Below, one piece after another: positions 1 through 64,000 of a stretch of DNA of 64,000 nucleotides (positions are counted from its first letter, which is position 1; each line of letters begins with the position of its first letter). Below the pieces are notes generated by a model. That model searched no databases and was not told where the DNA came from. It saw nothing but the letters and a program-made list of their open reading frames with translations. Both the position numbers and the translations under genes were made by a program. The stretch is from Paracoccus zhejiangensis (GTDB taxonomy: Bacteria; Pseudomonadota; Alphaproteobacteria; Rhodobacterales; Rhodobacteraceae): assembly GCF_002847445.1 (NCBI RefSeq), contig NZ_CP025430.1, positions 1,922,001 through 1,986,000 on the forward strand. The letters run 5' to 3'.

Positions 1-72
1 GCCAAGGTCAAGGACAAGGAAGTCTCGAAAGAGGATCTGGAAAAGGCCGTCGAGGCGCTGGACGAACTCTGA
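1..72 (+). CDS. tig: C-terminal end of a protein, probably trigger factor (partial)
   Basis: Only the last 23 codons are in the window, ending in TGA at 70-72. The residues AKVKDKEVSKEDLEKAVEAL resemble the end of trigger factor, where the E. coli protein has AKVTEKETTFNEL. Trigger factor is the ribosome-associated peptidyl-prolyl isomerase and chaperone. A strong terminator follows at once, so this is the last gene of its transcript. The call rests on one short C-terminal match and could be wrong. Confidence 0.5.
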   Translation, partial: AKVKDKEVSKEDLEKAVEALDEL

Positions 73-98
73 TCGTTCCGGCCCAAGCCTGACAGATC

Positions 99-126
99 GG
101 CCCCGCCTGAACAGGCGGGGCCTTTT
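99..126 (+). terminator. Rho-independent terminator after the partial first gene
   Basis: A perfect 10-bp stem (GGCCCCGCCT at 99-108, AGGCGGGGCC at 113-122) encloses a GAAC loop and is followed by TTTT. It lies 27 nt past the stop codon of the first gene. Confidence 0.85.
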
Positions 127-181
127 CATATCCTGTGGGCGCAAGACCGTCGCCCGCGGGACCGACAGAGGAGAAACCGCG

Positions 182-859
182 ATGGCCCTTGTTCTCGCGC
201 CCGGCTTCATGCTCGACGATGATCTCTGGACCGATATGGGTGACGCCCTCGCCCGCTTCGGACCGATCCATCATGCCGATCCCTCGCGCGGTCACTCCAT
301 CGAGGAGATGGCGGCACAGACCTTGGAGGCCGCGCCCAAGCGGTTCGACCTGATCGGCTTCTCGATGGGCGGCTATGTCGCCCGCGCGATCCAGCGGGCA
401 GCACCGGACCGCGTGCGGCGCATGGTGCTGGTCGCCACCTCGGCGCGCGGCGATTCGGCCTTTCAGGCGCAGCGCAAGGCGCTGGTTGCGAATGCGGACC
501 CGGCGCTTTTCGGTGGGATCAGCCACCGGGCGATCCGCATGGCGCTTGCCCCGGACCGCGAGGGCGATACGGCGCTGGTCGAACGCATTCATGCCATGAG
601 CCTCAGGCTTGGCGGCGAGGCCTTCCGCCGCCAGTCGCTGTTCCGGCGTGATGGCGACCTGCAGCAGCTTGCCGCCATCACCTGCCCGACGCTGATCGTC
701 GCCGGCAGTCAGGACCGGCTGCGCTCGGTCACGGAATCCGGCGAGATGCTGGCGGCGATCCCCGGCGCGCGCATGGTCACCATCGATGCCGGTCACATGA
801 TCCCGATGGAGGCGCCGGGCGAACTCTCGGCCGCGCTGACGGCCTTTCTCGACGCCTGA
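182..859 (+). CDS. Alpha/beta hydrolase
   Basis: A 225-residue soluble alpha/beta-hydrolase-fold protein with a complete catalytic triad. The nucleophile elbow is GFSMGG with Ser61. The acid is Asp178 in AGSQD and the histidine is His205 in DAGHM. The order and spacing are those of small esterases or lactonases of this fold, and the short lid region suggests a small substrate. The substrate cannot be told from sequence. The ATG at 182 follows AGAGGAGA at a good distance. The gene stands alone behind the upstream terminator, with the NTF2-like gene 72 nt downstream. Confidence 0.85.
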   Translation: MALVLAPGFMLDDDLWTDMGDALARFGPIHHADPSRGHSIEEMAAQTLEAAPKRFDLIGFSMGGYVARAIQRAAPDRVRRMVLVATSARGDSAFQAQRKALVANADPALFGGISHRAIRMALAPDREGDTALVERIHAMSLRLGGEAFRRQSLFRRDGDLQQLAAITCPTLIVAGSQDRLRSVTESGEMLAAIPGARMVTIDAGHMIPMEAPGELSAALTAFLDA

Positions 860-931
860 CGCGCGCCCGCGCGATCCCGCTTGCCAGCCGCCACCCCGCT
901 GGCCATGATCCCCGGCAGGGAGGACCGCGCC

Positions 932-1324
932 ATGTCACTGATCCGCGATTTCTGGACCGCCATGAACGGCAACGAATGGGCCGCCGTGGCCGAGCATTTC
1001 CTGACCGATGACTTCGTCGGCATCTGGCCGCAAACCGGCGAGATCTTCCGTGGGCGCGAGGCCTTCGTTGCCGCCAATGCCTCGCTGGCGGGCCAGCACG
1101 GCTGGCTTTTCGAGGTGATGCGGGTGGTGACCGAGGGCGATCACGCCGCCAGCGATGTGCGGGTGATGCAGCGCGACCTGCACATGATCGCGCGCGCGGC
1201 CAGCTTCCACGACATCCGCGACGGCAAGATCTGCAAGCAGGTCGAGTTCTGGTCCTATCCGAACAGCATACCCGAATGGCGCCGCGGCGTGCTGGAATCG
1301 GACCCCAATCTGGCGAAGTTCTGA
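932..1324 (+). CDS. SnoaL/NTF2-like domain protein
   Basis: About 130 residues with the pattern of SnoaL-like, NTF2-fold proteins: an N-terminal helix (FWTAMNGNEW), then strand pairs such as DDFVGIWPQTGEIFRGREAF and a C-terminal HDIRDGKICKQVEFW. Such proteins are small cone-shaped enzymes or ligand binders, and no specific reaction can be assigned. The ATG at 932 is preferred because GGGAGG lies 10 nt upstream; an in-frame TTG at 881 has no such site. Its stop is only 4 nt from the convergent YihY-family gene. Confidence 0.7.
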   Translation: MSLIRDFWTAMNGNEWAAVAEHFLTDDFVGIWPQTGEIFRGREAFVAANASLAGQHGWLFEVMRVVTEGDHAASDVRVMQRDLHMIARAASFHDIRDGKICKQVEFWSYPNSIPEWRRGVLESDPNLAKF

Positions 1325-1328
1325 CCCG

Positions 1329-2438
1329 TCAGGCAACCGGCGTCGTGCCTGCCTCGTCGGCCTCGGGATCGCCGGGGACCGGGATCTCGTTCTCGATCTT
1401 GATCTGCCGCTCGACCTCGGAATTGATCTCGGCGCCGACGATCACCACCATCGAGGCGATCCACAGCCACATCATCAGGCCGATGGCCGCCCCGAGCGAG
1501 CCATAGGTCTGGTTGAAATTGGCGAAATTCGCCGCGTACCACGAGAAAAGCAGCGAGGCGACGGCAAGGCCAAGCGCCGCGAACAGCGCACCGGGCGAGA
1601 TCCAGTGCCAGCGCGCGCTGCGCCGGCTGGGGCCGAAGCGGTAAAACACCGCCAGCGCCAGCAGCATCGCCACGAAGATGATCGGCCAGCGCAGCCAGTT
1701 CACCAGGGACTCGGTATAGCGGTCGACCGGCAGGAAGCCGAAGACCGCCGGCAAGACCGCGATGGCGCTGAACATGGTGACGACCAGCAGGGCGGCGCCG
1801 ACGGTGAAGCCCATCGCCAGCAGGTTCAACTGCAGGAAGCCGCGCCTCTCCTTCTGGAACCACGCCACGTTCATCGCCGAGATCATCGCCTTGGTGCCGC
1901 CATTGGCCGAATAGAAGGCGATCAGCAGGCCCATGACGGTCGCCAACGACAGCGCCGCCTGCGGGGCCGAGGTGATGGCCTCGGTCTGGTCCAGAAGAAT
2001 GGTCAACGCGCTTTCGGGAATGAAGCGGTTCAACATCTCGAAATTGTCGATGATCTTCTGCGGATCGGCAAAAAGCCCGTAGATCGAGACAAAGGCGGTC
2101 AGCGCCGGGAACAGCGCCAGAAGGGCGAAGAAGGTCACGCCCCCCGCCACCTCGGGCACCCGGTCCTCGTTCACCTGGGTCAGCACCCGCTTGGCGATGG
2201 CGACCCAGTCCTGGCGGCGCAGCTGCAGGGGCGTTTTCGCCGAGCCCGGCGGGCCGACGCGTTCGGGCGGCGGCAGGACCTTGTCGAAATCGAGCTTCCG
2301 GCGCCTCGCCTGCCAGTCCCGCCCGGCCTCCGCCTCGGCCTGCCGGATGCCGAACCGGGCCCGCGTGCTGTCATCCAGATCGTCGAACAAGGCATCGAGA
2401 ACCGAGGCTTTGCGGGGCGGCGGGTTCGTCATCGGCAT
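1329..2438 (-). CDS. YihY/virulence factor BrkB family inner-membrane protein
   Basis: About 369 residues. The polar N-terminal segment of roughly 90 residues is followed by six hydrophobic segments typical of the YihY/BrkB family, which was once misnamed ribonuclease BN. Family landmarks visible are GGVTFFALLALFPALTAFVS after the first segment, FYSANGGTKAMISAMNVAW, and GAAIGLMMWLWIASMVVIVG near the end, followed by GAEINSEVERQ. The molecular function of the family is unsettled. The start is uncertain: TTG at 2450 and ATG at 2438 or 2432 are all in frame without a clear ribosome-binding site. It lies 32 nt behind the next minus-strand gene and may be co-transcribed with it. Confidence 0.85.
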   Translation of the reverse strand: MPMTNPPPRKASVLDALFDDLDDSTRARFGIRQAEAEAGRDWQARRRKLDFDKVLPPPERVGPPGSAKTPLQLRRQDWVAIAKRVLTQVNEDRVPEVAGGVTFFALLALFPALTAFVSIYGLFADPQKIIDNFEMLNRFIPESALTILLDQTEAITSAPQAALSLATVMGLLIAFYSANGGTKAMISAMNVAWFQKERRGFLQLNLLAMGFTVGAALLVVTMFSAIAVLPAVFGFLPVDRYTESLVNWLRWPIIFVAMLLALAVFYRFGPSRRSARWHWISPGALFAALGLAVASLLFSWYAANFANFNQTYGSLGAAIGLMMWLWIASMVVIVGAEINSEVERQIKIENEIPVPGDPEADEAGTTPVA

Positions 2439-2469
2439 CCAGTCAGGCAAGGGTCAGCAACGGGGAGAG

Positions 2470-3210
2470 TTACAGGCGATGCAGGCGGTCATGGGATCGC
2501 CGGTCCTCGTCCTCGACCCTCACCGTGCTGTCACGCGGGGCTGTCTCGTCCTGCGGCGCCCGGGTCTCGGCTCGATCCGCAGGGCGGGTGTCGCGCCGAT
2601 CCTCGGGCCGGTCGAGCAGGCTGCGCACGGTATCGGCGGCGTCCGAGAAATCGCGCACGATCCCCCCGGCCTGCCCGGCGACCTGCCGGAAACCGGACAA
2701 GGCGCTGGTCAGCGCGCCGATAACCCCGTGGATGCTGCCCGAGAGATTGTCGGCGGTCTCGGTCACGTCGCGCGCGATATTGCGGCGCGGGGCAACGCGC
2801 GCGCGCGCAGCCTTGGCGCGCAGACGGGCCGCCCGGTTGCGATCGGCGCGCGCCTGTTCCCGGGCGCGGCGGCGAATCTCTTCACGCTCGTCCTCGTCCA
2901 GCGTGGCAAAGCGCGGCGCAAGCTGGGGGGCAGGCGGGCTGTCGGCGACAGGCTCATCGCCCCGTTCGGTCAGCTTGCGCGCCGCCAGCACAACAGCCGC
3001 CGTCGCGGCCGCGGCGAGGATGCCGGCACCGCCGTAATAGATCACCTTGCCGGTCAGCGTTTGCCGGCGCGGGCGGCTGGCGGAACGCGCGGCATCACCG
3101 TAAGGCCCCGGTTCAGATGGCGGAATCCGCGAGGAATGAGTGGGGCCGCGCAGGCTGGCGGCGGTTTCGGTTTCACTTGGTTTCGGGTTCACATCGCGCT
3201 CGGATGACAT
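2470..3210 (-). CDS. Hypothetical single-pass membrane protein
   Basis: A 246-residue protein. A polar N-terminus of about 50 residues precedes one clear transmembrane segment (VIYYGGAGILAAAATAAVVLAA). A strongly charged Arg/Glu/Ala-rich stretch follows (DEREEIRRRAREQARADRNR), then a moderately hydrophobic segment GVIGALTSALSGFRQVAG. The C-terminus is very rich in Arg and Asp and is probably disordered. I do not recognise a domain. The ATG at 3210 is chosen because GAGGT precedes it by 6 nt. It is divergent from purB, 128 nt away. Confidence 0.65.
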   Translation of the reverse strand: MSSERDVNPKPSETETAASLRGPTHSSRIPPSEPGPYGDAARSASRPRRQTLTGKVIYYGGAGILAAAATAAVVLAARKLTERGDEPVADSPPAPQLAPRFATLDEDEREEIRRRAREQARADRNRAARLRAKAARARVAPRRNIARDVTETADNLSGSIHGVIGALTSALSGFRQVAGQAGGIVRDFSDAADTVRSLLDRPEDRRDTRPADRAETRAPQDETAPRDSTVRVEDEDRRSHDRLHRL

Positions 3211-3338
3211 GGCGGACCTCGGGAATGGCTGTTTGCAGGTCAACCCGCCACCCCGGCGGAATGTTCCGGCTGCGGTGAAATCTTGCCCCCCGGCCACAGT
3301 CCCGCTATCCCGCGCCCAAGCCAGACAGGAGCCCGCCG

Positions 3339-4655
3339 ATGATCCCTCGCTATGCCCGCCCCGAAATGACCGCCATCTGGTCGCCCGAAACCAAGTTCCG
3401 TATCTGGTACGAGATCGAGGCCCATGCCTGCGACGCCCAGGCCGAGTTGGGGGTGATCCCGCGCGCCAGCGCCGAGGCGGTCTGGAAGGCCAAGGATGTG
3501 GAATTCGACGTCGCGCGCATCGACGAGATCGAGGCCGTCACCAAGCATGACGTCATCGCCTTCCTGACCCATCTGGCCGAGATCATCGGCGCCGACGAGG
3601 CCCGCTTTGTCCATCAGGGCATGACCAGCTCGGACGTGCTCGACACCACGCTGAACGTGCAGCTGGTGCGCGCCGCCGACATCCTCTTGGCCGACATGGA
3701 CAAGGTCCTGGCCGCGCTGAAGCGCCGCGCGCTGGAGCACAAGGATACCGTGCGCATCGGCCGCAGCCACGGCATCCATGCCGAACCGACCACGCTTGGC
3801 CTGACCTTCGCCCGCTTCTATGCCGAGATGGACCGCAACAAGAACCGGCTGGAAAAGGCCCGGTGGGAAGTCGCCACCGGCGCGATCTCGGGCGCGGTCG
3901 GCACCTTCGCCAATATCGATCCGGCGGTCGAGGAGCATGTGTGCAAGATGCTGGGCCTGCGTCCCGAGCCGATCAGCACGCAGGTGATCCCGCGCGATCG
4001 CCACGCCATGTTCTTCGCCACGCTCGGCGTCATCGCGAGCAGCATCGAGAACGTCGCCATCGAGATCCGCCACATGCAGCGCACCGAGGTGCTGGAGGCC
4101 GAGGAATTCTTCAGCCCCGGCCAGAAGGGCTCGTCCGCGATGCCGCACAAGCGCAACCCGGTCCTGACCGAGAACCTGACCGGCCTCGCCCGTCTGGTGC
4201 GCATGACCGTCGTTCCGGCAATGGAGAACGTGGCCCTGTGGCACGAGCGCGATATCTCGCACAGCTCGGTCGAGCGCGGCATCGCGCCGGATGCCACCAT
4301 CACGCTGGATTTCGCCCTGAACCGGCTGGCGGGCGTGATCGAGAAGCTGGTTGTCTATCCCGACAACATGCTGAAGAACATGAACAAGTTCAAAGGTCTG
4401 GTGATGAGCCAGCGGGTGCTGCTGGCTTTGACCCAAGCCGGCGTCTCGCGCGAGGATGCCTATCGGCTGGTACAGAGAAACGCCATGAAGGTCTGGGAAC
4501 AGGGCAAGGATTTCAAAGAGGAATTGCAGGCCGACCCGGAAGTGACGGCGGCGCTGTCGCCGGCCGAGATCGAGGAGAAATTCGACCTCGGCTACCACAC
4601 CAAGCATGTCGACACGATCTTTGCGCGGGTCTTTGGCCCGGCCGAGGCGAAATAG
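3339..4655 (+). CDS. purB: Adenylosuccinate lyase
   Basis: Catalyses two fumarate-releasing steps of purine synthesis: SAICAR to AICAR, and adenylosuccinate to AMP. At 438 residues it matches the shorter PurB type. The superfamily signature GSSAMPHKRNP is at 264-274 and contains the mobile-loop serine. TSSD (97-100) and GRSHGIHAEPTTLG (141-154) are the other two conserved active-site regions, including the catalytic His. The ATG follows ACAGGAG by 8 nt. A second, exported member of this superfamily sits at the far end of the window. Confidence 0.97.
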   Translation: MIPRYARPEMTAIWSPETKFRIWYEIEAHACDAQAELGVIPRASAEAVWKAKDVEFDVARIDEIEAVTKHDVIAFLTHLAEIIGADEARFVHQGMTSSDVLDTTLNVQLVRAADILLADMDKVLAALKRRALEHKDTVRIGRSHGIHAEPTTLGLTFARFYAEMDRNKNRLEKARWEVATGAISGAVGTFANIDPAVEEHVCKMLGLRPEPISTQVIPRDRHAMFFATLGVIASSIENVAIEIRHMQRTEVLEAEEFFSPGQKGSSAMPHKRNPVLTENLTGLARLVRMTVVPAMENVALWHERDISHSSVERGIAPDATITLDFALNRLAGVIEKLVVYPDNMLKNMNKFKGLVMSQRVLLALTQAGVSREDAYRLVQRNAMKVWEQGKDFKEELQADPEVTAALSPAEIEEKFDLGYHTKHVDTIFARVFGPAEAK

Positions 4656-4697
4656 ACCGGTAGCTAACCGGTCCTTAGCAAAGTTCTGTCATTGTTC

Positions 4698-4721
4698 CCC
4701 GGAATGAATCGATTCCGGGGG
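4698..4721 (+). promoter_or_regulatory. Hairpin overlapping the ribosome-binding site of the fliG-like gene
   Basis: CCCCGGAAT (4698-4706) pairs perfectly with ATTCCGGGG (4713-4721) across a 6-nt loop. The GGGG of the 3' arm is part of the only Shine-Dalgarno-like sequence (GGGGGAC) ahead of the ATG at 4728. A smaller dyad (GACCGGT/ACCGGTC, 4655-4673) lies just before it. No T-run follows either, so neither looks like an intrinsic terminator. Control of initiation by folding is inferred. Confidence 0.5.
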
Positions 4722-4727
4722 ACGGTG

Positions 4728-5750
4728 ATGGCCAGCACGACAGAGCTGACGGCGCGGCAGAAGGCTGCGGTGATCGTGCGGCTGCTGCTGGACGACGAGG
4801 ACCAGTTGCCGATCTCGGAACTGGATGCCGAGGTTCAGGCGCTTCTGGCCGAGGAAATGGCGGCGATGCAGTTGATCGACCGCAGCACCCGCGACGCCGT
4901 CATCACCGAGTTCTGCGAACAGCTGGAACGGATCGGGCTCACCTTTCCGGGGACTCTGGGTGCAACGCTGGAACTGTTGGGGCAGCAACTGTCCGAGGAT
5001 GCCACCGACCGACTGCGGCGCGCGGCTGCGCTGAGTGGGCGCAGCGACCCGTGGGAGCGGGTGGCGGCGCTGGCAGTTGACCGCCTGGTCACCCTGGCCA
5101 GCAGCGAGGCGGTCGAGATCGCCGCCCTGATGCTGTCGAAACTGCCGGTCGAAACCTCGTCCGAGGTCTTCGCCGGCCTGCCGCGCGAGCGCGCGCGCGC
5201 CGTGGCCCTGGCCATGTCGATGACCGGCGCGGTGACGCAATCGGCCTTGCAGCGCATCGGCCTCGTGCTGCTTCAGGCTGCCGACAGCCTGCCCCGCCCG
5301 GCCATCGACTCGCCCGCGACCGAGCGGGTGGGTGCGATGCTGAACTTCGCCAGCTCGGATCTTCGCGACGCGATCCTTGACGGTCTGGACCAGGACGATG
5401 CGGATTTCGCCGGCGGCGTGCGCAAGACCATCTTCACCTTCCGCCATATCCCCGAGCGGATCGCCCCCCGCGACATTCCGCGCATCACCCGCGAGGTCGA
5501 CAATGCCGTGCTGGTCCGCGCCCTTGCCGGTGCCAAGGACAATGACGCCGAGGCGGCGATCTTCATCCTGTCGAACCTGCCGCAGCGCCTGGCCGAATCG
5601 CTGCGGGGCGACATGGAAAGCGCAGGCGCCATCCGCACGCGCGACGCCGAGGCAGCCATGGGCGAGGTCGTGACCGCGATCCGGAAGCTTGTCGATGCCG
5701 GCGATCTGGCCTTCGTGCCGCTTCCCGAAGACGGCGAGACCGCGGCCTGA
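4728..5750 (+). CDS. FliG-like flagellar motor switch protein, isolated from any flagellar genes
   Basis: About 340 residues aligning by eye with all three FliG parts. The N-terminal domain has TARQKAAVIVRLLLDDED. The middle region has SSEAVEIAALMLSKLPVETS, where the usual EHPQ motif is degenerate. The C-terminal domain is the clearest: FTFRHIPERIAPRDIPRITR, EVDNAVLVRALAGAKD, then NLPQRLAESLRGDMESAG. FliG forms the rotor ring that couples to the MotA stator, but no fli, flg or mot gene is near. The protein may have another role or belong to a motility set elsewhere. The start at 4728 is chosen over ATG 4704, which lies inside a hairpin. Confidence 0.7.
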   Translation: MASTTELTARQKAAVIVRLLLDDEDQLPISELDAEVQALLAEEMAAMQLIDRSTRDAVITEFCEQLERIGLTFPGTLGATLELLGQQLSEDATDRLRRAAALSGRSDPWERVAALAVDRLVTLASSEAVEIAALMLSKLPVETSSEVFAGLPRERARAVALAMSMTGAVTQSALQRIGLVLLQAADSLPRPAIDSPATERVGAMLNFASSDLRDAILDGLDQDDADFAGGVRKTIFTFRHIPERIAPRDIPRITREVDNAVLVRALAGAKDNDAEAAIFILSNLPQRLAESLRGDMESAGAIRTRDAEAAMGEVVTAIRKLVDAGDLAFVPLPEDGETAA

Positions 5751-5815
5751 CGGCGCATGTCCCGTCAGCCTTCTCAGCTTGCGGGCAGGCACGGTTCTGG
5801 CCTAGCACCAACATC

Positions 5816-5959
5816 ATGACCAACCGGATCGCCATTTTCCTTGCGCTGTTCATCCTCGGCCTGTTCCTGGCCGATCACTACCTGTTCCACTGGGGCCTGC
5901 CGCTGTTTCTCGCCCGGCAATTCGCCTCGCTGATCGAATGGGTCAGCTTCTGGCGCTGA
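5816..5959 (+). CDS. 47-residue single-pass membrane protein
   Basis: A short reading frame starting MTNRIAIFLALFILGLFLAD and ending in EWVSFWR, with one long hydrophobic helix over roughly residues 4-22 and a second amphipathic aromatic stretch. The composition is typical of small inner-membrane proteins and the frame has strong codon-position GC bias. No clear ribosome-binding site is visible. It lies between the fliG-like gene and gap on the same strand. Function unknown. Confidence 0.6.
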   Translation: MTNRIAIFLALFILGLFLADHYLFHWGLPLFLARQFASLIEWVSFWR

Positions 5960-6170
5960 ACGCGGTCGGCGCCGTCACCCCCGGGTTTCAAGAATCACGC
6001 CAGCGCTGCGTGCTCAAGCCAGTTCACCGCGTCCAAAAGCTGGATGTTAGCGCATAACATAAGCAATTGACCCATTTTCCTCACATGGCCTGCCGATCCC
6101 GCTCTCGCCATTTGCATCACCGGCGGATCGGCGGTATGGGAAGCCAAATTCATCAGGCGGAGTATGCACC

Positions 6171-7172
6171 ATGGCAGTCAAGGTAGCGATCAACGGCTTC
6201 GGGCGGATCGGACGCAACGTTCTGCGCGCGATCATCGAATCGGGCCGCACCGATATCGAGGTCATCGCGATCAACGATCTGGGTCCGGTCGAGACCAATG
6301 CCCACCTGATCCGCTTTGACAGCGTGCATGGCCGTTTCCCCGGCACGGTTACCGTCAACGGTGACAGCATCGACGTGGGCCGTGGCCCGATCAAGGTGAC
6401 CGCGATCCGCAACCCGGCCGACCTGCCCTGGGGCGATGTCGACGTTGTGCTGGAATGCACCGGCATCTTCACCGATGCCGACAAGGCCAAGGTCCACCTG
6501 GAAAACGGCTCCAGCCGCGTTCTGGTCTCGGCCCCCTCGAAAGGCGCCAGCAAGACCATCGTCTTCGGCGTCAACGATGACACGCTGACCTCGGAAGACC
6601 TGATCGTCTCGAATGCCAGCTGCACCACCAACTGCCTGTCGCCGGTGGCCAAGGTCCTGAACGATGCCATCGGCATCAAGAAGGGCTTCATGACCACCAT
6701 CCACAGCTATACCGGCGACCAGCCGACGCTGGACACGATGCACAAGGACTTGTACCGCGCCCGCGCCGCCGCCATGTCGATGATCCCGACCTCGACCGGT
6801 GCCGCGAAGGCCGTGGGTCTGGTCCTGCCCGAGCTGAACGGCAAGCTGGACGGCGTTGCCATCCGCGTGCCGACGCCGAACGTCTCGGTCGTCGACCTGG
6901 TCTTCGAAGCCGAGCGCCCGACCACCGTCGAAGAGGTGAACGCGGCGATCAAGGCGGCCGCCGATGGCCCGCTGAAGGGCATCCTCGGCTATACCGATCA
7001 GCCGAACGTCTCGATCGACTTCAACCACGACCCGCATTCTTCGATCTTCCACCTGGATCAGACCAAGGTGCTGGAAGGCAACATGGTCCGCATCCTGACC
7101 TGGTATGACAACGAATGGGGCTTCTCGAACCGCATGTCCGACACTGCCGTGGCGATGGGCAAGCTGATCTGA
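6171..7172 (+). CDS. gap: Glyceraldehyde-3-phosphate dehydrogenase, type I
   Basis: Converts glyceraldehyde 3-phosphate, NAD+ and phosphate to 1,3-bisphosphoglycerate in glycolysis and the reverse reaction in gluconeogenesis. The 333-residue length is normal. The NAD-binding INGFGRIGR is at 7-15. The catalytic Cys151 lies in [10 protein letters not shown], and the C-terminal [12 protein letters not shown] is intact. The INDL sequence at 34-37 suggests NAD rather than NADP use. The ATG at 6171 follows AGGCGGAG. The gene ends at a strong terminator and is probably monocistronic. Confidence 0.97.
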
Positions 7173-7195
7173 GCGCAAGCCGTCAGGACAAATTG

Positions 7196-7225
7196 AAAAC
7201 GGCGGGGCATGTCCCCGCCGTTTTT
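7196..7225 (+). terminator. Intrinsic terminator of gap
   Basis: AAAACGGCGGGG (7196-7207) pairs with CCCCGCCGTTTT (7213-7224), followed by a further T. The perfect 12-bp dyad has A/T at both ends, so it may also stop transcripts arriving from the minus-strand gene downstream. Confidence 0.9.
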
Positions 7226-7271
7226 CATTCTGGCTGTCTGATCTGAACCGCCAGGCCGGGGTGAATGGCGC

Positions 7272-7586
7272 TTACCGGCTGCCAGTCAGCCGACGCGAAT
7301 TGGCGCGGGTGCGTTTGCCATAGGGGCGCAGGGCGGCGGACATGACCCGCTCGGCACTGGCGCCGCGGCTGGCGGCGCGGGTCATCGCGAACAGCGATTC
7401 GGTCGCGGCGGCCTGTTTCTCGGCGACCATGCGGAAAGGCTCGCCCGGGGACTGGTTCATCATGCCCATCATGCCGAGGACCCGCATTCCGATGACGAAT
7501 TGCGATTCGATGGCGATGCGGGTCATCTGGCTCATCAGGGCGATCTGGGCCGAGGGAGCAGCCAAGAAATTGAAGGAATTATTCAT
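7272..7586 (-). CDS. Small phasin-like conserved hypothetical protein
   Basis: A 104-residue protein with many Met and Ala residues. The first half is helical (AQIALMSQMTRIAIESQFVI), followed by RVLGMMGMMNQSPGEPFRMV and a middle EKQAAATESLFAMTRAASRG. The C-terminus is strongly basic (RPYGKRTRANSRRL). The pattern of amphipathic helices and size resemble phasin-like granule-associated proteins, and similar Rhodobacterales proteins carry uninformative names. That assignment is weak. AGGAAAGGA precedes the ATG at 7586. It diverges from pyrC. Confidence 0.55.
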   Translation of the reverse strand: MNNSFNFLAAPSAQIALMSQMTRIAIESQFVIGMRVLGMMGMMNQSPGEPFRMVAEKQAAATESLFAMTRAASRGASAERVMSAALRPYGKRTRANSRRLTGSR

Positions 7587-7678
7587 GTTGCAGCGTCCTT
7601 TCCTGTCTCCCCGATTGCACTAACTGCATACGCATCCCTCATTTTACAACCACAACTTTAGGATTGGGTGTAGATGGC

Positions 7679-7706
7679 TTGGCATTTGTGGCCGCCACGC
7701 TATAGA
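7679..7706 (+). promoter_or_regulatory. Probable promoter of pyrCE
   Basis: TTGGCA (7679-7684) and TATAGA (7701-7706) are separated by 16 bp and lie directly before the pyrC ATG at 7715. Start of transcription would fall within a few bases of the start codon, giving a leaderless or nearly leaderless message. Confidence 0.55.
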
Positions 7707-7714
7707 GGCAGGCC

Positions 7715-8758
7715 ATGACCCACAGCATCACGATCCGCCGCCCCGACGACTGGCACCTGCATCTGCGCGATGGCGAGATGCTGGCAGCCGTGGCCCCGCA
7801 TTCCGCCGGTTTCGGCCGCGCGATCATCATGCCCAACCTGGTGCCGCCGGTGGTGACCGGCGCGCAGGCCGCCGCCTATCGCGAGCGGATCATCGCCGCC
7901 CTGCCCGAGGGTGCTGCGCTTCAGCCGCAGATGACACTTTACCTGACCGACACGACCGATCCGGGCGATGTGGTCGCCGCGCATCAGTCGGGCATCATCC
8001 GCGCGGTGAAGCTTTATCCTGCCGGGGCCACCACCAATTCGGCCAGCGGCGTCACCGATTTCGACCGGGTGCGCCCGGTACTGGAAGCCATGGCCGAAAC
8101 CGGCATTCCGCTGTGCGTACATGGCGAGGTTACCGATCCTGCGGTCGACATCTTCGACCGCGAAGCTGTGTTCATCGACCGCGTGCTGGACCCGGTGCGC
8201 CGCGCCACGCCGGGCCTGCGGGTGGTGATGGAGCATATCACCACCGCCGATGGCGTCGCCTATGCCCGTTCGGGTGGCGAGGATCTGGGCGCGACGATCA
8301 CCACCCATCACCTGGTCATCAACCGCAATGCCATCCTCGCCGGCGGCATCCGGCCGCATTACTATTGCCTGCCGGTCGCCAAGCGCGAAAGCCACCGGCT
8401 GGCCCTGCGAGAGGCGGCGACCTCGGGCGAGGCGCGGTTCTTCCTCGGCACCGACAGCGCGCCGCATCCCGACCGCGCCAAACTGATGCCCTGCGGCTGC
8501 GCCGGCTGCTTCACCGCGCCGAACACCATGTCGATTCTCGCCCATGTCTTCGAGGAAGACGGCGCGCTGGACCGGCTCGAGGCCTTTGCCAGCCTGAACG
8601 GCGCCGCCTTCTATGGCCTGCCGCCGAACGAGGATCGCATCACCCTGACCCGGCGCGCCACTCCCGCCACCTACCCCGAAACCATCACCGCCGGCGTCGA
8701 GACGGTCACCCTTTTCGATCCCGGCTATCCGCTGTTCTGGCACCTGGAGTCCACATGA
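7715..8758 (+). CDS. pyrC: Dihydroorotase
   Basis: Cyclises carbamoyl aspartate to dihydroorotate, the third step of pyrimidine synthesis. The 347-residue length fits the short class II (E. coli PyrC) type. The zinc-binding HLH is at 14-16. The lysine expected to be carbamylated is Lys99 in RAVKLYPAG, and further metal ligands appear in CVHGEV and MEHITT. TDSAPHP carries the catalytic Asp. It overlaps pyrE by ATGA, so the two are translationally coupled. Confidence 0.96.
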
Positions 8759-9426
8759 GCCTGCCCTACCCCACGCGCGAGGAAATCGCCCGCCTCTCGG
8801 CCCGGATGCTCTTGGAAATCAAGGCCGTCGATTTCAATGCCGAGACGCCCTTCACCTATGCCTCGGGTCTGAAGGGGCCGACCTATGTCGATTGCCGCCG
8901 GATCATCAGCTTTCCGCGCGTGCGCCAGACACTGATGGATTTCATGGCCGCGACCGTCATGCGCGATGCCGGTTTCGAGGCCTTCGACAACGTGGCAGGC
9001 GGCGAGACGGCGGGCATTCCCTTCGGCGCCATGGTGGCCGAACGGCTTGGCCTGCCGATGACCTATGTGCGCAAGAAGCCCAAGGGCTATGGCCGCAATG
9101 CCCGGATCGAGGGCGTCATGACCGAGGGCCAGCGGGTGCTGCTGGTCGAGGATCTGACCACCGATGGCGGCTCGAAGCTGAGCTTCGTCGACGCGATCCG
9201 CGAGACCGGGGCCAGCTGCGCCCATACGGCGGTGATCTTCTATTACGGCATCTTCCCCGAGACGACCCAGCGGCTGGCCGATCACGGCGTGCAACTGCAT
9301 CATCTCTGCACCTGGTGGGATGTTCTTGCCGAAGCCCGCGCGCAGGAGGCCTTTGACGCGGCGACACTGGCCGAGGTCGAGACCTTCCTGACCAATCCCC
9401 GCGTGTGGCAGGCGGCGCATAGTTGA
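8755..9426 (+). CDS. pyrE: Orotate phosphoribosyltransferase
   Basis: Joins orotate to PRPP to give OMP, the fifth step of pyrimidine synthesis. The 223-residue frame begins [12 protein letters not shown] with its ATG overlapping the pyrC stop. The PRPP-binding signature [13 protein letters not shown] is present, as is the catalytic-loop [10 protein letters not shown]. Pairing with pyrC makes a compact pyrimidine operon. About 25 nt after the stop come three DnaA-box-like repeats that belong to dnaB. Confidence 0.96.
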
Positions 9427-9450
9427 TTTAGTTCAGCTACTTACGATATT

Positions 9451-9481
9451 TCATCCACAGGTCGTCCACAGGCTATCCACC
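9451..9481 (+). promoter_or_regulatory. Three DnaA-box-like 9-mers ahead of dnaB
   Basis: TCATCCACA (9451-9459), TCGTCCACA (9462-9470) and CTATCCACC (9473-9481) are direct repeats close to the DnaA consensus TTATCCACA. They start exactly 11 bp apart, so all present the same DNA face. They lie about 100 bp before the dnaB start. DnaA control of dnaB is inferred. Confidence 0.6.
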
Positions 9482-9583
9482 GCCGCCGGGGCGATCTGAT
9501 CACATGTTTTTTCGCCGGGCCGCGTTCCCTGAAGGGCCGCGATCGGGTAAGTTTCGGCACAAATCATAACGAGGGCAGGAATC

Positions 9584-11071
9584 ATGGCAGAGGCGACGGC
9601 AATCACGATTCGGCAGGCCAGCAAGGACGCCGAAGAACAGGCCGTGCCCTATTCCATCGAGGCCGAGCAGCAGCTTCTGGGCGCGCTGCTGACCAATAAC
9701 GACGTCTTCGACCGGATCAGCCAGATCATCAAGGCCGAGCATTTCTATGAACCGGTCCATGCCCGCATCTTCGAGATCTGCTCGGACCGGATCCGCAAGA
9801 ACGCGCTGGCGAGCCCGGTCACCATCAAGGCCTTCATGGACGCCGATTCCGGGCTGAAGGATCTGGGCGGCCCGGCCTACCTGGCGCGGATCGCCGGAGC
9901 AGCGATCTCGGCCTATGCGGCGCGCGACTATGCCCAGATGATCCGCGAGTTTGCCCTGCGCCGCGACCTGATCGCGCTGGGGCAGGACATTTCCGCCCGC
10001 GCCGCCAGCGTCGTCGTCGATGACGATGCCGAGCAGCAGATCACCGCGGCCGAACAGGTGCTTTACAAGCTGGGCGAACAGGGCACGGCCGAGCGCGGCT
10101 TCCAGAGCTTCCTCAAGGCAGTGACCAGCGCCGTCAACGCCGCCAATGCCGCCTATCAGCGCGATGGCGACCTGTCGGGCACCTCGACCGGGCTGGTCGA
10201 TCTGGACCGCAAGATGGGCGGCTTGAACAATTCCGACCTCATCATCCTCGCCGGTCGTCCGTCGATGGGGAAGACCTCGCTAGCGACCAACATCGCCTTC
10301 AACGTCGCCAAGGCGCACAAGATGGGCGAGCGGTCCGATGGCACCCACGGCACCGTCGCCGGCGGCGTGGTGGGCTTCTTCAGCCTCGAGATGTCGGCCG
10401 AGCAGTTGGCGGCGCGTATCCTCTCTGAGGCCGCCGAGGTGCCCTCGGAACGCATCCGTCGCGGTGACATGGACGAGGCCGAGTTCCGCCGTTTCGTCGA
10501 GGCCGCCCATGCCCTGCAAAGTTGCCCGCTTTACATCGACGACACCCCGGCGCTGCCGATCAACCAGATGGCCGCCCGCGCCCGCAAGCTGAAGCGGACG
10601 CATGGCCTCGATGTGCTGATGGTCGACTACCTGCAGCTTCTGAAAGCGGCATCGGCCAAGGACAGCCGGGTGAACGAGGTGAGCGAGATCACCCAGGGGC
10701 TCAAGGCCATTGCCAAGGAGTTGAACATCCCGGTCATCGCGCTGTCGCAGCTGTCGCGGCAGGTCGAGAACCGCGAGGACAAGCGCCCGCAGCTTTCGGA
10801 CCTGCGCGAATCCGGCTCGATCGAGCAGGACGCCGATATCGTCATGTTCGTCTATCGCGAGGAATATTACCGCGAGCGCGAGAAGCCGGCCGATCACGAG
10901 CTGGACAAGATGGCCGAGTGGCAGAAGCAGATGGAATCCTGCCACGGCAAAGCCGAGGTCATCCTGGGCAAGCAGCGTCACGGCCCCATTGGCACGGTCG
11001 AGCTGTCCTTCGAGGGCCAGTTCACCCGCTTCGGCAACCTCGCCAAGGACCGCCAGACGCAATGGGACTGA
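9584..11071 (+). CDS. dnaB: Replicative DNA helicase
   Basis: The hexameric 5'-3' helicase that unwinds the fork and recruits primase. Its 495 residues start with the N-terminal primase-interacting domain (VPYSIEAEQQLLGALL, residues 21-36). The RecA-like motor carries Walker A GRPSMGKTS at 224-232, Walker B VLMVDYLQLL, and the C-terminal QLSRQVENREDKRPQLSDLR. No intein interrupts it. GGCAGGAA precedes the ATG. It overlaps the next gene by 10 nt. Confidence 0.97.
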   Translation: MAEATAITIRQASKDAEEQAVPYSIEAEQQLLGALLTNNDVFDRISQIIKAEHFYEPVHARIFEICSDRIRKNALASPVTIKAFMDADSGLKDLGGPAYLARIAGAAISAYAARDYAQMIREFALRRDLIALGQDISARAASVVVDDDAEQQITAAEQVLYKLGEQGTAERGFQSFLKAVTSAVNAANAAYQRDGDLSGTSTGLVDLDRKMGGLNNSDLIILAGRPSMGKTSLATNIAFNVAKAHKMGERSDGTHGTVAGGVVGFFSLEMSAEQLAARILSEAAEVPSERIRRGDMDEAEFRRFVEAAHALQSCPLYIDDTPALPINQMAARARKLKRTHGLDVLMVDYLQLLKAASAKDSRVNEVSEITQGLKAIAKELNIPVIALSQLSRQVENREDKRPQLSDLRESGSIEQDADIVMFVYREEYYREREKPADHELDKMAEWQKQMESCHGKAEVILGKQRHGPIGTVELSFEGQFTRFGNLAKDRQTQWD

Positions 11072-11418
11072 ACCTGCCGATCCCGGTTGCCACCATCGGC
11101 TTGCTGATCGCCTCGAATGTCTTCATGACAGTCGCATGGTATGGTCATCTGAAGTACAAATCGGCGCCGTTGCTGACCGTCATCTTCGTCAGCTGGATGA
11201 TCGCGTTCTTCGAGTACACCATGCAGGTGCCGGCGAACCGCATCGGCCACGGCTATTTCTCGGCCGCCCAGCTGAAGACCATTCAGGAGGTCATCAGCCT
11301 CTCGGTCTTCGCCATCTTCTCCTGGGTTTACCTGGGCGAGCGGCTGACCTGGCAGCATGGCGTCGGCTTTGGCTTCATCTGCCTTGGCGCCTGGTTCGTC
11401 TTCCATGACTGGGGCTAG
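11062..11418 (+). CDS. DUF486 (DMT-type) small membrane protein
   Basis: A 118-residue protein with four hydrophobic segments. Its sequence is that of the DUF486 family of half-length drug/metabolite-transporter-like proteins: the N-terminal NVFMTVAWYGHLKY, the conserved SWMIAFFEYTMQVPANRIGH, and the C-terminal EVISLSVFAIFSWVYLGE. Substrate unknown. Its ATG lies inside the dnaB 3' end, and its own stop lies 14 nt inside the following exporter gene, so three genes are coupled. Confidence 0.85.
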   Translation: MGLNLPIPVATIGLLIASNVFMTVAWYGHLKYKSAPLLTVIFVSWMIAFFEYTMQVPANRIGHGYFSAAQLKTIQEVISLSVFAIFSWVYLGERLTWQHGVGFGFICLGAWFVFHDWG

Positions 11419-12613
11419 GACAGGCAGCCGGACGCCGCCGCACCTGATGACGCTGGTGGCACTGTCGGGCGTCGCGGCGCTGTCGATGAACGTGTTCCTG
11501 CCCTCGCTGCCGGGAATGGCGCGGGATTTCGGCGTCGATTACGCGCTGATGCAGTTGTCGGTCTCGGCCTATATCGGTGCCAGCGCCGTGCTGCAGCTTC
11601 TGGCCGGGCCGATCAGCGACCGGCTGGGGCGGCGTCCGGTGGTGCTGTGGTCGCTGGTGATCTTCCTTCTGGCCACGCTCGGGACGCTTCTGGCGCGCGA
11701 CGCCACGACCTTCCTTGTGTTCCGCATCATTCAGGCCGCCATTGCCCCCTGCATGCTGGTCTCGCGCGCCGCCGTGCGCGACATGTTCGACGGCAATCGC
11801 GCCGCCAGCATGATCGGCTATGTCACCATGGGCATGTCGGTGGTGCCGATGATCGCGCCGATCATCGGTGGCGTGCTGGACGAGGCCTTTGGCTGGCGGG
11901 CGAATTTCGCGCTGATGGGCGTTCTGGGGCTCGTCGTGCTGGTCTGGGTCTGGCTCGATCTGGGCGAAACGGTCCGCGATGGCGGCGTGCCGCTGCGCCA
12001 GCAGATCGCCAACTACCCGGTGCTGGCGCGCTCGGTCCGCTTCTGGGGCTATTGCGCGGCGGCGGCGCTGTCTTCGGGGGCGTTCTTCGCCTATCTCGGC
12101 GGCGCGCCCTTCGTCGGTGAGCATGTCTTTGGTCTCACCTCGGCCCAGGTCGGCTATTACTTCGCCGCGCCGTCCATCGGCTATCTGGCCGGCAATTTCA
12201 TGTCCGGGCGCTTCTCGGCGCGGCTTGGCCTGAACCCGATGATCCTCGGCGGTTCGATCATCTGCTTTGCGGCGCTGGCGGTGGCGCTGCTCGCCGATCT
12301 GGCGGGGCTGCATCATCCGCTGATCTTCTTCGGCGCCATCGCGCTGATGGGCGTCGGCAACGGGCTGGTGCTGCCCAATGCCAATGCCGGGATGATGAGC
12401 GTGCGTCCCGAACTGGCCGGCACGGCCTCGGGTCTCGGCGGGGCGCTGGCCGTGGCCGGGGGCGCGGTGCTCTCGGCGCTGGCCGGGGCGCTGCTCCATG
12501 AAGGCGCCGGGGCGCTGCCGCTTCTGGCCATCATGACAGCATCGGCGCTCGGCTCGCTCGTGGCGATTCTCTGGGTGATCCGGCGAGAGCGGATCCTGAC
12601 CGACGAGATCTGA
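11405..12613 (+). CDS. Bcr/CflA-type drug:H+ antiporter (MFS)
   Basis: A 402-residue major-facilitator protein with twelve predicted hydrophobic segments. The MFS loop motif GPISDRLGRRPV lies between TM2 and TM3. SVSAYIGASAVLQL and CMLVSRAAVRDMF fit the Bcr/CflA subfamily, which exports bicyclomycin, chloramphenicol and related compounds. The real substrate is unknown. The ATG at 11405 overlaps the DUF486 gene; ATG 11447 is the alternative. No resistance regulator is adjacent. Confidence 0.85.
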   Translation: MTGARTGSRTPPHLMTLVALSGVAALSMNVFLPSLPGMARDFGVDYALMQLSVSAYIGASAVLQLLAGPISDRLGRRPVVLWSLVIFLLATLGTLLARDATTFLVFRIIQAAIAPCMLVSRAAVRDMFDGNRAASMIGYVTMGMSVVPMIAPIIGGVLDEAFGWRANFALMGVLGLVVLVWVWLDLGETVRDGGVPLRQQIANYPVLARSVRFWGYCAAAALSSGAFFAYLGGAPFVGEHVFGLTSAQVGYYFAAPSIGYLAGNFMSGRFSARLGLNPMILGGSIICFAALAVALLADLAGLHHPLIFFGAIALMGVGNGLVLPNANAGMMSVRPELAGTASGLGGALAVAGGAVLSALAGALLHEGAGALPLLAIMTASALGSLVAILWVIRRERILTDEI

Positions 12614-12756
12614 CCCCCGAATATGTAGGCGGGGCGAACCATATCTTAAGCTTTGCCGGCTAATCTGGCCGGCATGTTCCGATTGCACCGACTTTTTCTG
12701 TTCCTTCTGCTGCTGGCCCCGCCGGCTCTGGCAATGCAGCCTCTTGCCTCGAGCAG

Positions 12757-12785
12757 TTTGCAAAGGCTACACGCCGATTTGCAAA
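12757..12785 (+). promoter_or_regulatory. Two TTTGCAAA palindromes, probable autoregulatory operator
   Basis: The 8-bp palindrome TTTGCAAA occurs at 12757-12764 and 12778-12785, exactly 21 bp apart, which is two helical turns. The second copy ends 14 bp before the regulator's ATG at 12800. RamB, a member of the same regulator family, is known to bind sites centred on TTTGCAAA, so autoregulation is the natural reading. Confidence 0.65.
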
Positions 12786-12799
12786 GCGGAGGGGCAATC

Positions 12800-14197
12800 A
12801 TGTCGGTGCAAAAGATCTATGCGGGCGTCTCGCTGCGCGAGACCCGGGCGCGGGCCGGGCTGAACCAGCGCGCCTTTGCCGAACGGCTGGGGGTCAGCCT
12901 GCCCTATCTCTCGCAGATGGAGAACAACCACCGCCCCATCTCGGCCGGCGTGCTGCTGCGGCTGGCACAGGAGTTCGGCATCGACCTGACCGCGCTGTCC
13001 GCCGGCGATGCCGAGCGGCTGGTCATCGACATGCAGGAGGCCTTGGCGGATCCGGTCTTCGATGCCGCGCCTGCGCTCGCCGACCTGCGTCTGGCCGCGA
13101 CCAATGCGCCGGTGCTGGCCCGCGCATTCCTTGACCTCTACCGCGCCCATCGCTCGGGGCAGGAGCGGCTGGCGGCGCTGGACGAGGCGATCGGCGCGGC
13201 GGGCCAGAACGCCACACCCGCCCCCTGGGAAGAGGTGCGGGATTTCTTTCATTACTGCGACAATTACATCGACGCGGTGGACCGCGCGGCCGAGCGTTTC
13301 GCCTGCCCCGATGGCCAGCGCGGCGATCCATGGGTGCTGGCGCAAGAGGCGCTGGCGGGTGCGGGTTTCACTGTGCGGATGACCGAACTGCCTGCCGGCG
13401 CGGTGTTCCGCCGCGAGGGCCGCGCGCTTCTGGTCAATGCCTCGGCCGAGGCGCCGACCCGGCGCTTCCAGCTGCTGCATCAGGTCGCGCTGGCCCGGCA
13501 TGGCGAGCTTCTGGAGGCGACACTGGATCTGGCGCGTTTCCGCAGCGAGACCGCGCGCGAGATCGCCCGGATCGGCCTTGCCAACTACTTCGCCGGGGCC
13601 GCGCTGATGCCCTATCGCGCCTTCCTGCGCGCCGCCCGGGCCGAACGTCACGACCTCGAGCGGCTTGCCCATCTGTTCGATGCCTCGCTGGAACAGGTGG
13701 CGCACCGGCTCTCGACCCTGCAGCGCCCGGCGGAGAAGGGCGTGCCCTTCTTCTTCGTTCGCGTCGATCAGGCCGGCACCATCACCAAGCGCCATTCCGC
13801 CACGCGACTGCAATTTGCCCGCTTCGGCGGCGCCTGCCCGCTGTGGAACGTGCATCAGGCCTTCGAACAGCCCGGCCGCTTCCTTCGGCAGATGGCGCAG
13901 ACGCCCGATGGTGCGCGCTATCTGCTTCTGTCCCGCGATGTCTCGAAACCCGGCGGTGCCTTCGGCGCGCCGGTGCGGCGCTTTGCCATCGGCCTAGGCT
14001 GCGAGATCACCCATGCCGCCGGCATGGTCTATGCTGACGGACTGGATCTGACCAACCCACCTTCCTATGAACCCATCGGCATTTCCTGCCGAATCTGCCC
14101 CCGGCCCGACTGCCACCAGCGTTCGGTCCCGCCCATCGATCGCAGCCTGCGCGTGCCTGCGGATCGCAACGGTCCTTTACCCTATGAAATCGCCTGA
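12800..14197 (+). CDS. XRE-family ScfR/RamB-like transcriptional regulator
   Basis: 465 residues. An XRE helix-turn-helix occupies residues 8-65 (SLRETRARAGLNQRAFAERL then YLSQMENNHRPIS). The middle resembles an ImmA/IrrE-like domain, but the HExxH metal site is degenerate (LLHQVALARH), so no protease activity is expected. The C-terminal domain ends with the cysteine motif CRICPRPDCHQR typical of short-chain fatty-acyl regulators. These sense acyl-CoA status and control propionate, acetate or lipid pathways. GGAGGGG precedes the ATG at 12800. The frame stays open upstream through a signal-peptide-like stretch (see findings). Confidence 0.85.
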   Translation: MSVQKIYAGVSLRETRARAGLNQRAFAERLGVSLPYLSQMENNHRPISAGVLLRLAQEFGIDLTALSAGDAERLVIDMQEALADPVFDAAPALADLRLAATNAPVLARAFLDLYRAHRSGQERLAALDEAIGAAGQNATPAPWEEVRDFFHYCDNYIDAVDRAAERFACPDGQRGDPWVLAQEALAGAGFTVRMTELPAGAVFRREGRALLVNASAEAPTRRFQLLHQVALARHGELLEATLDLARFRSETAREIARIGLANYFAGAALMPYRAFLRAARAERHDLERLAHLFDASLEQVAHRLSTLQRPAEKGVPFFFVRVDQAGTITKRHSATRLQFARFGGACPLWNVHQAFEQPGRFLRQMAQTPDGARYLLLSRDVSKPGGAFGAPVRRFAIGLGCEITHAAGMVYADGLDLTNPPSYEPIGISCRICPRPDCHQRSVPPIDRSLRVPADRNGPLPYEIA

Positions 14198-14369
14198 CGA
14201 TTTCATTCAAAGCTCGGCGGGTTTCCGCCGCAACTGGCGTGAATCTGCCCAACTGGGTATAGCCCGGCAGCTAGGCTGTTGCATTGAAGGCACAGCCCCT
14301 GTTTACGAAAGTCAGACTGGAACCATAAGGGTCCCGGATCAACGGGACTTGGCAGCTTGGGGACATGCA

Positions 14370-15695
14370 TTGGCTTTTGGGATCACGAACCGTCTGAATT
14401 CGTCGCTTGAGCGCTGGCTGCCCGAGCAACGGCTTTTCCTTCGTTCCGACGACAGCACCCGGTTCGTCCGACTGCGCCCGCTGACCCAGTTCGTCGCCAT
14501 CGGCGGCACCACGCTGGTCTTTGGCTGGGCCATCCTTGCCAGCTCGATTCTCGCCATCGATTCGATCAGCGCCGGCTCGTCCCGCGATCAGGTCCTGCGC
14601 GCCCAGAGCGCCTTCGAGGAGCGTCTGGAACAGCTTTCGGCCGAGCGTGATGCCCGCGCCGCCGATGCAGCCGCCGCCCAGAACCGCTTCACCGTCGCGC
14701 TGGACCAGGTCTCGAAGATGCAGTCGCAATTGCTGGCCTCCGAGGAAGCCCGCCGCGAGCTGGAGACCGGCATGGGCGCGGTGCAATCCACCCTGCGTAC
14801 CGCCATCACCGAGCGTGACAGCGCCCAGGACGAGGCCAAGACGCTGACCGCCGCGATCGAGGACAATACCGGCCAGCCGCTGCCGCAGGCCGGTCGCAAT
14901 GAAGAATTCTCGGTGGCGCTCGACATCCTGTCGGGCGAGCTGAAACAGGCCTCGAGCCAGCGCGCCGAAGCCGTGGCCGAGGCCGAAGAGGCCCGCCAGA
15001 CCGCCGAAGAGATCGCCGTCGAGCGCGACGAGATCCTGGCCCGTCACGATGAGATCTTCGCCCAGCTGGAAGACGCCGTCAGCATCTCGGTCGAGCCGCT
15101 GGACAAGGTCTTCCGCTCGGTCGGCATGAACCCCGATGACGTGCTGCGCACCATCCGCAGCGGCTATTCCGGCCAGGGCGGCCCGCTGAACCCGATCGCC
15201 TATTCCAGCCACGGCAATGCCGCGATCTCGCAGGGCGAGACCAAGGCCAACCAGATCATCGTGACGCTGGACCAGATCAACACCTACCGCATCGCCATGG
15301 AAAAGCTGCCGCTGGCCATGCCGGTATCCTCGTCCTTCCGCTATACCTCGGGCTACGGCCGCCGCTGGGGCCGCGCGCATGAGGGCATCGACATGGCGGC
15401 ACCGGTCGGCACACCCGTCAGCGCGACCGGCGACGGCGTGGTGATCTTTGCCGGCCGCCAGGGCGCCTATGGCAATCTGATCAAGATCCAGCACGAGCTG
15501 GGCACCGAGACCCGTTACGCCCATTTGTCCAAAATTCGCGTGAAAACTGGGCAACGCGTGTCGCAAGGCGATCGAATTGGTGATATGGGCAATACAGGTC
15601 GTTCGACCGGCCCGCATCTGCATTACGAAGTTCGGGTGAATGGTCGGGCTGTCAATCCTATGAGCTTCATCGAGGCAGCAAGCAATGTTCAGTAA
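14370..15695 (+). CDS. M23-family membrane-anchored murein endopeptidase
   Basis: About 441 residues from a proposed TTG start with GGGGA 6 nt upstream; no in-frame ATG lies near. The order is a short cytoplasmic N-terminus, one transmembrane segment (about 38-62, FVAIGGTTLVFGWAILASSI), and a long Ala/Glu/Gln-rich coiled coil (about 70-240). The LytM/M23 zinc peptidase domain fills the last 130 residues. Zinc ligands are visible in HEGIDMAAPVG and in GPHLHYEVRVNG. The enzyme should cut peptidoglycan cross-links from the periplasmic side. It overlaps the bactofilin gene by 11 nt. Confidence 0.85.
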   Translation: MAFGITNRLNSSLERWLPEQRLFLRSDDSTRFVRLRPLTQFVAIGGTTLVFGWAILASSILAIDSISAGSSRDQVLRAQSAFEERLEQLSAERDARAADAAAAQNRFTVALDQVSKMQSQLLASEEARRELETGMGAVQSTLRTAITERDSAQDEAKTLTAAIEDNTGQPLPQAGRNEEFSVALDILSGELKQASSQRAEAVAEAEEARQTAEEIAVERDEILARHDEIFAQLEDAVSISVEPLDKVFRSVGMNPDDVLRTIRSGYSGQGGPLNPIAYSSHGNAAISQGETKANQIIVTLDQINTYRIAMEKLPLAMPVSSSFRYTSGYGRRWGRAHEGIDMAAPVGTPVSATGDGVVIFAGRQGAYGNLIKIQHELGTETRYAHLSKIRVKTGQRVSQGDRIGDMGNTGRSTGPHLHYEVRVNGRAVNPMSFIEAASNVQ

Positions 15696-16203
15696 ATCCC
15701 GTGTAACCGACACCGGAAACAAAAACCCGGGCACCCCGGCCCCCAAGGAGGCCGAGATGGCGACCCCGCAACCGGCCCCGGCGATGCCCGAGCGCGCAAG
15801 CGACTTCTCGGCGGCTCCTGCCGCCGCGCCGCGCCCGCGAACCACGCCCTCGGTCCTGTCCTCGGACCTGACCGTGACTGGTAATATCCGCACCCAGGGC
15901 GATATCCAGATCGAAGGCAATATCGAGGGCGACATCCGCGCCCATCAGCTGATCGTCGGTGAAACCGCCACCATCAAGGGCGAAGTGGTCGCTGATGACG
16001 TGATCGTCAATGGCCGAGTCGTCGGCCGCGTGCGCGGGCTGAAGGTACGTCTCTCGGCCACCGCACGGGTCGAGGGCGATATCGTCCACAAGACCATCGC
16101 CATCGAATCGGGCGCCCATTTCGAGGGTTCGGTCCAGCGTCAGGACGATCCGCTGTCGGGCGAAGGTACCAAGAAACTGGCCCCGCCGACCGCCGCGAAC
16201 TGA
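15685..16203 (+). CDS. Bactofilin
   Basis: 172 residues. A Pro/Ala-rich N-terminal tail of about 55 residues precedes a beta-helical bactofilin core (SSDLTVTGNIRTQGDIQIEG through GRVRGLKVRLSATARVEGD) and a short basic tail. Bactofilins polymerise without nucleotides on the inner membrane and recruit cell-wall enzymes. The start codon lies inside the M23 peptidase gene. Bactofilin-M23 gene pairs are known in alphaproteobacteria, where they control local wall growth, so the pair probably works as one unit. Confidence 0.92.
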   Translation: MFSKSRVTDTGNKNPGTPAPKEAEMATPQPAPAMPERASDFSAAPAAAPRPRTTPSVLSSDLTVTGNIRTQGDIQIEGNIEGDIRAHQLIVGETATIKGEVVADDVIVNGRVVGRVRGLKVRLSATARVEGDIVHKTIAIESGAHFEGSVQRQDDPLSGEGTKKLAPPTAAN

Positions 16204-16227
16204 TCGCAGGCTGGTCTGTCAGCATAG

Positions 16228-16252
16228 AAAAGGGGGCCGCGGCCCCCTTTTT
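16228..16252. terminator. Bidirectional terminator between bactofilin and the DUF2189 gene
   Basis: AAAAGGGGGCC pairs with GGCCCCCTTTT around a GC centre, followed by another T. A-run and T-run flank the stem symmetrically, so it can serve both convergent genes. Confidence 0.85.
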
Positions 16253-16281
16253 CATGTTCGGCGAACAGCAGAACGAAGTGA

Positions 16282-17112
16282 TCAGTCCGGACGATCCTGC
16301 GGAGCGTCCGCAGCCGGAATTACCGCGCGATAGACATGCCAGCTGGCATGGCCCAGCACTGGCAGGGCGATGAACAGCCCCAGAAAGGCCGGCAGGATGC
16401 CGAGCGCCAGCACGACAGCGATGACCACGCCCCAGACCAGCATTGGCAGGGGATTGCGAAATACCGCCCGAAACGAGGTGATGATCGCCGTGATGAAATC
16501 CACCTCGCGGTCCAGCAGCAGCGGCAGGCCGATCACGGTGATGCAGAACAGCACCCCGGCAAATCCCGCCCCGATCAGCGTGCCGATGGCCAGCATCAGC
16601 AGCCCCCGGCCCTGAAACAGCACCTCGGGCGAGGTGGTGATATTGGTCAGCGCCGACAGGCCCATGAACAGCGCGAAGATGGTATGGGCGACGAAGACCC
16701 AGAACATGAACATCAGCAGGATCACCATCGCCATGGACGGGATCTGCCGATCCTTCTGGGCAAAGACCACGCCGGCCACCGCCGGCCAGTCCAGCGGCTC
16801 GCCCGCCTCGAGCCGGCGGCTGACCTCGTAGAGACCGACAGCGGCGAAGGGCGCGAGAAGGGGAAAACCAACGACGAAGGGGATCAGCCACCATTCCTGC
16901 CCCGCCGCCAGAGCCACCGCCGTCAGTGCCAGACCGCCGAGGACATAGAAGGCCGAGAACAGGAGGCCAAAACCCGGAGCTCGGCGGAAATCACTCCAGC
17001 CTGCGGCCAGTGCGGCCCAGATCGCCGCCGTTGAAAGTCTCGCCGGTTCGGGGACGACATCCGGGCTGCGCGGCAGCCCCATGGTGACGGGCGTGACAAC
17101 AGGATCGGGCAT
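16282..17112 (-). CDS. DUF2189 integral membrane protein
   Basis: 276 residues with about six hydrophobic segments. The succession resembles DUF2189 proteins: LSTAAIWAALAAGWSDFRRA, PLLAPFAAVGLYEVSRRLEA, then VDFITAIITSFRAVFRNPLP and a final LPVLGHASWHVYRAVI. The role of the family is unknown. It is convergent with bactofilin and sits upstream of coaD on the opposite side of a 60-nt gap. No good ribosome-binding site is visible. Confidence 0.75.
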   Translation of the reverse strand: MPDPVVTPVTMGLPRSPDVVPEPARLSTAAIWAALAAGWSDFRRAPGFGLLFSAFYVLGGLALTAVALAAGQEWWLIPFVVGFPLLAPFAAVGLYEVSRRLEAGEPLDWPAVAGVVFAQKDRQIPSMAMVILLMFMFWVFVAHTIFALFMGLSALTNITTSPEVLFQGRGLLMLAIGTLIGAGFAGVLFCITVIGLPLLLDREVDFITAIITSFRAVFRNPLPMLVWGVVIAVVLALGILPAFLGLFIALPVLGHASWHVYRAVIPAADAPQDRPD

Positions 17113-17172
17113 GGCGAACTCGCTCGTTTCGCCACAACCTAGAACCGAGTCACGCGCCGATCAACGGGCTTG

Positions 17173-17664
17173 TCAGGCGAAGCGCTCGCGCAGGGCCACG
17201 TCGATATCGGGGGTCACGAATTTCGACACGTCGCCCCCCAGCCGGGCGATCTCTTTCACCAGCCGCGAGGCGATTGCCTGCCGCCGGGCATCGGCCATCA
17301 GGAACACCGTCTCGACGTTGGCATCCATCGCCCGGTTCATCCCGACCATCTGGAATTCATACTCGAAATCCGCCACCGCCCGCAGCCCGCGCACGATCAC
17401 CGAGGCGCCCACATCGCGGGCGCAATGGATCAAGAGGTTGTCGAAGGGATGAACCTGGATCTCGCCGCCGGTCTTGGCGGTGATGGCCGCGCATTCGCTC
17501 GTGACCATCGCCACCCGCTCTTCAAGGCTGAACAGCGGGTTCTTGTCCTTGTTGATCGCCACCCCGATCACCAGACGATCGACCAGCGCCATGGCGCGCT
17601 GGATGATGTCGATGTGACCCAGGGTGATCGGGTCAAAAGTGCCGGGATAGAGGCCGATACGCAT
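17173..17664 (-). CDS. coaD: Phosphopantetheine adenylyltransferase
   Basis: Transfers AMP from ATP to 4'-phosphopantetheine, the fourth step of coenzyme A synthesis. At 163 residues it is full length. The nucleotidyl-transferase start MRIGLYPGTFDPITLGHIDI carries the xxGH motif. RGLRAVADFEYEFQMVGMNR is the conserved substrate region. The ATG at 17664 follows GGAGGGAA. It is 88 nt downstream of the CBS-domain gene on the same strand. Confidence 0.95.
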   Translation of the reverse strand: MRIGLYPGTFDPITLGHIDIIQRAMALVDRLVIGVAINKDKNPLFSLEERVAMVTSECAAITAKTGGEIQVHPFDNLLIHCARDVGASVIVRGLRAVADFEYEFQMVGMNRAMDANVETVFLMADARRQAIASRLVKEIARLGGDVSKFVTPDIDVALRERFA

Positions 17665-17752
17665 CAACGGGTTCCCTCCGGTTCGTCGCCGCCGTGGCCC
17701 AGAAACCCGATCACGCGGGCGATTTCAAGCCATTACCCTCGCAGTCGCGGGC

Positions 17753-18214
17753 TCAGTTGCCCATGATCATCCCGGTCAGCGCCTCTTTCTCGGCGGCGAG
17801 TTCCTTCAGCCGGCCGCTGACGGCATCGCCGATCGAGACCACGCCCAGCATGTTGCCCTCGTCATCGACCACCGGCAGGTGGCGGAAGCGGCCCTTGGTC
17901 ATGCGGTCCAGAATCACCAGCGCATCCTCGGAGCGGGTGCAGGTCTGCACCTGTTTCGTCATCAGGTCGCTGATCGGGGTGTCCAGCACGGCCGCGCCGT
18001 TCTTGCCCAGCTGGCGGACGATGTCACGCTCGGACAGGATGCCGTCGGGGCGCTTGCCATCACTCGAGACGACGACGGCACCGATGCGTAGATCCGACAG
18101 GACGCGGACGGCGTCGGCGACGGTATCGGTGGGCTTCACCGTCACGATGGTCGCGCCTTCGACCCCCGGCTTCCCCGAATCGCCCTTCATGGACAGCAGT
18201 TGATTGACCAGCAT
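17753..18214 (-). CDS. Two-CBS-domain protein
   Basis: 153 residues made almost wholly of a CBS pair. The first motif covers TVKPTDTVADAVRVLSDLRI and GILSERDIVRQL, and the second covers TPISDLMTKQVQTCTRSEDA and RHLPVVDDEGNMLGVVSIGD. Such stand-alone pairs bind adenosyl nucleotides or NAD and regulate partner proteins. No partner domain is attached and the target is unknown. A GGGGGCA sequence precedes the ATG. It lies between the lysR gene and coaD. Confidence 0.85.
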   Translation of the reverse strand: MLVNQLLSMKGDSGKPGVEGATIVTVKPTDTVADAVRVLSDLRIGAVVVSSDGKRPDGILSERDIVRQLGKNGAAVLDTPISDLMTKQVQTCTRSEDALVILDRMTKGRFRHLPVVDDEGNMLGVVSIGDAVSGRLKELAAEKEALTGMIMGN

Positions 18215-18233
18215 GGGTGCCCCCGTTTCGCGC

Positions 18234-19184
18234 TTACGTTGAACTTATCTTTTTCACCTTCTGGCGGGCCGTCAAGTCCGCCGATGGTAGCTCGGCCCGA
18301 ACCAGTGCCTCGAGACGGGTCACTTCGCGCCTCAGAGCCTGCGCCAGCGCCTCGGCCAAGAGGCTCAGGCGACGACTGGCGCGGTCATCGGCATGGCGCA
18401 GCAGCCAGAAGCTTCGGGTCAGCGAAATCTCGTCCGTCAGAACCGGCACCACTCCGGGGGTGAAGGGAATGGCGAAATCATGGACGATGCCCATCCCCGC
18501 CCCGGCGCGGATGGTCTGCATCTGCACCGAGACCGAGTTCGAGGTGATCGCCGCCGCCTCGACCCCGGTTTCAGCCAGGTAATCCAGTTCGCGGTCAAAG
18601 ATCAGGTCGGGAATATAGCCGATCATCCGATGGTGGCGCAGATCGGCGCGGCTGGTCAGCGGCGGGCTAGCGGCCAGGTAGTCCCGATGTGCCGCCAGAT
18701 GCAGCCGGTAATCGACCAGCCGCTGCACCACCAACCGCCCGGTTTCCGGGGGCGAGACACCGATGGCCATGTCGGCCTCGCGTTTCGACAGGTTGAAGAC
18801 CCGCGGCAGGGCGACGATCTGGATTTCCAGCCCCGGATGGGCATCGGAAAGTTGCCGGGCGACCTGCGGCAGCAGGTAGTTCGCGCAGCCATCCGGCGCG
18901 CCGATGCGCAGCTGCCCCCCGATCCCGGTTTCGTGGCTGGCCGCTTCCGAGGCGGCGGTGACCGCCTGCTCGGCCGCCTCGGCCGGGGCCATCAGCCGCG
19001 CGCCCTCCTCGGTCAGGGCATAGCCCTGCGGCGTCTTCAGAAACAGCGTGGCCCCGATCGAGGCTTCCAGCCGCGCGATGCGCCGGCCCATGGTCGAGGC
19101 ATCCAGCCCCAGCCGCCGCCCCGCCCCCGAAAGGCTCTCGGCCCGCGCCACGGCCAGGAATATGCGCAGATCGTCCCAGTCCAT
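18234..19184 (-). CDS. LysR-family transcriptional regulator, likely of mmsA
   Basis: 316 residues. The winged helix-turn-helix occupies about residues 1-60 (MDWDDLRIFLAVARAESLSG, then STMGRRIARLEASIGATLFL), followed by the two-lobed periplasmic-binding-type effector domain. The start at 19184 is preferred to the longer frame from 19244 because LysR proteins begin close to the helix-turn-helix and GGGGGCGC precedes this ATG. Its divergent position next to mmsA suggests it controls valine or methylmalonate-semialdehyde catabolism. Confidence 0.85.
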   Translation of the reverse strand: MDWDDLRIFLAVARAESLSGAGRRLGLDASTMGRRIARLEASIGATLFLKTPQGYALTEEGARLMAPAEAAEQAVTAASEAASHETGIGGQLRIGAPDGCANYLLPQVARQLSDAHPGLEIQIVALPRVFNLSKREADMAIGVSPPETGRLVVQRLVDYRLHLAAHRDYLAASPPLTSRADLRHHRMIGYIPDLIFDRELDYLAETGVEAAAITSNSVSVQMQTIRAGAGMGIVHDFAIPFTPGVVPVLTDEISLTRSFWLLRHADDRASRRLSLLAEALAQALRREVTRLEALVRAELPSADLTARQKVKKISST

Positions 19185-19195
19185 GCGCCCCCGGC

Positions 19196-19211
19196 TTTGC
19201 AGAATCGCAAA
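19196..19211. promoter_or_regulatory. Inverted repeat in the lysR-mmsA intergenic region
   Basis: TTTGC-AGAATC-GCAAA is a perfect 5-bp-arm dyad containing a T-N11-A, the loose signature of LysR binding sites. It lies 12 bp before the lysR ATG and 77 bp before mmsA, which fits an autoregulatory site. Confidence 0.5.
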
Positions 19212-19287
19212 ATGCTTTTGCCAGACTGCCTCTTTTACCGGCATTTCCGCAAGGCTATTGTCGGGCGAGCCATGTATGGAGGATGCG

Positions 19288-20787
19288 ATGAAAGAGATTC
19301 ATCACTGGATCGACGGCAAGGAATACAAGGGCACTTCGGGCCGCTTCTCGGATGTCTACAACCCCGCCACCGGCGAGGTGCAGGCCAAGCTGTCGCTGGC
19401 CACCAAGGACGAGCTTGACGCCGCCGTTGCCAGCGCCGCCAAGGCGCAGGTCGCCTGGGGCGCCACCAACCCGCAGCGCCGGGCGCGCGTGATGATGGAA
19501 TTCGTGCGCCTCATCAACCGTGACATGGACGTGCTGGCCGAGACGCTGTCGTCGGAACACGGCAAGACCTTCCCCGATGCCAAGGGCGACGTGCAGCGCG
19601 GTCTGGAAGTGATCGAATTCTGCATCGGCGCGCCGCATCTGCTGAAGGGCGAGTTCACCGACAGCGCCGGCCCCGGCATCGACATCTACTCGATGCGCCA
19701 GCCGCTTGGCGTCGTCGCGGGCATCACGCCCTTCAACTTCCCCGCCATGATCCCGCTGTGGAAGATGGGCCCGGCACTCGCGGCCGGCAATGCCATGATC
19801 CTGAAGCCGTCCGAGCGCGACCCCTCGGTGCCGCTGATGCTGGCCAAGCTGCTGCAGGAAGCCGGCCTGCCCGATGGCGTGCTGCAGGTCGTCAATGGCG
19901 ACAAGGGCAGCGTCGATGCGATCCTCGACAACCCGGTGATCCAGGCGGTGGGCTTCGTCGGCTCGACCCCGATCGCGCAATATATCTATGAGCGTGCCGC
20001 CCAGAACGGCAAGCGTGCGCAATGCTTCGGCGGCGCGAAGAACCACATGATCATCATGCCCGATGCCGATCTGGATCAGGCGGCGGATGCGCTGGTCGGC
20101 GCCGGTTATGGTGCGGCGGGCGAACGCTGCATGGCGATCTCGGTCGCGGTGCCGGTGGGCGACAAGACCGCCGATGCGCTGATCGAGCGGCTGATCCCGC
20201 GGATCGAGAAGCTGAAGGTCGGCCCCTATACCGCCGGCAATGACGTGGATTACGGCCCGGTCGTGACCAAGGCCGCCAAGGAGAACATTCTGCGGCTGGT
20301 GCAGTCGGGTGTCGATCAGGGTGCCGAGCTGGTCGTCGATGGCCGCGACTTCAACCTGCAGGGCTATGAAGACGGCTTCTTCGTCGGTCCGCACCTGTTC
20401 GACCGCGTGACCCCGGACATGGACATCTACAAGACCGAGATCTTCGGTCCGGTCCTCTCGACCGTCCGCGCCCAGAGCTATGAAGAGGCGATCCAGCTTG
20501 CCATCGACCATGAATATGGCAACGGCACCGCGATCTATACCCGTGACGGCGATACCGCCCGCGACTTCGCCAGCCGCATCAATATCGGCATGGTCGGCGT
20601 CAACGTGCCGATCCCGGTTCCGCTGGCCTATCACACCTTCGGCGGCTGGAAGAAATCCGGCTTTGGCGACCTGAACCAGCACGGCCCCGATGCCTTCCGC
20701 TTCTACACGCGCACCAAGACGGTGACCGCGCGCTGGCCCTCGGGCATCAAGGAAGGCGGCGAGTTCAACTTCAAGGCCATGGACTGA
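19288..20787 (+). CDS. mmsA: CoA-acylating methylmalonate-semialdehyde dehydrogenase
   Basis: Oxidises methylmalonate semialdehyde to propionyl-CoA and CO2, and malonate semialdehyde to acetyl-CoA, at the end of valine and inositol breakdown. The 499 residues carry an aldehyde-dehydrogenase fold with catalytic Cys281 in AAGERCMAIS. The NAD-binding GFVGSTPIAQYI and FNFPAMIPLWKMGPALAAGN fit the MmsA branch. The ATG follows TGGAGGAT. The valine genes downstream begin 136 nt later. Confidence 0.95.
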   Translation: MKEIHHWIDGKEYKGTSGRFSDVYNPATGEVQAKLSLATKDELDAAVASAAKAQVAWGATNPQRRARVMMEFVRLINRDMDVLAETLSSEHGKTFPDAKGDVQRGLEVIEFCIGAPHLLKGEFTDSAGPGIDIYSMRQPLGVVAGITPFNFPAMIPLWKMGPALAAGNAMILKPSERDPSVPLMLAKLLQEAGLPDGVLQVVNGDKGSVDAILDNPVIQAVGFVGSTPIAQYIYERAAQNGKRAQCFGGAKNHMIIMPDADLDQAADALVGAGYGAAGERCMAISVAVPVGDKTADALIERLIPRIEKLKVGPYTAGNDVDYGPVVTKAAKENILRLVQSGVDQGAELVVDGRDFNLQGYEDGFFVGPHLFDRVTPDMDIYKTEIFGPVLSTVRAQSYEEAIQLAIDHEYGNGTAIYTRDGDTARDFASRINIGMVGVNVPIPVPLAYHTFGGWKKSGFGDLNQHGPDAFRFYTRTKTVTARWPSGIKEGGEFNFKAMD

Positions 20788-20923
20788 TCCAGCCCGCGCT
20801 GGTGCATACATAAGGGGGGCGGGGCCATCCCCTACCCTTCCCACGGGGCGGCCTGTCACGGGCCGCCCCGCAACAACAACCGGACGTTCGTTCGATTTTT
20901 CAGGTCAAGGGGGAGGACCGCCG

Positions 20924-22069
20924 ATGGATTTCGCGCTGAGCGAGGAGCAGCAGGCCATATTCGACATGGCCCGCGACTTTGGCGAAACCCGCATCGCGCC
21001 CTATTCGCGCGCATGGGAAGCCGACGGCACGATCCCGAAAGACCTCTGGACCGAGATCGCCCAGCTGGGCTTCGGCGGGCTTTATGTCAGCGAGGACTAT
21101 GGCGGCTCGGGCCTCTCGCGGCTTGACGCGACGCTGGTCTTCGAGGCGCTGGCCATGGCCGATCCCTCGGTCGGCTCGTTCCTCTCGATCCACAACATGT
21201 GCGGCGGCATGATCGACAAGTTCGGTAGCCCCGAGACCAAGTCGCGCTGGCTGCCCGGTCTCTGCAGCATGGAGAAGGTTTTCAGCTATTGCCTGACCGA
21301 GCCCGGATCGGGCTCGGACGCCGCGGCGCTGCGCACCCGGGCCGAGCGGACGAACGAGGATTATCGCCTGAACGGCACCAAGGCCTTCATCTCGGGCGGC
21401 GGCTATTCCGATGCCTATGTGGTGATGGTCCGCACCGGAGAGGACGGGCCGAAGGGCATCAGCACGGTGATCGTCGAGGATGGCACGCCCGGCCTCAGCT
21501 TCGGCGCGATGGAGGACAAGATGGGCTGGCGCGCCCAGCCCACCGCGCAGGTGCAGTTCGATGATTGCACCGTCCCGGCGGAAAACCTGCTGGGGCACGA
21601 GGGCAAGGGCTTCAGCTATGCCATGGCGGGCCTCGACGGCGGGCGGCTGAACATCAGCGCCGGCGCCCTTGGCGGGGCGCAGGGGGCGCTGAACGCCACG
21701 CTGGCCTATATGGGCGAGCGGAGGGCCTTCGGCCAGAGCCTCGACCAGTTTCAGGCGTTGCAGTTCCGGCTGGCCGAGATGGAGACCGCGCTGCAATCGG
21801 CGCGCATCTTCCTGCGTCAGGCGGCGTGGAAGCTGGATACCGGCGCGCCCGACGCGACCAAGTTCTGCGCCATGGCCAAGCTCTATGTCACCGACCGCGC
21901 CTTCGAGGTGGCCAATCACTGCCTGCAACTGCATGGTGGCTATGGCTACCTGGCCGATTACGGCATCGAGAAGATCGTGCGCGACCTGCGCGTGCACCAG
22001 ATCCTTGAAGGCACGAATGAAATCATGCGGCTGATCGTCGGCCGCGCGCTTCTGTCCGAACGGGGGTAA
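20924..22069 (+). CDS. Acyl-CoA dehydrogenase, probably isobutyryl-CoA dehydrogenase
   Basis: 381 residues with the three-domain acyl-CoA dehydrogenase fold. Visible signatures are YCLTEPGSGSDAAALRT in the FAD/substrate region and the C-terminal GYGYLADYGIEKIVRDLRVH with ILEGTNEIMRLIVGRALL, which carries the catalytic Glu. The family oxidises the alpha-beta bond of acyl-CoAs and passes electrons to ETF. Its place directly before 3-hydroxyisobutyryl-CoA hydrolase and mmsB makes isobutyryl-CoA the probable substrate. It ends 1 nt before the next gene. Confidence 0.9.
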   Translation: MDFALSEEQQAIFDMARDFGETRIAPYSRAWEADGTIPKDLWTEIAQLGFGGLYVSEDYGGSGLSRLDATLVFEALAMADPSVGSFLSIHNMCGGMIDKFGSPETKSRWLPGLCSMEKVFSYCLTEPGSGSDAAALRTRAERTNEDYRLNGTKAFISGGGYSDAYVVMVRTGEDGPKGISTVIVEDGTPGLSFGAMEDKMGWRAQPTAQVQFDDCTVPAENLLGHEGKGFSYAMAGLDGGRLNISAGALGGAQGALNATLAYMGERRAFGQSLDQFQALQFRLAEMETALQSARIFLRQAAWKLDTGAPDATKFCAMAKLYVTDRAFEVANHCLQLHGGYGYLADYGIEKIVRDLRVHQILEGTNEIMRLIVGRALLSERG

Positions 22070-22070
22070 G

Positions 22071-23078
22071 ATGGACGACCTCAAGATCCGCAAGACCGGC
22101 CGCGCCGGCCGCATCACCTTTACCCGCCCCAAGGCGCTGAACGCACTGACGCATAAGATGGCGCTGGCAATCCACCAGGCGCTGAGGGACTGGAGCGACG
22201 ACCCCGAAGTGGCGCTGATCGTGATCGATGCCGAGGGCGACCGCGCCTTCTGCGCCGGCGGCGACATCGCGCAAGTCTATCGCGGCGGGCTGGAGGGCAA
22301 TCACCAGATCGGCCGCGACTTCTTCCGCGACGAATACCAGATGAACGCGGCCATTGCCGACTATCCCAAACCCATCGTCGCCTTCATGCAAGGCTTCGTC
22401 ATGGGCGGCGGTGTCGGTGTCGGCGGCCATGCCAGCGACCGCATCGTCGGTGACACGACGCAGATCGCCATGCCCGAAAGCACCATCGGGCTGATCCCCG
22501 ATGTCGGCGGCACCTGGCTTCTGGCGCGGGCGCCGGGCCGAATCGGCGAATACCTGATGCTGACCAGCGACCGCATGGGTCCGGGCGACGCCATCCATGC
22601 AGGCTTTGCCGATTACTACCTGCCCGAGGCCGACTGGCCCGCCCTGATCGCGCGGCTGGAGGAAACCGGCTCGACCAGCGTGATCGAGGGCCAGACCCCG
22701 CCCCCGGCGCCGCTGGCCGATCGCGACCTGTCGGCGCTTGGCGGCGCGAACCTGACCGAGATCGTGGCGGCGCTGGAGGAAGCGGGCGACGAGGCGACGC
22801 TGAAACCGATCCGCCGCAACTCGCCCCTGTCGATGGCGGCGGGGCTGGCGATGATCCGCGCGGCGCGCGGCGACCGGCGCATCCAGGACTCGCTGGCGCG
22901 CGAATACCGCTTCACCTATCGCGCCACCGAAATGGGCGATTTCATCGAGGGCGTGCGCGCCCAGATCATCGACAAGGACCGCAAGCCCAACTGGACGGCC
23001 GATGCCTCGGACGCGCATGTCGCGGCGATGCTGGCATCCCTGGGCGATGAGGAACTGAACTGGGAGGACAAGGCATGA
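22071..23078 (+). CDS. 3-Hydroxyisobutyryl-CoA hydrolase (crotonase fold)
   Basis: 335 residues of the crotonase superfamily: FTRPKALNALTHKMALAIHQ, the oxyanion-hole segment DRAFCAGGDIAQVYRGG, and YPKPIVAFMQGFVMGGGVGV with the active-site MPESTIGLIPDVGGT. The longer length and the C-terminal FRRNSPLSM-type region separate it from plain enoyl-CoA hydratases. It releases free 3-hydroxyisobutyrate from its CoA ester in valine breakdown. It overlaps mmsB by ATGA. Confidence 0.9.
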   Translation: MDDLKIRKTGRAGRITFTRPKALNALTHKMALAIHQALRDWSDDPEVALIVIDAEGDRAFCAGGDIAQVYRGGLEGNHQIGRDFFRDEYQMNAAIADYPKPIVAFMQGFVMGGGVGVGGHASDRIVGDTTQIAMPESTIGLIPDVGGTWLLARAPGRIGEYLMLTSDRMGPGDAIHAGFADYYLPEADWPALIARLEETGSTSVIEGQTPPPAPLADRDLSALGGANLTEIVAALEEAGDEATLKPIRRNSPLSMAAGLAMIRAARGDRRIQDSLAREYRFTYRATEMGDFIEGVRAQIIDKDRKPNWTADASDAHVAAMLASLGDEELNWEDKA

Positions 23079-23944
23079 AGATCGGATTCATCGGGCTGGG
23101 GAACATGGGCGGGCCGATGGCCGCCAATCTGGCCAAGGCCGGGCATGAGGTGGCGGGCTTCGATACCGCCGCACCGATGCCCGAGGGCGTGACCAAGGCG
23201 GACAGCGCCGCCGCTGCGGCGACGGGTGCGGATGTGGTCATCACCATGCTGCCCAATGGCAAGATCCTGCGCAGCGTCGCCGACCAGGTCATCCCGGCGA
23301 TGGCGGAAGGTGCGGTGCTTTGCGACTGCTCGACCGTCGACGTGGACAGCGCCCGTGCCGTGGCAGAGCAGGCCAATGCGGCGGGCAAGGGCGCGCTGGA
23401 TGCGCCGGTCTCGGGCGGGATCGGCGGGGCGCAGGGCGGCACGCTGACCTTCATGGTCGGCGGCCCGGATGCCGCTTTCGCGACCGTGCAGCCGCTGTTC
23501 GACATCATGGGCCAGAAGGCCGTGCATTGTGGCGAAGCAGGTGCCGGCCAGGCCGCGAAGATCTGCAACAACATGATCCTTGGCGTCACCATGATCGCCA
23601 CCTGCGAGGCCTTCGCGCTGGCCGACAAGCTGGGGCTGGACCGGCAGAAGATGTTCGACGTGGTCTCGACCAGCTCCGGCTATAGCTGGAGCATGAACGC
23701 CTATTGCCCCGCCCCGGGCATCGGCCCGAAATCGCCCGCCGACAACGATTACAAGCCGGGTTTCGCCGCCGAACTGATGCTGAAGGACCTGAACCTGTCG
23801 CAGGACGCGGCCAATTCGGCCGGGGCCGACACGCCCATGGGCCGGCAGGCGCGCGATCTTTACGCCCAATTTGTCGAACACGAGGATGGCCGTGGCAAGG
23901 ATTTTTCCGCCATGCTGCCGCGATTCAACAAGTTGAACGGGTAG
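23075..23944 (+). CDS. mmsB: 3-Hydroxyisobutyrate dehydrogenase
   Basis: 289 residues oxidising 3-hydroxyisobutyrate to methylmalonate semialdehyde, the substrate of MmsA. The Rossmann start IGFIGLGNMGGPMAANL is followed by DAPVSGGIGGAQGGTLTFMV and the catalytic lysine segment GQAAKICNNMILG, all diagnostic of the beta-hydroxyacid dehydrogenase family. The start overlaps the preceding stop. With the two genes before it and mmsA, it completes valine catabolism from isobutyryl-CoA to propionyl-CoA except for the hydratase step. Confidence 0.95.
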   Translation: MKIGFIGLGNMGGPMAANLAKAGHEVAGFDTAAPMPEGVTKADSAAAAATGADVVITMLPNGKILRSVADQVIPAMAEGAVLCDCSTVDVDSARAVAEQANAAGKGALDAPVSGGIGGAQGGTLTFMVGGPDAAFATVQPLFDIMGQKAVHCGEAGAGQAAKICNNMILGVTMIATCEAFALADKLGLDRQKMFDVVSTSSGYSWSMNAYCPAPGIGPKSPADNDYKPGFAAELMLKDLNLSQDAANSAGADTPMGRQARDLYAQFVEHEDGRGKDFSAMLPRFNKLNG

Positions 23945-24043
23945 GATTAACCACAGCGCCAGTTTTTTGTGCATGTGATGGAACCCGACCCGGCGCGCCC
24001 ATGTTCGCCTTTTGACGTGATGTAGCTGAACCAGGGCAGACTG

Positions 24044-24349
24044 ATGACCACCGCGCGCTCTCTTGCGCTGATCTTGGCAACCGCCGCAGGCATCTCTGCC
24101 TTCGGCGTGGCCGGATTCACTCAGTCGAAATCCGGCGGGGCTACGGCCGAGGCACAGCAGCCGCTGGCCGTCGGCGATGTCCTGCCCGCAGGCCAGGTGC
24201 ATATCATCAGCGAGCCGGGCCTCTATGGCCTTGGCCGCAATGTCGGCGGCAGCGAATATGCCGTCGCCAAGGGCCAGTTGATCCGCATCGACCCGAAGAC
24301 CATGAAGGTTCTCTCGATCCTGAGGCCACAGCGCGCAATTCTCGACTGA
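24044..24349 (+). CDS. Small secreted protein, paralogue of the next gene
   Basis: 101 residues with a signal-like N-terminus (SLALILATAAGISAFGVAGF). The mature part has VGDVLPAGQVHIISEPGLYGL and a C-terminal LIRIDPKTMKVLSILRPQRA ending in ILD. The C-terminal half matches that of the downstream gene over the pattern HI-S-PGLYGLG ... Y-A ... G-L-R-D-T ... LSI ... AILD. I recognise no enzymatic domain. It may be periplasmic or surface-exposed. Confidence 0.7.
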   Translation: MTTARSLALILATAAGISAFGVAGFTQSKSGGATAEAQQPLAVGDVLPAGQVHIISEPGLYGLGRNVGGSEYAVAKGQLIRIDPKTMKVLSILRPQRAILD

Positions 24350-24504
24350 GGCGCTCCACCGCGCGTCTTGCTGCATGCACCGGCGGGGTTCCGTCACAGC
24401 TTGGCGAGAATCCTGCAGCACCGGGAACCCCTGCTTGTTGCGGTTCGTTAAGCCGGCAATCCGCCGTGGCAACACGGCCAGAGACAGAATGAAGGACTGA
24501 AGAA

Positions 24505-24978
24505 ATGACCAAGCTACGCATGATGACTGCGGCCGCGCTTGGCGTCATGATGGCGTTGGCACCGGTCAGCAGCTTTGCCGATCCCGGCAATGGCAAGGGT
24601 AATGGAAACGGCAAGGGCAACGGGCGTCACCACGTCCGGGTTGAAAGCCCCGTGGTCGTGATCGACCGCGACCGCGTGGTTCATCGTGACCGCAATATTG
24701 TCGTCGCCAACTGCCCGCCCGGCCTGGCGAAGAAGAACCCGCCCTGTGTCCCGCCGGGACAGGCGCGCCACGGACATGACCGGAATGACGGGATCGATGT
24801 CGGCGATATTCTTGACTGGGACGACATCCACATCGTCAGCAATCCCGGCCTTTATGGGCTTGGCAATCCGCCGGACGGCAACCGCTATGCCATCGTCGAC
24901 GGCCGGCTGGTGCGGGTCGACTCGGAGACAGGTCGGCTTCTGTCGATCATCCGGCTGGTCAACGCCATCCTCGACTGA
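24505..24978 (+). CDS. Secreted Gly/Asn-rich protein, paralogue of the preceding gene
   Basis: 157 residues. A signal peptide (MTAAALGVMMALAPVSSFA) is followed by a Gly-Asn-Lys repeat (GNGKGNGNGKGNG) and a central part with two cysteines (ANCPPGLAKKNPPCVPPGQA). The C-terminus has DDIHIVSNPGLYGLGNPPDG and ends SIIRLVNAILD, matching its neighbour. Proteins like this are sometimes mislabelled as excinuclease subunits in Rhodobacteraceae. Function unknown. AAGGACTGAAG precedes the ATG. Confidence 0.7.
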   Translation: MTKLRMMTAAALGVMMALAPVSSFADPGNGKGNGNGKGNGRHHVRVESPVVVIDRDRVVHRDRNIVVANCPPGLAKKNPPCVPPGQARHGHDRNDGIDVGDILDWDDIHIVSNPGLYGLGNPPDGNRYAIVDGRLVRVDSETGRLLSIIRLVNAILD

Positions 24979-24999
24979 CCGAGGTTCAGGGCGCTGCGG

Positions 25000-26643
25000 C
25001 TATCCGGCCAGCAGCGCCCGCGCCGCTTCCACAGCCGCGTCCGAGACCTTGTCGCCCGCCAGCATGCGGGCGATTTCGTTGATGCGGGCCTCGTCGTCCA
25101 GCGCCGCGACCCGACTGGTCGTCATGCCCTTGGTCACCGATTTCGCAACCTGGAAATGATGCGCCCCCAGCGCCGCGACCTGCGGGCTGTGGGTGACGAC
25201 CAGAACCTGCGTGTCATGGGCGAGTTTCGCCAGCCGCCGGCCCACCGCATCTGCGGTGGCACCGCCAACACCCCGGTCGATCTCGTCGAAGATCAGCACC
25301 AGCGCGTCATTGCCCCGCGCCAGGCAGACCTTCAGCGCCAGCAGGAACCGCGACAGCTCGCCGCCCGAGGCGATCTTGTCCAAGGGTCCCGCCGGTGCAC
25401 CGGGATTGGTGGCGACGGTGAAGGCCACGGCATCGCGGCCATCGGGACCGGGTTCGGCCTCGCTGACCAGCGTCTCGAAAACCGCCCGCTCCATCTTCAG
25501 CGGCGCCAGCTCGGCGGAAACCGCCTTGTCCAACTGACCGGCTGCCTTGCTGCGCGTGGCCGTTAGCGCCGCCGCCGCCGCGTCATAACCGGCATCGGCA
25601 TCCGTCACCGCTCGGCGCAGCGCCGCTATCCGCTCCTCGCCGGCGTCGATCCGGCCAAGCCGGTCGCGCAGTTCATCCGCCAGACCGGCCAGATCATCGG
25701 GCAGCACGTCATGCTTGCGCGCCAGCGCACGCAGGGCGAACAGCCGCTCCTCGGTCTGTTCCAGCGCGTGGGGGTCGAAATCCAGTGCCGCCAGCGCCGT
25801 CTCGACGCCCGATGCCGCCTCGCCCAGTTCCACCAATGCCCGGCCAAGTGCCTCGATCGGCGCGTCCAGCCGCCCCTCGGCCCGGTCCGAGGCCCCCTCG
25901 AGCCAACGGTTGGCATCCAGCATCGCGCCCTCGGCGCCCTCTGGTCCGATCATCTGCAGGGCACGTGCCACGTCACCGCGAATGCGCTCGGCCGCCTGCA
26001 TAGACCGCCGTGCCACGTCCAGCGCCACCTCCTCGCCCGACTCGGGGGCGAGATCACCCAGTTCCTTGACCGCGTGGCGCAGGAAATCCTCTTCCTTCTT
26101 CGCTGCCTCCAGCGCTGCCTGCGCCTCGGCCATCGCCGCCCGCGCCTCGCGCCGGGCCGCCCATGTCCGCCGGGTCGGTGCCAGATCCACCCCGGCAAAG
26201 GCATCCAGCAGCGCGCGGTGCCCGCGCGGGTTCAACAGGCCCCGGTCGTCATGCTGGCCGTGCAGTTCCACCAGCAGATCCGAAAGCTGCCGCAGCACCT
26301 CGCCCGAGACGCGGCGGTCATTCACCCATCCGGTCTTGCGCCCGTCGCCGCCATTGATGCGCCTCAGGATCAGCTCGTCCCCGGCCTCGATCCCGGCCTC
26401 GTCCAGAACGGCCCGGGCGGGATGATCGGATGGCAGGTCGAACACCGCCGTCACCTCGCCCTGCGCCGCGCCCGCGCGCACCAGGTCGGCCCGGCCGCGC
26501 CAGCCCAGAACGAAGCCCAGACAATCCAGCAGGATCGACTTGCCGGCCCCGGTCTCGCCGGTCAGCACGTTCAAGCCCGGCCCGAACGTCAGCTCGAGCC
26601 GGTCGATCAGCAACATGTCGCGAATGTCCAGCGAACGCAGCAT
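25000..26643 (-). CDS. recN: DNA repair protein RecN
   Basis: 547 residues of the SMC-like RecN family, which tethers DNA at double-strand breaks. Walker A GETGAGKS is at 29-36. A long coiled coil fills the middle. The C-terminal ATPase part has KIASGGELSRFLLALKVCLA followed by LIFDEIDRGVGGATADAVG. The start is set at 26643, where MLRSLDIRDMLLIDRL matches the family N-terminus. It is the last gene of the minus-strand division/envelope block, 34 nt after bamD. No LexA-type GTTC repeat is seen before it. Confidence 0.95.
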   Translation of the reverse strand: MLRSLDIRDMLLIDRLELTFGPGLNVLTGETGAGKSILLDCLGFVLGWRGRADLVRAGAAQGEVTAVFDLPSDHPARAVLDEAGIEAGDELILRRINGGDGRKTGWVNDRRVSGEVLRQLSDLLVELHGQHDDRGLLNPRGHRALLDAFAGVDLAPTRRTWAARREARAAMAEAQAALEAAKKEEDFLRHAVKELGDLAPESGEEVALDVARRSMQAAERIRGDVARALQMIGPEGAEGAMLDANRWLEGASDRAEGRLDAPIEALGRALVELGEAASGVETALAALDFDPHALEQTEERLFALRALARKHDVLPDDLAGLADELRDRLGRIDAGEERIAALRRAVTDADAGYDAAAAALTATRSKAAGQLDKAVSAELAPLKMERAVFETLVSEAEPGPDGRDAVAFTVATNPGAPAGPLDKIASGGELSRFLLALKVCLARGNDALVLIFDEIDRGVGGATADAVGRRLAKLAHDTQVLVVTHSPQVAALGAHHFQVAKSVTKGMTTSRVAALDDEARINEIARMLAGDKVSDAAVEAARALLAG

Positions 26644-26677
26644 CGCCCTATCCGTTGCAGGCGCTAGCCGCGCCGCG

Positions 26678-27532
26678 TCACAGCCAGCGCCCCTGCACCA
26701 CCTGGCGGTAGACATTGGTCAGCCAGCTGTTGCCCTGCGGCGTCGCCGACAGCCCGCGTCCGCGCAGCTGGGCATAGGCATCCTCGTAGAAGGGCGAGGA
26801 CTGGAAGTTGTGGCCCAGGATCGCACCGGCCGTCTGCGCCTCGTCGTTGAGGCCAAGGGCCAGATAGGCCTCGACCAGACGCATCAGCGCCTCGGGCGTG
26901 TGGGTGGTGGTCTGGAATTCCTCGACCACCACGCGGAAGCGGTTGATCGCGGCGGAATAATGACCCTGCTTCAGGTAATAGCGGCCGATTTCCATCTCTT
27001 TCGCGGCGAGATGGTCGAAGGCCAGGTCGAATTTCAGGATCGAGCTGCGGGCATATTCGCTTTGCGGATATTCCTCGATGACCGAGCGCAGCGATTGCAG
27101 CGCCTGGAAGGTCAGGCCCTGGTCGCGGCCAACCTCGTCGATCTGGTCGTAATAGCTGAGCGCCAGCAGGTATTTCGCATAGGCAGCATCCTCGTCACCC
27201 GGATAGGTATCGATGAACCGCTGCGCCGCGCCCCGCGCCTCTTCGTAATTCTTGGCCCGGTGATAGCCATAGGCCTGCATGATCAACGCCCGCTTGGCCC
27301 ATTCGGAATAGGGGTAAAGCCGCTCGATCTCGCTGAAATAGAAAACCGCATCCTCGGGCTTGCGGCTGTTCTCCAGCTCGTACTCGCCGCGCTTGTAGAT
27401 TTCCTCGGCGGTGAAATTCTCGAGATTCTTCGGCGCGTCGGACTGACCGCCTCCGAAGCGCGAGCAGCCGGCCGTCACCGATGCCACAAGCAGCATTGCC
27501 AGCAGGATTGCCGAAGATTTCGATCGCGCCAT
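26678..27532 (-). CDS. bamD: Outer-membrane assembly lipoprotein BamD
   Basis: 284 residues. The lipoprotein signal has a lipobox ending VTAGC, followed by TPR-type repeats: YKRGEYELENSRKPEDAVFY, RALIMQAYGYHRAKNYEEAR, then RSVIEEYPQSEYARSS. BamD works with BamA to insert beta-barrel proteins in the outer membrane. ATG at 27547 would add five residues to the signal peptide. It stands between lpxC and recN, the usual alphaproteobacterial order. Confidence 0.94.
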   Translation of the reverse strand: MARSKSSAILLAMLLVASVTAGCSRFGGGQSDAPKNLENFTAEEIYKRGEYELENSRKPEDAVFYFSEIERLYPYSEWAKRALIMQAYGYHRAKNYEEARGAAQRFIDTYPGDEDAAYAKYLLALSYYDQIDEVGRDQGLTFQALQSLRSVIEEYPQSEYARSSILKFDLAFDHLAAKEMEIGRYYLKQGHYSAAINRFRVVVEEFQTTTHTPEALMRLVEAYLALGLNDEAQTAGAILGHNFQSSPFYEDAYAQLRGRGLSATPQGNSWLTNVYRQVVQGRWL

Positions 27533-27671
27533 GGTCACTCTGTCCATTAATTCCGTCTTGTGACCGCAGTGCTTCCGCCCGACGGCCCGGTCGTCCTAGC
27601 ACAGAACATCAGAGGGCGCAAAATGGCAATCTGTTGATTGCGGCTGGCTTTCGTCCGGCGATCCCGGGCAT

Positions 27672-28607
27672 TCAGCCCAGAACCGCCTCGTTTCCGGCCA
27701 GCGGACCATAGGCCGAGACGCCGGCACCGGGCAGGCGATTCTCGAGCTCGGCCGAGACCTCGACCCATTCCCAGGCATCGGGCTGGGCAAACAGCGCGCG
27801 CAGCACCTTGTTGGTCATGGCATGGCCCGCACGGTGGCCGGTATAGCGCGCCAGAAGCGGCGCACCGGCCAGCGCCAGGTCACCCATCGCGTCCAGCATC
27901 TTGTGGCGGACGGCCTCATCGGAATGGCGCAGCCCGCCCGGCGACAGTACCTTGGCGCCATCGATGACGACCGCGTTCTCGTAGGTACCACCGAGCGCGA
28001 GACCGTTCGCGCGCATGGCGTCGACATCGGACTGGCGGCAGAAGGTGCGGCTGTCGGCCAGTTCGCGCAGGAAGGCGCCATTGGCCATGTCCAGCCGCTT
28101 TTCCTGATGGCCGATAGCGGCATCGGTGAAATCGATCTGGAAATCGATCTCGAGGTGATCCGCCGGCTCGAGCCGGGCAAAGACCTCGCCCTCGCGCACC
28201 TCGACCGGGCGCAACACGCGAATGGCGCGCTGCGTCTTGCCCTGCAGGCGGATGCCGACTTTCAGGATGCCACGCACGAAGGGCTGGCTCGACCCGTCGA
28301 GGATCGGCACTTCCGGCCCGTCCACGTCAACCAGCGCGTTGTGGATGCCGGTGCCGGCCAGCGCGGCCATGATATGCTCGACCGTCGACAGCGTCGCTCC
28401 CTGACCATTGTCCAGGAGCGTGCAGAGCGGCGACAGCGTGACATTGTCCCAACGGGCGGCAATGCGGTTCTCGACCCCGTCGAGGTCCAGGCGGCGGAAG
28501 ACGATGCCGTGACCAGCCGGGGCGGGGTTGATCACCAGACGCGCGGGGGCACCCGAGTGCAACCCGACGCCCGCGAACTCTGCCTTGCTTTTGATCGTTG
28601 CCTGCAT
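27672..28607 (-). CDS. lpxC: UDP-3-O-acyl-N-acetylglucosamine deacetylase
   Basis: Zinc hydrolase making the committed step of lipid A synthesis. The 311-residue length is standard. Zinc and catalytic residues lie in STVEHIMAAL (His78), HKMLDAMGDLAL and the basic GHRAGHAMTN. The start at 28607 gives the family N-terminus MQATIKSKAEFAGVGLHSG, and the longer upstream frame is not conserved-looking. It follows ftsZ with a terminator between them and so has its own promoter region. Confidence 0.96.
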   Translation of the reverse strand: MQATIKSKAEFAGVGLHSGAPARLVINPAPAGHGIVFRRLDLDGVENRIAARWDNVTLSPLCTLLDNGQGATLSTVEHIMAALAGTGIHNALVDVDGPEVPILDGSSQPFVRGILKVGIRLQGKTQRAIRVLRPVEVREGEVFARLEPADHLEIDFQIDFTDAAIGHQEKRLDMANGAFLRELADSRTFCRQSDVDAMRANGLALGGTYENAVVIDGAKVLSPGGLRHSDEAVRHKMLDAMGDLALAGAPLLARYTGHRAGHAMTNKVLRALFAQPDAWEWVEVSAELENRLPGAGVSAYGPLAGNEAVLG

Positions 28608-28774
28608 GGTCTGCCTGCCGTTTCTCTTCGATTCCGGGCCATGAGGGCATCCGGTGATCCTGAGGTAGGCGCAGCCCTGCCACCACTCAATTAACGAATT
28701 GTAACGGGTTGAAACATTCACCGGCGGAGTCTTGCCCGAACCTTGCATCCGCTGGTCAGCACGTTGTTTCAAAA

Positions 28775-28804
28775 TGAAAAAAGGGCCGCTTAGTGCGGCC
28801 CTTC
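28775..28804 (-). terminator. Intrinsic terminator after ftsZ
   Basis: Read on the minus strand, AAGGGCCGC pairs with GCGGCCCTT and is followed by a run of T residues. It ends the long division transcript about 30 nt past the ftsZ stop and separates it from lpxC. Confidence 0.85.
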
Positions 28805-28835
28805 CGGATTCTCATGTGACGATTTTGTGAGCGGC

Positions 28836-30443
28836 TCAGTTCGCCTGACGGCGCAGGAAGGCCGGGATTTCAACATTGTCTTCGCCGGCATCAGGGCTGG
28901 CAAGATTGTCGAAATCGGATTCGCTCTGGCGCGCACGGCTGGCCACACGCTCGCTCACGCGCTCGGCAATCGTGCTGGCGGCGGGCTTGGCGGCAGCGCC
29001 TTCGCCGTGACCGGCAACCCGCTCGATCAGGCGGCCAAGGCCACCCATGCGGCTTTGCTGGGCATTGGCCTGCGGGGTCGGAGCGGCGCCGCGGGCTTGA
29101 CGCTCGCCGTGATTCTCGACCGCGCGCTGCAGGCGGGCCATCACCTCGGGCTTCACCGTCACGCGGTCCTGACCCGGGGCTTTCGGCGTGTAATAGCCAG
29201 CCAGTTCATCCTCGACCTCGGGGGTCGCGACGGCGGGCTTGGCGGCGGGCTGCGGACGGGTCCAGCCCGCGGGCGGCATGTCGTCATCACCGATCGCCGG
29301 ACGCTGCTCGGCCACCGGGGCGGCCGGACGGGTCTCGGCCACGGGCGCGGCGGGGGCCGGCGCGCGGCGCGGCGGCACCGGCAGGTCTTCCTCACGGGCC
29401 TTTTGACCAACGGTCGGGTTCTGGGTCAGCGGCTCGGACATGCTGCGGCGCGGGGTCGGAACCTCGGCCACCGACGGCTCGGCATCGATGCCGGTCGCCA
29501 CGACCGAGACGCGCAGCGTGCCGTCCATCGACGGGTCCAGCGTCGAGCCGACGATGATGTTGGCATCGGCATCCACCTTGTCGCGGATGATGTTCGCCGC
29601 CTCGTCCAGTTCAAACAGGGTCAGGTCGTAACCGCCGGTGATGTTGATCAGCACGCCCTTCGCGCCGTTCAGGCTGATCTCGTCCAGCAGCGGGTTGGCA
29701 ATGGCACGCTCGGCGGCTTCGACGGCGCGGTTGTCGCCCGAGGCCTCGCCGGTGCCCATCATCGCCTTGCCCATCTCGTCCATCACCGCGCGAACGTCGG
29801 CAAAGTCGAGGTTGATCAGGCCCGGACGCACCATCAGGTCGGTCACGCCCTTGACGCCCTGATACAGCACGTCATCGGCCATGGCGAAGGCTTCGGTGAA
29901 GGTGGTCTTCTCATTGGCCAGACGGAACAGGTTCTGGTTCGGGATGATGATCAGCGTGTCGACGACCTTCTGCAGGGCCTCGACGCCCTCTTCGGCCTGA
30001 CGCATCCGCTTGGTGCCTTCGAACTGGAAGGGCTTGGTCACCACGCCGACGGTCAGGATGCCCATCTCGCGGGCGGCCTGGGCGATGATCGGGGCGGCGC
30101 CGGTGCCGGTGCCGCCGCCCATGCCGGCGGTGATGAAGCACATATGGGCGCCCATCAGGTGGTCAACGATGTCCTCGATGGTTTCCTCGGCCGCCTTGGC
30201 GCCGATCGAGGGTTTCGCGCCGGCGCCCAGACCCTCGGTCACTTTCGGACCGATCTGGATGCGCTGTTCGGCCCGCGACCCGGCCAGAGCCTGCGCGTCG
30301 GTATTGGCAACCACGAACTCGACCCCGTCGAGCTGCTTCTCGATCATGTTGTTGACCGCGTTGCCGCCCGCGCCGCCGACGCCAAAGACCGTGATCCGCG
30401 GCTTCAGTTCGTCTTGATCGTTCATCATCAGATTGAGGTTCAT
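28836..30443 (-). CDS. ftsZ: Cell division protein FtsZ
   Basis: Tubulin-like GTPase that builds the division ring. The 535 residues include the tubulin signature GGGTGTG at 109-115 and the T7-loop region [21 protein letters not shown] Pro/Ala-rich C-terminal linker of about 200 residues follows, long as in related alphaproteobacteria. The conserved tip [12 protein letters not shown] binds FtsA and other partners. The ATG at 30443 follows GGCGGAC. It lies 223 nt after ftsA. Confidence 0.97.
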
Positions 30444-30666
30444 GGTGTCCGCCTGTTTCGCTGTCTGCCGGGCCTTGTTCGCCCACCCGGTCGAATCCCC
30501 GTTTATCCGTCCAATCGTAGCGGCAATACCCCCCTGCGTCACCCGAAAAACACCCGTCAACCGCAAAATCTGGCGGTTCAGACGGGGGGTGTCGGCGGTA
30601 TCTTGCCAAGGCGACAGGATATGGTGGAGGGCAAACTGCCCCCGCATATCGGTTGTTATGTCTGTC

Positions 30667-32001
30667 TCACCAGTTGTTGCGGAACCAGCGATAGGCCCGG
30701 CGCAGGCTGCGCGCGGAATAGCGGTCGGCGGGCATTTCGAAGTCCCACCATTCGTCCTGCGGATGGGCGGCAAACAGCGCCAGACCGACGGCGCTGGCGA
30801 AGCTGGGATCGGTCAGCTGATGCGCCAGCCCGTCGATGCGCAGAGGCCGCCCGCAGCGGACATTGGGCCCCAGAATGCGGGTCGCCAGACCGTCCAGCCC
30901 GGGGATCTGGCTGCCGCCGCCGGTCAGCACGATCTGCTGGCTGGGCAGCGAGTCAAAGCCCGCCGCGTCCAGCCGTTGACGGACCTCTTCCAGAATTTCC
31001 TCGACCCTTGGGCGCATGATGCCGATCACGTCGCTGCGGCTGACGCTGCGTCGGTCGGATTCCCAATCGCCGGTCTCGCCGCCCACCTCGAGCATCTCGC
31101 GGTCGTCGCGGCCGGTGGCCTCGATGCCGCCATTCAGGGTCTTCAGCCGTTCGGCCACGGCATAGGGCACGCGCAGGCCCTGGCTGATGTCCTGAGTGAT
31201 CAGGTGCCCGCCGATGCGCACCCAATCGGCATAGATCATGTGCTTCTTGATGAAGATCGACACGCCGGTGCCGCCGCCGCCCAGATCGATGCAGGCCGCG
31301 CCCAGTTCCTGCTCATCCTCGACCAGGCTGGCGCGCCCCGCCGCATAGGAGGCGCTGGCCACGCCCGCCAGTTCCAGATCGCAGCGGCGGATGCAGTGCA
31401 GCAGGTTGCCGATCGCATCGCCATCTACGGTCAGCACATGCATGTCACAGGCCAGCCGGTTGCCGGCATGGTCGCGCGGATCGCCCAGGCCGCTGCGGTG
31501 ATCAACGGCGAAATTCACCGGCTGCGCGTGCAGCACCTCGCGCCCTCGGCCGAAATCCGGCGCGTCGCAGGCCGCCAGAACCGAGGCCACGTCATGTTCG
31601 GTGACCTTGCCCTGCTCCAGCGTGATCTCTCCGGCCAGGCCATAGGAGGACGGACGGCCGCCCGAGAGGCAGGCGATGACGTGATCGACCCGGACCCCGG
31701 CCATCTTCTGCGCCGCCGCGACCACGGTGCGCACCGCGCGCTCGGTCTCGGCCATGGTCTCGATCTCGCCGCCGCGCATCCCGCGGGCGCGGGTGGTGGC
31801 AGCGCCGATCACCTTGAACTCGGCCTGCCCGGCCATCGGTCCGACGCCATCGGCCTCGCGCGTGGTGCCCGAGCCATCGAATTTCAGCACGAGGCAGGCG
31901 ATCTTCGAGGTGCCGATATCGAGAATGCCGATCACGCCGCGTTGCATGGCGGCGCGGCGCATGTTCCGCATGGCGCGTTGCGTCTGGTAAAGATCGGTCA
32001 T
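30667..32001 (-). CDS. ftsA: Cell division protein FtsA
   Basis: Actin-like ATPase tethering FtsZ to the membrane. The 444 residues begin with [19 protein letters not shown], the phosphate-1 loop. The 1C domain contains [20 protein letters not shown], and the adenosine-loop segment is [20 protein letters not shown]. The C-terminal [13 protein letters not shown] is an amphipathic membrane-targeting helix. It begins 6 nt after ftsQ. Confidence 0.96.
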
Positions 32002-32007
32002 GTCTGC

Positions 32008-32937
32008 CTAGCCCCCCGTCTTGTCCTGATCCGGCAGCACCTGCCCGTCCGGCCCCAACAGGGGCAGGCCGCGCGCGCCGCGGATGGTGTTTCTGGCATC
32101 GATCCCCATGCGGATGATCGGACGCTCGCCGTCGCGCAGGTCGATCACGCTGATGTCGCGGCCCAGCACGTCCTGTTCCCGCTGCAACTTGATGGCGCGC
32201 TCCATCGCGACGATGGAACCGCGCTCGGGCAGCAGGATGCGCTGGCCGTGATCCAGCACCACGTCCCACCGCCGTTCGCCCTGCCGCTGCAAGCCGCGCA
32301 GCCGCGGCAGGATCGGGCCGGCGGCATCGATCAGCGCCAGCGCCTCGGCGGTCACCTGATCGGCCCCGTCGCCCGAGATGATCGGCAAATCGGGCCGCAT
32401 CTCGCGCGAGGTGACGCCGGCGACGCGGTGTCCGGTCTTGTCCAGCATGTCGATGCCGCGCGCATGGCGCCAGAGCAGCGCCGGCTGACGCTCGGTCACC
32501 ACCGCCGACAGGATGCCGCCCGGCTTGATCCTGAGTTCGATGGTCTCGACCGCATCCAGTGCCAGCACCTGCAGGCGCAGCGCGGTCAGGTCGATGTCGA
32601 AGCTCGAGGCCGGCAGATCCACCGGCAGCATCGCCCGCAGCGCCTTGTCGACGGCGGGCGAGGCACCCTCGATGGTCATCATCCGGACCTGGAATTCCTC
32701 GCGCGACTGGACCTTGTCGACCAACCCGTCGATCCCTTCGGACAGCATCGCCCGGCGATCCTCGTCCGACAGCCAGATGCCGACGGTCATCGCCAGCAGG
32801 AAGGCCGGCAACCCGATCCGCAGAAAGCGGCGATAGAGCGGCCTGAGCCACATCCGTTCCAGCCGGTATTGCAGCCGCGAGGGCGCCGGGTCGCGCTTGG
32901 GCTTCGGGGCCCCGTGCTGATCGCTCAGGCTCGCCAC
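32008..32937 (-). CDS. ftsQ: Cell division protein FtsQ
   Basis: 309 residues of a bitopic division protein: a basic cytoplasmic N-terminus, one transmembrane helix (IGLPAFLLAMTVGIWL, about 41-56), a POTRA domain (MMTIEGASPAVDKALRAM onward) and a beta domain with KLQREQDVLGRDISVIDLRD. It links early and late divisome proteins. The GTG start at 32937 lies within the end of ddlB, a 13-nt overlap consistent with coupling. Confidence 0.93.
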   Translation of the reverse strand: MASLSDQHGAPKPKRDPAPSRLQYRLERMWLRPLYRRFLRIGLPAFLLAMTVGIWLSDEDRRAMLSEGIDGLVDKVQSREEFQVRMMTIEGASPAVDKALRAMLPVDLPASSFDIDLTALRLQVLALDAVETIELRIKPGGILSAVVTERQPALLWRHARGIDMLDKTGHRVAGVTSREMRPDLPIISGDGADQVTAEALALIDAAGPILPRLRGLQRQGERRWDVVLDHGQRILLPERGSIVAMERAIKLQREQDVLGRDISVIDLRDGERPIIRMGIDARNTIRGARGLPLLGPDGQVLPDQDKTGG

Positions 32938-33860
32938 AGCGCGTCCTCGATCATCCAGCGCATCAGCGCCGGGAAATCATAGCCCGCATGGGCGGCCTGT
33001 TCGGGGGCCAGCGAGGTCGGCGTCATGCCGGGCTGGGTGTTCAGTTCCAGAATGATCAGCCCGTCCAGACCGCGCGTCTCGTCCCACCGGAAATCGGTGC
33101 GGCTGACGCTGGTGCAGCCGAGGGCCTGATGCGCGCGCAGCGCGTAGTCGAGGCAGGCAGCGGTGATCTCGGCAGGCAGCTCAGCCGGGATCACATGGCG
33201 CGAGCCGCCGGGCTTGTATTTGGCATCGTAATCATACCAGCCCTCGGCGATGATCTCGGTCACACCCAGCGCCCGGTCGCCCATGACCGTCGTCGTCAAC
33301 TCGCGCCCCGGCGCATAGGTCTCGACCATGACGCGCTCGGGCATCGATGCCGACAGGGCCGGCGGGCCGTTATTCTCGGCCTGAACGATATAGACGCCAA
33401 CGCTCGAGCCATCGTCATTGGGCTTCACCACATAGGGCGGCACCATGACATGGCGGGCGCGCACCTCGTCGGCATCGGCGATGATGCTCTCGACCACCGG
33501 CAGGCCGGCGGCGCGGAAGGCGGCCTTGGCCCGGGTCTTGTCCAGCGCCAGTGCCGAGGCCAGCACGCCGGAATGGGTATAGGGAATGGCCAGCCATTCG
33601 AGGATGCCCTGCACGCAGCCATCCTCGCCATAGCGACCATGCAGCGCGTTGAAGACCGCATCGGGCCGCAATTCCTGCAGCCGCGCGACGATGTCGCCAT
33701 TGCGCTCTTTGCCGAGCACGACCTCGGTTACATCAAAGCCCGCCACCCGCAGCGCATTCGCGCATTCGCGCCCTGACGACAGGGAGACCTCGTGCTCGGC
33801 CGAGGGTCCGCCCATCAGGACGGCTACGGTGTGGGCTGTCCTGCTCGACCTGCCCGCCAC
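32925..33860 (-). CDS. ddlB: D-alanine--D-alanine ligase
   Basis: Makes the D-Ala-D-Ala dipeptide used by MurF. The 311 residues start at GTG 33860 after AAAGGCGAAA. Conserved segments are VLMGGPSAEHEVSLSSG near the N-terminus, NALHGRYGEDGCVQGILEWL, YVVKPNDDGSSVGV for ATP binding, and the metal-binding end FRWDETRGLDGLIILELNTQ followed by PGMTPTSLAPEQA. It stands in the mur/fts block between murB and ftsQ. Confidence 0.96.
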   Translation of the reverse strand: MAGRSSRTAHTVAVLMGGPSAEHEVSLSSGRECANALRVAGFDVTEVVLGKERNGDIVARLQELRPDAVFNALHGRYGEDGCVQGILEWLAIPYTHSGVLASALALDKTRAKAAFRAAGLPVVESIIADADEVRARHVMVPPYVVKPNDDGSSVGVYIVQAENNGPPALSASMPERVMVETYAPGRELTTTVMGDRALGVTEIIAEGWYDYDAKYKPGGSRHVIPAELPAEITAACLDYALRAHQALGCTSVSRTDFRWDETRGLDGLIILELNTQPGMTPTSLAPEQAAHAGYDFPALMRWMIEDALWRA

Positions 33861-34009
33861 GTTTCGCCTTTCGCGCCCGGTTTCTCCGGGCTTTCTTTCA
33901 CTCTGCGCGGCCGGGTTCGTCCCGGTCCTGCGCGATATTCGTTATGGATGTATTCACCTTAGCGGCAATCCCTGAATCGCAAAAGCCCAATTTTCGGGAT
34001 TGGCGCGGC

Positions 34010-34945
34010 TCACTCGGCCTCGGGCAGCGGATCGCCGATGCGGATCACTTCCCATTGCAGCTCGTGCCCGCTGCTTTCCAGCACCCGGCGGCGGACCAGC
34101 TCGCCCAGACCCTCCAGCTCGGCCGCTGTGGCGCCGCCGGTATTCACCAGGAAGTTGGGGTGCTTTTCCGACATCTGAGCCCCGCCCCAACTGTGACCGC
34201 GCAGCCCCGCCGCGTCGATCAGCGACCAGGCCTTCAGCTCATGCGTGTCATCGGCCCGGCCCGTGCTGGAGAAGCCCGCCGGGTTGCGGAAGGTCGAGCC
34301 GGCGCTGCGGTCCTTGGTCGGTTGGGTCTCGTCGCGCTTGGCCAGTTGCTGCGCCATCTTCTCGTGCAGCGCATCCGGGTCGCCGCGTTCGGCGCGGAAC
34401 AGGGCCTCGGTCAGCACCCAGCCCTCGGGCAGTTCGGCATGGCGATAGGCAAAGCGGAAATCATCGGGTTGCAGAACCACCTCGCGACCCTCGCGGGTGA
34501 TGGCGCGGGCCTCGACCAGATGGTCGGCCACATAGCTGCCATAGCAGCCGGCATTCATCCGAACCGCCCCACCGACGCTGCCCGGAATGGTGCGCAGGAA
34601 GGTCAGGTCCAGCCCCGCATCCGCCGCCCGCCGCGCCACATGCGCATCCAGCGCGGCAGCGCCGGCGATGACGGTGTCCCCGTCGATCTCGATGCCGTTG
34701 AAACTGCGCCCAAGCCGGATCACCACCCCCCGGATACCGCCATCGCGGACGATGAGGTTCGAGCCGACGCCGATCGGAAACACTGGAACGGCAGGGTCGA
34801 GCGCAGCGAGGAATGCGGCCAGATCCTCGGCATCGGCGGGCTGGAACAGCCAGTCGGCAGGTCCGCCGACGCGCAGCCAGGTCAGGGCGTCGAGGGGGCG
34901 ATCGGGGGTCAGGGTGCCACGGGGCGTGGGAAGATCAAAGGTCAT
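34010..34945 (-). CDS. murB: UDP-N-acetylenolpyruvoylglucosamine reductase
   Basis: FAD enzyme reducing UDP-GlcNAc enolpyruvate to UDP-MurNAc. At 311 residues it is a type II MurB. FAD-binding segments are [20 protein letters not shown] and [20 protein letters not shown], followed by [20 protein letters not shown]. The catalytic serine is in [10 protein letters not shown], and the terminal glutamate is preceded by [17 protein letters not shown] gap of 175 nt separates it from the small membrane protein upstream. Confidence 0.96.
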
Positions 34946-35120
34946 CCGGCGGTGGTAGCCAGTGGCGGCGGGGGCGTCAACTCGGAGGGGTGTGGGATTA
35001 CGCGATGGCCACTCCAGTACAGGGCCTGCGGCTGATCGCGGGTGGTTGCTGTGTCAATCGGATTGAGGGTCTTAGCTGGGCCGGGAAAATCGTTCGGACC
35101 GAGTCAGCACGAGGGGCGGG

Positions 35121-35468
35121 TCACACCAACCCCGCCAGCACCACCGCGCCTGCGGCCACGGTCAGAAGTGCGGTGGCCAAACCTCCCTGCCAACTCTTCC
35201 AGCCAAGCCCGGCGCCGGTCACCTCGCCCGCAACGACACCGACACCGGTGCCTGCCAGCGCCGGGATCACCGTTGCTTGCATCGCGATCCAGGCAGAGAG
35301 ATCGTGGTGGATGCCGTCGCCGACCTGTGCGCCGTGCAGCTGGACGGCGATCACCGCCAGAAGCGCGGCGAGGGCGATGAGCGGCCACCATGTTCGCGAG
35401 AAGCTGCACCAGAAGGCGATGAAGCCGGCGCCGGCGAGGCAGAGCGCGCCGATGAGAAGCGGGTTCAT
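35121..35468 (-). CDS. Small polytopic membrane protein in the mur cluster
   Basis: 115 residues with three or four hydrophobic segments (LLIGALCLAGAGFIAFWCSF, WWPLIALAALLAVIAVQLHG, LATALLTVAAGAVVLAGLV) and a central QVGDGIHHDLSAWIAM. The ATG overlaps the stop of the DUF2484 gene, so the two are co-translated. I recognise no family. Its position between murC and murB suggests, but does not show, a role in envelope synthesis. Confidence 0.65.
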   Translation of the reverse strand: MNPLLIGALCLAGAGFIAFWCSFSRTWWPLIALAALLAVIAVQLHGAQVGDGIHHDLSAWIAMQATVIPALAGTGVGVVAGEVTGAGLGWKSWQGGLATALLTVAAGAVVLAGLV

Positions 35469-35725
35469 TCGGCCGGGGCCACGGGCGCGGGTGCCGGCTG
35501 GCGCGGGCGGCGCTGCCTGAGCAGCAGCGCCATGCCAAGCGCGAGGCCGGCAAGCCCCACGGCCGGGCCGCAGCGCAGGGTCAGGAGGCCCAGAACCGGC
35601 ACGCCAAGCGCCACGGTGATCCGGGTGGCAAGGCTGCGGCGATGGGTGGGCAGGCGCGGGATCAGCAAGGCGAGGATCAGCCAGGCAGCGGCCAGACCCA
35701 GCGAGGTGTAGACCGCAGCCGTCAC
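35465..35725 (-). CDS. DUF2484 family small membrane protein
   Basis: 86 residues with two or three transmembrane segments ([40 protein letters not shown]) and a basic, Pro/Ala-rich tail. The size, sequence and place directly behind murC fit DUF2484, a family I associate with Rhodobacteraceae mur clusters. The GTG start overlaps the murC stop as GTGA. Function unknown. Confidence 0.75.
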
Positions 35726-37149
35726 GCGGCCTTGCCTTGCAGCCGCTCGGGCAGCCCGTTGGCCCAGGTCGAGATGGTGCCGGCGCCAAGGCAGACGACC
35801 ATGTCGCCGGGGCGCGCCTGTTCACGCACCAGCCGGGCGAGGTCTTCCTCGTCCATCACCGCGCGGGCGTGGCGATGGCCGTGGGCGATGAGGCCAGCGA
35901 CCAGATCGTCGCGCGAGGCGCCGGGGATCGGGTCTTCACCGGCGGAATAGACATCGGCGATGCCCACCACGTCGGCCTCGTTGAAGCAGGTGCAGAAATC
36001 CTCGAAGAGGTTCGACAGCCGCGAATAGCGATGCGGCTGGTGCACGGCGATGACCCGGCCCTGCGTCGCCTGACGCGCCGCCTTCAGCACGGCGGCGATC
36101 TCGACCGGGTGGTGGCCGTAATCGTCGATGATGGTGACCCCGTTCACCTCGCCCACGCGGGTGAAGCGGCGACCGACGCCGCCGAACTTGGCCAGCGCCT
36201 CGCGGATCTCGGATTTCTTGATGCCCAGATGCCGGGCGACAGCGACGGCGGCCAAGGCATTCGAGACATTGTGATCGCCGGGCATGGGCAGGCTGCAGCC
36301 CTCGATCATCTCGACCCCGCCGGTCTCGGTCGGGCCTTCGCATTGCAAGGCAATGTCGAACAGCGCGATGCCGTTTTCATAGCGCAGGTTCATCGCCCGC
36401 ACATCGGCCTGGGCATTGAAGCCGAAGGTCACCACGCGGCGGTCGGTCAGCTTGCCGACCAGCGCCTGCACCTCGGCATGGTCGGTGCAGCAGACGGCGA
36501 GGCCGTAGAAGGGAATGCGCGAGGCGAAATCGAGGAATCCCTGACGCAGCGCGTCAAAGCTGCCCCAATGCTCCATATGCTCGGGATCGATATTGGTGAT
36601 GATGGCGATGTCGGCGGGCAGGCGGTTGAAGCTGCCATCGCTTTCATCGGCCTCGACCACCATCCACTCCCCTGCCCCGGCGCGGGCGTTCGAGCCATAG
36701 GCATGGATGACGCCGCCATTGATGACGGTCGGGTCAAGGTTGCCGGCGTCCAAGAGCGTGGCGACCATGGTGGTGGTCGTGGTCTTGCCGTGGGTCCCGG
36801 CGATGGCGATGTTCGATTTCATCCGCATCAGCTCGGCCAGCATCTCGGCGCGGCGGACGACCGGCAGGCCACGGCGGCGGGCCTCCTCGAGTTCGGGATT
36901 GCCCTTCTTGATCGCGGTCGAGATGACGATGACACCGGCCTCGCCGATATTCTCGGCGCGCTGCCCCTCGAAGATGGTCGCGCCCAGCTTCTCCAGCCGG
37001 TCGGTGATCTTCGAGCGTTTCAGGTCCGAGCCCTGAACGCGGTAGCCCAGTGTCAGCAGCACCTCGGCGATGCCCGACATGCCGATGCCGCCAATGCCGA
37101 CAAAATGGATGGGGCCCAGTTCCATGGGCAGTTTGGTGGCGGCATTCAT
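35722..37149 (-). CDS. murC: UDP-N-acetylmuramate--L-alanine ligase
   Basis: Adds L-alanine to UDP-MurNAc, the first peptide step of the wall precursor. The 475 residues carry the UDP-binding start [19 protein letters not shown], the ATP loop [10 protein letters not shown] at 118-127, and the central-domain [20 protein letters not shown]. The C-terminal ligase domain includes [19 protein letters not shown]. It overlaps murG by ATGA at its start and DUF2484 by GTGA at its end. Confidence 0.97.
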
Positions 37150-38231
37150 CGGGCAAGCTCCGTGACGAGATCGTAGAGGCGACGGGCCGCATCGGGGCGG
37201 CCAAGGGCAAGGGCGGCGGCGGCCATGCGGGCGGCGCGGGCGGGATCGCTGAGGACCGCGAGCATGTCGCGCGTCAGGCTTTCCACGTCAAGCACCGATT
37301 CCGGCAGCATCAGCGCGGCTTCCGCATCGGCAAGCGGCCGCGCATTGGCGGATTGGTGGTCATTGGTGGCGGTGGGCAGCGGGATCAGGATCGAGGGCCG
37401 GCCGATGACGGTCAGGTCGGCGATGGTCGAGGCACCCGAGCGGGCGATGACCAGCTGCGCCTCGGCAAAGCGGCGCGGCACGTCGTCGAAGAAGTGCCGC
37501 ACCTCGGCCACGACACCGGCCGCGCGATAGGCGGCAACGACGCGGTCGTGATCCTCCTTGCGGGCCTGATGGGCGACGCGCAGGCGCGGGCGCAGGTCCG
37601 AGGGCAGCGCGGCGATGGCGGCGGGCACCATGTCCGACAGGATTCGCGCCCCCTGCGAGCCGCCGATGATGACGATATGGACCGGGCCGGTGCCGGGTGG
37701 CTGGTAGGGGCTTCCGGCATAGTCCATCACCGAAGCGCGGACCGGGTTGCCGGTGTGGATGCCGGTCACGCCCTGCGGCAGTTCGGTGGGCCATGTGCCG
37801 CAGGCGATGCGGTTGACGCGGCTGGCGAAGCGCGAGTTCACCCGGCCCATCACCCCGTTCTGCTCATGGATCATCCGCGGCAGGCCCATGCTGAGCGCCG
37901 CCGACATGGCCGGGATGGTCGGATAGCCGCCGAACCCCACCACCACATCGGGCCGGTCGCGGCGAAAGCCGCTGCGCGCGGCCAAGACGCCCGAGGCGAT
38001 CTTGAAGGGCGCGGCCAGCTTGCCCATCAGCCCGCCGCGCGAGGTGGTGGCCGAGGGAACCACGCTGCGCTCCACCGTCTTGGGGAAGCCATCGGCATAG
38101 CGGGCGCCACGGTCATCGGTCGAGAGCTTCACCCGCCAGCCCTCGGCCAGCAGAACCTCGGCCAGGGCCTGAGCCGGAAACATGTGGCCGCCGGTTCCCC
38201 CGGCAGCGATCAGCGCCAATTTCCCCGACAT
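37146..38231 (-). CDS. murG: Lipid II synthase (MurG glycosyltransferase)
   Basis: Transfers GlcNAc from UDP-GlcNAc to lipid I on the inner face of the membrane. The 361 residues show the N-terminal glycine loop [17 protein letters not shown], the second loop [19 protein letters not shown], and the UDP-GlcNAc site [20 protein letters not shown], followed by [17 protein letters not shown]. Its ATG overlaps the ftsW stop by one base. Confidence 0.97.
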
Positions 38232-39397
38232 CAGCGCCCGGCCCTGCGCAGGATCTCGGCCATCTCGCCCTGCGGGCGGGTGCGGGTCAGCGCCAAGAGC
38301 ATCCCCATGGCAATGCCCGAGGCGATGACCGACGAGCCGCCATAGCTGACGAAAGGCAGCGTCATCCCCTTGGCCGGCAGCAGACGCACGGCCACGCCCA
38401 TATTGATCAGCGCCTGCACCCCGAAGGCGCAGGCAAGGCCGGTGCCGGCGATGCGGACGAAGGGATCACGCTCTTTCAACAGCCGCATCAGCGAACGCAC
38501 GACGATGGTGCAGTACAGCGCGATGATCGCCAGCACCATGATCAGGCCATATTCCTCGGCCGCCACGGCGATGATGAAGTCGGTATGGGCATCGGGCAGC
38601 GACCATTTCACCGTGCCCTCGCCCACGCCTACACCGAAGAAGCCGCCCTCCTGAATGGCATTGGTGGCATAGCCCAGCTGGGTGCGCGGATCGACCTCGG
38701 GCGACAGGAAACCGTCGATGCGTCGGGCAAAGTGGTCCGAGGCGCCATAGGCGAAGATGCCGCCGCAGATGGTCAGGCCCGCGACGATCATCAACAGGAT
38801 CATCGGCGCGCCGGCGACGAAATACATCACGCCCCAGGAAAACAGCACCAGCGAGGCCTGGCCGAAATCAGGCTGCAGCGCCAGAAGCAGAACCACGGTG
38901 ACGGCGGCGAGGAAGGAATAGGCCTTGCCCGGCGGGCCACCGACCTCCTGGCTTGCGGCCATGAACCAGGCGCAAAGCGCGACGAAGCCGGGCTTCAGGA
39001 ATTCCGAGGGCTGGACCGACATGCCGGCGATCGACAGCCAGCGCACGGCGCCCTTGCCGAAATCGGTGCCGATGACCGGCAGGGCCAGAATGGCCGCAAA
39101 CGCGGCGATGAAGCCCACCACCCCGAGCCGTCGCACCTGCCGGGGCGACATCATCGAGATGATGATCATCACCACCAGTGCGACCCCGCCCATCACCGCC
39201 TGACGCTGGACATAGTAGAATCGCGGCAGGTTGTTCTTCTCGGCCAGCGGCACCGAGGCGGCAAGCCCCAGCAGCAGCCCCATCGCGAACAGCCCCAGCA
39301 CGCAGGCCAGAGACCATTTGTCGACCGTCCGCCACCAGCGTGGAAGAATAGGATCACCCGCCCGAACGGGGGTGGCGCCAAAGACCATCTCGGTCAT
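38231..39397 (-). CDS. ftsW: Septal peptidoglycan polymerase FtsW
   Basis: 388 residues of the SEDS family with ten predicted membrane segments. Conserved parts are [20 protein letters not shown] followed by [36 protein letters not shown], and near the end [20 protein letters not shown]. It polymerises glycan strands at the septum with FtsI. The start at 39397 follows AAGGCGG. It is the first gene after the plus-strand insertion that splits the dcw cluster, so it needs its own promoter. Confidence 0.96.
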
Positions 39398-39523
39398 GGG
39401 TATACCGCCTTCACTGCCTCTGCCTCGTCCGGTTTTCCCGGATCTGGGCGCGAGCATAACCTGATTTACCCTGTCACGCTACTGGGGAAATTCCTCATCT
39501 TCCCGCGGGCCGGGCCAACCCGG

Positions 39524-39552
39524 TTGATTAAATAACCGAATCGTTATATAAC
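39524..39552 (+). promoter_or_regulatory. Promoter and palindrome of the arsR-type gene
   Basis: TTGATT (39524-39529) and TATAAC (39547-39552) are spaced by 17 bp. The -10 element forms half of the palindrome GTTATATAAC (39543-39552), a candidate repressor site. The ATG comes only 9 nt later at 39562 and has no Shine-Dalgarno sequence, so a leaderless message is likely. Confidence 0.65.
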
Positions 39553-39561
39553 TCTTACATT

Positions 39562-39915
39562 ATGGAAAACCTCGATGCCCGACTGACCGCCCTTGCCGAC
39601 CCGACTCGCCGCGCCCTGATCGAGCGGCTGGCCCTGGGCGAGGCCACGGTCGCCGAACTGGCCCGGCCCTTCGCCATCAGCCAGCCGGCGATCTCGCGTC
39701 ATCTGAAGGTGCTGGAAGAGGCCGGGCTGATCGAGGCACGCGTGGCCGGCACCTCGCGGCCCCGCCGCCTTCGGGCGCAGGCCTTCACCGAGACCGCCGA
39801 CTGGTTCGGCCCCTTCTTCGCCGCGCTGGATGCGCGGTTCCGGGCGCTGGACCGGGTTCTGGCCGAGATGCCGGACCCCTCACCCGAGATTTCAACCGAA
39901 AGGACAGATCCATGA
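39562..39915 (+). CDS. ArsR-family transcriptional regulator
   Basis: 117 residues with a winged helix-turn-helix: LADPTRRALIERLALGEATV, then ISQPAISRHLKVLEEAGLIE. The cysteine metal sites of ArsR/SmtB sensors are missing, so it belongs to the metal-free branch often paired with AHSA1/SRPBCC genes. It overlaps the next gene by ATGA. Both lie on the plus strand inside the otherwise minus-strand dcw cluster. Confidence 0.9.
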   Translation: MENLDARLTALADPTRRALIERLALGEATVAELARPFAISQPAISRHLKVLEEAGLIEARVAGTSRPRRLRAQAFTETADWFGPFFAALDARFRALDRVLAEMPDPSPEISTERTDP

Positions 39916-40370
39916 CCAAGCTGATCGCTAGATCCGAAGGCGAGCGCGACGTGATCGTGACCCGCCATTTCGCCGCCCCGCCGGACAAGGTCTGGCACGC
40001 GCTGACCGACACCGCGCTGATGCGGAAATGGATGACCAGCGATTTCGGCCCGCTGAAATCGCTGACCGGCGAGGCCACGGTTGGCGGCACCCATCATTTC
40101 ATCTGGGACACCGACGGCAAAGACATGAATATGATCGCCACCTATGACGTGCTCGAGGCCCCTAGCCTGATCCGCCACCGCGAGGCCTGGCCGGAATACG
40201 GCTACATGGAAAGCGTGATCGAAACCCGGCTTAGCCCAGCCCCGGGCGGCACCGAGATGCGCATGGTGATCACCTTTGCCACATCCGAGGCCCGCGCACA
40301 GGCACTGGAGGTCGGCATGACCGAGGGGATGGAAGCGACCTATGCCAATATGGACAAGCTCTTGGCGTAA
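39912..40370 (+). CDS. AHSA1/SRPBCC-domain protein
   Basis: 152 residues of the START/SRPBCC hydrophobic-ligand fold: DVIVTRHFAAPPDKVWHALT, then LMRKWMTSDFGPLKSLTGEA, YDVLEAPSLIRHREAWPEYG and a C-terminal helix MTEGMEATYANMDKLLA. Proteins of this type coupled to ArsR-like repressors are common, and the ligand is unknown. It is convergent with murD, with 24 nt between the stops. Confidence 0.88.
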   Translation: MTKLIARSEGERDVIVTRHFAAPPDKVWHALTDTALMRKWMTSDFGPLKSLTGEATVGGTHHFIWDTDGKDMNMIATYDVLEAPSLIRHREAWPEYGYMESVIETRLSPAPGGTEMRMVITFATSEARAQALEVGMTEGMEATYANMDKLLA

Positions 40371-40394
40371 GCGCGGCCGAGGGCCGGCGGAGAC

Positions 40395-41804
40395 TCAGCC
40401 CTCGGCCGGCCTCAGACCCTCGACCAGCGTCACGAAGTGCTCGCCGCGTTTCTCGAAGTTCGGATACTGGTCGAAACTCGCCGCTGCCGGGGCCAGCAGC
40501 ACCGTCTCGCCCGGCTCGGCCTCGGCGGCGGCGTGGGCCACGGCCTGCTCCATCGTCTCGGCGATCTCGTAAGGCGTCTGGCCGATCTCGAGGGCGAAAT
40601 CGCGGGCGGAATGGCCGATGAGATAGGCTTTCGTCACTCGACCGAGGAAGGGCTGCAGCGCGGTGATGCCGCCCTCTTTCCCCAAGCCCCCGGCGATCCA
40701 GCGGATACGGTCGAAGGCCTGCAGCGCCTTGGCGGCCGCATCGACATTGGTGGCCTTTGAGTCGTTGACGTAACGCACGCCGCCGATCTCGGCCACCGTC
40801 TGGCTGCGATGCGGCAGACCCGAGAAGCTGTGAAACGCCGCCTCGATCTCGCGCGGGGCAAGGCCCACGGCGCGGCAGGCGGCATAGGCGGCGCAGGCGT
40901 TCTGATGGTTATGCGCGCCGGGCAGACCCTTGACCTCGCGCAGATCGATCGAGGCCGCCTGACGGCCCTTTCGGTATTCCGACAGGAAGCCCTTCTTGGC
41001 AAAGACCGACCAGCCCGGCCCGTCGAGCTTGGTTTCCGACGAGATGCGGATCACCCGGTCATCGCTCGGCCCCATGGACAGCTGATCGGCGAGATAGAGC
41101 CCCTCGATCTCATCCACACCCACAACCGCACGATCCGGCCCGCCCTCGGCAAAGAGCCGGCGCTTGGCGGCGAAATAGCCGCCGAGGCCGGAATGGCGGT
41201 CCAGATGGTCAGGGGAAAGGTTGGTGAAGACGGCGACATCGGGGGTCAGCGCACGGGCCAGATCGGTCTGATAGCTCGAGAGCTCCAGCACCACGACCTC
41301 GCCATCCTCGGCCGGGTTCAGCGACAACACGCCGGTGCCGATATTGCCGCCCATCTGCGTCGGGCGACCGCATTCCTCAAGGATATGGTGGATCAGCGCC
41401 GTGGTGGTCGATTTGCCATTCGAGCCGGTGACGGCGATGACGCGGGGGATGCGGTCGAACTCGTTCCACTCATCGGTGGCGAAGCTGCGGAAGAACAGCC
41501 CGATATCATTGTCGACCGGCACGCCAAGCCGCATGGCCTTCTCGATCACCGGATGGGGCTTCGGATAGAGATGCGGGATGCCGGGGCTGGTGATCAGGGC
41601 GCTCACCCCGTCCCAACCTGCATCGCGGGTCAGATCAACGATCTCCCAGCCATCGGCGGCGGCAGCCTCGCGCGTGTCAACCCCGTCATCCCAGGCAATG
41701 ACGCGGGCGCCACCGGCCTTCAGCGCGGCAGCGGTGGCCTTGCCCGAGCGGCCAAGGCCAAGAACGGCGATGGTCTGGTTTTCGACGCCTTCGACGGGAA
41801 TCAT
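40395..41804 (-). CDS. murD: UDP-N-acetylmuramoylalanine--D-glutamate ligase
   Basis: Adds D-glutamate to UDP-MurNAc-L-Ala. The 469 residues have the N-terminal UDP-binding [20 protein letters not shown], the ATP loop GSNGKSTTT at 127-135, [20 protein letters not shown], and the C-terminal [19 protein letters not shown]. It is the last gene of the upstream half of the dcw cluster, facing the arsR insert. The mraY-murD gap contains a repeat-like element. Confidence 0.97.
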
Positions 41805-41821
41805 TCTGTCACCTGCTGTTG

Positions 41822-41876
41822 CCGGGGGACTGCGCGTCCCCCGGTCCCCCTGCGGGATATTTGCGCCAAGATGAAG
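41822..41876. repeat. Hairpin plus GGGATATTT tail resembling a Rhodobacteraceae intergenic repeat
   Basis: CCGGGGGAC and GTCCCCCGG form a 9-bp stem with a 5-nt loop (41822-41844). It is followed by TCCCCCTGC and then GGGATATTTGCGCCAAGATG. From memory, closely similar hairpin plus GGATATTT...AAGATGAAG sequences are scattered between genes in Rhodobacteraceae. Only one copy is in this window, so repetition cannot be shown here. Confidence 0.5.
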
Positions 41877-41892
41877 GCGGTGGGCAAGCGCA

Positions 41893-42975
41893 CTAGCGCA
41901 GCTTCAGCGTCGCCAGACCGATCAGCGCGAGGATCAGGGCGATGATCCAGAAGCGAATGACGATCTGCGGCTCGGCCCAGCCCTTCTTCTCGAAATGGTG
42001 GTGGATCGGGGCCATCAGGAAGACCCGCTTGCCGGTGCGCTTGAAGTAGAGCACCTGGATGATCACCGACAGCGCCTCGACCACGAAAAGCCCGCCGATG
42101 ATCGCCAGCACGATCTCGTGCTTGGTAGCGACCGCGATGGCACCAAGCGCGCCGCCAAGGGCGAGGCTGCCGGTATCGCCCATGAAGACGGCGGCGGGCG
42201 GCGCGTTATACCACAGGAACCCAAGGCCGCCGCCGATCAGCGCGGCGACGAAGATCAGGATCTCGCCGGTGCCCGGAACATGGTGGACGCCGAGGTAGTT
42301 GGTGAAGTCGACCCGGCCCACCGTATAGGCGATGACGCCAAGGCTGCCGGCGGCGATCATCACCGGCATGATCGCGAGCCCGTCCAGACCGTCGGTCAGG
42401 TTCACCGCATTGGCGGCTCCGACGATGACGATCATGGCGAAGGGGATGAAAAACCAGCCGAGGTTGATCAGCGCGTCCTTGAACACCGGCAAGGCCAGCT
42501 GCCCGGTCAGCTCGGCGGGCTGCAGATACATGGTCCAGGCGGCGGCGAGAAAGGCCAGAGCCAGCCCCAACGCCATGCGAATGCGGCCCGAAACACCCTT
42601 GGTGTTCATCTTGCTGACCTTGGCATAGTCATCGGCAAAGCCGATGGCCGCATAGCCCGCCGTGACCATCAGGATCATCCAGACATAGCCGGTATCGAGC
42701 CGCGCCCAAAGGAGCGTCGAGGTAAACAAAGCCGAGAGGATCAGCAGCCCCCCCATGGTCGGCGTGCCGGCCTTGACGAAATGGCTTTCAGGGCCGTCAT
42801 CGCGGATCGGCTGGCCCTTCTTCTGGGTGCGGCGCAGATAGTTGATCAGCGGACGCCCGAAGATGAAGCCGAAGATCAGCGCGGTGAAGAAGGCCGCCCC
42901 TGCTCGGAAGGTGATATAGCGGAACAGGTTGAAGAGGTCGCCGCCTTCGGACAGGCTGCTGAGCCAATACAACAT
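41893..42975 (-). CDS. mraY: Phospho-N-acetylmuramoyl-pentapeptide transferase
   Basis: Makes lipid I on undecaprenyl phosphate. The 360 residues have ten membrane segments. Motifs are [20 protein letters not shown], the catalytic [20 protein letters not shown] and [16 protein letters not shown], and the family signature [15 protein letters not shown]. The start is 4 nt after the murF stop. Confidence 0.97.
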
Positions 42976-42978
42976 CTT

Positions 42979-44361
42979 CTAACCCCTTGTTACCGGCTGA
43001 GGCGTCTGCCCCGATTTGCGCAGCGCGTCAACGACCGTCGAGATCTTCGACCCTTTCGAGCCCTTGACCAGCACGATATCGCCGGCGGTGACCAGCTCGG
43101 TCGCACGGGCGGCCAGATCGGCGGCGCTTTCCGCCCATTCGCCGCGCTTTTCAGGAGGCAGCGCCTTGTGCAGGTGGCGCATCCTTGGGCCGGCGAGGTG
43201 GACCAGATCGATGCTGCCCATGGCCGGATCGCTGGCGACGGCGGCGTGCAGCGCCATCTCGTCCGGGCCAAGTTCCAGCATGTCGCCAAGGATCGCCACG
43301 CGGCGACCGCCGTGCAGCCCGGCCAGCGTGGCAAGGCCCGCGGCAAGCGAGGTCGGGTTGGCGTTATAGGCATCATCGATCAGGCGGATGCCGCCAAGGG
43401 TCTCGACCGCACCGCGACCCTTGGGCGGCAGCCAGTCGCCAAGGCGCTTGGCCGCCAGCTTCACATCCGCGCCCGCCGCCGACAGCGCGGCCAGAACGCC
43501 GATGGCGTTCATGGCGAAATGCGCGCCGGTGGTCTGCAGGGTGAAATCGACGATCTGCCCGGTGATGTTGGCGTGCAGCCGCAACACGCCATCGCCCGGC
43601 ATGATCTTCAGGGGTTTGGCAACGCCCTGCGCGCCAAAACCCACGACCAGCGCACCGGCAGCATCGGCGGCATCGCGCAGGATCGGTGTGGTGCCGAGGT
43701 CTTCGGGGATGATCGCCGTGCCCATCGGCAAAAGCCCCTCGAAGATCGCGCCCTTCTCGCGGGCGATGCCCTCCAGCGCGCCGAAGGCCTCCATATGCGC
43801 CGCCGCAATGGTGGTGATCATCGCCACATGCGGCCGCGCCATGCGGGCCAAGGGAGCGATCTCGCCCGGATGGTTCATGCCAAGCTCGATGATGGCGAAA
43901 TCGGTGGCGGCGGGCATCCGCGCCAGCGTCAGCGGCACGCCCCAATGGTTGTTGTAGGAGGCTTCGGCGGCGTGGATGCGGCCCTGCCCGACGAGCGCGG
44001 TGCGGGCCATGTCCTTGGTCGAGGTCTTGCCGACCGAGCCGGTGATGGCGATGACCTTGGCCTGCGTCCGCGCGCGACCGGCGCGGCCCAGGGCTTCCAG
44101 CGCGGGCAGCACCTCAGGCACGATCAGCAGCGGCGCGGTGGGCGCGACCCCTTCGGGAATGCGGCTGACAAGCGCGGCGCTGGCACCCTTTTCCAGCGCC
44201 TGCGCGACGAAATCATGCCCGTCGCGTTCGGCCTGCAGTGCGACGAAGAGATCGCCCTTTTGCAGAGTGCGGGTGTCGATGCTGACACCCGAAGCGGTCC
44301 AGTCGCCCTGTGCGCGGCCACCCGTGGCGGCTGCGGCGTCGGCTGAGGTCCAGAGGCTCAT
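42979..44361 (-). CDS. murF: UDP-MurNAc-tripeptide--D-alanyl-D-alanine ligase
   Basis: Adds the D-Ala-D-Ala dipeptide to the wall precursor. 460 residues with the ATP loop TGSVGKTS at 107-114, SYNNHWGVPLTLARMPAATD, IIELGMNHPGEIAPLARMAR and the C-terminal LIDDAYNANPTSLAAGLATL. Its ATG overlaps the murE stop (ATGA). Confidence 0.97.
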   Translation of the reverse strand: MSLWTSADAAAATGGRAQGDWTASGVSIDTRTLQKGDLFVALQAERDGHDFVAQALEKGASAALVSRIPEGVAPTAPLLIVPEVLPALEALGRAGRARTQAKVIAITGSVGKTSTKDMARTALVGQGRIHAAEASYNNHWGVPLTLARMPAATDFAIIELGMNHPGEIAPLARMARPHVAMITTIAAAHMEAFGALEGIAREKGAIFEGLLPMGTAIIPEDLGTTPILRDAADAAGALVVGFGAQGVAKPLKIMPGDGVLRLHANITGQIVDFTLQTTGAHFAMNAIGVLAALSAAGADVKLAAKRLGDWLPPKGRGAVETLGGIRLIDDAYNANPTSLAAGLATLAGLHGGRRVAILGDMLELGPDEMALHAAVASDPAMGSIDLVHLAGPRMRHLHKALPPEKRGEWAESAADLAARATELVTAGDIVLVKGSKGSKISTVVDALRKSGQTPQPVTRG

Positions 44362-45854
44362 ATCTTGCCATCCAGTGCCGCGACGGCGACCGAAGCCTGT
44401 TCGGCATCGTCAAAGGGATAGACATCCTGACCGATGATCTGGCCGCTTTCATGGCCCTTGCCTGCGATCAGCAGGGCATCGCCCGGCTGCAGCGCATCGA
44501 CACCGCGCAGGATCGCCTCGGCCCGGTCGGCAACCTCGGTCGCCTCGGGGCCGGCGCCCGCCATGACGGCGGCGCGGATCAGCGCCGGGTCCTCGGTGCG
44601 GGGATTGTCGTCGGTGACGATGACCACATCGGCGAATTGCCGTGCCGCCTCGCCCATCAGCGGGCGCTTGCCGCTGTCGCGGTCGCCCCCTGCCCCGATC
44701 ACCACCACGATCCGGCCCATGACATGCGGGCGCAGCGATTGCAGCGCCGCGATCACCGCGCCGGGCTTGTGGGCGTAGTCCACGAACACTGTCGCGCCAT
44801 TGTCGCGCCGCGCCGCCAGCTCCATCCGGCCGCGCACCGTGGTCAGGCCGGAGAGCGCCGGGATGATCTCGTCCGCCGTATTGCCGGCAGCCATGACCAG
44901 CCCCATCGCGGCGAGCACGTTCTCGGCCTGGAACCCGCCGATCAGCGGCAGGCGCACCAGATAGGGCTTTCCGCTGATCGAGAAGCGCAGGTCCTGCCCG
45001 GTGGCGTCATAACGCTGATCGAGGATGCGCAGATCGGCGCCCTCGGCCTTGCCATAGGTGGTCAGCGTCAGGCCGCGATCCTTGGCAATGCCCGCCATCT
45101 GGCGGCCACGCTCGCCATCGACATTGATGACCGCCTTCGCGCCTTCTTCCAGAATATGGTTGAACAGCAATGCCTTGGCGGCGAAGTAGTCATCGAAGTT
45201 TTTGTGGTAATCCAGGTGGTCCTGGCTGAAATTGGTAAAGGCGGCGGCTTCCACCCGCACCCCGTCCAGACGCCGCTGGTCGAGCCCGTGGGACGAGGCT
45301 TCCATCGCCGCATGGGTCACGCCGGCCTCGGCGGCTTCGGACAGGATGCGGTGCAGCGTCAGCGGATCGGGCGTGGTATGGGCCAGTTTCGCCTGATAGT
45401 CGCCCTGCACCCCCATCGTGCCAAGCGAGATCGCGCTGCAGCCGAGCGCCTGCCAGATCTGCCGGGTGAAGCTGGCGACCGAGGTCTTGCCGGCGGTGCC
45501 GGTGACGGCCACGACATGCTCGGGCTGGGTCTCGAACCACAAGGCGGCGGCACCGGCCAGCGCGGCGCGCGGGTCCTCGGCGATGATCAGTGCACCGGGC
45601 CAGCCTTTCAGCACATCGGCCGCGATCTCGGCGCCCTTGCGGTCGGTCAGCACGGCACCCGCGTCCATGCGCAGCGCATATTGGATGAAATCGGCACCGT
45701 GGCGTTCCGACCCCGGCAGCGCGGCGAACAGGTGGCCGGGGCGCACCTGCCGGCTGTCCAGCGAAATGCCGGTGATCTGCGGGTCGCGCCCGTCCCTTGC
45801 CCTCAGCCCCAGATCCGAGAGCTTCTTGTCGCTAATCGTCACAGTCCCTGCCAC
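44358..45854 (-). CDS. murE: UDP-MurNAc-L-Ala-D-Glu--meso-diaminopimelate ligase
   Basis: Adds meso-diaminopimelate to the precursor. The 498 residues begin at GTG 45854. The ATP loop TGTAGKTS is at 118-125. The motif DDNPRTEDPALI contains DNPR, which marks diaminopimelate rather than lysine specificity. FTNFSQDHLDYHKNFDDYFA is also present. It sits 3 nt after ftsI. Confidence 0.97.
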   Translation of the reverse strand: MAGTVTISDKKLSDLGLRARDGRDPQITGISLDSRQVRPGHLFAALPGSERHGADFIQYALRMDAGAVLTDRKGAEIAADVLKGWPGALIIAEDPRAALAGAAALWFETQPEHVVAVTGTAGKTSVASFTRQIWQALGCSAISLGTMGVQGDYQAKLAHTTPDPLTLHRILSEAAEAGVTHAAMEASSHGLDQRRLDGVRVEAAAFTNFSQDHLDYHKNFDDYFAAKALLFNHILEEGAKAVINVDGERGRQMAGIAKDRGLTLTTYGKAEGADLRILDQRYDATGQDLRFSISGKPYLVRLPLIGGFQAENVLAAMGLVMAAGNTADEIIPALSGLTTVRGRMELAARRDNGATVFVDYAHKPGAVIAALQSLRPHVMGRIVVVIGAGGDRDSGKRPLMGEAARQFADVVIVTDDNPRTEDPALIRAAVMAGAGPEATEVADRAEAILRGVDALQPGDALLIAGKGHESGQIIGQDVYPFDDAEQASVAVAALDGKI

Positions 45855-45857
45855 CCG

Positions 45858-47687
45858 TCAGTTATTTGCGACGAGCTTTACTGCAGCAGGGGCGGTCTGT
45901 TCAACACGCGGCTCGAAGCGAGCAGCGATCTCGGGCAGCTTTTCTTCGGTGATCGGCGCCAGGCCGACCAGCGGCGCCAAACGGCGCAGCAGTTCGGCCG
46001 CGACCGGGGCGGCGGTGACGCCGGCGGTGCGGGCCTCGCCGCCACCGCGGTTGATCGAGGGCTCGTCAAGCGTCACCAGCAGCACATATTGCGGGTTCGA
46101 CGCCGGGAAGACCGAGGCGAAGGTCGAGACCACCTTGTTCTCGTAATAGCCACCGCTCGGGCGCGGCTTGTCGGCGGTGCCGGTCTTGCCGGCGATTTCG
46201 TAGCCCGGCACTTCCGAGGCGCGGGCGGTGCCGCGCGTCACCACCTGGCGCAGCATCGAGATGGCCAGATCGGCCGCCTGCGGTGACAGCACCTGCGCGC
46301 CCTCGGGGCGGGTCCGGCGATGGACCAGCGTGGGCGTGACCTTGCGGCCGTCATTTGCGATGGTGGCATAGGCGGCGGCAAGGTGCAGCGGGCTGGCGGC
46401 CAGACCGTGACCGAAGGCCACCGTGGCCGAGGTGACGGCGGGCCAGCGGGTGGGGACCAGCGGCTTGCCGGTCGGGGCCTCGACCATCTCGATCGGCGTC
46501 GGCTCGAAGAAACCCAGCTTCTCGAGGAAGTCCTTCTGCCGGTCGGGGCCGAGGATCTGGGCGATCCGCACCGTGCCCACGTTCGAGGATTTCACGATGA
46601 TATCGGTGACCGACAGCTGCCCGCCGTAATTGTGGAAATCGTTGATGCGATACTTGCCGATGCGCATCGGGCTCGAGGCATTGATCATCGTGTTCGGGTT
46701 GATCAGCCCCAGGTCCATCGCCTGCGCCACCGGGAAGATCTTGAAGGTCGAGCCCAGCTCATACTGGCCCTGCACCGCCCGGTTGAACAGCGGGCTGTCC
46801 GACGGATCGCCCTTCAACAGCGGCTTCGGCCGGTCGTTGGGGTCGAAATCCGGCAGGCTCGCCATGGCGACGATCTCACCGGTCTTGACCTCCATCAGTA
46901 TTCCGGCGGCACCCTTGGCGTTCATCACGCTCATGCCCGAGGCCAGCACCTCCTCCATCGCCGCCTGCGCGGTCAGGTCGATGGAAAGCGCCAGCGGTGC
47001 GCCCTCGTTCGCAGGATCGCGCAGCCAGCCGTCAAAGGCCTTCTCGACCCCGGCGACGCCCAGAACCTCAGCGCTGCTGACGCCCTCCTTGCCGAAGGCC
47101 GAGCCGCCAAGGATATGGCTGGCGATATGGCCGTTGGGGTAAAGCCGCATCTCGCGCGGACCGAACAGAAGCCCCGGCTCGCCGATGTCATGCACCTCCT
47201 GCATCTGCTCGGGGCTGATCTTCTTCTTGATCCACAGGAACTTGCGATCGCCGGTCAGGTCCGTGCGCAGCCGCGCCGGGTCGAGATCGGGGAAGATCCG
47301 GGTCAGCTGGGTGATGGTGTTCTCGGCATCGACCAGCTGATGGGGATGGGCATAAAGCGAATAGGTCAGCAGGTTCGTTGCCAGCACCATGCCGTTGCGG
47401 TCGGTGATGTCGGCGCGTTGCGACATGATCCGCGCGGTCGAGGCCTGGGCCTGCGGTTCCACCGGCTCGCTGGCGGCAAGGCTGCCCATTCGGACGCCGA
47501 CCGTGCCGAAGGCACAGATGAACACGGCGGCCATCAGGATCAGCCGGCCCTCGGCACGGCGGCGGGCCTTGTCCTGGATCTCGGCATGGCGGCGGGCGCG
47601 GTTCTCGGCCTCGATCTCGTCGGGATCGGCGCCGGTTTCACGCGCGCGCAGGATGCGGGCCAGCGGGCGAAGGGGGGTACGGATCAT
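45858..47687 (-). CDS. ftsI: Septal transpeptidase FtsI (PBP3)
   Basis: 609 residues: a basic cytoplasmic start, one membrane helix (about 49-67), a dimerisation domain, and a class B transpeptidase domain. The active-site motifs are STFK at 313-316, SSN at 367-369 and KTGTA at 501-505. It cross-links septal peptidoglycan made by FtsW. The ATG overlaps the ftsL stop by ATGA. Confidence 0.96.
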   Translation of the reverse strand: MIRTPLRPLARILRARETGADPDEIEAENRARRHAEIQDKARRRAEGRLILMAAVFICAFGTVGVRMGSLAASEPVEPQAQASTARIMSQRADITDRNGMVLATNLLTYSLYAHPHQLVDAENTITQLTRIFPDLDPARLRTDLTGDRKFLWIKKKISPEQMQEVHDIGEPGLLFGPREMRLYPNGHIASHILGGSAFGKEGVSSAEVLGVAGVEKAFDGWLRDPANEGAPLALSIDLTAQAAMEEVLASGMSVMNAKGAAGILMEVKTGEIVAMASLPDFDPNDRPKPLLKGDPSDSPLFNRAVQGQYELGSTFKIFPVAQAMDLGLINPNTMINASSPMRIGKYRINDFHNYGGQLSVTDIIVKSSNVGTVRIAQILGPDRQKDFLEKLGFFEPTPIEMVEAPTGKPLVPTRWPAVTSATVAFGHGLAASPLHLAAAYATIANDGRKVTPTLVHRRTRPEGAQVLSPQAADLAISMLRQVVTRGTARASEVPGYEIAGKTGTADKPRPSGGYYENKVVSTFASVFPASNPQYVLLVTLDEPSINRGGGEARTAGVTAAPVAAELLRRLAPLVGLAPITEEKLPEIAARFEPRVEQTAPAAVKLVANN

Positions 47688-48070
47688 GGTTGAACCTCGC
47701 TCGACGTCGGGACGAGCATCCCGGCGGCACGATCACTGATGAATTGCGGGCGCGCCTGCGGACGCTTGGGCGGCACCGGCGGCGGCGCGGGATAGTCGAT
47801 CTGGGCCAACTGCACGAACTGCCCGGCCTCGATCGGCACCAGCCGCAGCCGGTCGAAGTTCAGGTTCACCAGGTCGCGCAGCCGCTCGGGCCGGTTCAGA
47901 TAGGCCCATTCAGCGCGCAAGACGCCCAGATCCTCGCGCATCTGGCCGATCTCGCGCTGGACCTGCCGCATCTCGTCGATGGCCGCCTGGGTGCGGTAGT
48001 TTTCGCGATAGGCCCAGAAGGCCAGACCCATCACCGCCAGAACACAGGACAAATAGATAACCGAGCGCAT
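47684..48070 (-). CDS. ftsL: Cell division protein FtsL
   Basis: 128 residues: one transmembrane helix at the N-terminus (VIYLSCVLAVMGLAFWAY), a leucine-zipper-like coiled coil (EMRQVQREIGQMREDLGVLR), the conserved EWAYLNRPERLRDLVN, and a Pro-rich tail. It bridges FtsQ and FtsW/FtsI. Start is ATG 48070 or the adjacent GTG 48073; either overlaps or abuts the rsmH stop. Confidence 0.88.
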   Translation of the reverse strand: MRSVIYLSCVLAVMGLAFWAYRENYRTQAAIDEMRQVQREIGQMREDLGVLRAEWAYLNRPERLRDLVNLNFDRLRLVPIEAGQFVQLAQIDYPAPPPVPPKRPQARPQFISDRAAGMLVPTSSEVQP

Positions 48071-49038
48071 CACGCCCCCCCCATGGCCGGCAGTCTTGGC
48101 AGTCCAAGCGTGGCCGCATCGGCGCGGCCGGCAGGCGCGTCGGTGCGGATGGCGACGCGCAAGAGGGCCGAGCGCGCGCGGGGATTTCCGTCCAGTTCGT
48201 CGGGATCGGGACCGATGGCCTTGCGGAAGGGCAGCTTGAAGGCGGCGGGCGCCGTCTCGGCCTGCGGGGCATAGCGGCTGCCGCCGCCGGCAGCATTGGC
48301 GCGGGCCTGCATGAAACGCTTCACGATGCGGTCTTCCAGCGAATGGAAGCTGACCACGGCCAGCTTGCCCCCGGCGCGAAGCGCACGCTCGGCGGCCTCG
48401 AGCCCGGCCAGAAGCTGGCCGAATTCGTCGTTCACCCAGATGCGGATGGCCTGAAAGCTGCGGGTCGCCGGGTGGCTTTGGCCTGGCTTTGCGCGCGGCA
48501 GGCAGGAGGCCACGATCTCGGCCAGTTCGGCGGTGCGGGTCAGCGGCCGGGCGGCGACGATGGCGCGGGCGATGCGGCGCGCGGCGCGTTCCTCACCATA
48601 GTGATAGAGCACATCGGCGATCTGGCTTTCCTCGGCGCTGTTCAACAGATCGGCGGCCGAGGGGCCGCTGTCGCCCATGCGCATGTCCAGCGGTCCATCG
48701 CGCAGGAAGGAAAAGCCGCGCTCGGCCTGATCGAGCTGCATCGAGCTGACGCCAAGGTCCAGCACCACGCCATCGACCGGCTCGCCCGCGAGTTCATCCA
48801 GATTCGAGAATGTCCCCTCAACCAGACGCAGCCGGTCGCCATACTGGCCCTTCCAGCCCTCGGCCATGCGAAAGACCGAAGGGTCGCGGTCGATGCCGAT
48901 GACCTGATCGGCGCCGGCCTCCAGAAGCCCGCGCGCGTAACCGCCGGCGCCAAAGGTGCCATCGACCCAAGTGCCCGAGACGGGATCAACCGCCCTGAGA
49001 AGCGACTTCAGCAGGACGGGGATATGCGGCTGTGCCAT
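48070..49038 (-). CDS. rsmH: 16S rRNA m4C1402 methyltransferase
   Basis: Methylates N4 of C1402 in 16S rRNA using S-adenosylmethionine. The 322-residue frame starts at 49038, giving [23 protein letters not shown]-binding segments are [20 protein letters not shown] and [34 protein letters not shown] and the C-terminal [16 protein letters not shown] follow. Formerly mraW. It begins 4 nt after mraZ. Confidence 0.96.
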
Positions 49039-49042
49039 GGCT

Positions 49043-49552
49043 TTACCCCTCGTCCCGCGCCAGCGGCGGCGGCAACAGGGACAGCGGATCGGCGCCGGGT
49101 TCGAAATCGGGTATCCGCGCCTCGAGCGCCTCGGCCTCTTCGGCATAGATCTCGGGCGTCCAGAGCTTCAGATATTCGCCCGAGGCGATGAAGAAGGCGC
49201 GGTCGGCAAGGCCGATCTTCTCGCGCAGCTTCAGGGGCAGCAGCAGCCGCCCGTCATTGTCGATCTCGGCCTCTTCGGCAAAGCCGTTCATCGTTGCTTC
49301 CAGCACGCCCCGCTCGGGGCTGCCGCGCGGCATCCGGTCGATCTGGCGGTCAATATCCTCGATCGCCTCGATGGTATAAAGCTGCAGATGGGTTTGCTTG
49401 CTGGAGCCGTAGACGATGACCAGTTGCGGGCGACCGCCGGCCTGCCAATCGGGATCGCACTGCTCGAAGACGCGACGGAACTTGGCCGGAATCGAAACGC
49501 GGCCTTTCGCGTCGACCTTGACCTCTTCCGAGCCTCTGAACCTGCGCGCCAC
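49043..49552 (-). CDS. mraZ: Transcriptional regulator MraZ
   Basis: First gene of the dcw cluster. 169 residues with two AbrB-like DNA-binding halves, [19 protein letters not shown] and [19 protein letters not shown]. MraZ forms ring oligomers and represses its own operon through TGGG-type direct repeats. The GTG start at 49552 has AAGGAG 10 nt upstream. Candidate boxes lie about 275-300 nt upstream. Confidence 0.94.
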
Positions 49553-49606
49553 CGGGGCCTGCTCCTTACCTCACCGTCCACTCTTCCGGTCGCCCGAAAG
49601 AGAAAG

Positions 49607-49640
49607 GGCGGATCGAGCCGCTGCCACTGCTCGATCCGCC
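49607..49640 (-). promoter_or_regulatory. Long hairpin in the mraZ leader
   Basis: GGCGGATCGAGC (49607-49618) and GCTCGATCCGCC (49629-49640) form a perfect 12-bp stem with a 10-nt loop. On the minus strand the stem is followed by CTTTCTCTTT, so it has the look of a weak terminator or attenuator 55 nt before the mraZ start codon. Confidence 0.5.
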
Positions 49641-49825
49641 GCCCTCGTTCCCATTCCTGGGCCCCGATTTTCGGGGTTGGCCTGGCCCTTGCGCGCCACC
49701 TGGGGGAGGTGCTGCTCGCGCGCCGGGTCGGCGATATTGGAAAACGGGTGCCTGTATGAAGCCTGCTTCGCCTTCCGGGGTCTTGATGCCCCTTCACTGC
49801 CCGTCTTCGTGATTCAGTTGTGACA

Positions 49826-49850
49826 TGGGATTATATGGGACGCAATGGAA
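49826..49850 (-). promoter_or_regulatory. Candidate MraZ operator with overlapping -10 element
   Basis: TGGGA, TGGGA and TGGAA begin at 49826, 49836 and 49846, giving a 10-bp period with 5-bp spacers, the arrangement known for MraZ sites. The first spacer and its neighbours contain TATAAT on the minus strand (49830-49835), the orientation of mraZ. No good -35 element is seen. Confidence 0.55.
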
Positions 49851-49975
49851 ATTTGCGGGCAGCCTTGGGTCACGACTACCTCGATTGCATCGAACGAGGC
49901 AAGAACATTACGATTGACGGTCGCTGTCGAGCATAATTATTGCGCACATTTGAGACAAACACACTACATTTAGTG

Positions 49976-49991
49976 CAGACCGATCGGTCTG
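49976..49991. promoter_or_regulatory. Perfect 16-bp palindrome, TetR-like operator
   Basis: CAGACCGATCGGTCTG is self-complementary over all 16 bases and adjoins a second dyad CACTA-N4-TAGTG. The form is typical of TetR-family sites. No TetR gene lies in the window. Confidence 0.45.
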
Positions 49992-50155
49992 AAAAAAGTG
50001 GCGCAAAATCCCAGCCCAAGCCAGATGCTGCGCCCCAGCCCGGCTCTACACGGAAATTCCCGGCGGAATCACGCCGGATCACAGGCCGGTGATTCGGATT
50101 TTCGGGTCCAGTGGGGCGAATTCCCAGAGCTGGACCGCCGTCCCGCCAAAGTGGG

Positions 50156-51466
50156 TCAGAATCCCAAACGGTCCCGCAAAGCGTACCAGCTCATCCCCGC
50201 GACCAGCAGCGGACTGCGCAGCATGGCGCCGCCGGGGAAGTTGTGGCTGGGCACCGCGGACATGGCATCAAACCCCGCCGCCTGCCCCGCCACGGCATTG
50301 GCCATCAGCTTGCCCGCCAGCGTCGCCAGCGCCACGCCATGACCGGAATAGCCGCTGGCCGACAGCGCATTCAGCGCCGGGCGGGTGAAATAGGGCATCC
50401 GGTTCATGGTGATCGCCAGCGTGCCGCCCCAGCCATGGGTCAGCGCCACATCCTTGAGGCCCGGATAGACCGACAGCAGATGCGGCCGCACCTTCGCGCG
50501 GATGTCCTTCGGGAAGCGATAGCCGACCGATTCCCCACCGCCAAAGATCAGCCGCCTGTCCTCGCTGAGCCGCCAGTAATTCACCACGAACTTGGTATCG
50601 GCGACGGCGATGTTCTGGGTCAGCACCTCGGCGGCGCGATCCCCCAGCGGTTCGGTCGCGACGATGTAATTGTTGATCGGCATGACCCGCCGCGCCACCG
50701 GGGCGCTGAGCCGGCCAAGATAGCCATTCCCCGCATAGATGACCTGATCGCAGATCACCCGCCCGGTATCGCAGCGCACGATGGTCTTGCCCGTCGCCTC
50801 GCGCGCGTGCTCGACATGGTGGACATGGCTGTTCTCGTAAAGCCGCGCCCCCGCATCGCGGGCCAGCCGCGCCATGCCGATGGCGAGGTTCAGCGGATGC
50901 AGATGCCCTGCCCCGCGATCCAGATCCCCGCCGATATAGGCGTCCGAGGGCACTAGCGCGCGGAAGGCGTCGCGGTCCAGCGGCTGCACCTTGTCGTAGT
51001 CGTAATGCCGGGCCAGATGCCCGGCCAGCTTGCGGGCATGGCTGACCTCATCGGCGCTGCGGCAAGCATGGGCAACGCCATCATGCACCGGCACATCCGC
51101 CGCCCAGGCCAGGCCACGGGTCAACGCCTTGGCCTCTTCGGCCAGATCCCACAGCCGCCGCGCCTGATCGCGGCCGAGGTTCTTCTCCAGCCAGTCGACC
51201 TCCTGCCGCTGGCCCGAGCCCAACTGCCCGCCATTGCGTCCCGAGGCGCCAAAGCCCACCCGATGCGCCTCGACCAGCACCACGTCCAGCCCTGCCTGCG
51301 CCAGATGCAGCGCCGCCGAAAGGCCGGTATAGCCGCCGCCGATCACCGCCACATCGGCCCGGGTCTCGCCCTTCAGCTGCGGGAAAGGCTCCAGTGGGTC
51401 GCGGGTCTCGGCATAGAGGCTCTGCGGGTATTCCCCGCGCCGGTCATTGACATAAAGCAGGTCCAA
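50156..51466 (-). CDS. FAD-dependent oxidoreductase, gamma-glutamylputrescine oxidase-like
   Basis: 436 residues of the DAO/PuuB type: the FAD-binding ADVAVIGGGYTGLSAALHLA, the family GFGASGRNGGQLGSGQRQEV, IYAGNGYLGRLSAPVARRVM, and the C-terminal NALSASGYSGHGVALATLAG. PuuB oxidises gamma-glutamylputrescine to the aldehyde. The TTG start is supported by GCGGAGGCGG just upstream; no nearby ATG fits. The glutamine-synthetase-like and amidotransferase genes nearby support a glutamylated amine pathway, though the amine is not certain. Confidence 0.8.
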   Translation of the reverse strand: MDLLYVNDRRGEYPQSLYAETRDPLEPFPQLKGETRADVAVIGGGYTGLSAALHLAQAGLDVVLVEAHRVGFGASGRNGGQLGSGQRQEVDWLEKNLGRDQARRLWDLAEEAKALTRGLAWAADVPVHDGVAHACRSADEVSHARKLAGHLARHYDYDKVQPLDRDAFRALVPSDAYIGGDLDRGAGHLHPLNLAIGMARLARDAGARLYENSHVHHVEHAREATGKTIVRCDTGRVICDQVIYAGNGYLGRLSAPVARRVMPINNYIVATEPLGDRAAEVLTQNIAVADTKFVVNYWRLSEDRRLIFGGGESVGYRFPKDIRAKVRPHLLSVYPGLKDVALTHGWGGTLAITMNRMPYFTRPALNALSASGYSGHGVALATLAGKLMANAVAGQAAGFDAMSAVPSHNFPGGAMLRSPLLVAGMSWYALRDRLGF

Positions 51467-51589
51467 GGCCGCCTCCGCTTGCCCGGCCCTTCCCCGGACC
51501 GTTCCGCCTTTCTGCCAGAGCCCGGCGCAAAGCTCTAGGCCCCCGGCATTGGCGCGTTGGTCCTGTCAATCCAGTCGCGGGAACCCCAG

Positions 51590-51639
51590 TGTTCTATTTT
51601 ATCGAACATATTTATAATTGTTCGTTCTGATTTGTGAAC
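51590..51639. promoter_or_regulatory. GTTC/GAAC half-site cluster with -10 element
   Basis: The AT-rich divergent region holds CGAACA-N10-TGTTCG (51603-51624), TGTTC-N9-GAACA (51590-51608) and GTTC-N8-GAAC (51624-51639), sharing half-sites. The 10-bp centre includes TATAAT (51613-51618) reading toward the YcaC-like gene. A dimeric regulator probably binds here. Confidence 0.55.
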
Positions 51640-51711
51640 TATCTTTCGATCATCGGCAGGGAAGACCTGACAGGCCCCTGCCCCCAACCAAAGCGACTGA
51701 AAGGAAATGCG

Positions 51712-52392
51712 ATGAGTGCTCCTGCCAATTTCAACGGCGCCAAGCCGGTCATCAATCCCGATGATGCGGTGCTGCTGCTGATCGATCACCAGAGCGGGCT
51801 GTTCCAGACCGTGAACGACATGCCGATGACGACGCTGCGCCGCCATGCCGGCGCTCTGGCCTCGATCGCGACGCTGGCAAACATCCCGGTCATCACCACG
51901 GCTTCGGTACCGCAGGGCCCGAACGGCCCGCTGATCCCCGAGATCCACCAGAACGCGCCCCATGCCGTCTATGTCGCCCGCCGCGGCGAGATCAATGCCT
52001 GGGACAACCCGGCCTTCGTGAAGGCGGTCGAGGCCACCGGCCGCAAGACCCTGATCATCGCCGGCACCATCACCAGCGTTTGCATGGCCTTCCCCGCCAT
52101 CAGCGCCATCGCCGAGGGTTACAAAGTCTTCGTGGTGATCGACGCCTCGGGCACCTATTCGAAGATGGCCGAGGAAATCACCCTCGCCCGCGTGGTGCAG
52201 GCCGGTGCGGTGCCGATGGATACCGCCGCCGTTGCCTCGGAGATCCAGAAGACCTGGCACCGCGACGACGCCGAGAAATGGGCCGAGATCTATACGAAGA
52301 TCTTCCCGGAATATCAGCTGCTGATCGAGAGCTATGCGAAGGCCCGCGAAGTCGAGCACGAGGGCGAAGAACTGGATTCGGCGAAAGGCTGA
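51712..52392 (+). CDS. YcaC-like isochorismatase-family hydrolase
   Basis: 226 residues of the cysteine-hydrolase fold. Asp25 is in LLLIDHQSGL and Cys124 in GTITSVCMAF. GPNGPLIPEI, INAWDNPAFVKAVEATGRKT and VFVVIDASGT follow E. coli YcaC closely as I remember it. YcaC's natural substrate is unknown. The ATG at 51712 follows AAAGGAAA. It is divergent from the oxidase and convergent with the ligase gene, so it may act on a product of the same amine pathway. Confidence 0.85.
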   Translation: MSAPANFNGAKPVINPDDAVLLLIDHQSGLFQTVNDMPMTTLRRHAGALASIATLANIPVITTASVPQGPNGPLIPEIHQNAPHAVYVARRGEINAWDNPAFVKAVEATGRKTLIIAGTITSVCMAFPAISAIAEGYKVFVVIDASGTYSKMAEEITLARVVQAGAVPMDTAAVASEIQKTWHRDDAEKWAEIYTKIFPEYQLLIESYAKAREVEHEGEELDSAKG

Positions 52393-52410
52393 ACTAGACG
52401 GACCAACACG

Positions 52411-52440
52411 AAAGGGGGCGCAATGCGCCCCCCTTTTTTT
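52411..52440. terminator. Terminator between the YcaC-like gene and the glutamine-synthetase-like gene
   Basis: AAAGGGGGCGCA pairs with TGCGCCCCCCTTT and runs into a longer T-tract. The opposing A-run lets it act in both directions for the two convergent genes. Confidence 0.88.
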
Positions 52441-52458
52441 CACCGTTCAGCCGAGATT

Positions 52459-53820
52459 TTAGACGTTCAGCAGCAGATGTTCCCGCTCCCAGGGCGAGAT
52501 CACCTGCAGGAATTCCTTGTACTCGTTCCGCTTCACCGATTCGTAGACCGAGACGAATTCGTCACCCAAGACGCCCCGCATCGGCTCGCTCTCGACCATG
52601 ATGTCCAGCGCGTCGCCAAGCGTCAGCGGCAGCTCGTCCTCGGACATATAGGCGTCGCCCAGACATTCGGCGCGCGGGTTCTCGGCCTCGATCAGACCCA
52701 GATAGCCGCAGGCCAGCGATGCGGCGATGCCGAGATAGGGGTTGCAATCCATCCCCGCCAGCCGGTTCTCGATACGCCGCGCTTCGGGGCCCGAGATCGG
52801 CACGCGCAGGCCGGTGGTGCGGTTGTCGCGGCCCCATTCCAGATTGATCGGCGCGGCGAAGTCGGGGACATAGCGGCGATAGCTGTTCACATAGGGCGCC
52901 AGCAGCGCCACGGCGGCGGGCAGGTGTTTCTGCATCCCGGCAATGAAATGCATGAATTCCGGCGTCTCGCGACCGCGTTCGTCGGAAAAGATGTTCTGGC
53001 CGGTCTTCAGATCCACCACCGAGTGATGGATATGCATGGCGCTGCCCGGCTCGCCCTCGATGGGTTTGGCCATGAAGGTGGCAAAGCAGTCATGGCGCAG
53101 CGCGGCCTCGCGGATCAGCCGCTTGAAATAGAAGATCTCGTCGGCCAGCGCCACCGGATCGCCGTGGTTCAGGTTGATCTCGATCTGCCCGGCCCCGCCT
53201 TCCTGCAGGATGCCGTCGATCTCGAAACCCTGCGCCTCGGCGAAATCATAGATGTCGTCGATGACCTTGCCATATTCGTCCACCGCCGACATGGAATAGG
53301 CCTGCTTGGCCGCCGCGCGCCGGCCCGAGCGGCCCATGGGCGGGATGATCGGCTGGTTCGGGTCGATGTTGCGGGCGACGAGGAAAAACTCCATCTCGGG
53401 AGCGACGATGGGTTTCCAGCCCTTCTCCTCGTAAAGGCTGACGATCCGCTTCAGCACGTTGCGCGGGGCGACCGGCACCGGCTTGCCGGCCTGATCGAAG
53501 ACGTCATGGATCACCTGCACGGTGTAATCCGCCGTCCAGGGAGCGGCGGTCGCCGTGCTGAAATCCGGCGTCAGGATCATGTCGGGTTCGGTAAAGGCGC
53601 CGGTCGGGTTATCGGCCCATTCGCCGGTGATCGTCTGCAGGAAGATCGAGTTCGGCAGGAAGAACTTGTCCTGCCGGGCGAATTTCGAGGCCGGCATCGC
53701 CTTGCCCCGGGCGACCCCGGCAATGTCGGCGACGATGCATTCCACCTCGTCCAGCCGGATGTCCTTGATATAGTCCTGCGCGGCTTTGGGGATGCGCGCG
53801 ATCCATTCGGGTTGGGTCAT
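52459..53820 (-). CDS. Glutamine-synthetase-family ligase, probably gamma-glutamylputrescine synthetase
   Basis: 453 residues of the GS catalytic fold: APEMEFFLVARNIDPNQPII, GGAGQIEINLNHGDPVALAD, MAKPIEGEPGSAMHIHHSVV and NRLAGMDCNPYLGIAASLAC. The sequence and lack of the adenylylation tyrosine region place it with PuuA-type GlnA relatives rather than housekeeping glutamine synthetase. These ligate glutamate to an amine at ATP cost. AGGAAAC precedes the ATG. Adjacent amidotransferase and oxidase genes support the call. Confidence 0.82.
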   Translation of the reverse strand: MTQPEWIARIPKAAQDYIKDIRLDEVECIVADIAGVARGKAMPASKFARQDKFFLPNSIFLQTITGEWADNPTGAFTEPDMILTPDFSTATAAPWTADYTVQVIHDVFDQAGKPVPVAPRNVLKRIVSLYEEKGWKPIVAPEMEFFLVARNIDPNQPIIPPMGRSGRRAAAKQAYSMSAVDEYGKVIDDIYDFAEAQGFEIDGILQEGGAGQIEINLNHGDPVALADEIFYFKRLIREAALRHDCFATFMAKPIEGEPGSAMHIHHSVVDLKTGQNIFSDERGRETPEFMHFIAGMQKHLPAAVALLAPYVNSYRRYVPDFAAPINLEWGRDNRTTGLRVPISGPEARRIENRLAGMDCNPYLGIAASLACGYLGLIEAENPRAECLGDAYMSEDELPLTLGDALDIMVESEPMRGVLGDEFVSVYESVKRNEYKEFLQVISPWEREHLLLNV

Positions 53821-53956
53821 GTTTCCTCGAGCGCACGGGCCGGCGCGGGATGCGGGCCGGTCAGCGCGTTTGCGACGCCGGCAGGATCAGCCGGCGACCT
53901 GTTTTGCCCGGCCGGAACACCGGACCGGGCTTCCGCGAGAGTCGCGGGACATGGCG

Positions 53957-54655
53957 TCATGCAGCACCGCGGGCAGCGCTGCGGGGTTGTTTGAAGAAGG
54001 CCTCGATACGGTCGGCCAGCCCGGCATTGTCATTCTGCTGCCCCATCCGCGCCTCGGCGGCATCCAGAAGCTCCTGTGCCACCTTGCCCTTGGCGCGATG
54101 CTCGATCAGGCCACGAATGAAGGTGTCGTCAAACTCGGGATGGGCCTGCACGGTATAGGCACGGTCGCCATAGACCAGCGCCGCATTCTCGCAGAAGGCA
54201 TTGCGGCCGACGATCTCGGCCCCCTCGGGCAGGCTGACCACCTGATCCTGATGCCAGGCGTTCAGCGTGACCTTTTCGCCCTCGAAATCGTAATCCTGCG
54301 CCCCCACGGCCCAGCCATCGGGATTCTTGATGACTTTGCCGCCAAGCGCCTGCGCGATGATCTGGTGCCCAAAGCAGACGCCGACCATCGGCACGCCCTC
54401 GGCATAGGCGCGGCGGATGAAATCCTCGAGCGGCGGGATGAAGGCGTGATCCTCGTAGGCGCCGTGGCGCGAGCCGGTCAGCAGCCAGCCATCGGCATCG
54501 TGGATGGTCGCGGGAAACTGCATCTCCTCGACATGAAAGGTGCGGAAGTCAAAGCCGCGATCGGCCAGCAGCTTCACGAACATGTCGGGGTAGTCCCCAA
54601 GCGAAGCTTTCAGAACGTCCGGGGACTGACCGCATTGAAGAATGCCGATGCGCAT
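53957..54655 (-). CDS. Class-I glutamine amidotransferase-like hydrolase
   Basis: 232 residues with a GATase-1 triad: Cys94 in GVCFGHQIIAQALGG, then His172 and Glu174 in VQAHPEFDD. The stand-alone form without a synthase domain, next to a PuuA-like ligase, suggests hydrolysis of a gamma-glutamyl amide, like PuuD, although PuuD itself is more distant. The ATG at 54655 opens with MRIGILQCGQ; a TTG at 54676 is possible. Confidence 0.75.
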   Translation of the reverse strand: MRIGILQCGQSPDVLKASLGDYPDMFVKLLADRGFDFRTFHVEEMQFPATIHDADGWLLTGSRHGAYEDHAFIPPLEDFIRRAYAEGVPMVGVCFGHQIIAQALGGKVIKNPDGWAVGAQDYDFEGEKVTLNAWHQDQVVSLPEGAEIVGRNAFCENAALVYGDRAYTVQAHPEFDDTFIRGLIEHRAKGKVAQELLDAAEARMGQQNDNAGLADRIEAFFKQPRSAARGAA

Positions 54656-54741
54656 GTGGGGCCTGTAGATGAACAATTCCTGTAACCTATGCCCGTCCCC
54701 CCCTTTGCCGCAAGGGGGACCGCAGCGAGTGACGGAACGGT

Positions 54742-55710
54742 TCAGGGGACCGGCGTCTCGCCCGACAGCAGGCGCGCGGCCTTGGCGCTGTCGATATTCC
54801 CGCCCGAGAGGATCACCGCCACCCGTTTACCCGCCTGCCGGTCGCGTTCGGCCATCAGCGCGGCCAAAGCCGCCGCCCCTGCCCCCTCGGCGATGTTATG
54901 GGTATCGGTGAACAGCGCCCGCGCCGCGTCGGCAATCTGCGCATCGCTGACTGCCACGATCCGCGACGCACCCTTGCCATAGATCGCCAGCGCCTCGGCC
55001 ACCGGCACCCGCACCGCCATGCCATCGGCGAAGGTGGTGGCACTGTTCGTCTCGACCACCCGCCCGGCCTCGACCGACAGCTTTGCCCCGGCTGCACCTT
55101 CGGCCACCACGCCGACCACTTCCGTCTCAAGCCCCAGCGCATCGCGGGCAGCGATCACCCCGCAGATGCCCGATCCGCAACCGATGGGGACATAGACCGT
55201 ATCGAGCGGCGGGGCGTCGTTGAACATCTCGAACCCATAGGTGGCGACGCCCCGCACCAGCTCGCGGTGGAACGGCGGCACCGGGAACAGGCCCTCGGCC
55301 TCGGCGGCGGCCATGGCGGCCAGCCGCGCCTCGTCGAAATCGTCGCCATGCTCGCGCAGCTCGGCACCATAGGCGCGCATGGCGGCGTTCTTCTCGGGCG
55401 AATTGCCGCGCGGCACATAAATGACGGCGCGCAGACCCGCCGCCGTCGCCGCCCGCGACTGGCTCTGGCCGTGATTGCCGCGCGTGGCGGTGATGACACC
55501 GGGACAATCGGGCTGTGTCCGCCGCAGCCAGTCGATCAAGGTGATGCCGCCCCGCACCTTGAAGGCGCCGGTGGGCAGGTGGTTCTCGTGCTTGACCCAG
55601 ACCTCGGCACCGATCCGCGTGGACAGCTGCGGCCAGTGATGGGTCGGCGTTGCCGGCACCTGCGCGTGAACCAGCGCGGCCGCCTCTTCCAATTCCCTGC
55701 GATCGAACAT
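54742..55710 (-). CDS. PLP-dependent threonine dehydratase-like enzyme
   Basis: 322 residues of fold type II. The PLP lysine is Lys51 in LPTGAFKVRGG. The phosphate-binding loop is IGCGSGICGVIAARDA, ITATRGNHGQSQSRAATAAG precedes it, and VAVILSGGNIDSAKAARLL closes the protein. No C-terminal ACT regulatory domain is present, so it is the short, catabolic type. It may deaminate threonine, serine or a related hydroxy-amino acid. It diverges from a class-V aminotransferase gene. Confidence 0.85.
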   Translation of the reverse strand: MFDRRELEEAAALVHAQVPATPTHHWPQLSTRIGAEVWVKHENHLPTGAFKVRGGITLIDWLRRTQPDCPGVITATRGNHGQSQSRAATAAGLRAVIYVPRGNSPEKNAAMRAYGAELREHGDDFDEARLAAMAAAEAEGLFPVPPFHRELVRGVATYGFEMFNDAPPLDTVYVPIGCGSGICGVIAARDALGLETEVVGVVAEGAAGAKLSVEAGRVVETNSATTFADGMAVRVPVAEALAIYGKGASRIVAVSDAQIADAARALFTDTHNIAEGAGAAALAALMAERDRQAGKRVAVILSGGNIDSAKAARLLSGETPVP

Positions 55711-55825
55711 GGCACCCCCTCTGTCGCGGGCAGGCTAGCCAGCCCGCTTCTGCACCGCAAGGCGGACTGGTCGGCCCTCGCTGGCCGCGCTAACCTGCGC
55801 CCAACCCTGACGGAAAGGACCCGCC

Positions 55826-56953
55826 ATGCCCGGACTGCGCCCCGAGATCGACCCCGATGGATTGCAGGAATTCTCGGTCGTCTTCACCGACCGTTCGCTG
55901 AACCATATGTCGCAGAAGTTCCAGCGCGTCATGCGCGGGCTGAACGACACGCTGAAAGGCGTCTACAAGGCCGATTCCGTGGCCATCGTGCCGGGCGGCG
56001 GCACCTATGCGATGGAATCGGTGGCCCGGCAATTCGCCCGTGGCGGCCATGCGCTGATCGTCCGCAACGGCTGGTTCAGCTATCGCTGGACGCAGATTTT
56101 CGAGGCCGGGGGCTTTGCCGGGGAAACCACCGTGGTCAATGCCCGGCCTGCCGGCAACGAGGCCAAGCCCGCCTATGCGCCCCCACCCATCGAGGAGGTC
56201 GTGGCCCGCATCCGCGAGGCACGGCCCGATGCGGTCTTTGCGCCCCATGTCGAGACTTCCGCCGGGCTGATCCTGCCCGACGATTACATCACCGCCATGG
56301 CGGCGGCGGCGCATGAGGTCGGCGCGCTGATGGTGCTCGATTGCATTGCCTCGGGCGCGATCTGGGTCGACATGGCGGCAACGGGCGTCGATGTGCTGAT
56401 CTCGGCCCCGCAAAAGGGCTGGTCCTCGACCCCTGCCGCCGGGCTGGTGATGTTCTCGGCCGAGGGCGCGCGGCGGCTGGCCGAGACCGAAAGCGACAGC
56501 TTCGCGCTCGATTTGACGAAATGGCGCGCGATCATGAAGGCCTATGAAGACGGCGGGCACGCCTATCACGCCACCATGCCGACCGACTCGCTGCTGGCGC
56601 TGCACGCAGCGATGGCCGAGACCGAGGCGCTGGGGTTCGAGGCGGCGCGGGCGGCGCAATGGCAGCTGGGCGACAGCGTGCGCGAGATGCTGGCCGAGAA
56701 GGGCATCCGCTCGGTGGCCGCACAGGGCTTCGGCGCGCCGGGCGTGGTGGTCAGCTATACCGACGATCCCGAGATCAAGACCGGCAAGAAATTTGCCGCC
56801 GAGGGGTTGCAGATCGCGGCCGGGGTGCCGCTTCAGGTGGGCGAAGGCGATGGCTTCTCGACCTTCCGGCTTGGCCTTTTCGGCCTCGACAAGCTGAAGG
56901 ATGTCGCCGGAACGCTGGCGCGGCTCAAGCCGGCGGTGGACAAGCTCCTCTGA
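55826..56953 (+). CDS. Class-V aminotransferase
   Basis: 375 residues of the alanine/serine-glyoxylate aminotransferase type. Lys197 in SAPQKGWSS is the PLP lysine and Asp172 in MVLDCIASGA contacts the ring nitrogen. VPGGGTYAMESVARQFARGG is the N-terminal glycine-rich loop. The N-terminus with FTDRSLNHMSQ differs from well-known serine-glyoxylate enzymes, so the substrate pair is not clear. AAAGGACC precedes the ATG. It is convergent with the antiporter gene 10 nt away. Confidence 0.82.
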   Translation: MPGLRPEIDPDGLQEFSVVFTDRSLNHMSQKFQRVMRGLNDTLKGVYKADSVAIVPGGGTYAMESVARQFARGGHALIVRNGWFSYRWTQIFEAGGFAGETTVVNARPAGNEAKPAYAPPPIEEVVARIREARPDAVFAPHVETSAGLILPDDYITAMAAAAHEVGALMVLDCIASGAIWVDMAATGVDVLISAPQKGWSSTPAAGLVMFSAEGARRLAETESDSFALDLTKWRAIMKAYEDGGHAYHATMPTDSLLALHAAMAETEALGFEAARAAQWQLGDSVREMLAEKGIRSVAAQGFGAPGVVVSYTDDPEIKTGKKFAAEGLQIAAGVPLQVGEGDGFSTFRLGLFGLDKLKDVAGTLARLKPAVDKLL

Positions 56954-56963
56954 CCCCTATGGG

Positions 56964-59465
56964 TCAGAGCGCCACATCCAGTGCATCGGGATCGACGCCG
57001 CGCTTTACTGCGGCGTCGCGCACGACCTGACGCAGGGCCGGGCTGCGCTTCAACAGCTTGCGAAAGCGCTCCTCGTCCAGCTTCAGCAGGGTCGAGGGCA
57101 CGATGGCCTTCACCTCGGTCCGCAGCGGGTTCTTCATCAGCAAGAACATCTGCCCGAACATCTCGCCCCGGCCAAGCCGGTGGCGGACGCCCGCCGTCTC
57201 GGCCTCGACCGCGCCCGAGGAGATGAAATAGACCGCGCGCTCATGCGCATCCTTGCTCTGGATCACCTGCCCCGGCGCGGCATAGCGGGTCAGAAGCGCC
57301 CGGGACAGCGGCTTCAGCGTGGCATCATCCAGCCCGGCAAAGGCCGGCAGGCGGCGGACCAGTTCGAGCTTCTGCACCGCCAGATCAAGGTGCGGGCGGG
57401 CCTCGGAACTGGCACGGCGGGCGGCGATGCCCTGGTTGAGCGACAGGTGCAGCTCGTCCCCGATCAGCCCGTCCTCGTAGAAGGATTCGTATTCGCGCTC
57501 CTCCAGCCGCAGGGCCGTGCGGCGGATCAGCCGGCGTTCCAGTTCTTCGGCGAATTCCGGGAACTGCAGCCGCAGCCCCTCCAGCGTCTGCTCGACCTCT
57601 TCCATGCGACGTTCCAGCATCTCGTGCAGCAGGTCCGAGACCCGGCGGCCATGGATGCGGCGAATGCGGCGGTCGATGAAGCCATGCAGTTCCGACAGGA
57701 TCTGGCGCTGTGCGATCAGTTCCTCGAAGCCGTTCGCGGTCATCCGCTCCAGCCCCCGCGACAGGCCGAGGCGGTTGTGGAGCGTCATGGCCACGCGCAA
57801 GCGTATCCCCGGTTGCAACCAATCGCGCGCGGCCCGGGCATAGCCCAACCGCCCACCGGTGCGCGCGCCCTCCATCACCCGATCGGCCTGGGCCAGCACC
57901 GTTTCCAGAATGCGGGCGGAGATCTCGCGCTCGCGGAAGGCTTTCAGCACCAGGTCCCTCTCGGCCCCGGCCAGCGCGATCAGGCCAAGCGTCACCCGGT
58001 CGCGGTCCAGGATGGACTCGGATTCCTCGGCCTTGGACACGGCTTCGTCCAGCCGCTGTGCAAATCGTTTTGCCTCGGATCGGACGGTCTCGCGGGTCAG
58101 GCGGAAGCCCTCGGCGGTCTGGGCGATATCCTCGCGCACCTGCTGCAGCGCCACGGCGACCACCTGATTGGAGAGCGCGCTGTCCAGGGGCGACAGCTTG
58201 CTGAGCCCCAGCCGGCGGATGACCCGCCGCAAGGTCGTCCCTTGCACGAAGAGGGTGAAAAGGGTGAAGCCGGTGGCCAGGATACCGACCTGCCGCTTGA
58301 TGTCAGGATCGACGCGGAAATTCTCGGTCACCGCCAGCGCCAGCGCCAGCGTCACCGCGCCGCGAAGGCCGCCCCACAGGATTGCCACGCGGTAGGGCCG
58401 CTGCACTTCCGGCGAAAGGCGCAGCCGGGATAGGATCGGCAGCACGCCCCACAGGATCACCGCGCGGGCCACGAAGGCCGCGACGATGACCACGCCGATC
58501 AGCAACAGGTCGTTCAGCCGCGCGTCGCCCAGAAGGCGCGGGATCAGCAGCGCGGCAAGGATGAAGATCAGCGCCCCGGCCCAATGCGCCAGCGCCGCCC
58601 AGATCTGCCGCAAGTTGGCCCAGATCGCCGGTGACATCCGGCCCGGCCCGAGGAAGTTCAGCGTCATGGCCGAAACGACCACCGCGATCACGCCAGAGGC
58701 ATAGCCGCTTTGTTCGGCGGCGATGAAGGCAAGGTAGGGCAAGGCAATGGAGAGCGAGATCACGGCCAATTCGTGCTCGGCCACCATGGCCATGACCGCA
58801 GCAGCAACCCGCGCCGCCAGCCAGCCGATCAGCGCGCCGCCCAGCATCAGCACCGGCAGGCGCAGCAGCGCCGAGCCGATGGTCGGGGCGGTCTCGCCGG
58901 TCATCACCAGCCCCATGAACAGCGAGAAAAGCGCGATGGCGGCGGCGTCGTTCAACAGGCTCTCGCCCTCGATGATCCGCGCCAGCCGCCGGGGTGCCGC
59001 GAGTGAGCGGAAGATGGCGACGACGGCCGAGGGGTCGGTGGTCGAGACAATGGCGCCGATCAGGAAGGCCGCGGCGAAGGGCATGGCCCCGGTCCAGCTG
59101 AGCGCCATGCCGACGAAGAAGGTGGCGATCAGCACCGCCACCACGGCGAGGACGAGGATCGGCACCCAGTCATCGGCCATGCGGCGCAGGTTCATCTCGA
59201 TCACCGCCTGAAAGATCAGCGTCGGCAGGAAGATGTACAGGAAGACGTTCGAGCGGATCGGCAGCATCAGGATCGCCGCCGCCTGCTGGTTGAAGGCGTC
59301 GGTCAGCTCGGTCCTGAGCAGGAACCCTGCCCCGGTGGCGATGATGACCCCGATCAGCGCCAGAACCACGCTGAAGGGCAGACGCAGGCGAATGGCCAGC
59401 GGTTCGGAAAGACCAATGACCAGGAACAGCGACGCAATGATTGTCGTGATAACAACGATATCCAT
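56964..59465 (-). CDS. Cation:proton antiporter with cyclic-nucleotide-binding domain
   Basis: 833 residues. The first 400 or so form a CPA1/NhaP-type antiporter of about twelve membrane segments, with IVSTTDPSAVVAIFRSLAAP and EGESLLNDAAAIALFSLFMG holding the ion-binding aspartates. A long helical cytoplasmic stretch follows. Near the C-terminus is a cNMP-binding fold (LPAFAGLDDATLKPLSRALL, then YFISSGAVEAETAG and RLGRGEMFGQMFLLMKNPLR). Regulation by a cyclic nucleotide is plausible; the cation, Na+ or K+, is not predictable. Confidence 0.88.
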   Translation of the reverse strand: MDIVVITTIIASLFLVIGLSEPLAIRLRLPFSVVLALIGVIIATGAGFLLRTELTDAFNQQAAAILMLPIRSNVFLYIFLPTLIFQAVIEMNLRRMADDWVPILVLAVVAVLIATFFVGMALSWTGAMPFAAAFLIGAIVSTTDPSAVVAIFRSLAAPRRLARIIEGESLLNDAAAIALFSLFMGLVMTGETAPTIGSALLRLPVLMLGGALIGWLAARVAAAVMAMVAEHELAVISLSIALPYLAFIAAEQSGYASGVIAVVVSAMTLNFLGPGRMSPAIWANLRQIWAALAHWAGALIFILAALLIPRLLGDARLNDLLLIGVVIVAAFVARAVILWGVLPILSRLRLSPEVQRPYRVAILWGGLRGAVTLALALAVTENFRVDPDIKRQVGILATGFTLFTLFVQGTTLRRVIRRLGLSKLSPLDSALSNQVVAVALQQVREDIAQTAEGFRLTRETVRSEAKRFAQRLDEAVSKAEESESILDRDRVTLGLIALAGAERDLVLKAFREREISARILETVLAQADRVMEGARTGGRLGYARAARDWLQPGIRLRVAMTLHNRLGLSRGLERMTANGFEELIAQRQILSELHGFIDRRIRRIHGRRVSDLLHEMLERRMEEVEQTLEGLRLQFPEFAEELERRLIRRTALRLEEREYESFYEDGLIGDELHLSLNQGIAARRASSEARPHLDLAVQKLELVRRLPAFAGLDDATLKPLSRALLTRYAAPGQVIQSKDAHERAVYFISSGAVEAETAGVRHRLGRGEMFGQMFLLMKNPLRTEVKAIVPSTLLKLDEERFRKLLKRSPALRQVVRDAAVKRGVDPDALDVAL

Positions 59466-59563
59466 GCTGTTCTCTTACGCATCGTCAGGCTTTGAGGAAA
59501 TGACATTCTGCTGATCGCGGCGGGAATGCGGCGCAGCCATCGCGGTCGGGGGCAGAATGCAGA

Positions 59564-59594
59564 CCGGCCCCGGAGGACATGCGTCCGGGGCCGG
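59564..59594 (-). terminator. Hairpin after the exported lyase gene
   Basis: CCGGCCCCGGA (59564-59574) and TCCGGGGCCGG (59584-59594) form a perfect 11-bp stem with a 9-nt loop, about 20 nt beyond the lyase stop. The T-run on the minus strand is weak, so termination may be imperfect. Confidence 0.55.
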
Positions 59595-59612
59595 CAGTTG
59601 TGAGAGTGCCGC

Positions 59613-61145
59613 TTACTCGGTCAGCAATGCGCCGAAATCGGCATCCAGCGTCGACAATGCGGTGGCGATGTGATCGCGCCGGGCCTTGACCCAGTCTTGC
59701 CGCTCCGTCAGGTCGGCACGGGCCTCGGTGATCATGCGGGTCATCTCGGCCGGTTGCGGGCCGCCGGCAGTGGCGCGGTTGCGGATGATTGCCACCGGGT
59801 CCAGCGTGGCGCGGAAGACCTCTTCGGTCAGCGGCAGTTCTTTCGCGTGATCAGTTTCGGCCACGGTCTCGGCATAGATGCGCTGTGCCTCGGCATAGGG
59901 GAAATCCAGCGGGCCAAGATTATTCGCGCGGGCATAGGTGACCACTTCCGAGGCGAAGTGATGGCCCTCGCGGAAGGGCAGCCCATGTTCGCGCATCAAG
60001 AGGTCGGCCAGTTCCTGCGAGGCGGTCCAGTCGCTGTTCAGTTCCTCCAGCGCCCGTTCGGGATTGATCCGCAGCGCCTTCAGCACCCGGTCGAGCCGCC
60101 CCAGCGCGGAGATGCCGGCATCGACCATGGCGGCATTGTCTTCGACCGATTTCGGGTCGGACATGCCGGGGGTGATGTTGTGGGTCTGGATCACCGGGCC
60201 CATTGCCAGCGCGATCGCCTGCGAGGCATCGCTGCGGGCATTGTTCAGGATGCCGGGATTGCGCTTCTGCGGCATGGCGCTGCTGACATAGGTGTTATCG
60301 CCACCCTCCTCCAGCAGGATCCACGGCCGGGTCTGGGCATATTGGGTCATCACGTCCTCGACGAAGTTCCCCACGTGCAACGAGACCGAGGTGACGATGC
60401 CGGCAACCTCGACCGGCTGGTCCATGGACGAGATCTGCGAGGCATCATAAGCGTTGTCGACCAGCGCGGCGAAGCCCAGATAGTCGGCCATGCGCTGGCG
60501 GTTCAGCGGCCAGCTGGTGCCGTTGAGAACGGTCGTGCCCATCGCCGAGCGGTCGATCCGGGCATAGGCCTCGCGGATGCGTTCGGCGTCGCGGGCAAGG
60601 CCCGCCGCATGGCCCAGCAGATAGTGACCATAGCTGTTGGGCTGGGCAGCCACGCCATTGGTATAGTTCGGCACCACGGTCTCGGCATGGGTCTCGGCCA
60701 GATCGACCAGCGTGGTCGAGGTCGCGTCCAACTGGCTGGCCAGGTCCAGCAGCTTGTCGCGCAGCATCGCGGCGCGATAGGTGGCGTGCATGTCCTGGCT
60801 GGACCGCCCGGCATGGACGAGGGTGACATCGATGCCGCCCTTCTCTATCCACAGCGGCTCGAAACTGATGACCGTTCCGGGCCGCTCGGCATCGGGCTGG
60901 TCGCCATCGGCGATGACCTGTGTCAGGGCTCCGGCGATCTCGGGGGCGAGCGCCGGGTCCAACAGCCCCTCCTGGCTGTTGATGACGACGCTGGCCTTGT
61001 TGATCTGCGAGAGCCAGAAGAATTCATCCCGTTGTTCGGGTTCGGACTGCGCTGCGGCCAGCGTGGCAAAGCCCGCAACCGTCCCGCCAAGCGTCAGCGC
61101 AATCAGCCGCCGTCCCATACGACCTTTCGGATTGTGATAGGTCAT
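59613..61145 (-). CDS. Exported argininosuccinate lyase/fumarase-superfamily lyase
   Basis: 510 residues. An N-terminal export signal (GRMGRRLIALTLGGTVAGFA ending near LAAAQ, residues 1-33) precedes a full lyase fold. The signature loop SSAMPQKRNPG is at 288-298 and HAGRSSQD at 111-118, matching region 1 of argininosuccinate lyases. Region 2 reads VPNYTNGVAAQP at 158-169, with Asn163 where argininosuccinate lyase has the catalytic-region His. Cytosolic arginine synthesis is therefore unlikely. A periplasmic enzyme splitting an N- or O-succinyl compound to fumarate is a better guess. GAGGAGGAAC supports ATG 61145. It has its own operator and lies behind dctR. Confidence 0.8.
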   Translation of the reverse strand: MTYHNPKGRMGRRLIALTLGGTVAGFATLAAAQSEPEQRDEFFWLSQINKASVVINSQEGLLDPALAPEIAGALTQVIADGDQPDAERPGTVISFEPLWIEKGGIDVTLVHAGRSSQDMHATYRAAMLRDKLLDLASQLDATSTTLVDLAETHAETVVPNYTNGVAAQPNSYGHYLLGHAAGLARDAERIREAYARIDRSAMGTTVLNGTSWPLNRQRMADYLGFAALVDNAYDASQISSMDQPVEVAGIVTSVSLHVGNFVEDVMTQYAQTRPWILLEEGGDNTYVSSAMPQKRNPGILNNARSDASQAIALAMGPVIQTHNITPGMSDPKSVEDNAAMVDAGISALGRLDRVLKALRINPERALEELNSDWTASQELADLLMREHGLPFREGHHFASEVVTYARANNLGPLDFPYAEAQRIYAETVAETDHAKELPLTEEVFRATLDPVAIIRNRATAGGPQPAEMTRMITEARADLTERQDWVKARRDHIATALSTLDADFGALLTE

Positions 61146-61204
61146 CGTTCCTCCTCTCAATGACATTCCTCGGGAGGAGAGTAACCGCCGGTCGCCGCCG
61201 CGGA

Positions 61205-61226
61205 CTATTGTGGATTACCGCGATAG
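61205..61226 (-). promoter_or_regulatory. Probable DctR operator of the lyase gene
   Basis: On the minus strand this reads CTATCG-N10-CAATAG, sharing 19 of 22 positions with the dyad in the dctS-dctP gap. It ends 59 bp before the lyase ATG, an activator-like position. Confidence 0.65.
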
Positions 61227-61239
61227 GCGGGAAACGCCG

Positions 61240-61836
61240 CTATCGCTTGGTCTCGCCGTTCATCATCGTCGCCAGCTCGATGCCGTTCCGCGCGCCCATC
61301 TTCTGCAAGACCCGGCTGCGATGCACCTCGACCGTGCGGATGGCGATGTTCAGCGTGTCGGCGATCTGCTTATTCAGCGCGCCTTTCAGCATCTCCTCCA
61401 TCACCTCTTCCTCGCGGCCCGACAGCGAGGCCCGGCGCGCTGCCAGATCGCGCTGCTGCGCGGCCTCGGTCTCGTCGGCCTGATGCTGGTCGATGGCGCG
61501 CAGGGCCAGATCGACGATCTGGTTGTCGTTGAAGGGCTTTTCGAGGAAGTCGAACGCCCCGGCCTTCAGTGCCTCGACGGCAATCGGCACATCGGCATGG
61601 CCGGTCAGGAAGATCACCGGGGCGGTCATTCCCGCCGCGCGCAGCCGTGGAAAGACCTCGGGGCCGCTGAGCCCGCCCATGCGCACGTCGAGGATGACAC
61701 AGGCACAATCTCCCAGTGGCTGCGCCGCCAGAAACGCCTCGCCCGAGGGCCAGACCTGCGAGTCGAGCCCGCGCGAGGCGAAGAGAAAGGCCAGCGCGTC
61801 GCGGATGGCCTCGTCGTCATCGACAATATGGATCAT
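61240..61836 (-). CDS. dctR: FixJ-type response regulator, probable DctR
   Basis: 198 residues: a receiver domain with Asp50 as phospho-acceptor (CACVILDVRMGG) and the Lys of FDFLEKPF, then a LuxR-type helix-turn-helix (LSGREEEVMEEMLKGALNKQ through IRTVEVHRSRVLQKMG). The type matches DctR of Rhodobacter capsulatus, which activates the TRAP transporter dctPQM. The ATG overlaps the kinase stop (ATGA). The operator at 61205 lies just past its stop. Confidence 0.82.
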   Translation of the reverse strand: MIHIVDDDEAIRDALAFLFASRGLDSQVWPSGEAFLAAQPLGDCACVILDVRMGGLSGPEVFPRLRAAGMTAPVIFLTGHADVPIAVEALKAGAFDFLEKPFNDNQIVDLALRAIDQHQADETEAAQQRDLAARRASLSGREEEVMEEMLKGALNKQIADTLNIAIRTVEVHRSRVLQKMGARNGIELATMMNGETKR

Positions 61837-63857
61837 GTCCCTTCCTCTTCCTCGTGCTGCGCGGATCGCTGCAACGGCAAGGCGACCCGGAACACGGTCC
61901 CGCCGCCCGGCGCCGCGGCAAAGCTCAGCTGCCCGCGATGCAATTCCGCGACCGAGCGGCAGATCTTCAGCCCCATGCCCATGCCCTGCGCCTTGGTGCT
62001 GGCGAAGGCGTCGAACAGGCGCCCGGCGATCTCGTCGGAAATCCCGGCGCCGCGATCGGTCACCTCGATCACCGCCTGCCCTTCCTCGACAGCCAGCCGG
62101 ATCTGCACGGTGTCGCCGCTGCGGGTCTCGGCCATGGCCTCCATGCCGTTGCGGATCAGGTTGATCAGCACCTGTTCCAACAGGATGCGGTCGGCCTCGA
62201 TGACCGGCGCGACCTCGATCCGTGTCTCCAGCGTGACCCGGTGCTCGCGCGCATCGGCGGCCAGGAAGCCCACCGTCTCGGCGACCACGGCATCCAGTGG
62301 CGTGGGGGCAAAGCGCGGTTCGCGCTTCTTCACCAGATCCTGGATATGGCGGATGATCTTGCCGGCGCGGTCCGCCTGCACCCCCAGCTTGCGATTGGCC
62401 TCGGCCAGCATCGCCGGATTGCTGCCCGGCCGCTCGAGCAGGTTCGACATGCCGGCGGAATAGGAGGCGATGGCGGACAGCGGCTGGTTCAGCTCATGGG
62501 CAAGAGTCGAGGCCATCTCGCCCAGGGTCACCAGCCGGCCGGTGCGGGCCAGCGTCTCGTCCTGCTGGCGGGCATTGCGTGCGGCGCGCTTTTGCTCGGT
62601 GATGTCGATGATCGAGCCCATCCAGCCGCGATGCCGGCCCGCCGCATCGATCAGCGGCGATTCGAAGACCTGCACATCGATCATCTTTCCGTCGCGGTGA
62701 CGAAAGCGGGACTCGAAGCTTTGCTGGACCGGACCGCCCTCTTCCAGCTTTCGGTGCCGGGCCTCGGTCTCCTCGATCCGCAGTGGGTCCCAATAGGGCA
62801 TCGGCGGCTCGCGCCCGACCAGCTCCGCGGCCTCCCAGCCAACCAGATCGCAGAAGGCGGAATTGACATAGAGGATGCGCCCGTCATGGTCGCGCGCCCT
62901 GAGCCCGACGGTCAGGCTTTCCTCCATCGAGCGACGGAACGCCGTCTCGCCGCGCCAGCGTGCCTCGGCCGCGCGGCGGCGGGCGGCGTTGCGGAAAAGG
63001 ACCAGCAGGGCAAGGATGGCAAAGCTGGCCAGCGCCGCGATCGCCCCCATCATGAGCGCAGAGCGGACGGCGGCGGGGGCGTCATAGGCGGTGATGGTCA
63101 ACAGCGTGCCGCGCAAGGGCGGGTCGAAGCTGATGCTGTGCGAGGGGTTGCTGTCCGGCGGCTCGACCCGCTGGCGGGTGGCGAAATCGGTTCCGGCCGC
63201 ATCTCGGATGCGCGCGCCATATTGCTCGGCGATCCACCAGGGCACATGCCGGTCGAGCAGCAGCTTGAGCGAGGTCGTGGCGGTCACGAAGCCCGCGCCA
63301 CCTTCCAGCGGCAGTCCCATCGTCACCGTGCCATCGGGCTGCACCGCGCCGTAAACCGGGCGCACGGCCTTGCGGGCCGAACCGGCCAGGAGCCGCAGCA
63401 GGTCGGGATCGCCGGTTGGCCCCAGCCCCGGCACCACCCGCAAGGGCTGGCCGGCGCCGTCATACCAGTTGACCGACAGGATCTCGGGATTGTTGGCGAT
63501 GTGCAGCCGGGTGCGGGCATCCAGCGCCGCCACATCGGCGCCGCCCGCCGATTCCAGCGACAGCCGGGCCAGCATGTCCTCGTCCATCGACATCTGGAAG
63601 CGCAGCGTCTGCTCGACCCAGAGCGCATCGGTGGCCAGCTTGATCCGCGCCTGTTCCGTCTCGTTGCGGCTGACGGCCCAGACCACCGCCGCAACCAGCG
63701 TCACCAGCGCGATGATCGCCACCAGCGGCACGATGGACAGCATGTCCCAACGACGACCCGGCTGCTGCCCGCCTTCGGGCAACCAGGGGTCGCCGGGCAG
63801 TGCGCCTTGCACGCGGCCACCGCGGCTGCCCTTCGCCAGACCGATCCTGTCGCGCAC
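61833..63857 (-). CDS. dctS: Sensor histidine kinase, probable DctS
   Basis: 674 residues from a GTG at 63857, which has AGGGGGA 9 nt upstream; this length is close to that of R. capsulatus DctS. The order is a 38-residue basic cytoplasmic lead, TM1 (40-63), a periplasmic sensing domain of about 200 residues, TM2 (267-289), a PAS domain (about 310-425), HisKA with His454 in STLAHELNQPLSA, and an HATPase domain with NLIRNGMEAMAE and FASTKAQGMGMGLKIC. It should sense external C4-dicarboxylates. A shorter start at ATG 63743 would remove the cytoplasmic lead. Confidence 0.82.
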   Translation of the reverse strand: MRDRIGLAKGSRGGRVQGALPGDPWLPEGGQQPGRRWDMLSIVPLVAIIALVTLVAAVVWAVSRNETEQARIKLATDALWVEQTLRFQMSMDEDMLARLSLESAGGADVAALDARTRLHIANNPEILSVNWYDGAGQPLRVVPGLGPTGDPDLLRLLAGSARKAVRPVYGAVQPDGTVTMGLPLEGGAGFVTATTSLKLLLDRHVPWWIAEQYGARIRDAAGTDFATRQRVEPPDSNPSHSISFDPPLRGTLLTITAYDAPAAVRSALMMGAIAALASFAILALLVLFRNAARRRAAEARWRGETAFRRSMEESLTVGLRARDHDGRILYVNSAFCDLVGWEAAELVGREPPMPYWDPLRIEETEARHRKLEEGGPVQQSFESRFRHRDGKMIDVQVFESPLIDAAGRHRGWMGSIIDITEQKRAARNARQQDETLARTGRLVTLGEMASTLAHELNQPLSAIASYSAGMSNLLERPGSNPAMLAEANRKLGVQADRAGKIIRHIQDLVKKREPRFAPTPLDAVVAETVGFLAADAREHRVTLETRIEVAPVIEADRILLEQVLINLIRNGMEAMAETRSGDTVQIRLAVEEGQAVIEVTDRGAGISDEIAGRLFDAFASTKAQGMGMGLKICRSVAELHRGQLSFAAAPGGGTVFRVALPLQRSAQHEEEEGT

Positions 63858-63870
63858 GCCGCAGATCCCC

Positions 63871-63892
63871 CTATTGCGGGAACCCACAATAG
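63871..63892. promoter_or_regulatory. Dyad between dctS and dctP, probable DctR operator
   Basis: CTATTG-N10-CAATAG, with GGG-AA-CCC in the centre, is a nearly perfect 22-bp dyad. It ends 68 bp before the plus-strand gene and 13 bp before the dctS GTG, so it may serve both directions. Confidence 0.65.
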
Positions 63893-63960
63893 CGATGCAG
63901 GTTTCGTCGTGGCAAGAGCTTCCGGACCGCCGGGAGGGCGGAACCAACGGAGGATATCCC

Positions 63961-64000
63961 ATGCTGAACCGTCGCAGCTTTGCGCGCCTTGCCGGCGCTG
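63961..64000 (+). CDS. dctP: Start of a Tat-exported protein, probably TRAP binding protein DctP (partial)
   Basis: The first 13 codons read MLNRRSFARLAGA, a twin-arginine-type export signal, with ACGGAGGA just upstream. Divergent placement from dctSR is the arrangement of the C4-dicarboxylate TRAP system in Rhodobacter, where dctP encodes the periplasmic binding protein. The rest lies outside the window, so the identity rests on context. Confidence 0.5.
   Translation, partial: MLNRRSFARLAGA

Follow-up and report, generated by a model that had tools for sequence, protein, structure and literature searches.

A 22-bp inverted repeat of the form CTATTG-N10-CAATAG, found before the TRAP transporter gene dctP and before the gene of a predicted exported lyase, is very probably the operator of the response regulator DctR. 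To judge from comparative genomic data, DctR very probably switches on the lyase as well as the uptake of C4 acids like succinate or fumarate, for which it is known, because the same site precedes both genes and its lyase-side copy occurs at different places in several species. The features concerned lie at the end of the window, by which we mean the whole analysed stretch of 64,000 nucleotides:

59613..61145, minus strand: 510-aa lyase, argininosuccinate-lyase superfamily, bearing an export-type leader (Pfam Lyase_1 and ASL_C2)
61205..61226, minus strand: DctR-type candidate operator before the lyase, reading CTATCGCGGTAATCCACAATAG toward the lyase, 59 bp before its ATG (61145)
61240..61836, minus strand: dctR, FixJ/NarL-type response regulator, 198 aa (Response_reg and GerE; the FixJ model is the best match, below its cut-off)
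61833..63743, minus strand: dctS, sensor kinase (PAS, HisKA, HATPase; predicted periplasmic Cache-type domain)
63871..63892, plus strand: DctR-type candidate operator before dctP, CTATTGCGGGAACCCACAATAG, 68 bp before the dctP ATG (63961)
63961..64000, plus strand: start of dctP, TRAP binding protein, which runs on beyond the window and is followed by dctQ and dctM

The regulatory genes have the features of a DctSR two-component system: a FixJ-like regulator with a receiver domain and a LuxR-type HTH domain, and a membrane sensor kinase with a periplasmic sensor domain, adjoining the DctPQM transporter. We infer that the Cache-type domain of DctS sits in the periplasm between two membrane helices; DctB is among the matches to its fold, but so are many other ligand classes, and some DctS homologues carry the name DctS in the source annotation. 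The transporter genes dctP, dctQ and dctM (L001:5961-6971, 7075-7704 and 7701-9026) encode a DctP of TIGR00787, similar to solved C4-dicarboxylate-binding DctP proteins, a large permease of TIGR00786, and a small permease, the 209-aa DctQ encoded between them, for which the only match, to a weak model, scores under the cut-off. In its sensor DctS, regulator DctR and TRAP transporter DctPQM, this locus resembles the DctSR-DctPQM systems of Rhodobacter capsulatus and R. sphaeroides, and in the latter species C4-dicarboxylate transport needs DctR (PMC9430884, excerpt). Compared with these systems, the regulon in the window has an extra predicted member, the exported lyase. Among the matches listed in a literature search there was neither a DctR operator nor a lyase-type regulon member, but the operator may be described in a 2021 study of DctP within the DctS/DctR pathway (doi 10.1099/mic.0.001037). 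The words "argininosuccinate" and "DctP" are absent from the main text of the Paracoccus strain Merri study (PMC12421959, excerpts).

The preliminary description reported 19 of 22 identical positions between the two copies, and this count was confirmed with each copy read in the direction of its gene (CTATTGCGGGAACCCACAATAG for dctP, CTATCGCGGTAATCCACAATAG for the lyase), as were the positions and the 59-68 bp spacing to the start codons. On the plus strand, where the lyase-side copy at 61205-61226 reads CTATTGTGGATTACCGCGATAG and has one arm mismatch to CTATTG-N10-CAATAG, only 15 of 22 positions agree. The lyase ATG at 61145 has GGAGGAACG just upstream, and the longest open reading frame begins at 61166. 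With a matrix derived only from the dctP-side sites of eight other genomes, the lyase-side site scores 28.7 bits, which exceeds all 1920 shuffles of upstream stretches (20 of each of 96, preserving base composition only). The bare pattern with at most two mismatches occurs at two places in the window, against a shuffle mean of 0.40 and two or more places in 8 of 100 shuffles, and at 28 places in the whole genome versus 48 for a reversed control. At most one mismatch leaves three places in the genome, two of them the lyase-side and dctP-side dyads, and the dyad was therefore rejected as a common genomic repeat. A shorter core with at most one mismatch (48 places versus 30 for the reversed control) was uninformative. 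Since the bare pattern alone leaves chance possible, a comparison with other genomes was used, and it is on this comparison, not on the pattern, that the reality of the dyad rests.

The dyad is present in the dctS-dctP gap of all six other genomes of the genus that have dctP beside dctSR, and in 12 of the 13 other DctR-bearing genera; in the remaining genus (L181) a dctP-side site was looked for and none was found. In both P. onubensis genomes dctPQM and dctSR are on separate contigs, and the dyad precedes dctPQM there. No full site was found before dctP in Frigidibacter, where one is present before a tctCBA operon. A search of 125 genomes of the genus for CTATYGYGGNNNNCCRCRATAG with at most one mismatch gave 11 places: eight before dctP, two before the lyase and one inside an open reading frame. 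DctR is encoded in eight of the nine genomes with a match. The ninth genome (G064, with no DctR ortholog at 1e-60) holds the match inside an open reading frame; this 131-aa frame was taken for a gene and the match kept in the count, the codon-composition gene caller called nothing at the locus, and we read the match as chance.

Before the lyase, the matrix site was found in all six examined genomes in which the lyase occurs together with a close DctR ortholog (five strong, one weak) and in none of the 39 where the lyase occurs without such an ortholog (Fisher test 1.2e-7, kinship ignored). Within the genus alone, the site is present in 4/4 genomes with lyase and DctR (29.6, 28.7, 23.2 and 23.2 bits) and in 0/12 with the lyase but without DctR, where the best score is 9.6 bits (5.5e-4, kinship ignored). 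Frigidibacter oleivorans, the sole genome with a close DctR ortholog among 33 tested at E <= 1e-40 (65% identity, taken as an ortholog; the others, at 51% or less, were not), carries a 22.0-bit site before its lyase. A Falsirhodobacter genome, in which the lyase directly follows dctR, has a weaker, half-degenerate site (15.8 bits) that overlaps dctR at its called end; this genome joined after the matrix test and the 15.8-bit line was picked on seeing it, and the Fisher value is 4.9e-6 if its site is scored absent. The same core, GCGGTAATCCACAATAG, precedes the lyase of P. alkanivorans, and in this species, P. onubensis and Frigidibacter lyase and dctSR are on different contigs, so the link appears to be regulatory and not one of mere neighbourhood. 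The assignment of the dyad to DctR in the preliminary description, lyase included, is thus supported: the site tracks DctR orthologs even where the lyase is on another contig.

In the genus and family scans, orthologs of DctR were defined by E <= 1e-60, with at most 26 and 8 candidates scored per genome, respectively. The 39 genomes counted as lacking a close DctR ortholog comprise 12 of the genus and 27 of the 33 (Frigidibacter and five repeat genus genomes excluded); 18 of them hold FixJ-type proteins of 39-51% identity, some of which may be DctR-like with a different site. The remainder of the 80 lyase loci were scanned for the site only, and none scored above 11.2 bits besides those of Frigidibacter, P. 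alkanivorans and P. onubensis. In a tree of 32 chosen lyases the site bearers do not form one clade (AU p 0.0002), and the phylogenetically independent contrasts number three, too few for a sign test to reach significance (p 0.25). The lyase and the DctR system are usually found one without the other: the lyase is missing from 5/9 DctR genomes in the genus and from 12/14 in the family scan, and DctR from 12/16 lyase genomes in the genus.

The neighbours of the lyase, as called by a codon-composition gene caller, vary widely, and a conserved gene neighbourhood was rejected as evidence. At 75 of the 80 lyase loci, tblastn with DctP, DctQ and DctM of this genome detected no TRAP gene within flanks no longer than 8 kb; contig ends truncate many of these flanks, and such a search can miss distant TRAP genes. 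Only one lyase outside the window, that of the Falsirhodobacter genome, was seen next to a close dctSR, and TRAP genes without this DctSR lie near the lyase at L004, L005, L053 and L064. The preliminary description would be refuted, by its own account, if lyase homologues lay consistently away from TRAP or Dct genes, and by this count half of that objection holds. The finding stands all the same, since what is conserved is the site and not the neighbourhood.

Two other readings of the dyad were weighed against control by DctR. It seems extremely improbable that the lyase-side copy is a chance match: the bare arm pattern does arise twice in some window shuffles and is not enriched genome-wide, but the shared core on a contig without dctSR in P. 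alkanivorans, the sites resembling it in Frigidibacter and P. onubensis, and the 39 lyase genomes lacking both site and close DctR all speak against coincidence. Each genome encodes many response-regulator candidates, and a different FixJ/NarL-family protein might bind the sites and coincide with DctR by chance; this is highly improbable, given that the site follows DctR orthologs across the genus, with the sole exception inside an open reading frame, and occupies the dctS-dctP gap in nearly all other DctR-bearing genera. DctR is the best candidate for the binding protein.

Of 7997 candidates scored, 3257 proteins fall into the family of the lyase at E <= 1e-20, though the tail of this list may include other superfamily members; source annotations call members of the family argininosuccinate lyase. 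Lyase_1 and ASL_C2 domains are common to it and ArgH, but its score with the ArgH model TIGR00838 is 197.6 bits against a cut-off of 279.5, the ArgH motif YTH reads YTN in the family, and a true ArgH is encoded elsewhere in the same genome (603 bits); identification as ArgH was therefore rejected. The SSxMPxKxN loop is a mark of the aspartase/fumarase (argininosuccinate lyase) superfamily. The lyase has the fold of this superfamily, and the loop is intact, as SSxMPQKxNP, in 87 aligned rows of the family. The nearest solved structure by both sequence and fold is EDDS lyase of Chelativorans sp. BNC1 (6g3d-6g3i, 6rx8), at about 26% identity; the structure model of the window lyase has a low-confidence active site and was used for fold only. 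EDDS lyase is an active C-N lyase that adds amines to fumarate, with R112, N113, Q159, N288, D290 and Y320 near the substrate (PMC12363623). The window lyase differs from it in its export-type leader and in five of these six residues, keeping only N288: R112S, N113Q, Q159N and D290G are fixed in its family and Y320S occurs in this protein. The substrate might therefore differ even in its C4 half. Leaders with basic residues, a hydrophobic stretch and a small-x-small end were recognised by eye in most of the family rows inspected; in the rows without them, the choice of start codon is perhaps the cause. Three "argininosuccinate lyases" of Achromobacter xylosoxidans, predicted Tat substrates, are listed as periplasm-expressed in Table 2 of PMC11533796. 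The genus carries the window-lyase family, to which these three proteins may belong; in the single A. xylosoxidans genome searched, a cut-off of E <= 1e-15 gave one member of the family and one distant paralogue. The predicted exported, fumarate-type lyase of the preliminary description is supported in part, by the leaders in most of the inspected rows and by the fold of C-N lyases acting on fumarate.

In the proposed mechanism, DctS would use its periplasmic Cache domain, perhaps aided by DctP, to detect a C4-dicarboxylate or a closely related compound and would then phosphorylate DctR, which would act at its 22-bp operators before dctP and the lyase to activate transporter and lyase together. 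The exported lyase would cleave an external substituted (succinyl-type) compound by beta-elimination, yielding fumarate or an analogue for import by DctPQM. Release of fumarate is plausible by analogy, with the chances for this chemistry about even, and the explanation as a whole, from paired DctR operators to a C4 ligand freed by the lyase and taken up by DctPQM, we regard as somewhat probable.

Alternatively, DctR may co-regulate a lyase whose product is not a C4-dicarboxylate, the two sharing only conditions such as plant or algal exudates. The fixed substrate-near differences from EDDS lyase and ArgH, including Asn for the ArgH His, the highly varied neighbourhoods in other taxa, and a score with the NCBIfam model XcbC (named for 2-phosphosulfolactate) level with that for ArgH (197.9 bits, also below cut-off) would suit such a product; yet the TRAP genes beside or near the lyase at L004/L005, L053 and L064 fit a coupling to product uptake, the lyase shares its catalytic loop and its fold with enzymes acting on fumarate, and we hold this alternative to be rather unlikely. 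The same His-to-Asn change might point to a catalytically dead, binding-only protein handing a ligand on to DctS or DctP, as the PDB title of 1dcn gives H162N as an inactive mutant. This is very unlikely, however, since the active EDDS lyase has Gln at that position (PMC12363623) and the serine-loop motif is invariant in the 87 aligned rows.

Co-regulation by DctR would provide a defined candidate operator for this regulator, extend with a predicted enzyme a regulon so far associated with transport, and hint through its regulation at what a widespread family of exported lyases, labelled argininosuccinate lyase, may do. Tentatively, this family may be a distinct type of periplasmic lyase, one that breaks down external N-, S- or O-succinyl compounds ahead of uptake and that several bacteria have separately wired to their own C4-dicarboxylate uptake control (DctSR here, a sigma-54-type pair with TAXI-TRAP in other Paracoccus). 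This would amount to extracytoplasmic fumarate harvesting, a route of which no description came up in the literature searched. If fumarate is indeed freed outside the cytoplasm, this would account for how some bacteria could live on chelators or succinylated metabolites with no need to take up the intact molecules.

The window, bases 1922001-1986000 of contig 1 in a genome totalling 4,637,247 bases, carries the following genes:

56964-59465, minus strand: Na+/H+ antiporter with a C-terminal cyclic-nucleotide-binding domain (domain search)
59613-61145, minus strand: lyase with the Pfam domains Lyase_1 and ASL_C2
61240-61836, minus strand: dctR, response regulator
61833-63743, minus strand: dctS, sensor kinase
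from 63961, plus strand, opposite to dctS, dctR and the lyase gene: dctP, continuing beyond the window
beyond dctP, outside the window: dctQ and dctM

The antiporter gene follows the lyase gene on the same strand. The preliminary description proposed that this lyase, carrying an export-type leader, shares a 22-bp dyad (CTATTG-N10-CAATAG) with the DctSR/TRAP system. Both dyads are present in the window sequence, at 61205-61226 and 63871-63892, ending 59 bp upstream of the lyase start codon and 68 bp upstream of that of dctP, respectively. Their identity at 19 of 22 positions holds when the sites are read in gene direction, and a plus-strand reading gives 15 of 22; 9 of 11 pairs are symmetric in the dctP-side dyad and 7 of 11 in the lyase-side dyad. 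The bare pattern is weakly unusual in the window, and allowing up to two mismatches it shows no genome-wide enrichment (28 places vs 48 for the reversed control). As to a common genomic repeat, at most one mismatch leaves three places in the genome, two of them the window copies.

A DctR ortholog (E <= 1e-60) was found in 9 of 121 genus genomes, the window's own genome included. In all six other genus genomes with dctP adjoining dctSR, the dctS-dctP gap holds the dyad; the gap dyad of the genus genome G018 has three mismatches to the consensus. In two P. onubensis genomes dctPQM lies on a separate contig from dctSR, and the dyad is present there. In these two genomes a degraded dyad, CTATTGCGAAAAGGCAGAATAG, is left before dctS (L099:10573 and L100:10261). 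The pattern CTATYGYGGNNNNCCRCRATAG, derived from the window's two dyads, occurs with at most one mismatch at 11 places in 125 genus genomes: eight before dctP, two before the lyase gene and one within an ORF, in a genome that lacks a DctR ortholog. Independently of these dyads, a weight matrix was built from eight dctP-side sites of other genomes, with the window's genome and all lyase sites left out. Among 394 family genomes, evenly sampled from a larger group, DctR occurs in 14, and 12 of the 13 besides the window's have a gap site of at least 20 bits; the only exception, L181, has no site in the dctS-dctP gap.

In Frigidibacter oleivorans (L157:5101-8075) a near-perfect DctR-type site, TTATTGCGGAAACCCACAATAG, precedes a tctCBA operon directly downstream of dctR, and no full dyad copy was found upstream of dctP. 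Because this tripartite tricarboxylate transporter operon carries such a site, the DctR regulon may exchange transporters. Downstream of dctR, the comparison locus L191 carries a further strong DctR-type site (6314-6335), and no called gene immediately follows it. From these comparisons of sequence, we consider the dyad shared by the lyase gene and dctP to be real as a common, putative DctR operator. The open-access literature searched yielded no recognisable paper on such an operator or on the function of the lyase family; the DctR of PMC8259166 is an E. coli regulator sharing the name. The original DctSR work is cited in PMC4268860, and the DctR operator itself may already be known.

Upstream of the lyase gene, the matrix detected a site in all four genus lyase genomes with DctR (29.6, 28.7, 23.2 and 23.2 bits) and in none of the 12 without it (best score, 9.6 bits). 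Among 80 lyase loci scanned, four exceeded 12 bits, namely Frigidibacter (22.0 bits) and three P. alkanivorans/P. onubensis genomes, the latter repeating genus genomes already counted. When 33 lyase genomes were searched for DctR, Frigidibacter alone had a close ortholog (65% identity); 18 of the others have FixJ-type proteins of at most 51% identity, and 14 have none at the cut-off. The lyase was found in two of the 394 family-scan genomes, the window's own and a Falsirhodobacter (probably Falsirhodobacter halotolerans), where it immediately follows dctR as in the window, and its weaker site (15.8 bits) shares bases with the predicted end of dctR. The lyase gene and dctSR lie on different contigs in P. 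alkanivorans, P. onubensis and Frigidibacter. The lyase cluster P0005 and the DctS cluster P0122 both come from contigs 6325 long, perhaps another linked case.

In total, the lyase-side site is present in 6 of 6 genomes with a close DctR vs 0 of 39 without (Fisher 1.2e-7, or 4.9e-6 with the weak Falsirhodobacter site scored as absent, kinship being ignored in both). Lyases with a site do not form a single clade (AU p 0.0002) in a tree of 32 members, and at least three changes are needed; the independent contrasts number just three, each agreeing with the expectation (sign test p 0.25). Together, the site distribution makes it highly probable that the lyase gene is a DctR target.

The preliminary description also asked whether homologous lyases co-occur with dctSR-dctPQM. 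With the window genome's DctP, DctQ and DctM as queries, TRAP genes were found in 5 of 80 lyase loci (flanks of up to 8 kb, often shorter), and most lyases have no TRAP gene close by in the flanking DNA covered. Two Paracoccus species that lack a close DctR (L004:1249-9548 and L005:1203-9548; domains read in L004 only) encode in a row on one strand a Cache-domain kinase, a sigma-54-type regulator, a TAXI binding protein, a fused TRAP permease and, directly after the permease, the lyase. In L064, DctM (55%) ends ~160 bp upstream of the lyase match, while in L053 the lyase is followed by an alcohol dehydrogenase and then by DctP and a DctM; in L045, DctM lies more than 6 kb from the lyase. Lyase and TRAP genes have thus come together more than once, under differing regulators. 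The lyase is duplicated in tandem in L061 and L066.

As an enzyme, the lyase was rejected as ArgH (197.6 vs a cut-off of 279.5), the true ArgH being encoded elsewhere in the genome (603 bits). Its closest solved relative by both sequence and predicted fold is EDDS lyase (~26% identity). Across 87 aligned lyase rows, duplicates among them, the SSxMPQKxNP loop is invariant, and HAGRSSQDM, YTNGVAAQP and NPG are conserved at 0.99 or above. Of the six substrate-near EDDS lyase residues named in PMC12363623 (R112, N113, Q159, N288, D290 and Y320), N288 alone is retained; R112, N113, Q159 and D290 are replaced by S, Q, N and G, fixed throughout the family of the window lyase, and Y320 pairs with S of the window lyase, in a loosely aligned stretch. 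The YTH of ArgH is YTN in this family, and a delta-crystallin with His replaced by Asn at that position is inactive according to the PDB title 1dcn, whereas EDDS lyase has Gln there. Given this Gln, the conserved loop and motifs and the changed residues, we expect a functional lyase with its own distinct substrate. The leader looks exportable, judged by eye from the alignment rows, in most printed family members. Three Achromobacter proteins named argininosuccinate lyase, which may or may not belong to this family, are listed as periplasmic in a proteomics study (PMC11533796, Table 2).

DctP is closest to solved C4-dicarboxylate-binding DctP proteins. The periplasmic part of DctS has a predicted Cache-type fold (pLDDT 88.6), and its structure matches, with TM-scores near 0.5, include succinate-bound DctB, although not at the top; this is compatible with C4-dicarboxylate sensing but is no proof of it. 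Since DctP takes part in DctS/DctR sensing in R. sphaeroides, according to the title of doi 10.1099/mic.0.001037, the ligand sensed may by analogy be that of DctP. Uptake of the lyase product by the transporter is a good but unproven reading of this system.
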